Shown: positions 1 to 24,472 of the stretch, piece by piece
Layout of the letters: each line of letters begins with the position of its first letter
Numbering within the stretch: the stretch's first letter is position 1
Source of the DNA: a virus
Length of the DNA stretch: 24,472 nucleotides
IMG/VR virus record: IMGVR_UViG_3300037108_000063
Location: 1-24,472 of that record
Strand: one strand, 5' to 3'
Translations under genes and position numbers: made by a program
Notes under the pieces: model-generated
Told to the model about the DNA's origin: nothing
The model's input: only the letters and a program-made list of their open reading frames with translations
The model's database searches: none

Positions 1-213
1 TGGGTACCGGATAAGTCGGTCAGGAACGAACCACTCGATCTCGCGGTGCTCTGCCGCGCGGCCGCGGCGGTGTGCGGCATCGATCGCTTCACAGAGGATG
101 AGTGGGCCGAACTTGAGGGAACCGCCCCGGAACCGCCGCCGACCAAGCGCCGGGACGACTACTTTGCCAACCGCCCCGATGGATGGTTCGGCGCCAAGGA
201 CTGGTTCAAATGA
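1..213 (+). CDS. Terminase large subunit, C-terminal fragment (GpA-like)
   Basis: This is the last 70 codons of a gene that begins before the window; frame 1 is open from the first base to the TGA at 211-213. The large terminase is the ATPase and nuclease that packages DNA into the prohead. The visible piece carries RNEPLDLAVLCRAAAA near residues 8-23. This matches the conserved tail of GpA-family terminases, where an R-N-E-x-L-D motif is followed by an Ala-rich helix. A charged, Pro-rich end closing in GWFGAKDWFK follows. The ATPase and nuclease motifs are outside the window. The stop overlaps the next start (ATGA), and the next genes are gpW-like and portal, as in lambda. Family assignment rests on this short motif and on the context. 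Confidence 0.8.
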   Translation, partial: WVPDKSVRNEPLDLAVLCRAAAAVCGIDRFTEDEWAELEGTAPEPPPTKRRDDYFANRPDGWFGAKDWFK

Positions 214-422
214 TCACCGCTACGGAGTTGCAAACCATGCGCGACGCGCTGCAGCGCGCAATCTTCAGCGGTACGCGCCGTGTACAGTTCACCGACCGGG
301 CGGTTGAGTACAACAGCGTCGACGACATGCGGAAGGCGCTCGCCGACATCGACAAAGCGATCGCCACCGCTTCGGGCTCGACGCCGTCCTCTTTCAGCCT
401 CGCCATGCATAGCAGAGACTAG
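210..422 (+). CDS. gpW-like head-tail joining (head completion) protein
   Basis: The product has 70 residues; lambda gpW has 68. The family binds the portal after packaging, stops DNA leaking out and prepares the head for tail attachment. The start chosen is the ATG at 210 that overlaps the terminase stop. A start further upstream would only add residues inside the terminase gene. The protein opens with a helix (ITATELQTMRDALQRAIFSG), continues with a small beta hairpin (RRVQFTDRAVEYNS) and ends with a second helix (VDDMRKALADIDKAIA). That helix-hairpin-helix layout with the 'V-x-F/Y-x-D-R-x-V-x-Y' hairpin is typical of gpW-like proteins. The portal gene starts directly after its stop. Confidence 0.78.
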   Translation: MITATELQTMRDALQRAIFSGTRRVQFTDRAVEYNSVDDMRKALADIDKAIATASGSTPSSFSLAMHSRD

Positions 423-1976
423 ATGAACGCCCTCGACAAAGTGATCGGCTACTTCTCGCCCGAGCGGGCATTTCGGCGCGCGCGGTTTCGTGCGGCAACT
501 GAGACGTTCGCTTACGACGGCGCGAAGTCCGGGCGCCGCACGGACGGATGGGTAGCTGCCGGCGGCGACGCGAACACTGAGATCGGCGCCTCCCTGATCA
601 ACCTGCGCAACCGCTCGCGCGACCTGCTGCGCAATAATCCGTACGCCAGCAAAGCCATCGCCGAACTGGTCGGGAACACGGTGGGAACCGGGATCGTTCC
701 CCAGGCGAAGACGGGGACGCCGGCGCTCGACAAGATCATCGACGCCGAGTGGCTGTACTTCGCTGAGAACTGCGACCCGGGCGGGCAGTTGGACTTCTAC
801 GGGATGCAGGCGCTCATCGTGCGGACGACCGCCGAGAGCGGTGACGGCATCGTTCGGTTCCGGCCGCGGTTGGCACAGGACAATTTCCGTGTGCCACTCC
901 AGTTGCAGGTGCTGGAGGGGGACTTTCTGGATATCTCCAGAACGATGGGCATCGCTACGGGGCACATCGTCCAGGGTGTTCAGTTTAACCTCTTCGGACA
1001 GCGCGAGTCCTACTGGCTTTACAACTACCATCCGGGCGGCGTCTTCATGCTGAATCCCCGCGGCGGGATTCTGAGCCAGCCCGTGCCGGCCGCACAGGTG
1101 ATGCACACCTACTGCATCTTGCGGCCCGGCCAGGTGCGCGGCGTACCGTGGCTCGCGCCCGTCATGCTGGCGATGCGGGACCTCGACGATTACCGCGACG
1201 CGGAGCGCATGCGGAAGAAGACGGAGGCTTGCCTGGCCGGCATCGTCACGCGCCCCGAGGGTTCGGGTGGCCTGCCGCTCGGCGCGAAGTCCACCGACCC
1301 GAAAACCGGGAACACGCTGGAGCGGATGTATCCCGGCATGATCGAGTACTTGAAGCCGGGCGAGGACATCAAATTCAACGCGCCGTCGCCTGCGGGCGGG
1401 TACCGCGACTACCTGATGACCGAACTCCAGGGGATCGGCGCAGGCATCGACGTTCCCTATGAATTGCTGTCCGGGGATTTGTCCAACGTCAACTATTCCT
1501 CGTACCGTGCGGGCATGCTTGGGTTCCGTAACGCGATTGAGGCGTTCCGGTGGTTGACGCTGATCCCGATGTACTGCCGTCCGACGTGGCGGAGGTTCAT
1601 TGACACCCTGGTGTTCATCGGAAAGATCCCCGAGGCGAACTATGGCGTGCAATGGACGGCGCCCAAGTTCGAATCCGTGGATCCGCTGAAGGATGCCATG
1701 GCCGAGTTGAAGCGCATCCGCACCGGCACGTTGACCCTGTCCGAGGCTATCGCGCAGAACGGCTACGACCCCGAGAAGCAGTTGCAGGAAATTAGACGGA
1801 TGAACGATCTGCTCGACGAACTGCAGATCATCCTGGACTGCGATCCGCGCAAAGTGAACGACAAGGGCGTCGAACAGCAGAGCGAGACAGCGCCTGCACT
1901 ACCCGCGAAGCAGACGGGCACGGTGAAACATTCCGCCCGTCAGTGGGATTCGCCGACCAGAAGCTACACCTCGTAA
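423..1976 (+). CDS. Portal protein, lambda gpB-like
   Basis: The product has 517 residues, close to lambda gpB (533). Portals form the dodecameric ring at one head vertex through which DNA enters and leaves and to which the neck attaches. Family features are the early 'R-S-R-D-L-L-R-N-N-P-Y-A-S-K-A-I' segment (about residues 63-78), the following 'GNTVGTGI' glycine segment, and the central 'RDLDDYRDAERMRKKTEA' helix (about residues 254-271). A later stretch, 'GAGIDVPYELLSGDLSNVNYSSYRAG', is the most conserved block of the lambda portal family. The C-terminus is polar and probably flexible. The ATG directly follows the stop of the gpW-like gene, so translation is likely coupled. Confidence 0.93.
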   Translation: MNALDKVIGYFSPERAFRRARFRAATETFAYDGAKSGRRTDGWVAAGGDANTEIGASLINLRNRSRDLLRNNPYASKAIAELVGNTVGTGIVPQAKTGTPALDKIIDAEWLYFAENCDPGGQLDFYGMQALIVRTTAESGDGIVRFRPRLAQDNFRVPLQLQVLEGDFLDISRTMGIATGHIVQGVQFNLFGQRESYWLYNYHPGGVFMLNPRGGILSQPVPAAQVMHTYCILRPGQVRGVPWLAPVMLAMRDLDDYRDAERMRKKTEACLAGIVTRPEGSGGLPLGAKSTDPKTGNTLERMYPGMIEYLKPGEDIKFNAPSPAGGYRDYLMTELQGIGAGIDVPYELLSGDLSNVNYSSYRAGMLGFRNAIEAFRWLTLIPMYCRPTWRRFIDTLVFIGKIPEANYGVQWTAPKFESVDPLKDAMAELKRIRTGTLTLSEAIAQNGYDPEKQLQEIRRMNDLLDELQIILDCDPRKVNDKGVEQQSETAPALPAKQTGTVKHSARQWDSPTRSYTS

Positions 1977-2002
1977 ATCAACAGCTACAGGAAGGAGTCC
2001 TT

Positions 2003-4075
2003 ATGCCCGAAGAAATCACGGGGACAGCGCCGGAGACCGTCCCGGTCGAAGTCATCGCAGCCGCGGCGCAGCCCGAGAGCCAACCGGAACCCCCGGAATT
2101 CCAAGTCGAGCGCTTCACGGTGGTGGCGACCTTCGCTCCGCCGTCGGCCAACGATGACGCCCGCACTATCGACGCGGTCTGGTACACGGGCGCGAAGGTG
2201 CCCCGGTTCGATTGGCGCAGTGGAGAGGAATACGACCTCATCCTCGACATGAAAGGCTGCCGCATGGATCGCCTGAATAACGGCGGTCCCCTGCTGGACT
2301 CGCACAGCGCCTACGGGGTGGAGAGTCAACTCGGCGTGGTGCGAAAGGCATGGGCCAAGAAAGCCACCGGCATGGCCACGATCCAGTTCAGCAAACGCGA
2401 CGCGGTGACGCCGATCTGGAACGACGTCAAGGGCGGCATCATTCAGAACCTCAGCCCCGGCATGTGGATCTACAAGAAAGTCGACACCACGCCGAAGGGC
2501 CAGGAACGCAGGGAATTCACGGCGACGGATTGGGAGCCGTTCGAGATTTCCCTCGTGTCAGTGGCCGCCGATGCGGCTACGAATTTCATGTCGGCGGCGA
2601 TAACGCCACCGGCGCCACCGAGTGTTGTTGAAACGCAACGGGCATCTGCCCACACAAAGGAGACACCTGACATGGAAACGACCACGCAGGACCCGGGCGT
2701 AGAGGCCCGTCAGAACGAAGTTGCCCTCGCCGCGGCGCGCGACGAGGCGGTGAAGGCGGAGCGGTTGCGTGCGAGCACCATTCGCGCGATCGCGACCGGC
2801 CCATTCAAAGTGGAGGAGAGCTTCCTCGCCGCGCTGATTGACGAGGGCGTGTCCGTCGAGACCGCCCGTGAGCGCATCATGACGAAGCTCGATGCCGAGT
2901 ACCGGAAGAACCCCACCGTGCCGATTAACCCGCCCGCCACGTTCGGCGGCAAGGACGAGGTAGACAAGCGGCGCGAGGGGATGGAGGCTGCTTTGCTGCT
3001 GAGGGGCAATCCTCGCGCGCCGCGCGAGATGGTCGAAAAGGGCCGGGAGTTTGCCGGGCTCACCCTGGTGGACATGGCGCGCGAATGCCTGAATGCGGCC
3101 GGCGTGAAGACGCGCGGAATGGACCGGCACGAGATCGCTCGTGTGGCGCTCCAGGGTCGGCACGGGGCGTCCGAGTATTTCGATGGCGCCATGACCACCA
3201 GCGACTTCCCCAACATCCTGGCGAACGTCGCCAACAAGACCCTACGCCAGGCGTATGAGGCGGCGCCCCGTACCTTCGTGCCGTTCTGCCGCCAGGTCAC
3301 CGCGGCCGACTTCAAGCCGGTGAATCGCATTCAGTTGAGCGACATCGCTGCGTTGCAGAAGACCAACGAAAACGGGGAGTTCGTTCGCATCTATCTGGGC
3401 GACTCCAAGGAGTCCTACGCGCTCACGACCTGGGGCGGTATCGTGCCGATCACCCGCAAGGTGGTCCTCAACGACGACCTCCAGGCGTTGACGCGGATTC
3501 CCGCCGGTTTGGGCATCGCGGCCGCCACGCTCGAGAGCGACACCGTGTGGGCCGTGATCACGGCGAACGCGAACATGGCCGATGGCCTGCCTCTGTTCCA
3601 CGCCACGCACAAGAATCTGACGGCCACCAATGGCCTCGCGGCGGTGGCCAATATCACGGCGGCGCGCAAGGCGATGCGCAAGCAGACCGCCCCCAAGGGC
3701 ACGATCCTGAACCTGATCCCCAAGTTCCTGATCATCCCGGCAGCCCTCGAAGGCATTGCAGTCCAAATCACGAATCCCATCAACCTGGCGGCGACCGCAT
3801 CCTCCGCCGATGTGCCCGCGTTCGTGCGCGCCATGGTGCCTATCGTGGAACCGCGGTTGGACGCGGTGGCGAGCGTCGGAGACACGAATTGGTACACGGC
3901 GGCCGACCCGAGCTCGATTGACACGATCGAGTATTGCTACCTCGAGGGGCAGCAGGGTGTCTACATCGAGACCCGGCAGGGCTTCGAGGTGGACGGCGTC
4001 GAGATCAAGGCTCGCCTGGATTTCGCCGCAGCTGCGATCGACTTCCGCGGCCTGCAGAAGAACACTGCCGCTTAG
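2003..4075 (+). CDS. Prohead protease / major capsid protein fusion
   Basis: The product has 690 residues. The start at 2003 is preceded by AGGAG at 1993-1997 with a 5-base spacer; the longer in-frame ORF from 1943 overlaps the portal and has no such signal. Residues 30-200 resemble an HK97-type (S78) prohead protease, with a probable catalytic His101 in LLDSHSAYG and Ser183 in EPFEISLVSVAADAAT. Residues 224-380 are helix-rich and charged, as in a scaffold or delta domain. Residues 385-690 form the capsid domain, with blocks such as TTSDFPNILANVANKTL, TWGGIVPITRKVVLNDDL and LPLFHATHKNL. Protease-capsid fusions are a known protein type in lambda-like phages. The precursor presumably cuts itself to free the shell subunit. 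A second in-frame start at 2672 is described separately. Confidence 0.9.
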   Translation: MPEEITGTAPETVPVEVIAAAAQPESQPEPPEFQVERFTVVATFAPPSANDDARTIDAVWYTGAKVPRFDWRSGEEYDLILDMKGCRMDRLNNGGPLLDSHSAYGVESQLGVVRKAWAKKATGMATIQFSKRDAVTPIWNDVKGGIIQNLSPGMWIYKKVDTTPKGQERREFTATDWEPFEISLVSVAADAATNFMSAAITPPAPPSVVETQRASAHTKETPDMETTTQDPGVEARQNEVALAAARDEAVKAERLRASTIRAIATGPFKVEESFLAALIDEGVSVETARERIMTKLDAEYRKNPTVPINPPATFGGKDEVDKRREGMEAALLLRGNPRAPREMVEKGREFAGLTLVDMARECLNAAGVKTRGMDRHEIARVALQGRHGASEYFDGAMTTSDFPNILANVANKTLRQAYEAAPRTFVPFCRQVTAADFKPVNRIQLSDIAALQKTNENGEFVRIYLGDSKESYALTTWGGIVPITRKVVLNDDLQALTRIPAGLGIAAATLESDTVWAVITANANMADGLPLFHATHKNLTATNGLAAVANITAARKAMRKQTAPKGTILNLIPKFLIIPAALEGIAVQITNPINLAATASSADVPAFVRAMVPIVEPRLDAVASVGDTNWYTAADPSSIDTIEYCYLEGQQGVYIETRQGFEVDGVEIKARLDFAAAAIDFRGLQKNTAA
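2656..2674 (+). promoter_or_regulatory. Internal ribosome binding site and in-frame ATG within the protease-capsid gene
   Basis: AAAGGAGA (2656-2663) lies 9 bases before ATG 2672-2674, which is in frame and codes Met224 of the fusion, just after the predicted protease domain. The signal is as good as those of the annotated gene starts. Initiation here would yield a 467-residue scaffold-capsid polypeptide without protease. The sequence shows the site; its use is inference. Confidence 0.55.
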
Positions 4076-4121
4076 GGCGGTTGAATCAACGTTCCAAGGC
4101 AACGAAAAGGAGAAAAGAATC

Positions 4122-4835
4122 ATGATCAATTTCGTAAAGAGCGGTGACAATCTCACCCTTGCGGCGCCCTACGACGTGCTCTCCGGGGGCGGCTTGAAGG
4201 TGGGTAACGTCTTCGGTGTGGCCGCCTTCGACGCACTCTCGGGCAACAACGTCGAGTGCGAAGTCGAGGGTGTCTACGACCTCGCCAAGGACGCCAGCAC
4301 CTTTGCGCAGGGCGACTTGGCTTACTGGGATGACTCGGCGAAGAAGGTGACTTCGACGGTCGGCAGCAACCTGCTGATCGGAGCGGTCGAGGTGGCCGCC
4401 GCGACGGGCGCCGCCGTTGTACGGGTCACCCTGTTTAGCGTGCCCGGCTTCTCGGGGCAGGCGCACGGCCTCAAGGTGGCGTACGCAAAGTACGACTTTA
4501 GCGTGGATGGCGGTGCCTCCTGTACACCGGCGGTCAGCGACACCATCCCGATCAACGCCGTCGTTTTCGGGGGCACCGTGGTCTCGACGACCGCTGTCGC
4601 CGCCGGCGGAGCGGCCACGGTGTCGATTGGGACCGTTGCCGGTTCCGGCGCCGCGAGCATCCTGGCTGCCACGGCTAAGGCGTCGATGGGGACGAACGCG
4701 CTGGTCGTGCCCACCGCCGTCGCGACGCCGTTCAAGATGAGTGCGGCCGGCAAGATCAACGTCACGATCGCTACCGGCCCTTTGACTGCGGGCGTTATCG
4801 AGGTTTGGGCGCTCTACGCCACAGCCGCGGCGTAA
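4122..4835 (+). CDS. DUF2190 family capsid cement (decoration) protein, extended
   Basis: The product has 237 residues. The start has an AAAAGGAG signal about 9 bases upstream. Residues 1-105 have the small beta-barrel pattern of DUF2190 proteins: MINFVKSGDNLTLAAPYDVLSGG, then GNVFGVAAFDALSG, then 'GDLAYWDDSAKKVT', then 'LIGAVEVAAATGAAVVRV'. DUF2190 proteins are usually about 105-120 residues and act as head decoration or cement proteins, in the position of lambda gpD. Here the barrel continues into a second half (about residues 110-237) rich in Ala, Thr, Val and Gly that reads like a beta-sandwich. It ends in 'GPLTAGVIEVWALYATAAA'. The second half could be a surface-exposed decoration domain; I do not recognise its family. 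The gene follows capsid by 46 bases. Confidence 0.82.
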   Translation: MINFVKSGDNLTLAAPYDVLSGGGLKVGNVFGVAAFDALSGNNVECEVEGVYDLAKDASTFAQGDLAYWDDSAKKVTSTVGSNLLIGAVEVAAATGAAVVRVTLFSVPGFSGQAHGLKVAYAKYDFSVDGGASCTPAVSDTIPINAVVFGGTVVSTTAVAAGGAATVSIGTVAGSGAASILAATAKASMGTNALVVPTAVATPFKMSAAGKINVTIATGPLTAGVIEVWALYATAAA

Positions 4836-4839
4836 ACCC

Positions 4840-5145
4840 ATGGCGGCGTGGTCACAACAATCCGGCTTGGCGAACGCGGCTATCCTGGCCGCGTTCGGCC
4901 AACCGGTTTCTTACCAGCAGGGCGCAGGTGTTCCGTTCACGGTCATCGGCGTCCTGGATAAAAGGACCGACGAGCAACGACACCCCGACACCGTGTACGC
5001 ACGGCTGTTCGTGGCACTGTCCAGCTTTTCGGTGCCGCCTGACCACGCCGATGAGGTCACCGTCGACGGCGCAGTCTACACGGTTTTCGAAGTACTGAAC
5101 GATCCCGCCGGCGGTTGCTGGCTTTCCATTCGCGAGAGGACCTGA
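4840..5145 (+). CDS. Head-tail connector protein, FII-like
   Basis: The product has 101 residues, close to lambda gpFII (117), and the gene sits in the corresponding position between capsid/cement and neck genes. It opens with 'GLANAAILAAFGQPVSYQQG', recalling the N-terminal helix of the phage attachment (FII-like) family in which 'FG-x-P-V-x-Y' leads into the first beta strand. The remainder is a run of short beta strands (TVIGVLDKRTDEQRH; VTVDGAVYTVFEVLNDP). Such proteins attach below the portal and form the binding surface for the tail. The start lies 4 bases after the upstream stop with no clear ribosome site, suggesting reinitiation. Its own stop overlaps the next ATG. Confidence 0.65.
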   Translation: MAAWSQQSGLANAAILAAFGQPVSYQQGAGVPFTVIGVLDKRTDEQRHPDTVYARLFVALSSFSVPPDHADEVTVDGAVYTVFEVLNDPAGGCWLSIRERT

Positions 5146-5600
5146 TGTCGTCGGTACGGGTGTTCTACAAGAAGCAGGTTCGGATCGATCAGATGAACCT
5201 CCGCCAGCAGTCGATGTTCAAGATCGCGACTGTTGGGGTGGCCGCCGTCAAGAACCGCCTGGCGGCCGCGCAAGGTCCGACCGATTCGCCCGCGAAGCCA
5301 CTCACCAAACGGTACGCGATCCAGAAAACAAAACTCGGCAGGGGGAACCGCCGCAACCTGATGATGACCGGCGACATGCTGCGAAACTTTCAGGTGCGCA
5401 CGGTTTCGGATAACAAGGCGAAGGCCAGTAACTCCACTCGCAAGGACCGGCTGAAGGCATGGATCAACCAGAAGATCGAGCCATGGGTGGTGTTCTCGCC
5501 AAAGAACAAGGTGGCGGTGGCGGAGTCCGCTCGTCGGGTTCTGCAGGAGATGACGCCGAAGCTGATCCTGGAACGGGCCCTCGGCGGTAAACAACGATGA
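5145..5600 (+). CDS. Minor tail / neck protein, Z-like position
   Basis: The product has 151 residues. The ATG at 5145 overlaps the previous TGA and has GAGAGGA about 5 bases upstream, so I prefer it over the in-frame start at 5115. The protein is basic in its first two thirds: 'PLTKRYAIQKTKLGRGNRRNL' followed by 'MTGDMLRNFQVRTVSDNKA'. It ends in a helix, 'VAVAESARRVLQEMTPKLILERAL'. The 'M-T-G-x-M-L-R-x-F-x-V' segment followed by a late helix is like tail-completion and neck proteins of the HK97 gp10/lambda Z kind, which close the tail end or join it to the head. Assignment relies mainly on gene order (FII, Z, U, V). The stop overlaps the next gene as ATGA. Confidence 0.6.
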   Translation: MSSVRVFYKKQVRIDQMNLRQQSMFKIATVGVAAVKNRLAAAQGPTDSPAKPLTKRYAIQKTKLGRGNRRNLMMTGDMLRNFQVRTVSDNKAKASNSTRKDRLKAWINQKIEPWVVFSPKNKVAVAESARRVLQEMTPKLILERALGGKQR

Positions 5601-6070
5601 TCGACACCTCTGTGCTGGTAGACAACTTCGTCGTTGTCCTGCGCGACATACCCGAACTGGTCGAGGAGATGGGCGGCGATCCGGAGCGGATCTACGCCTA
5701 CCACGACCAGTACCCGAAGAAAGTAAGTCTGGCGCACGCCATCCACCAGATGCCCGCACCGTCGATCATGGCGGTGTGGCAGGGCACGGCGCCCGGCGCG
5801 TTCGGCGGGTTCGATGTGTGGAAGCATCAGGTCACGTTGTTCCTGCGTGCGCGGGAGACATTCGATGGCGAGCCGCCGACTCCGTATCAACGGATGTTCC
5901 GGCTCATCACCAAAGGCGCTCCGGCCGCGAGCGGTGTGGCGATGAACGTGGTGACCGTTCACCCCAATTGCTACCCGATGGACCTCCCGTCGATCGGGCG
6001 GCAGACGGATGCGGAGGGACTGGACTATTTCGAAGTGCCCATCACATTTACGGAGATAGGCGATGAATGA
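5597..6070 (+). CDS. Tail terminator-like protein, U-like position
   Basis: The product has 157 residues. The gene starts at the ATGA overlap with the Z-like gene and precedes the tail tube gene, where lambda U and related terminators lie. Terminators form a ring that caps the finished tube and meets the neck. Visible features are an N-terminal helix (TSVLVDNFVVVLRDIPELVEEM), then short strands such as 'APSIMAVWQGTAP', 'KHQVTLFLRAR' and 'YFEVPITFTEIGDE'. A helix-plus-beta-sheet layout ending in a strand suits the terminator fold. There is no diagnostic motif, so the name comes from size and position. Confidence 0.58.
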   Translation: MIDTSVLVDNFVVVLRDIPELVEEMGGDPERIYAYHDQYPKKVSLAHAIHQMPAPSIMAVWQGTAPGAFGGFDVWKHQVTLFLRARETFDGEPPTPYQRMFRLITKGAPAASGVAMNVVTVHPNCYPMDLPSIGRQTDAEGLDYFEVPITFTEIGDE

Positions 6071-6227
6071 ACCGACCCGCGTTTGGATGCGCCCACCCTG
6101 GGGGCGCGGTGAGCCGAAAGAGGTTGATGCGACGCCCGACGTGCTCACGCCCCTCATGATTTCCGGCTGGGCTCAGTGCGAGCCGCCGACCAACGAGCAG
6201 GAGGTAACGACCAATGTCCACGACTAG
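6063..6227 (+). CDS. Small hypothetical tail-region protein (54 aa)
   Basis: This short ORF overlaps the terminator gene by 8 bases and the tail tube start by 14 bases. It has GGAG about 8 bases before its ATG. It reads MNEPTRVWMRPPWGRGEPKE in its first part, then VDATPDVLTPLMISGWAQCE, then a polar end. The 'V-W-M-x-x-P-x-G-x-G-E-P-x-E-V-x-A-T-x-x-x-L-x-P-L-M-x-x-G-W' pattern looks like a genuine small domain rather than random translation. Similar short proteins that end in a 'G-W' motif occur beside phage tail genes. The tail tube ribosome site lies within it, so its translation may help load the next gene. Function unknown. Confidence 0.6.
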   Translation: MNEPTRVWMRPPWGRGEPKEVDATPDVLTPLMISGWAQCEPPTNEQEVTTNVHD

Positions 6228-7254
6228 GCTGCAAGAGGTCCTGGTCTGCTTCGGGAAGAAGAAGCAGGCCGATATCGCGACGGCGCAGGTTGCCGCCGAC
6301 ATGTGGCGGTTCAGCAAGTTGAACGCCGCGCTCGCGAATCCGAAACTTGCGACCGAAAACGACGCCGAGGAGTACGGCAAGGGCCACGAGTTCCCGACCG
6401 CCACGTTCAAGACGGCATGGGACGTGGGCGCCACGCTGGAGAAGTATCTCAGTGCGGAGATCGGTGCGTGGGCGGTCGCGTTCGCGTTGGGCAAGGTTGT
6501 CAAGAGCGGTGCTGGCCCGTACGTGTACACCTGCACTCCGCTCATGCCTGCGGCTGGCGATGCCGCGGAGTTGCCGTACCTCTCCTACGTCGAGCAGATC
6601 CGGCCTGGCGGCGGCGTCGTCCTCGACCGGCAGGCGGTCGGCCTGGCTGTCGAGGGGTTCCAGATCACCGTTGGCTCCGGTCCTGGCCGCGCCAACAGCA
6701 AGATCAGCGTCGAGTTGGTCGGGTCCGGCAAGGTCATCGACTCCGCGACCGGCATTACGATGCCCGCCGCGACCACGGAGAAGCTCCTGCCCTCCGCTTC
6801 GTTGACGCTCTCGATCAACGGCGTGGACTATGTGACCAACAAGAACATCGTCTCCCTGGAAACGGGCTGGAAGAACAACATCCGGATGGACGCAGGCTTC
6901 TTCCCCGGCTCCGGCTTCCAGACGGCGGGCGACGGGTCCACCGGCGCGATCCGCGGCAGGCTGGAATTTGGCAATCGCGTCGGCAATCTGAAGTTCGTCG
7001 CGCGGTTCATGAACGGGTCGGACGAGTACACGAAGCTCAAGGCGCAGACCGCCGGCACGGCGGTCGTGACGCTGGCGTACGACGCGAACAACTCGCTCCA
7101 GTTGACGTGGCAGCAGGTCACCTACTCCGTGGTGGAGATCGCGGAGACGGACCAGATCCTCACGGTCGCGGTCGAGTGCCTGCCGATGTACCACGTCACG
7201 AACGGCATCCTCACGGCGGTCGGCAAGACGGTCGTGGACGCAATCTGCTCATAA
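6214..7254 (+). CDS. Major tail tube protein
   Basis: The product has 346 residues. AGGAGGT at 6199-6205, 8 bases before the ATG, is the strongest ribosome site in the window and fits a protein needed in many copies. The sequence is beta-rich with regularly spaced Gly: 'TATFKTAWDVGATLEKYLSAEIGAWAVAFALG', 'QAVGLAVEGFQITVGSGPG', 'NKNIVSLETGWKNNIRMDAG' and 'RGRLEFGNRVGNLKFVARFM'. This resembles the phage tail tube families in which stacked rings surround the DNA channel. It is longer than lambda gpV (246) but within the range of larger tube proteins. It lies directly before the chaperone pair and tape measure, as expected. Confidence 0.8.
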   Translation: MSTTRLQEVLVCFGKKKQADIATAQVAADMWRFSKLNAALANPKLATENDAEEYGKGHEFPTATFKTAWDVGATLEKYLSAEIGAWAVAFALGKVVKSGAGPYVYTCTPLMPAAGDAAELPYLSYVEQIRPGGGVVLDRQAVGLAVEGFQITVGSGPGRANSKISVELVGSGKVIDSATGITMPAATTEKLLPSASLTLSINGVDYVTNKNIVSLETGWKNNIRMDAGFFPGSGFQTAGDGSTGAIRGRLEFGNRVGNLKFVARFMNGSDEYTKLKAQTAGTAVVTLAYDANNSLQLTWQQVTYSVVEIAETDQILTVAVECLPMYHVTNGILTAVGKTVVDAICS

Positions 7255-7265
7255 GGACACTTTCG

Positions 7266-7883
7266 ATGGACACCAACGCTCCTGTTTTCGACGCCACCCG
7301 GCCGGTGGCGATTCAACTCCGTGGCCCGGACGGTACGAAGACCGTCCGGGTCCGCTTTCCTTCCGACGACGAGTGGGCCGAACGCCAGCGCCGCCGCAAG
7401 GTCATCGTGAAGCAACTCGGGCGCGGGATCTCTGAAACGACGATCCCGAACGGCGAGGATATCGACGCCGCGCTGCTGGCGAAGATCCGCTCCGAGGAGG
7501 GGCCCGAAGTCGATGCGTTCGAGGCGCAGAAGGTTATCGAGCAGTTGGCCACCTGCGACGTGGACGACGTGGTGCTGGCGGGCGACTCGTTCCGTGTCGT
7601 CCTGCGCGTCTTGGGCGGTACCGTGGCGCACCTCCTGAAGATGCCCTCCGCGAAGGACGTGAACCAGTACCGGCACGGCTTCGCGCGCGTACTGGACCTG
7701 CCGTTCAACCGGCAGGAGTTGACCATCAACGTGCGCGCGGCCGGCGATCTGTATAAGAAGCTCACCGATGCGACCGAAGGGTACGCCGGCGACGTTCCTG
7801 TCATCCACCAGGCCGTCGCGGTCAAAGCCGCCATCGACGCGCTCGACGCCTCCTTCCAGGAGGATCGGGACGCAAATTTTTAG
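7266..7883 (+). CDS. Tail assembly chaperone, short form (G-like)
   Basis: The product has 205 residues and is the zero-frame product of a frameshift pair. Such chaperones coat the tape measure during tail assembly and are absent from the virion. The start at 7266 follows the tube stop by 11 bases with AAGGAC upstream; an in-frame extension further upstream overlaps the whole tube gene and is rejected. The sequence begins with a beta region (RPVAIQLRGPDGTKTVRVRFPSDDEWAERQRR) and continues with helices, such as 'AFEAQKVIEQLATCDVDDVVL' and 'LKMPSAKDVNQYRHGFARVL'. It ends in 'FQEDRDANF' at a slippery site directly before the TAG. Assignment rests on position between tube and tape measure plus the frameshift architecture. 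Confidence 0.8.
   Translation: MDTNAPVFDATRPVAIQLRGPDGTKTVRVRFPSDDEWAERQRRRKVIVKQLGRGISETTIPNGEDIDAALLAKIRSEEGPEVDAFEAQKVIEQLATCDVDDVVLAGDSFRVVLRVLGGTVAHLLKMPSAKDVNQYRHGFARVLDLPFNRQELTINVRAAGDLYKKLTDATEGYAGDVPVIHQAVAVKAAIDALDASFQEDRDANF
7874..7880 (+). other. -1 ribosomal frameshift slippery heptamer (A AAT TTT)
   Basis: In the zero frame the codons are GCA AAT TTT TAG, so AAATTTT at 7874-7880 has the canonical X-XXY-YYZ form, immediately followed by the stop. Slipping back one base places the ribosome on TTA GCG GGG GAG (from 7880), a frame open to 8206. A possible stimulatory stem pairs 7883-7889 with 7909-7915 (seven pairs including one G-U), but the 2-base spacer is shorter than usual. 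Confidence 0.8.
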
Positions 7884-8206
7884 CGGGGGAGTGGCCGGAG
7901 AATCCCTCCCTCCGCTACCTCGTGCATTGGGCACTCCGGCGCGATGAGTTATGCGATCCGGGCCTGTGTCCGGACGCGCCGGATGGAGGCCGGTGCGACC
8001 ACTGCCCCCAAGACCAACTCGATGCCGCGCAGACTTCCGAAGCCGGTCTGCTCATCAGGCGCGCCCTCGATCTGCGCGCGGCATTGAACCTGGGAATCCA
8101 CGTCGGGCTGGACGATATCCGGGCTGACGAGTTCTACACGATGCTGATCCTGGACGACGAGCGGGACCAGTTGGATCGCGAGCGGACGAACACTCATGGC
8201 AAGTAA
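7880..8206 (+). CDS. Tail assembly chaperone frameshift extension (T-like part of GT)
   Basis: This frame is reached by -1 frameshifting at 7874-7880 and adds 108 residues to the short form, giving a 313-residue fusion; lambda GT is 279. It starts 'LAGEWPENPSLRYLVHWALR'. A 'W-P-E-N-P-S-L-R-Y' opening just after the shift has no start codon of its own; the nearest candidate is a GTG at 7922 with no good ribosome site. A cysteine cluster follows (C-x4-C-x8-C-x2-C in CDPGLC, then GGRCDHC), which could bind a metal. The rest is helical, ending in 'DDERDQLDRERTNTHGK'. In lambda the T part binds the tape measure. Here it overlaps the tape-measure start by 11 bases. Confidence 0.78.
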   Translation, partial: LAGEWPENPSLRYLVHWALRRDELCDPGLCPDAPDGGRCDHCPQDQLDAAQTSEAGLLIRRALDLRAALNLGIHVGLDDIRADEFYTMLILDDERDQLDRERTNTHGK

Positions 8207-11200
8207 CAACCAGATCGAACTGGTCGTCACCGTCGAGGTGGACAAGGCGAACCAGTCGATCAAGAGCGTCAACGCGAACCTGAACAGCATCGAAACCGCC
8301 GCCACGAAGTCGGCGCGTGCCGCCTCGGGCGGTATCGATGGCATGACTGCTTCGATGGTCAAGGGCGCCACTGCTGGCAATCTGCTCGCGGACGCGATCA
8401 AGAATGCCATCGAGTTCGCGAAGGAGTGGACTATCGAGGCGGCGAAGGAAGCGGCGCACGCCGACCGCGCCGTTGCTATTACGCGCACACTGGCCAAGGC
8501 GCACGGCGATGGGGCTGGCGCCGCGCAGAAAGCTATCGAGGCCATCCGCAACGTGGGCTTCGCGGCGGCAGACGCCACCACCAACGTCCAGAAGCTCATC
8601 ATCGCGGATATCGGATTGGACAAGGCCACAAGCCTCGCCAAGATCGCCAAGGACGCCGCCGCCGTCAACACCGAAGGGCTGGACGCCACCCAGGCCTTCG
8701 AGAAGCTCATGTTGGCGATCGAGACGGGGCAGGAGCGCGGACTCCGGACGATGAGCCTCTTCCCCAAGATGGCCGAGGCAGAGGAGGTCGCGCGCTTGCA
8801 GGCGCAGTTGCACGGCAAGACGCTCTCCGACCTGGAGGTGAAGCAGGTCCGGTACAACGCCATCGTGGAGGCGTCGAAGACCATCCACGGGGCCGCTGCG
8901 GAAGCCGCAGGGACGTACGACGGGCAGATGGCGAAGCTCTCCCGCGACATGAAGGATCTGCGGGAGGACGTGGGCAAGGCGTTCCAGGGCGAGTTGATCG
9001 CGGTAGTGGGCCTCCTGAAGGGCGCCGTGTCCTTCTTCAGCGACCACACCGACGCCATCGAGAAGTTTGGAAAGGGCACGCTGGTGCTGGTCGGCATCAT
9101 TGCCACGATCACGGCGGCGACCAAGGCGTGGGCGCTCGCGCAAGGCGCGCTCAACCTCGCGATGGCAATCAACCCGGCCTTCCTGCTGGCGGGCGGCATC
9201 ATCGGAGCGGGCGCGATTATCTACAAAGAGTATTCCGACATGAAGGAGGGGATGGACGCCCGCTACAAACAGATGGAGACGGACGCGCTCCGGAAGGACG
9301 TCGGCTCCGGCAAGGTCAAGATCGACGACCTCCGCAAGCGCGGTATGACGGACGACCAGATCCGCGAACTGATCTCCGGCCGGAAGCTCCTCCCCGGCGA
9401 GTCCTTCGAAGGGTTCGACACTGGCGTCAAGCTCAAGATCGGCGCCACAGGCAAGCCCGATCCGGAGGCGTTGAAGCTCGCCATCGAGCTTCAGAAGCGC
9501 CAGAGGGAGAACGAGTCCTACTTCAAAGACCAGTCCATCGCCGCCACCGGCGCGGGCAAGACCGGGTACGCGAAGGACGTTGCGGAGATGAACGCGGAGA
9601 TCGCGCGGCGCACCACGTTCACGGATGACAAGGGCACGCATCAGGTCGCGCTCACCAAGTCGGCGTGGGAGTCGATCATCGACACGATGCAGAAGAAGTT
9701 CCAGGCATTCAAGGACCACTTCGCTCTGGAGAACAAGAAGACCCTCGCGGATTACCTCAAAGACGAGGGCGAAAAGCATCAGAAGGAAATGGAGTACGAG
9801 GCCAAGCGATACCAGGAGCGTCTCAAGAACGACGTGGATATCGCGGAGAAGAACCTCGACCATCTCCGGACGGTGTACGCCTTCGAGGAGCAGCGGGCAG
9901 GCTTCGAGCGGGACGCGCGCCTGCGGCAGGTTGAGTCCCTGGACCCGCAGACTCTCCAGCAGAAGGTCGCGGTCGAGCAGCAGAAAGCAGCCATCGAGAT
10001 CGACTATCTGGAGAAGGTCCACGAAGTAAAGCAGGCGCTTTACGACATGGACACGCGCAGGATGCTGATGGAGGAGGAATTGACGCTCACCCGCCTGAAG
10101 TACAAGGCCGAGGAGATCAAGGCGCGCATCGAGGAGTTGAAGGGCCAGCGCCAGGAGATCCGCGACCAGGGCGACGAGGCCAACGACGCCGCGATCCGCG
10201 CGGCCCGCGAGAACGCAGCCAACCGCACGACGCAGTTGGTGCGTGAGCACAACCGGCAAATCTTCGACTCGCTCAAGCAGCAGGCGGGCGGCGTGTTCGA
10301 CGCGCTCCTCACCAAGTCGCAGTCGGTGTGGAAGGCCATCGGCAACTCGCTCAAGACCGCGCTCCTGACGGCCATCAAGGAGGTCGTCACGTCGCGGGTC
10401 GCGGCCACGCTGATGTACATGTTCACCGGCCAGAAGGTGACGTTTGCTGGCGGCGGCGCGGGGCCTGGCGGTAGCGGCGGGATGCTGGGCGGGCTTGGCG
10501 GCTTGCTGGGCATCGGCGCGGTGCCGGTGTTCGGCGGATCTGCCGGGTCTGGCGGCGGACCGATCCCTGGCGGCGCGGTGGGCGGTTGGGGCACGCCTCC
10601 ATTCGTGCCGCAAGGCGGCGGTGGCGGCGGTGTCCCGATGGGCGTCGGCGGTGCTGCGGCGGGCGGTGGCGGCGGCGTCACGTCGAAGGCTGGCGTCGGT
10701 ATTCTGGCCAACCTCAAGCAGAGCATCTCCGGCTGGAAGGACATGCTCACCAACCTCGGCAACATCGGGTACAAGCCGGAGCGGTGGAAGATTGACGAGA
10801 TCGGCGGCGATCCGTACAAGGTCGCGGACGCGAAAGGCGTCGGCGGCATGAAGGGCGGCGCGATGCTGGCGGCGGGCGCGATGCTCGCACTGGACGGTCT
10901 CAGGCGCGGCGGCAAGATTGGAGTCGCGGAGACGACGGCGGGCGGCGCGCTCATCGGCGCGAAGTTCGGCGGTCCGTTGGGCGCGTTGATCGGCGGTATC
11001 GCTGGATTCGCGGCGGGAATGGTGCGCCTGTTCATCAAGGGCGCGGTCGAGAAGGCCCGCCAGAAGATCAAGGATCTGTATGGGGTCGATATCCCCGACA
11101 AGGGCGTCCTCCAGCAGATCGTGGATACCGCGAAGCAATCGTACGGCGGCAACCTCGACATGGCCATCCGGACGCAGCAGATCCGCGACCTGATCCAGTT

Positions 11201-11564
11201 ATACGCCATGAGCACGGGGCAGGCGACCAAGGGGATGCCCGCCACGGTCCACCCGCTCGATCTGGTCCAGAAAGGCGGGTCGCTCTACCAGTCACCGGGT
11301 TACTCGAACGGCGCATCGCTTCCCGGTATGGGCGGTCTGCCGACGCTCGACAGCATTGGCGGCGGCGTGGCCTCCGGCGCGGGGCCGGTGGTCATCCAAC
11401 TCGACGGGCCTGCCACCACGAGCCTCCTGCGTGGCGAGGCGGTGAACGCCATCGCGAGCAATCCGCGCGTCGTCGCGGGCGCGTCCCTGAGCGCGGCGAA
11501 GTCCAACGCTGGCCGACGCGAGTTGACCAGCCTCCAACTCAGCCCCGGCCTGGTGACCTCGTAA
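8196..11564 (+). CDS. Tail tape measure protein
   Basis: The product has 1122 residues and is the longest head/tail-shaft gene product here, as expected of the ruler that sets tail length and passes into the cell envelope at DNA injection. The N-terminal 290 residues are Ala-rich helices. Two hydrophobic segments lie at about 294-315 (LVLVGIIATITAA) and 319-343 (NLAMAINPAFLLAGGIIGAGAIIY). A long charged coiled coil covers about 508-685. A Gly-rich region lies at 749-828. Another Ala/Gly hydrophobic block covers 886-948, followed by a helical end. Helices plus membrane-like segments are usual for tape measures. The start overlaps the chaperone extension. No peptidase motif was noticed in it. 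Confidence 0.92.
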   Translation: MASNNQIELVVTVEVDKANQSIKSVNANLNSIETAATKSARAASGGIDGMTASMVKGATAGNLLADAIKNAIEFAKEWTIEAAKEAAHADRAVAITRTLAKAHGDGAGAAQKAIEAIRNVGFAAADATTNVQKLIIADIGLDKATSLAKIAKDAAAVNTEGLDATQAFEKLMLAIETGQERGLRTMSLFPKMAEAEEVARLQAQLHGKTLSDLEVKQVRYNAIVEASKTIHGAAAEAAGTYDGQMAKLSRDMKDLREDVGKAFQGELIAVVGLLKGAVSFFSDHTDAIEKFGKGTLVLVGIIATITAATKAWALAQGALNLAMAINPAFLLAGGIIGAGAIIYKEYSDMKEGMDARYKQMETDALRKDVGSGKVKIDDLRKRGMTDDQIRELISGRKLLPGESFEGFDTGVKLKIGATGKPDPEALKLAIELQKRQRENESYFKDQSIAATGAGKTGYAKDVAEMNAEIARRTTFTDDKGTHQVALTKSAWESIIDTMQKKFQAFKDHFALENKKTLADYLKDEGEKHQKEMEYEAKRYQERLKNDVDIAEKNLDHLRTVYAFEEQRAGFERDARLRQVESLDPQTLQQKVAVEQQKAAIEIDYLEKVHEVKQALYDMDTRRMLMEEELTLTRLKYKAEEIKARIEELKGQRQEIRDQGDEANDAAIRAARENAANRTTQLVREHNRQIFDSLKQQAGGVFDALLTKSQSVWKAIGNSLKTALLTAIKEVVTSRVAATLMYMFTGQKVTFAGGGAGPGGSGGMLGGLGGLLGIGAVPVFGGSAGSGGGPIPGGAVGGWGTPPFVPQGGGGGGVPMGVGGAAAGGGGGVTSKAGVGILANLKQSISGWKDMLTNLGNIGYKPERWKIDEIGGDPYKVADAKGVGGMKGGAMLAAGAMLALDGLRRGGKIGVAETTAGGALIGAKFGGPLGALIGGIAGFAAGMVRLFIKGAVEKARQKIKDLYGVDIPDKGVLQQIVDTAKQSYGGNLDMAIRTQQIRDLIQLYAMSTGQATKGMPATVHPLDLVQKGGSLYQSPGYSNGASLPGMGGLPTLDSIGGGVASGAGPVVIQLDGPATTSLLRGEAVNAIASNPRVVAGASLSAAKSNAGRRELTSLQLSPGLVTS

Positions 11565-11965
11565 TGCCTGGTTCCGTTGCAAACGCCGCGCCGGCCACGG
11601 TGCTGCCCAACTCCCTGTCTCGCGCGTTCACCCACACGCGCGAGTACCCGGTCATCGACAACGAGTACCGGAACGGCGAGTCGCAGAGGTCGGCGCAGGC
11701 GGCGACCAGCCGCAAGAAGTGGAACCTGACGAAGCGGTTGACGCCCTCGCAGTTGGCCACGCTCCGGGCGTTTTACGATGCGCGGAACGGCACCCACGAA
11801 CCGTTCTACTTTTACGATCCGTACGAGACGAACCCGAAGTTCTCGTACGACCCGACCGGCGCGGCGGTGACCGGGAGGTACGTGGTCCGGTTCAACACCG
11901 ACTGGAGCCAGTCCGTGACGCCTGGCAGGTCGGACGTGCAGATCGAACTGATCGAACTCGCTTAG
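11564..11965 (+). CDS. Minor tail protein, gpM-like
   Basis: The product has 133 residues; lambda gpM has 109. The ATG overlaps the tape measure stop. The core reads 'SRKKWNLTKRLTPSQLATLR' then 'AFYDARNGTHEPFYFYDPYE', ending in beta strands 'RYVVRFNTDWSQSVTPGRSD' and 'VQIELIEL'. The pattern of an aromatic/basic strand, a helix 'L-x-x-x-Q-x-x-x-L-R-x-F-Y/W' and 'G-x-x-x-P-F-x-F-x-x-P' is that of tail-tip adaptor proteins of the gpM type, which join the tape measure tip to the hub. The N-terminal part of the gene at 15647 carries a diverged version of the same pattern. Confidence 0.68.
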   Translation: MPGSVANAAPATVLPNSLSRAFTHTREYPVIDNEYRNGESQRSAQAATSRKKWNLTKRLTPSQLATLRAFYDARNGTHEPFYFYDPYETNPKFSYDPTGAAVTGRYVVRFNTDWSQSVTPGRSDVQIELIELA

Positions 11966-11974
11966 GAGAAACCC

Positions 11975-12370
11975 ATGCCCGGAAAGTCGCAGTCCCACAC
12001 CGATGCTGTGCTCAACGTCCTGCGCGGTAGCGCAGTCGCCGGAGTGACGCCGTACGTCGGACTGTTCTCCTTGGCGCCCGCCGATGACAATTCGGCAGGC
12101 ACGGAACTGGCTGGCAACGGTTACGCGCGCCAAGCCATCGCGTTCGGCGCGCCCGCGACCGACGCAGGCAACGTCCGGAAGGTCGCCAACACGAACCTCA
12201 TCCAGTTCGGCCCCGCGCTCGTGGACTGGTCGCAGGCTGTGGCGTTCGGCGTGTTCGCGTCCCTCGCGGGCGCGCTCCTGTATTGGGACACACTGCCGAC
12301 TCCCAAGACTGTGCAGCAGGACGATTATGGCCAGTTTGGCGTCGGCACGCTCCTGGTGAAGGAGGACTGA
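11975..12370 (+). CDS. Phage tail fibre protein, Gp80-like
   Basis: The product has 131 residues. TTAGGAG just before the ATG is a good ribosome site. The sequence contains 'AGVTPYVGLFSLAPADDNS' followed by 'GTELAGNGYARQAIAFGAPA', then 'LVDWSQAVAFGVFASLAGAL' and 'LYWDTLPTPKTVQQDDYGQF'. The order 'Y-V-x-L-F-x-x-x-P, G-T-E-x-x-G-x-G-Y-A-R-Q, W-x-x-x-x-x-F-x-x-F, L-L-Y-W-x-x-L-x-x-P-K-T-V' is typical of a widespread family of small beta-sandwich tail proteins annotated as tail fibre or Gp80-like. Exact role in the particle is not established from sequence; a part of the distal tail or fibre base is likely. Confidence 0.75.
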   Translation: MPGKSQSHTDAVLNVLRGSAVAGVTPYVGLFSLAPADDNSAGTELAGNGYARQAIAFGAPATDAGNVRKVANTNLIQFGPALVDWSQAVAFGVFASLAGALLYWDTLPTPKTVQQDDYGQFGVGTLLVKED

Positions 12371-12374
12371 GGCG

Positions 12375-13583
12375 ATGGCCGACAACATCACCATCAAGGA
12401 TTCGTCCAATGCCGTGATTCCGGTCGCGACCGAAGATATCGGTGGCGGGGTGGAAGTACAACGCGTAAAGCTGATGCTTGGCGCTCACGGGCAGGACGGC
12501 GGCGATGTCGCGGGCCCGAATCCGCTTCCCGTAGAGGTTCAAAACACCACGGACACGGACAGCCCAGTGTGGGGGAACCAGGGGCCGCTCACGCAGGACG
12601 CGCGGGAGCAATCCAATTACGATTCGGTAAATCCGCTTCTCACGAGAGATACGCACCTCGGTCGTGTTTTGGGCCAGGACCTCCTCGTGAATCCTTCCAC
12701 CAAGAGGTTGCAGGTCGAGAGTGCGCCGGTCGCGGATAACAGCGTGTTCGGGTTCCTGCCTGCGCTGAACACGGATTTGACCGTCGTTCTCAACGGGGCG
12801 ACCACGCTTCTCCTTCAACTCACCGGCACCTGGGCCGGTACGGTATCGTTCGAGGCCACCCCGGACTCCCAGAACTGGTACGCGGTGTATGGCCAGCGTC
12901 CGGATGTGGTGACGACGATGGTTGTGAACACAACGGTGATCGGTGTCTGGGTTTTCTCCGTTGGCGGGTTCCGGGCATTCCGTGCCAGGTTCAGCGCGTA
13001 CACATCAGGCGTCGTGAAGGCGATGGCCGCGACTTCCGTCAACGGCAGATTTGCAACCACGGTGACCGTGAACGGAACGGTTGGCGTCACGGGCTTCACT
13101 GTTCGAACCACTGGCTCTGAGCTGCTGACGTCGGATTCCGGAGTTGTCCAGTTACAGAACGCCCTCGTGGAGCCGACTCCGTGGAACCCCAGGTGGGCGT
13201 TTTACGTGTACGGCGATGCGGTCACATGGAACGGACAGGTGTACCAGTGCATCGTTCCGACAACTGGAGTTAGTCCACCTCCTTATCCGAACAACGCCAC
13301 CTATTGGCAGGTCGATCAGCGCCAGAACAAGTCCCTGGTGACCAGCAGTTACGTGTCTCCTCCTGCCGCTGCCAGACTCCGCGTCGAAATCGACCTGGAC
13401 GCGTACCAGTACAGGCTGGCGGAATCGATGTTGGCGGCAAAGCAGCAGCAAGAAGTATCGGATCTGCTGTTTCAGGAGCGCCAGTTGTTCCTGATGCAGC
13501 AGGGGGTGTCGGGGTTGTGCGGCTCCAATTTTGCTATGGGCGCGAGCGGGATGTCCGCTTACGCCATTGAAGAATTCAGATAA
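12375..13583 (+). CDS. Tail/fibre-associated structural protein with a chitin-binding-type module
   Basis: The product has 402 residues. GGAGG at 12361-12365 precedes the ATG. Residues 1-60 (MADNITIKDSSNAVIPVATE, then HGQDGGDVAGPNPLPV) look like the start of phage decoration or fibre proteins. A beta-sandwich region follows (GATTLLLQLTGTWAGTVSFE, DSQNWYAVYG, VWVFSVGGFRAFRARFSAY). Residues 270-316 read 'YVYGDAVTWNGQVYQCIVPT' and end in 'NNATYWQVDQ'. The 'Y-x-x-G-D-x-V-x-x-N-G-x-x-Y-x-C ... P-x-x-x-x-x-Y-W' layout is that of carbohydrate-binding modules of family 5/12. The C-terminal 70 residues are helical and Gln-rich. A surface role in glycan contact is inferred; the core family is not recognised. 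Confidence 0.62.
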   Translation: MADNITIKDSSNAVIPVATEDIGGGVEVQRVKLMLGAHGQDGGDVAGPNPLPVEVQNTTDTDSPVWGNQGPLTQDAREQSNYDSVNPLLTRDTHLGRVLGQDLLVNPSTKRLQVESAPVADNSVFGFLPALNTDLTVVLNGATTLLLQLTGTWAGTVSFEATPDSQNWYAVYGQRPDVVTTMVVNTTVIGVWVFSVGGFRAFRARFSAYTSGVVKAMAATSVNGRFATTVTVNGTVGVTGFTVRTTGSELLTSDSGVVQLQNALVEPTPWNPRWAFYVYGDAVTWNGQVYQCIVPTTGVSPPPYPNNATYWQVDQRQNKSLVTSSYVSPPAAARLRVEIDLDAYQYRLAESMLAAKQQQEVSDLLFQERQLFLMQQGVSGLCGSNFAMGASGMSAYAIEEFR

Positions 13584-13596
13584 GGAGATAGGAAAA

Positions 13597-14253
13597 ATGC
13601 TCGCAGAAATTCGCGCAGGTCAAACGCAGTTGTCAGACGGAACCATCGCTCCGGCCCGCGCCACCCGCATGGGCGGCATCGTTGTGGGAGATGGGCAGGG
13701 GCGCTACTACGAACAGGCCGCGAGGGGGAACATCTTTTCGCTCATCCTGACGGCCTGGTCCACCACCATCGCCGCCGGTAACATCGTGGGCGCGGCGGCC
13801 GCCGCCTCGACGCAATTCGCCCTGTGGAACCCCAGTGGTTCCGGCAAGAACCTGTCGTTGCTGAAGTTCCAGGTGTGGGCGATTTCTGGCACGCCGCCCG
13901 TCCCTCCGGTGATCCATAGCTTCTGCACCGCGCCGACGATTGCTACGTCAGTGGTCACGCCGATCGCGTGCAACAACGTGGGCATGGCGGCGGCTTCGGT
14001 GGCTCGCGCTCTGAGCTCCGCGGCAGGAGCCGCTCTTACCGGCAACAGCATCCTGCAATACCTGCGGGCGGCGGATCTTGGAATCGGAGCCGGCGCGATG
14101 GTCCCGGCGAACTTGTTTGAGCCGAAGTTGACCGAGTACATCGACGGCGATATCGTGTTGCCTCCGGGCACCTGCTGGGTTCCGACCTGGATGGGGGCTG
14201 GCACGACCTTCCTGGGTGGGTATTCGATCACCTGGGAAGAGATCCCGGCGTAA
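13597..14253 (+). CDS. Hypothetical phage structural protein (218 aa)
   Basis: The start at 13597 has TAAGGAGATAGG upstream, in which the preceding gene's stop is part of the ribosome site; the in-frame ORF begins earlier, inside that gene, without a signal. The N-terminus 'MLAEIRAGQTQLSDGTIAPARA' and 'GDGQGRYYEQAARGNIFSL' suggest a structural protein that assembles with its neighbours. The middle is beta-rich with many Ala, Ser and Thr ('TQFALWNPSGSGKNLSLLKF'). The end reads 'YIDGDIVLPPGTCWVPTWMG' then 'GGYSITWEEIPA', resembling jelly-roll type strands. I do not recognise a named family. Position between fibre-type genes suggests a distal tail or fibre component. Confidence 0.6.
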   Translation: MLAEIRAGQTQLSDGTIAPARATRMGGIVVGDGQGRYYEQAARGNIFSLILTAWSTTIAAGNIVGAAAAASTQFALWNPSGSGKNLSLLKFQVWAISGTPPVPPVIHSFCTAPTIATSVVTPIACNNVGMAAASVARALSSAAGAALTGNSILQYLRAADLGIGAGAMVPANLFEPKLTEYIDGDIVLPPGTCWVPTWMGAGTTFLGGYSITWEEIPA

Positions 14254-14271
14254 GCCTCGTGAGCATGACCC

Positions 14272-14904
14272 ATGTCGCTGCTCCTACTGCTCTGGACTCA
14301 GTCCGCGACGACCCATGCGCTCACGGGCGCGGCGTTCGGCCAGGGAGTCGGGGCTGCTCGACTCGCGGTCCTCCGGCGCGTGGCCGGCACCGCCTCCGGC
14401 CAAGCCGCCGCCACCGGGAAGCTGGCACGGGTCCACCCGGTGTCTGGCTTGGCTGCCGGCGGCGGGACCGCCTCAGGTGCGCTCCGGGTAGCTCGCGCCC
14501 TGCGCGGGATCGCCGCCGCCTCGGGCGCGCTGGCGGCGCGCTTGGCGGTGGTCCGGAAGTTCGCCGGAGAGGCCGCAGGATTGGCCGACGTTGGCGCACA
14601 GTTGGCGCGTGTGCGCCCGCTGGCCGGCGAGGCGTCCGGTACGTCCAGCCTCCTAGGGCGCGCGTCGTGTGTGCGCGGGTTGGCTGGTGTCACCGTTGGC
14701 TGGTCCCACGTCGTCGGGGCCATGCTGTTGTCGGCTGGCACGCCCGCCAGTCGCACGTTGCGGGTCCGGTGGTACGCGCGGACCCTGCCGGTCGCATCCG
14801 AAACCCGGCTACACCTCGTGCGGCGCGAGGCGCGCGTCCTGGTGCCCGCCGCAGAGGACCGGACCATCCATCCGCGAGCGGAGAACAGGGACATCGACGC
14901 ATGA
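14272..14904 (+). CDS. Repeat-built tail protein (seven 20-residue repeats)
   Basis: The product has 210 residues. After a short opening (MSLLLLLWTQSATTHA), residues 17-156 are seven tandem 20-residue units with consensus x-x-G-x-A-x-G-x-x-x-x-x-G-x-L-x-x-x-R-x; examples are LTGAAFGQGVGAARLAVLRR, VAGTASGQAAATGKLARVHP and FAGEAAGLADVGAQLARVRP. The repeats confirm this frame over a longer overlapping ORF that starts at 14259 in another frame. Residues 160-210 carry a second pattern of short basic/acidic strands ('RTLRVRWYARTLPV', 'EARVLVPAAEDRTIHPRAEN'). This 'R-T-L-x-V-P-A-E-D-R-T' style is seen in phage structural proteins placed before a fibre-tail adaptor. The stop overlaps the next start (ATGA). 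Elongated beta-solenoid or collagen-like geometry is conjecture. Confidence 0.68.
   Translation: MSLLLLLWTQSATTHALTGAAFGQGVGAARLAVLRRVAGTASGQAAATGKLARVHPVSGLAAGGGTASGALRVARALRGIAAASGALAARLAVVRKFAGEAAGLADVGAQLARVRPLAGEASGTSSLLGRASCVRGLAGVTVGWSHVVGAMLLSAGTPASRTLRVRWYARTLPVASETRLHLVRREARVLVPAAEDRTIHPRAENRDIDA
14320..14739 (+). repeat. Seven tandem 60-bp coding repeats
   Basis: Seven consecutive units of exactly 60 bases encode the 20-residue repeats of the gene at 14272. Conservation is much clearer in the protein (Gly3, Ala5, Gly7, Gly13, Leu15, Arg19) than in the DNA. The last two units have drifted most: unit 6 has Ala instead of Leu15, and unit 7 has lost Ala5 and Arg19. Confidence 0.8.
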
Positions 14905-15170
14905 CCTTCACGAAAGACCCGGATGCGGTCCTCGACTATTCGGTTGATTGGCTCCTGTGGCTGGCGGGCGACCAGATCTCCTCGAGCGAGTGGATCTTGG
15001 ACCCGGGAGCGACCATCCAGAAGATTACCGACACATTCACCACCAGTAGGACGGTGGTCTGGTTAAGCGGTGGCGACAAAAGCGTCACCTACCTCGTGAC
15101 CAACCGGATCGTGACCGTTGGCGGCAGGACGGACGACCGGACCATCTCCGTCAAAGTGGAGGATCGCTGA
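14901..15170 (+). CDS. Small fibre-tail adaptor-like protein
   Basis: The product has 89 residues, starting at the ATGA overlap with the repeat protein. The opening 'MTFTKDPDAVLDYSVDWLLW' followed by 'LAGDQISSSEWILDPG' closely follows small phage proteins annotated as fibre-tail adaptors, with the pattern 'K-D-P-D-A-V-L-D-Y-x-x-D-W-x-x-W-L-x-x-G-D-x-I-x-x-S-x-W'. The C-terminal half is a beta region ending 'VTYLVTNRIVTVGGRTDDRT ISVKVEDR', as in an Ig-like fold. Such proteins link a fibre or tip protein to the tail. Co-translation with its neighbours supports a role in the distal tail. Confidence 0.75.
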   Translation: MTFTKDPDAVLDYSVDWLLWLAGDQISSSEWILDPGATIQKITDTFTTSRTVVWLSGGDKSVTYLVTNRIVTVGGRTDDRTISVKVEDR

Positions 15171-15171
15171 A

Positions 15172-15654
15172 GTGAACAAGGATCGGGACCGGCGGCTCGC
15201 GGACGTCGCCCGGATCGCGGTGCGTATCGAAGCCGAAACCGGGTGCCCCGCGAGGTTGCTCATCGCGCAGTGGGCGATGGAGTCGGAGTGGGGGGCCAAG
15301 CCCGCCGGGGCGGCAAACTACTTCGGAATCAAAAAGGCCAGCCGCCACGAGAAGTGTTGCATCGTCACGACGCAGGAGGTTGTGGCGGGCAAGCGAATCG
15401 AGCAGAAACTCCAGTTCGCGGATTACGACTCCCTGGAGGCGTCGTGCCACGACTATGCGTGGTTGATCACCCGCGGGGCGCCGTATGCCGTCGCGTGGGC
15501 GCACTACCAGAAGACCCGCGATCTTCCAGCGTTGATCGCTGCGGTCGCCGGTGCGTACGCGACCGACCCGAACTACAAGGCTCTGGCCACGAGCATCGCA
15601 TACCAATCGAATGTGGTGGCGGCGATCGATGCCGCGAGGACTGTCCGTGTCTGA
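15172..15654 (+). CDS. FlgJ-type glucosaminidase (peptidoglycan hydrolase)
   Basis: The product has 160 residues. I use the GTG at 15172, with GGAGG 9 bases upstream; the longer in-frame ORF from 15118 overlaps the adaptor gene. The family cuts the glycan strands of peptidoglycan. Conserved features are 'LLIAQWAMESEWGAKPAG' with the probable catalytic Glu37, 'ANYFGIK' at about 47-53, and 'YATDPNYKALATSI' near 129-142. The last is the family's 'Y-A-T-D-P-x-Y' motif. There is no signal peptide or binding module. It lies among tail genes, near where lambda has the K peptidase, and no holin is beside it, so a virion-associated enzyme that opens the wall during injection is more likely than the lysis endolysin. 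Confidence 0.85.
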   Translation: MNKDRDRRLADVARIAVRIEAETGCPARLLIAQWAMESEWGAKPAGAANYFGIKKASRHEKCCIVTTQEVVAGKRIEQKLQFADYDSLEASCHDYAWLITRGAPYAVAWAHYQKTRDLPALIAAVAGAYATDPNYKALATSIAYQSNVVAAIDAARTVRV

Positions 15655-18600
15655 CACCATCGGCAACATCACCGTTCCGGAGATCGCCGTCTCGAGCACG
15701 TTCCCCATCGTGCCCGAGTACCCATACGGCCGCGCCAGGCATCCGGACGTGACCATCCACCAGTTCGGGTCGGGCAACGCGAAGATCGAGCAGCGCTTCC
15801 TCCTGGGGGCGGGCGCGCGGCGGTTCACCGTTCGGCGCACGTGGATGAACGACACCCAGCGCATCGCTCTCCGGAATTTTTGGGAGTCGAAGTATGGACC
15901 GTACGGCGCGTTCACCTACAACGCGCCCAATGACGACGGCAACGGAACGACCGCAATCACCTGCCGGTTTGAGAACGAGCCTTTGTCCTGGGCGATGGTC
16001 GCAGACTGGATCTGCTCCATCGGCGTGACGCTGGTCGAGATCCCCGCCGCGACTCCGGCCTACACGCTCAACTCGACCAGCACCCGCTTCCCGTCTGCGC
16101 CCCTCCAGACCGCGCTGCTCTCGCAGGTCCAGCAGGTCGTTCCGCTCATCAAGATCCAGCCTTTACATGCTGGGTATCCCGCGATCTATCTCTCCGACCG
16201 GCGTTGCACTGTGGACGTGCAACTCTACCAGGCGCGGCTGATCGACTTCGATGGCATCTCGCAGGGTATGGGCAACGAGTCCGACGACGCCTCGTTCACG
16301 TTCGGGAACGCCGACCGGGTGATGCGCGACCTCGCCAACGACGTGGACCTTTACCGCGCGACGATCGCGTTCTCCCTGTTCCATGTGGGTACGGGAGTCA
16401 AGGTCGATCTCTGGAAGGGCGATATCGTCAACTGGTCCTGCGATGCTGGCCCGGAGTTCAAGGTCACCGGGTCCGATGGCCTGTACGAGTTGAACCTGCC
16501 GTACCCGACGCGCAAAATCTCGCGCACCTGCTGGAAGGCGTTCAACTCGCAGGCGTGCCCCTACGCCGACCACGGCGCGATGGATCTGGTTCATTTCCCC
16601 GACGCCGCCGCCAACTCCTGCGACAAGAATTACGACACGCCGAGCGGGTGCCTCGCGCACGGGATGAAGCGTTATTACGGCGGCATCATCGCCGTGCCGC
16701 AGGGCGTCCGGATCAAGGACAACTCGACCGGCGTGTGGGGCTTTGGCCGGTCCATGCTCACCAGCGTGTCGCTGGTCGCGGATTCGATTTACGACCAAGT
16801 GCTCGCGGAGGTGTACACGGACACCGAGATGCCGGTCAACTGCAAGGTGGCGGCGGGCCGGGACGAGAGCGACTTCTACGAGGCGTTGGGCATCGTGGGC
16901 GAAGGGCCGCTCGTGGCGTACACGCCAACTCATTACGAGGACAAGGACGGCGACGGCAACGCAGAGACGCTGGTGGGCCACACGCTCGACGGGCAGGCGC
17001 ATCACGGCTTCCCCAAGAACGACCTCGGCCTCCGGACGGTGCTAGGCACCGATCCGGCCGGCGCGGGCGACTTCTTCTCCCTCGACCAATCCGGCAACCT
17101 GACGGGCGGCGACTTTCGGAAGGTCTACTCCGGCAACTCGACGCTCCTGGACAACTTCGCGGCCGGCACGGCGTTCATCGTGATCCGCAGGTCGGACGCG
17201 AAGGGCCTCCAACTCTCCAGCCCCGGCGACCACGCGATGATCGCGACGGTCGCGCAGGGTTTGAGCGGCTGGGTGTGGACCAGCCCCGGCGTGCGCGTGT
17301 ACGGGCCGTGCATGGTGAACCCGGTCTGGATCGCGGTCAACATGGTCTTCCGTGCGCGCGGCCTCCGGCTTGGCGCGGACGCGACGACCGCACAGTTGAA
17401 CGCCGCCGAAGCGTTGTTCGACGTGCAGGCGGCGATCGACGCAGCCGCGATTTGCAACGACTCCGTTACCAAGATGGTCGGCGTCGGCACGGAGACGCAG
17501 TTCGCGTTCCGCGGCACGCTCCAGGAGGAGAAGCCTCTGCGGGACTGGCTCCAGGAAGTCCTGATGAACTGCCTCGGCTATTACACGTTCTCGTTCGGGA
17601 AGCTCCGGATCGGTATCCGCGAGAACAGCAGCGTGGTTGAGGCGTTCACGGAGGGCAACATCCTGTTCCGCAGCCTGCAACTGGCTCCGGCCAAGCCGTC
17701 TTTCAACCACCTGACGGCCAACTTCGCGGACCAGGACTTCGCGTTCGTGAACAACAGCGTGGCGGTGTACGACATCGACCACGCCTCCTACATTGGCGGC
17801 GGCGCGGGACCGATGTATTTGAAGTCGAGCGTCAACCTCTGCGGCACGTCCACCAAGAGCCAGGCCGCGCGGATCGTCAGCACCCGACTGCGCGAGGAGT
17901 TGGGCGGGACCAGCGCAGCGGAGTGGAAAGCCGCCCGCCAGATCGGGTTCAAGACCACGGCGCTCGCGCTCAATACCGAGCCGGGGATGGTCTGCTCGAT
18001 GACCCATGCGGACATGCCCGGTGGCGCCGGGGAGTTCCGGGTCGTCTCCTGGAAGCTCAACAAGGACTTCTCTATCGACGTGCAAGGCCGCACGACCACG
18101 GACTCGATGTACGACCTCGTGGCGGGACCGAAGCCCGCCGACGTGGAACCGACGCCCGTGCCGGAGGAGATCCTGTACGACACCGGGGTGCCGGGAATGG
18201 TCCTGGGCACGACGAAGCTCTCCGACTATGGGACGTTCGTGCTGGACGAGATGGAGGTGGAACCGGACGACGCCGGGAACATGAACATCGTCTCCGCGCA
18301 CGAGATCGCCATGATGCTCTATTACGTGGACGAACTGGCGGTCGATCTGTGGGCCAGCATCGACGACGCCGTCGACAAGGACACCGATCCGGTTACGGTG
18401 GCTTGCACGGTAAACCCGGCGACGGCGCGCGTGTTCCGGGTGGGCGACTTCGTGATGTTCAACGACGAGGCGAAGAGTCCGGACGTTGGGTATCGCCGGT
18501 CGTACGAGTGTGCGCAGATCGTCGGGCCCGGTAGCGAGGGCGACGTGGTGCCGACCGGCAACTTCCAGTTGGCGAGGCGTTGGGCCGACGACACCCGCCC

Positions 18601-19507
18601 GGACTTCGCGTGCTTCGAAACGCTCCGGACGCCGCACGAGAAGGGCATCCGGTTCTTCAAGCTCGACAGCAAGACGTTCACGTTCAGCGTCAAGAAGGGA
18701 TTCTTCCGGACGCCCGGACTCCCGGCGCGGATCGAGGCGAAGCTCCCCACAGCCTGCGTGGTCGCGGCGGTCGTCGGCGTGGCCAACAACTTCGGGTACG
18801 GCACATTCAGGACGTTCCCGCTGGGCCACCACAGCGAGCCTTTCATGCCTGGCGACCGGACGTGCAACGGCGGCGCATACACGTTCCAGATCCCCGGCGC
18901 GCTCGCGGTCGCGGACACGGTGGTGATCCCGATGCGCGTGCAGGATAGTGCGTCGATTCGGTGCATCTATGCGTACGTCCAGGTGCCCACCACGGACGGC
19001 CAGAGCGCGTACCGCGTAAAGGTGTCCCGCGACGACGGCGCGACGTGGGAACTGCTGGAGTACATGGGCATCGCGCAGAAGCTCCCCGATGGGTACAAGA
19101 ACACCTATGACTGGCTTGTGGACGGCGGGTACGGCAAGCCCGCTACGCGCCGCCTGCCGTACAACGACTTCGGCATCTTCTTCATCCAGGACGTGGTGCT
19201 GGGTGTGGGCCAGCAGACCGTCAACACGGCGTCGTACGGCGCGAACCGGCTGGGCTTCGATGTGGGCGAGTTCGTCCACATCAACCTCGGCCAAGCAGAC
19301 GAGGAGTATGTCCAGGTGCTCGCCGCCGACCAGAACGCGCAGACGTTCGACGCGATCTTCACGAAGAACCACAGTATCGGCGCTACCGTGCGTCCGACCA
19401 TCTGGCCGACTCCGATCCTCAACGAGGGCGACAGCCTCGCGTTCGATATCCTGGCGGTCGCCAACCCGGACCCTGGCAGCGACCTGACCGTGGTGATTCA
19501 GACATGA
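15647..19507 (+). CDS. Giant tail-tip hub protein: fused M-, L- and J-like modules
   Basis: The product has 1286 residues. Preferred start is GTG 15647 (overlap of 8 bases with the lysin stop; GAGGAC upstream); an ATG at 15629 is an alternative. Residues 15-130 resemble gpM ('RFTVRRTWMNDTQRIALRNF', 'KYGPYGAFTYNAP'). Residues 175-400 resemble gpL/DUF2163 (CTVDVQLYQARLIDFDG; FTFGNADRVMRDL). They carry Cys295, Cys304, Cys325 and Cys335; the C-x8-C spacing and following 'C-P-Y' match the gpL iron-sulfur ligands. Residues 580-850 resemble the J hub ('LRDWLQEVLMNCLGYYTFSF', 'GKLRIGIRENS'). The remaining 430 residues are beta-rich and unassigned. In lambda these are separate genes forming the tail tip that contacts the receptor. 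No K- or I-like gene is seen between them. Confidence 0.82.
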   Translation: MSDTIGNITVPEIAVSSTFPIVPEYPYGRARHPDVTIHQFGSGNAKIEQRFLLGAGARRFTVRRTWMNDTQRIALRNFWESKYGPYGAFTYNAPNDDGNGTTAITCRFENEPLSWAMVADWICSIGVTLVEIPAATPAYTLNSTSTRFPSAPLQTALLSQVQQVVPLIKIQPLHAGYPAIYLSDRRCTVDVQLYQARLIDFDGISQGMGNESDDASFTFGNADRVMRDLANDVDLYRATIAFSLFHVGTGVKVDLWKGDIVNWSCDAGPEFKVTGSDGLYELNLPYPTRKISRTCWKAFNSQACPYADHGAMDLVHFPDAAANSCDKNYDTPSGCLAHGMKRYYGGIIAVPQGVRIKDNSTGVWGFGRSMLTSVSLVADSIYDQVLAEVYTDTEMPVNCKVAAGRDESDFYEALGIVGEGPLVAYTPTHYEDKDGDGNAETLVGHTLDGQAHHGFPKNDLGLRTVLGTDPAGAGDFFSLDQSGNLTGGDFRKVYSGNSTLLDNFAAGTAFIVIRRSDAKGLQLSSPGDHAMIATVAQGLSGWVWTSPGVRVYGPCMVNPVWIAVNMVFRARGLRLGADATTAQLNAAEALFDVQAAIDAAAICNDSVTKMVGVGTETQFAFRGTLQEEKPLRDWLQEVLMNCLGYYTFSFGKLRIGIRENSSVVEAFTEGNILFRSLQLAPAKPSFNHLTANFADQDFAFVNNSVAVYDIDHASYIGGGAGPMYLKSSVNLCGTSTKSQAARIVSTRLREELGGTSAAEWKAARQIGFKTTALALNTEPGMVCSMTHADMPGGAGEFRVVSWKLNKDFSIDVQGRTTTDSMYDLVAGPKPADVEPTPVPEEILYDTGVPGMVLGTTKLSDYGTFVLDEMEVEPDDAGNMNIVSAHEIAMMLYYVDELAVDLWASIDDAVDKDTDPVTVACTVNPATARVFRVGDFVMFNDEAKSPDVGYRRSYECAQIVGPGSEGDVVPTGNFQLARRWADDTRPDFACFETLRTPHEKGIRFFKLDSKTFTFSVKKGFFRTPGLPARIEAKLPTACVVAAVVGVANNFGYGTFRTFPLGHHSEPFMPGDRTCNGGAYTFQIPGALAVADTVVIPMRVQDSASIRCIYAYVQVPTTDGQSAYRVKVSRDDGATWELLEYMGIAQKLPDGYKNTYDWLVDGGYGKPATRRLPYNDFGIFFIQDVVLGVGQQTVNTASYGANRLGFDVGEFVHINLGQADEEYVQVLAADQNAQTFDAIFTKNHSIGATVRPTIWPTPILNEGDSLAFDILAVANPDPGSDLTVVIQT

Positions 19508-19884
19508 AGAGTTATCGATGATCGACTTGGGAGCCCAAACTCCCGGATCGCCCACGACCCTGGAGTTGGTTAGCCGGTGCAACGGCCTTCCTGCCACCTC
19601 CGCAGAAAGCACAGGGCCCCCCGTAGCCGCTTCGCCAGTAGTGGACTTGACGACTTCGGCGATGCCGAACGAGTACTGCACAACAACCGTCACTTCCTCG
19701 AACGGTTTGAACGGGCTCGTCACCCCCGGTGGCCTCGCTCCGGCTGGTGGCACCTGTGGCGGCTGGCTAGGTCGCTACCATGCTGCCCTGAGCCCTGAGC
19801 AAGGCGACGCGCCAAGCTCTGGAATTGCAGGTTGATCGACACGATCGACGAGCGATAGACAACAGCCCCAATGTCAGTGAATTC
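19508..19884 (+). other. Junction between tail-tip gene and inserted reverse-strand gene
   Basis: This 377-base stretch separates the hub stop from the 3' end of the reverse-strand gene. It starts with an ATGA overlap (ATG at 19504) that would be a typical start for the next tail gene, but that frame stops after five codons (M-K-S-Y-R). The rest holds one doubtful ORF (19518-19835) and no recognisable promoter, terminator or mobile-element end. It looks like a junction left by gene insertion or exchange. Confidence 0.4.
19518..19835 (+). CDS. Doubtful small ORF (105 aa) in the junction region
   Basis: The ORF starts 10 bases after the hub stop with a weak GAAGAG signal 6 bases upstream. The translation begins MIDLGAQTPGSPTTLELVSR and is rich in Ser, Thr, Pro and Gly, with no motif, membrane segment or family I recognise. 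Third-position G/C is less marked than in the neighbouring phage genes. It could be a real small gene, the broken beginning of an older tail gene, or non-coding. An antisense frame through the same bases is also open, so openness alone is weak evidence here. Confidence 0.25.
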   Translation: MIDLGAQTPGSPTTLELVSRCNGLPATSAESTGPPVAASPVVDLTTSAMPNEYCTTTVTSSNGLNGLVTPGGLAPAGGTCGGWLGRYHAALSPEQGDAPSSGIAG

Positions 19885-21576
19885 TCACTCGGCAGGCGGG
19901 TGCGAGACTGTGGCCTCCACGCGAGTTAGGTAAATCGACTTTCGCCCAGCTGTCGTCGAAAGAACAAGGCTACCTGGGTTCCAGGTGATCGGAAATGTTA
20001 ATTGCACCTTCGTTCCGTCATATGGGACTTTGGCAAATGTTTCCACCTCGGATCGTTCGATTGTCTGGATCAGGTTGGAGATGGAAAATGGAGAGTCGAT
20101 CAGATCTGAATACAACACGCGTTGGAGACAATCAGGCGCGAAAAACCCCTTATCCGAGGGCGCTCCTGAATCTTCATAGAGAACGATGAAGCACTTGATA
20201 TCCTCGATGGAGTACTTCACGTTTTTGGGAGTGATTCGAGTCCAACCGGGAGGCACAAACCAGTCCTTATTGGTGAGCGAATACTCCCAGAACTGGAGGG
20301 CGGCGCTATATTTTTCGCGTACATTGGCTGTAAGCCCATCCGCCAGTGTTGTTAAGTGATCTGCTGCGGAATCCGTTCGAGAGTCGCGCCAAACGCGGGG
20401 CCAATCCAAGACCAAATCGGAGAAGAGCGACAGACCCTTCTCTTTGAGGGGCAGTCGGTACTTGAGTACCGCATCCGGAGGAACCGGAATGTGCAAGGAC
20501 TCAGACTTGAATGACGATCCAAGGGCTACGCCGACCCAATCCGATTGGCCTTCGAGGCGAACCGCTTCGATCAAAGGGCGGCCTAGATACATACCCCTCG
20601 TTTTGTCCAGGAGGGCTTCGCCAACCGACAAAGCACCTCTAAGAGGAAGCCCCAGTGCCATCGCCTCACAAAACACTCTGGCGCAACGGTGGAGAAATTC
20701 TGCAACATGCCCTGGATGATAGTGGACCCACAGCAGCAGGCTGTCGCTAAAATACGCAGTCTGGATAGGCAACCACATTAGCCCGGCCGTCAGTTCACCC
20801 CGCACTTCAGCCAGTGCCAAACTCCACGGCCGCGTTTCGGAGTGCGGAACTAGTGCTACGCGGAGAAGTTGTTCGTATCGGGACGTCAACTCTTCAAGGC
20901 CTATACGTTCCAGCAATGCTTCGAATCCCAGAACATCCAAGAAACCAATTAGATACGGCGCTGGCCTACTTGGATCGGGCACTGTCCCGCCCGATGGTGA
21001 ACCGGCAACCATGTGGAGCAAGTGCACTCCAGGACCGGAAGGAGGTTCATATTCTGGTGGAGCATCTACAAGGTCTCCATTCGAATCAACTCTTGCAATT
21101 AACACGCAGTAAGGGCGTCCAGTTGAGCTCCAGGGAGATTCGGCGGCCAACTCCGGCTGCATCAGGGGATCGACAAGCATCTTTATCCGATACACTTCGT
21201 CCGCGGCGCACAATGCCCATTCGTGCCTGCAAATCTCAACGTACTCGTTTGCAGTGATGCCACGCTTCAGCGCGGCGCCGTTTACCAAGTGATCCCGTAC
21301 CCATATTACGAACGCACTCTCGTCTTTGTCTGTGAAGTGAGCTTCCTGATCTGGGGACATGCTGCCCGCTCCTATTCTGGTCGCTGGAGAATACACGAAA
21401 CCCGCAAAGTCGTCAGCAATAAGGGCCTTTTCGGAAGATACTCTAACCGCGAATGATAACGCGACCGCCTTCGCTCCGCAAACATTCGAGATGATCTGGT
21501 CGTCCGAGATTATCGGCAGTTTGGGAAACCCGGCGTTTGAGCGCTGCCCCATACCGCCGGATCGCTCCCGAATCAC
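19885..21576 (-). CDS. Reverse-strand accessory (moron) gene with a nucleotidyl-cyclase-like domain
   Basis: The product has 563 residues from GTG 21576; ATG 21552 (GGGAG 12 bases upstream) gives 555 and may be the true start. It is the only convincing minus-strand gene, and visibly more AT-rich than its neighbours. Residues 206-395 carry the landmarks of the class III cyclase fold: 'YLIGFLDVLGFEALL' with Asp214, 'YFSDSLLLW' with Asp278 (the two usual metal-binding positions), then 'ALGLPLRGALSVGEALL' and 'MYLGRPLIEAVRLE'. The Asn usual before A-x-R-L is Ile335, while Arg340 is kept. 'YRLPLKEKG' and 'LVLDWPR' close the domain. Residues 20-200 and 396-563 are unrecognised; there is no signal peptide or membrane segment. 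A cyclic-nucleotide or defence role is conjecture; a degenerate regulatory domain is equally possible. Confidence 0.75.
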   Translation of the reverse strand: MIRERSGGMGQRSNAGFPKLPIISDDQIISNVCGAKAVALSFAVRVSSEKALIADDFAGFVYSPATRIGAGSMSPDQEAHFTDKDESAFVIWVRDHLVNGAALKRGITANEYVEICRHEWALCAADEVYRIKMLVDPLMQPELAAESPWSSTGRPYCVLIARVDSNGDLVDAPPEYEPPSGPGVHLLHMVAGSPSGGTVPDPSRPAPYLIGFLDVLGFEALLERIGLEELTSRYEQLLRVALVPHSETRPWSLALAEVRGELTAGLMWLPIQTAYFSDSLLLWVHYHPGHVAEFLHRCARVFCEAMALGLPLRGALSVGEALLDKTRGMYLGRPLIEAVRLEGQSDWVGVALGSSFKSESLHIPVPPDAVLKYRLPLKEKGLSLFSDLVLDWPRVWRDSRTDSAADHLTTLADGLTANVREKYSAALQFWEYSLTNKDWFVPPGWTRITPKNVKYSIEDIKCFIVLYEDSGAPSDKGFFAPDCLQRVLYSDLIDSPFSISNLIQTIERSEVETFAKVPYDGTKVQLTFPITWNPGSLVLSTTAGRKSIYLTRVEATVSHPPAE

Positions 21577-21647
21577 GGCGCTATCCGGACGTAGTTCACA
21601 TGCTGAATTTCGATAGGCCTACCCTGCTCTGAATCCCGGTCACTTAC
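21577..21647. other. Divergent spacer between the moron and the resumed tail genes
   Basis: This 71-base spacer lies upstream of both the reverse-strand gene and the forward gene at 21648. It must hold the start signals of the reverse gene if that gene is transcribed on its own. I see no good sigma70-type -35/-10 pair on either strand and only weak ribosome sites. Confidence 0.4.
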
Positions 21648-24472
21648 ATGGCTGCCGAACCTCTTCGCATCTTCGATCCGCGCCGCAACTTCCAGACGCA
21701 GGGCTTCACCGGGCGTGGCGCGACGACCACGATCCATGACGCGTCCGCGACAGGTGTGTCCGTCTCCGGCATCTTCCAAGCCGCAGAGGACTTCGCTGTG
21801 CTCGGGTTTTACAACGCGTACGATTACTTCAACCACCTGCGCCAGAAACACCTGCCGCGGACGGACCTCTCCGGCCTGACCTTGGAGTTCGATATCGAGT
21901 ACGACCACGCGCTCGATGGCGCGATGCGACTGGACGCCGCCAAGTACCCGTCCGTCTCGTGGGACTCGATGACCTTCGTCTGCGGCAAGGGCGGCGCTGG
22001 CGAGATCCGCGAGGTGAAGCTCCTCTCGTATGCCACGGTGGTGTCCGGAGGCGAGACGCCCGCCAGTGTGAGCGTCGAGGCGTCGGGCACGCAGCCGGAG
22101 TTGGGCGCCGACCACATCGCGGTTACGTTCCGCGACACGGTTTACGATTGCATCCCGTGGGGCAAGCTCTACCAACTGCCCAAGTCGCTCTCCTCACCCA
22201 ACGGCGCCATCGACCTGTGGCCCTCCGATCTCGATCCGGTGACTGGCGAGTTGGAGTTGAAGGTCGGGGATACTGTGTACTTCACGTACGACCCGCTCTA
22301 TCCTGCTGACCCTCCGTACCAGTTGGAAGAGATCTGCCACGTCAGTGGCATAGATCCTGTCTACAAGAACCGCGTGACGTTCGACAACACGCTGCCGCAC
22401 GGCGGGGCGACGATCTGCCGGTCGTACGCGCCGGGACCGTTCAACATCGTGGCGGCGTCGAATGACACGTTGACGTTCATCATCGACGGCACCAGCATTT
22501 ACATCGGCCTGACGGCGGGCGCGGCGCAGACCGCAGATCAGGTCGCCGCCGATATCAACACTGCGGTCGGCGCGGCGGGCCTGGACGCTACTGCTGACAC
22601 CGTGGACGGGTGCGTGCGGATCACTTCCACGAAGCCGGTTGGGGCGGGCGAGCTCGTCGCGTGGGGCGGAACGGGCTTGTCCACTATCGGGTTCGTGCCT
22701 GGAACGTACGCGGGCAGCGGTCCTCAGTTCCACGTCCATGCTCTCGCGACCGCTGAGTCGGCCATCAAGGATCTCGCGGACACGATCAACGGCGGCGGCA
22801 AGAACGTCGTCGTCACCGGACCCGACCAGTCCAGCGTCATTCAGGCGACTGCCACCGGCAAGACGCTCACCATCGCGTTCAAGACCAGCCCGCCGCCCGC
22901 GACGGTCATGGGCAAGTTGGGCAACGGCGAGATCCTTACCGTCCGGTCCTGGCACGAGACGGTCCCGGTAGACGCGCGGGACGCCTCGTACGATGCGTCG
23001 AAGGACGTGCAAGGCGTGACGTTCGGCACGAACCGCAGCATCCGGTTCGCTGGCGGCGACAACGACACCAAGTATCACATCAGCCTCCCGCTGGGCGCGT
23101 TGACCGACAAGAACAGCCAGACGGTTCCCACCGTGGACTGCCGGAAGATGTACATGGTGTTCGCACCACGATTCGAGATCGTGGAGGAGGCGCTGGACGA
23201 CGGGTGCTTCCTGACCGCCGACGTGGGACCGGGCGACACGATCTGGAGCGTAGATAGCGGCGCGGCGTTGACGGGCGGGCGGTACTTCATCGGAGACGCC
23301 ACGACCGAGGAGCGCGTCCTGCTCGTGGCGGGCGGCGCGTCCAGCATCCACGTTCAGCGTGGGTACGAGTCCTCGACGCCTGCCTCCTGGCCTGCGGGCG
23401 CCCGGATGAAGAAGCTCCCGCCGATCTCCGGCTTCCAGTCCGACGTGGAGTGGGGCGCGACCATCTCGAACATCGCAGTCACGGGCGATCGAAGCCTCAA
23501 GGTGGGCGGCGATTCTGCGCGGATCGAGGAGTCCGACAAGCGGTGCCAGTACACCGGCTATTGGGAGGATTACAAGTACGGCGCGACGGGCTGGCCCTCG
23601 CAGTGGTGGAGCAAGGGGCACGCGCGGCGCACCGGCCCGAACGATCTCGCGGACGTGCGCGCGGTCACGATCCAGTACTCTGCCACGGAGGAGCACGAGC
23701 TCTACCTCGGCACGTTCCTGTACGCGGACTGCGGCAAAGTCGGCGTCACCGTGGATGGCGTGGCGCCCGCCGAATCGCCCATCGATCTCTATCTCAACGA
23801 GTACGGCGGCACCACCGCGAGCTTGAAGATCGCGTCCGCAGTCCCGGCAGGGAACCACATCGTCGTCCTGACCGCCCTGTTCGAACGCAACGCCGACAGC
23901 ACCGGGTACTACTTTTACTTCGATTACCTGTGGCCGCTCGTGCCGCAGGACGTTCCGGACCCGCGGAAGGAGTATCCGGACGTGTCGCTGGCCATCGACT
24001 TCGACACCGACCACGGGTACAAGAAGCCCCCGGCCTGGCACCTCTGGCATCTCCAGAAGCTCGGGTTCAAGGGCCACGCCGACGTGTACATGGGCGTCTT
24101 CTGGAACAATAAGCGGCGGCGCGTGGGCGCGAGCTATCCGTACGCGACCATCGAATACCGCCTCGCGGACGGCGTGGCCGCGCCGGTGGCGGGCGACGTT
24201 GTGACGATCCAGGTGTCCGGATCGAGCATGCAGCACACCATCCTGGAGGGCGAGTCCTTGCAGGATATCGTCAACGGGATGCGCGTGCTGATCAACCAAT
24301 TCTCCGGCGTGTGGGCCGACGATAACTACGGGACCAGCACGACCCTCCGCATCCAGTCCAAGGCTCCGTCCTGGTCGTTCCCCGGCATCTGGGTGGACGA
24401 TGGCAAGGCGGAACTTGGCGGCTATGTGAACGAACCGTTCGCTATCACCGCAGGCGTGAACGACGCGCTCCT
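21648..24472 (+). CDS. Large tail-tip/fibre protein, incomplete at the window end
   Basis: The frame is open from ATG 21648 to the last base (941 codons) and continues beyond. The start lacks a clear ribosome site. Composition returns to the high-GC phage pattern. The N-terminal 130 residues contain 'FAVLGFYNAYDYFNHLRQKH' and 'TLEFDIEYDHALDGAMRLDA', a block I take as a particle-attachment domain but cannot name. Three segments resemble the small flagellin/hook-type 'IN' domain: about 272-345 ('TLTFIIDGTSIYIGL' with 'TADQVAADINTAVGAAG'), 361-417 ('AIKDLADTINGGG') and 849-907 ('SLQDIVNGMRVLINQ'). Between them lies a beta-rich middle and an aromatic stretch 'AWHLWHLQKLGFKGHADVYM'. By size and position it is probably the receptor-contact or central fibre protein. 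Confidence 0.72.
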   Translation, partial: MAAEPLRIFDPRRNFQTQGFTGRGATTTIHDASATGVSVSGIFQAAEDFAVLGFYNAYDYFNHLRQKHLPRTDLSGLTLEFDIEYDHALDGAMRLDAAKYPSVSWDSMTFVCGKGGAGEIREVKLLSYATVVSGGETPASVSVEASGTQPELGADHIAVTFRDTVYDCIPWGKLYQLPKSLSSPNGAIDLWPSDLDPVTGELELKVGDTVYFTYDPLYPADPPYQLEEICHVSGIDPVYKNRVTFDNTLPHGGATICRSYAPGPFNIVAASNDTLTFIIDGTSIYIGLTAGAAQTADQVAADINTAVGAAGLDATADTVDGCVRITSTKPVGAGELVAWGGTGLSTIGFVPGTYAGSGPQFHVHALATAESAIKDLADTINGGGKNVVVTGPDQSSVIQATATGKTLTIAFKTSPPPATVMGKLGNGEILTVRSWHETVPVDARDASYDASKDVQGVTFGTNRSIRFAGGDNDTKYHISLPLGALTDKNSQTVPTVDCRKMYMVFAPRFEIVEEALDDGCFLTADVGPGDTIWSVDSGAALTGGRYFIGDATTEERVLLVAGGASSIHVQRGYESSTPASWPAGARMKKLPPISGFQSDVEWGATISNIAVTGDRSLKVGGDSARIEESDKRCQYTGYWEDYKYGATGWPSQWWSKGHARRTGPNDLADVRAVTIQYSATEEHELYLGTFLYADCGKVGVTVDGVAPAESPIDLYLNEYGGTTASLKIASAVPAGNHIVVLTALFERNADSTGYYFYFDYLWPLVPQDVPDPRKEYPDVSLAIDFDTDHGYKKPPAWHLWHLQKLGFKGHADVYMGVFWNNKRRRVGASYPYATIEYRLADGVAAPVAGDVVTIQVSGSSMQHTILEGESLQDIVNGMRVLINQFSGVWADDNYGTSTTLRIQSKAPSWSFPGIWVDDGKAELGGYVNEPFAITAGVNDAL

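Follow-up and report, generated by a model that had tools for sequence, protein, structure and literature searches.

Antiviral hotspots in phages are already known: in P2 and P4 phages, loci of approximately 1-5 kb lie between two conserved phage genes, and the antiviral cargo in them turns over rapidly (Rousset et al. 2022, PMC9122126). Defence cyclases are likewise known, as are the TIR and membrane effectors of the Pycsar system (PMC11224242). The locus described here resembles the P2/P4 hotspots as a small locus between conserved genes with high cargo turnover, and differs from them in its phage lineage, in having two tail genes as borders, and in its indicated Acidobacteriota hosts. The cargo protein studied here resembles Pycsar PycC in its predicted class III nucleotidyl cyclase fold, its two metal-binding Asp residues and its probable antiphage link. 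Unlike PycC, it lacks the PycC signature, has lost the catalytic Asn, carries N- and C-terminal extensions, and has no adjacent PycTIR or PycTM gene. Neither the hotspot of this lineage nor a cyclase-fold family lacking the Asn was found in the open-licence literature searched.

The stretch of DNA analysed (hereafter the window) is 24,472 nucleotides of the IMG/VR record IMGVR_UViG_3300037108_000063, from a soil phage. Positions 19885-21576 on its minus strand contain an open reading frame of 563 codons with a GTG start, located between two plus-strand structural genes. The original prediction had described exactly this 563-codon gene of lower GC on the opposite strand, and its observation was confirmed as a whole; GC declines there from about 0.64 to 0.54. 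Third-position GC was 0.56 in this gene versus 0.88 and 0.87 for the genes on either side, which marks it as foreign. Compared with a homologue from Blastocatellia, pS was saturated at 0.79 and pN was just 0.27, so the reading frame encodes a protein under purifying selection. The upstream flank, hereafter J, is a tail protein (15551-19507, plus strand) that weakly matches 'central tail fiber J' (phrog_31, E 5.6e-5) and has 38 relatives in IMG/VR. The downstream flank (21648-24470, plus strand) is a large late gene of unassigned class; its 941 codons run off the end of the contig, and it has 51 IMG/VR relatives. Further upstream in the window, a 402-aa late gene (12375-13583) showed a weak CBM_5_12 match (E 4e-4) and is possibly a receptor-binding part.

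The true start of the cargo protein is probably the ATG at 21360, which gives a product of 491 aa (19885-21360, minus strand), because a ribosome-binding-site-like AGGAG lies 8 nt upstream (21369-21373, minus strand) and the L001 homology begins at that Met. A Blastocatellia protein of 62% identity aligns from about residue 73 of the 563-aa form onward. The in-frame extension to the GTG (21361-21576, minus strand) has no counterpart in a 405-aa homologue, and its 5' end overlaps an 80-bp flank that also occurs in phage L021, which has a different gene there; it is more likely a 5' leader than protein. The 491-aa form was adopted on the basis of the homologue start, the AGGAG position and this overlap. 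Residue numbers below refer to that form; adding 72 gives the 563-aa numbering.

The gene lies in an inserted segment of about 2.14 kb (19508-21647, GC 0.55) that is missing from L020, the nearest relative phage. L020 DNA is 94.8% identical to the window up to 19497 and 95.2% identical from 21642, and at its empty site the stop codon of J abuts the ATG that starts the following gene. With the flanks 95% identical and the site empty in this nearest relative, the gene is true cargo, as had been proposed when it was called a moron. No relative of the cargo protein occurred at this site in the 38 loci retrieved via J, and an IMG/VR scan with the protein itself gave no relative, so among the records searched it is a singleton at the site between J and the downstream gene (the J/T site). 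A second reading frame in the segment (19518-19835, plus strand) had no family match and looks spurious, which would leave one credible gene. Rfam, tRNA, promoter and terminator searches at the cargo site gave no match. The 80-bp flank (21568-21647) is shared at 84% with L021, which has an unrelated cargo gene, a sign of cargo exchange. The position inside the tail module would suit a structural or late phage gene that is merely inverted, but the gene is missing at the site in all related phages, lies on the opposite strand, has foreign codon use and has its nearest homologue in a bacterial island. That reading is extremely improbable and already refuted by the empty site, and a conserved structural gene was likewise ruled out by the empty sites. 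Comparison with related phages had been proposed in the original prediction, which named a non-cyclase structure and a conserved structural gene as outcomes against it; the gene was absent from those phages and neither outcome was seen.

A census with the relatives of the flanking proteins gave 48 distinct related sites with both flanks. Nine were empty (0-5 bp) and 39 were occupied, with a median of 1,088 bp and cargo on either strand. At these sites the cargo had a mean GC of 0.57, against 0.64 for the upstream sequence. Grouping of the cargo ORFs of at least 100 aa, 44 at the 39 occupied sites, gave 38 families. The J/T site is a hotspot, with varied cargo between two conserved phage genes and with empty sites. 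Several occupants are recognised antiviral systems. A complete CBASS of two genes, a CD-NTase (PADLOC E 2e-123) with a Cap15-type 2TM effector (E 6e-70), occupies one site (L082:8357-9907). Another (L049:15687-16403) encodes a TIR protein (PDC-S35, E 8e-74; Pfam CAP12/Pycsar TIR, E 2e-32) downstream of a 533-aa protein, and a third (L100) encodes a GmrSD protein (HEC-06, E 8e-103). Other cargo includes AIPR/AbiU (L063), a dGTPase-like HD protein (L052), Schlafen AlbA_2 (L074), DUF4238 (L035), NYN (L089) and a LinB-like nucleotidyltransferase (L024). When the cargo of 18 sites including the window was scanned with PADLOC, five sites had matches below E 1e-10, four had weaker matches and nine had none; the matches at E 1e-70 or lower are not chance. 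A recurrent segment of 340-660 bp, 84-95% identical in compared pairs, was also present in the J/T gap of L031, L046, L084, L092, L098 and L105.

The cargo gene is probably a phage-borne antiviral defence gene, because the same spot in relatives is empty or holds other cargo, several of which are recognised as antiviral. We assign a probability of roughly 0.6 to the reading that its product is a defence protein whose core binds nucleotide, whose ends sense or act, and which protects the lysogen from other phages. Against this reading, PADLOC, Pfam and NCBIfam gave no match to the gene, no effector adjoins it, and no promoter match was obtained. Location alone does not prove defence, because half of the scanned sites lacked a PADLOC match and some cargo is not obviously defensive. 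At one site (L095:4695-5887) a MerR-like regulator, a transporter-like membrane protein and a small redox-like protein, all read from sequence, form what looks like a metal-resistance cluster; with this cluster in one phage, the J/T site does not serve defence alone. A radical-SAM-like protein, again read from sequence, is the cargo of L088, and membrane proteins of no known kind are also among the cargo. Such occupants, together with the use of cyclase folds in ordinary signalling, would fit a lysogenic-conversion gene that benefits the host in some way other than defence, for example in stress signalling. We consider this unlikely, as the strongest family matches among the occupants are to antiviral systems and close relatives of the cargo protein lie in islands with restriction-type genes.

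Neither flank had a relative among 50,697 GenBank phages. Among 11 long related contigs, six encode a tyrosine integrase and two a serine recombinase, seven records in total since one (G405) has both; these counts cover the related contigs, the window contig being partial. The lineage is therefore temperate, at least in large part. Of 396 genomes in the phylum to which the Blastocatellia record belongs, one contains a J homologue of 65% identity, which points to Acidobacteriota as the hosts.

The cargo protein has three parts. The N-terminal domain (residues 1-127; 20980-21360, minus strand) was predicted with moderate confidence as alpha/beta (pLDDT mostly 60-92 at residues 11-120). It is 57% identical to the Blastocatellia protein and matches an 834-aa protein from another genome (G076) more weakly, at 36% over 56 residues; a search of plasmids with this part returned nothing. 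The cyclase-fold core spans residues 128-372 (20245-20979, minus strand), and the C-terminal extension spans residues 375-491 plus the stop codon (19885-20238, minus strand). The extension is an orphan predicted at low confidence, and its plasmid search gave chance matches and no significant relative. Regions of about 200 and 165 residues with no recognisable identity had been expected at the two ends. Both ends exist, but the N-terminal one is about 130 residues rather than 200, because the start is probably the ATG at 21360, and the orphan part is the last 115 or so only. The centre of the 491-aa form weakly matched phrog_23933 (E 2.6e-4), and nine of 11 family members gave a match to it. 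This family is like the cargo protein over the core; its 240-position profile spans the core alone, and it has no assigned function.

A phmmer search of the PDB with the whole protein gave chance matches and nothing more. Nearly all PDB matches of the cyclase-fold family profile were class III cyclases, but at E 0.3-2, so evidence from the fold itself was needed. AlphaFold2 with a 19-sequence alignment predicted core residues 134-365 confidently (pLDDT mostly >85) and a disordered-looking tail (pLDDT <50); without an alignment mean pLDDT was 30, and the predicted fold rests on the 19-row alignment. The best Foldseek matches in the PDB were class III cyclases, with Rv1264 at E 3.6e-5 and the class III cyclase-like protein 6yii from Pseudomonas aeruginosa at E 8e-4. 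VIA-align gave a best Z of 13.5 (rmsd 3.0 over 158 residues) to 7yz9, and class III cyclases made up all 50 rows among the matches listed. A fold search of BFVD with the model returned nothing under E 0.001. Independently of the structure, hhalign against 11 acidobacterial PF00211 cyclases aligned the motifs (E 8.4e-5, probability 60). From AlphaFold2 with Foldseek and VIA-align, the core is predicted to have the class III nucleotidyl cyclase fold, as first proposed from the letters.

The residues of the presumed active site were compared with those of class III cyclases (PF00211; Rv1625c, Rv1264). The proteins share the order of strands and helices, the D-D metal pair, the 'R-G-x-x-x-G' strand and the Arg helix position. 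In contrast to those enzymes, the cargo family falls below Pfam detection, has Ile in place of Asn, and has its own invariant Glu and Trp after the helix. The two proposed metal-binding residues, Asp214 and Asp278 of the 563-aa form, are D142 (codon 20935-20937) and D206 (codon 20743-20745). They align with the metal Asp residues D10 and D54 of the PF00211 set and are Asp in 18 of 18 rows. The two motifs named beforehand, LPLRGALSVGE and YLGRPLIEAVRLE, are both present. The substitution noted at the catalytic Asn also held: I264 (codon 20569-20571) aligns with N129, and every row has Ile, Val, Leu or Pro there, so that no family member carries the transition-state Asn of a class III enzyme. 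R268 (codon 20557-20559; all four codons on the minus strand) occupies the catalytic Arg position, at which about half of the rows have Arg and the others Lys, Ser, Glu or Asn. R241, E270 and W275, together with both Asp residues, are the same in every row that includes them. With the Asp residues invariant, the Asn replaced and the Arg variable, the core is likely to bind a nucleotide-metal complex, and ordinary cyclase chemistry in it is uncertain.

These residues bear on how a defence protein of this kind might work. A catalytically dead fold could bind nucleotide as a sensor or switch, with the effect residing in the N- or C-terminal part. The family-wide absence of the Asn alongside invariant metal Asp residues, R241, E270 and W275 would mean that binding was kept and chemistry changed, and the terminal parts differ among relatives (proteins of 491, 405 and 834 aa). 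On the other side, neither end contains a recognised effector motif. The Asn position varies in some class III cyclases, so its loss does not prove inactivity. We regard this reading as tentative. Alternatively, an active stand-alone cyclase could make a cyclic mononucleotide as a Pycsar-like signal, with its receptor elsewhere in the phage or host. The fold, both metal Asp residues, R268 and the presence of 6yii among the Foldseek matches are consistent with this, but the Asn is replaced in every member, the Arg is not conserved, and the cargo gene has no adjacent receptor gene and its family no significant PycC match, which makes the reading rather doubtful. Taking the defence reading by itself, we give about the same probability to an enzyme that is active but has altered chemistry as to a dead switch gated by nucleotide.

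The relatives of the protein are spread over many mobile elements. The closest homologue (62%) lies in Blastocatellia AA13 on a mobile-type island, among tandem paralogues, with a coupling-protein-like ATPase and an ArdC-like antirestriction gene (names read from sequence). This island (L014:9208-18389) holds four cyclase-fold paralogues in 9 kb, one of them a fragment: the 62% homologue, a tandem 241-aa copy that follows it, and two further copies. Two of the four are adjacent in one frame, which is suggestive of heterodimers. The 834-aa relative in another acidobacterial genome begins 67 bp after a SIR2 protein (L016; SIR2_2, E 4e-25), beside an Eco57I-type methylase. Two other relatives adjoin DUF4145 genes (one a strong match, one weak) near an integron-type integrase. 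Among distant members, one is near ThiF/JAB and a TIR-like gene (L156), one is near a possible STAND NTPase (L159), one lies in a TniQ-like element, and some are carried by plasmids, one of which has an annotated Abi gene and a Fic gene. Relatives in L158 and L110 lie beside small membrane-type genes. Other distant members were found as cargo of unrelated phages, some of them P2-like (L112, L113 and L114, around 5977-6819), in which they sit in reverse orientation between tail genes. In Acidobacteriota the family is rare and patchy, with members in five of 396 genomes by single sequence and nine of 396 by profile.

The SIR2, TIR-like and small membrane-type neighbours would suit an active cyclase with a partner. 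The earlier remark that the gene has no partner stands for this site, as no PycTM or PycTIR receptor was found beside it in the inserted segment, but does not extend to relatives, in which the SIR2, TIR-like and DUF4145 genes are candidate partners. The core of the cargo protein had no match to the PADLOC PycC models at E 10, and only one of 20 family members touched one (PDLC00734), at an insignificant E of 0.073. Direct membership of Pycsar was ruled out by this profile scan together with the absent receptor; Pycsar is the wrong label for the cargo protein, though its way of working may be similar. The original interpretation was therefore supported in part. Moron status, fold, metal Asp residues and Asn loss stood, and the defence guess was strengthened by the recognised defence systems of the hotspot.

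Taken as a defence gene, the cargo would be one occupant of a hotspot between two tail genes in a temperate Acidobacteriota phage lineage, carried for the prophage state and presumably expressed in lysogens, where it would most likely shield the lysogen from other phages and thereby the prophage as well. The core would probably bind metal-nucleotide through the two invariant Asp residues, and would either make a nucleotide signal by a chemistry that does without the usual Asn or serve as a switch gated by nucleotide. Sensing of infection, or the effect itself, would fall to the terminal parts.

The family is a sequence-divergent set of cyclase-fold proteins on many mobile elements, without the textbook Asn and with no function in any library searched, and the hotspot, with its 38 cargo families, lies in phages of an ecologically large and poorly cultured phylum. 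It is conceivable, though we advance it with reserve, that these proteins form a new class of antiphage factors that signal with nucleotides or are gated by them, spread by phages, plasmids, integrons and conjugative-type elements and working singly or as paralogue pairs instead of with a Pycsar receptor, and that in uncultured acidobacterial phages the J/T site stores more defence genes still to be discovered. The hotspot provides a short list of candidates, each of one or two genes, ready for testing. Nucleotide-based immune proteins would extend beyond Pycsar and CBASS if the family proves to be antiphage.
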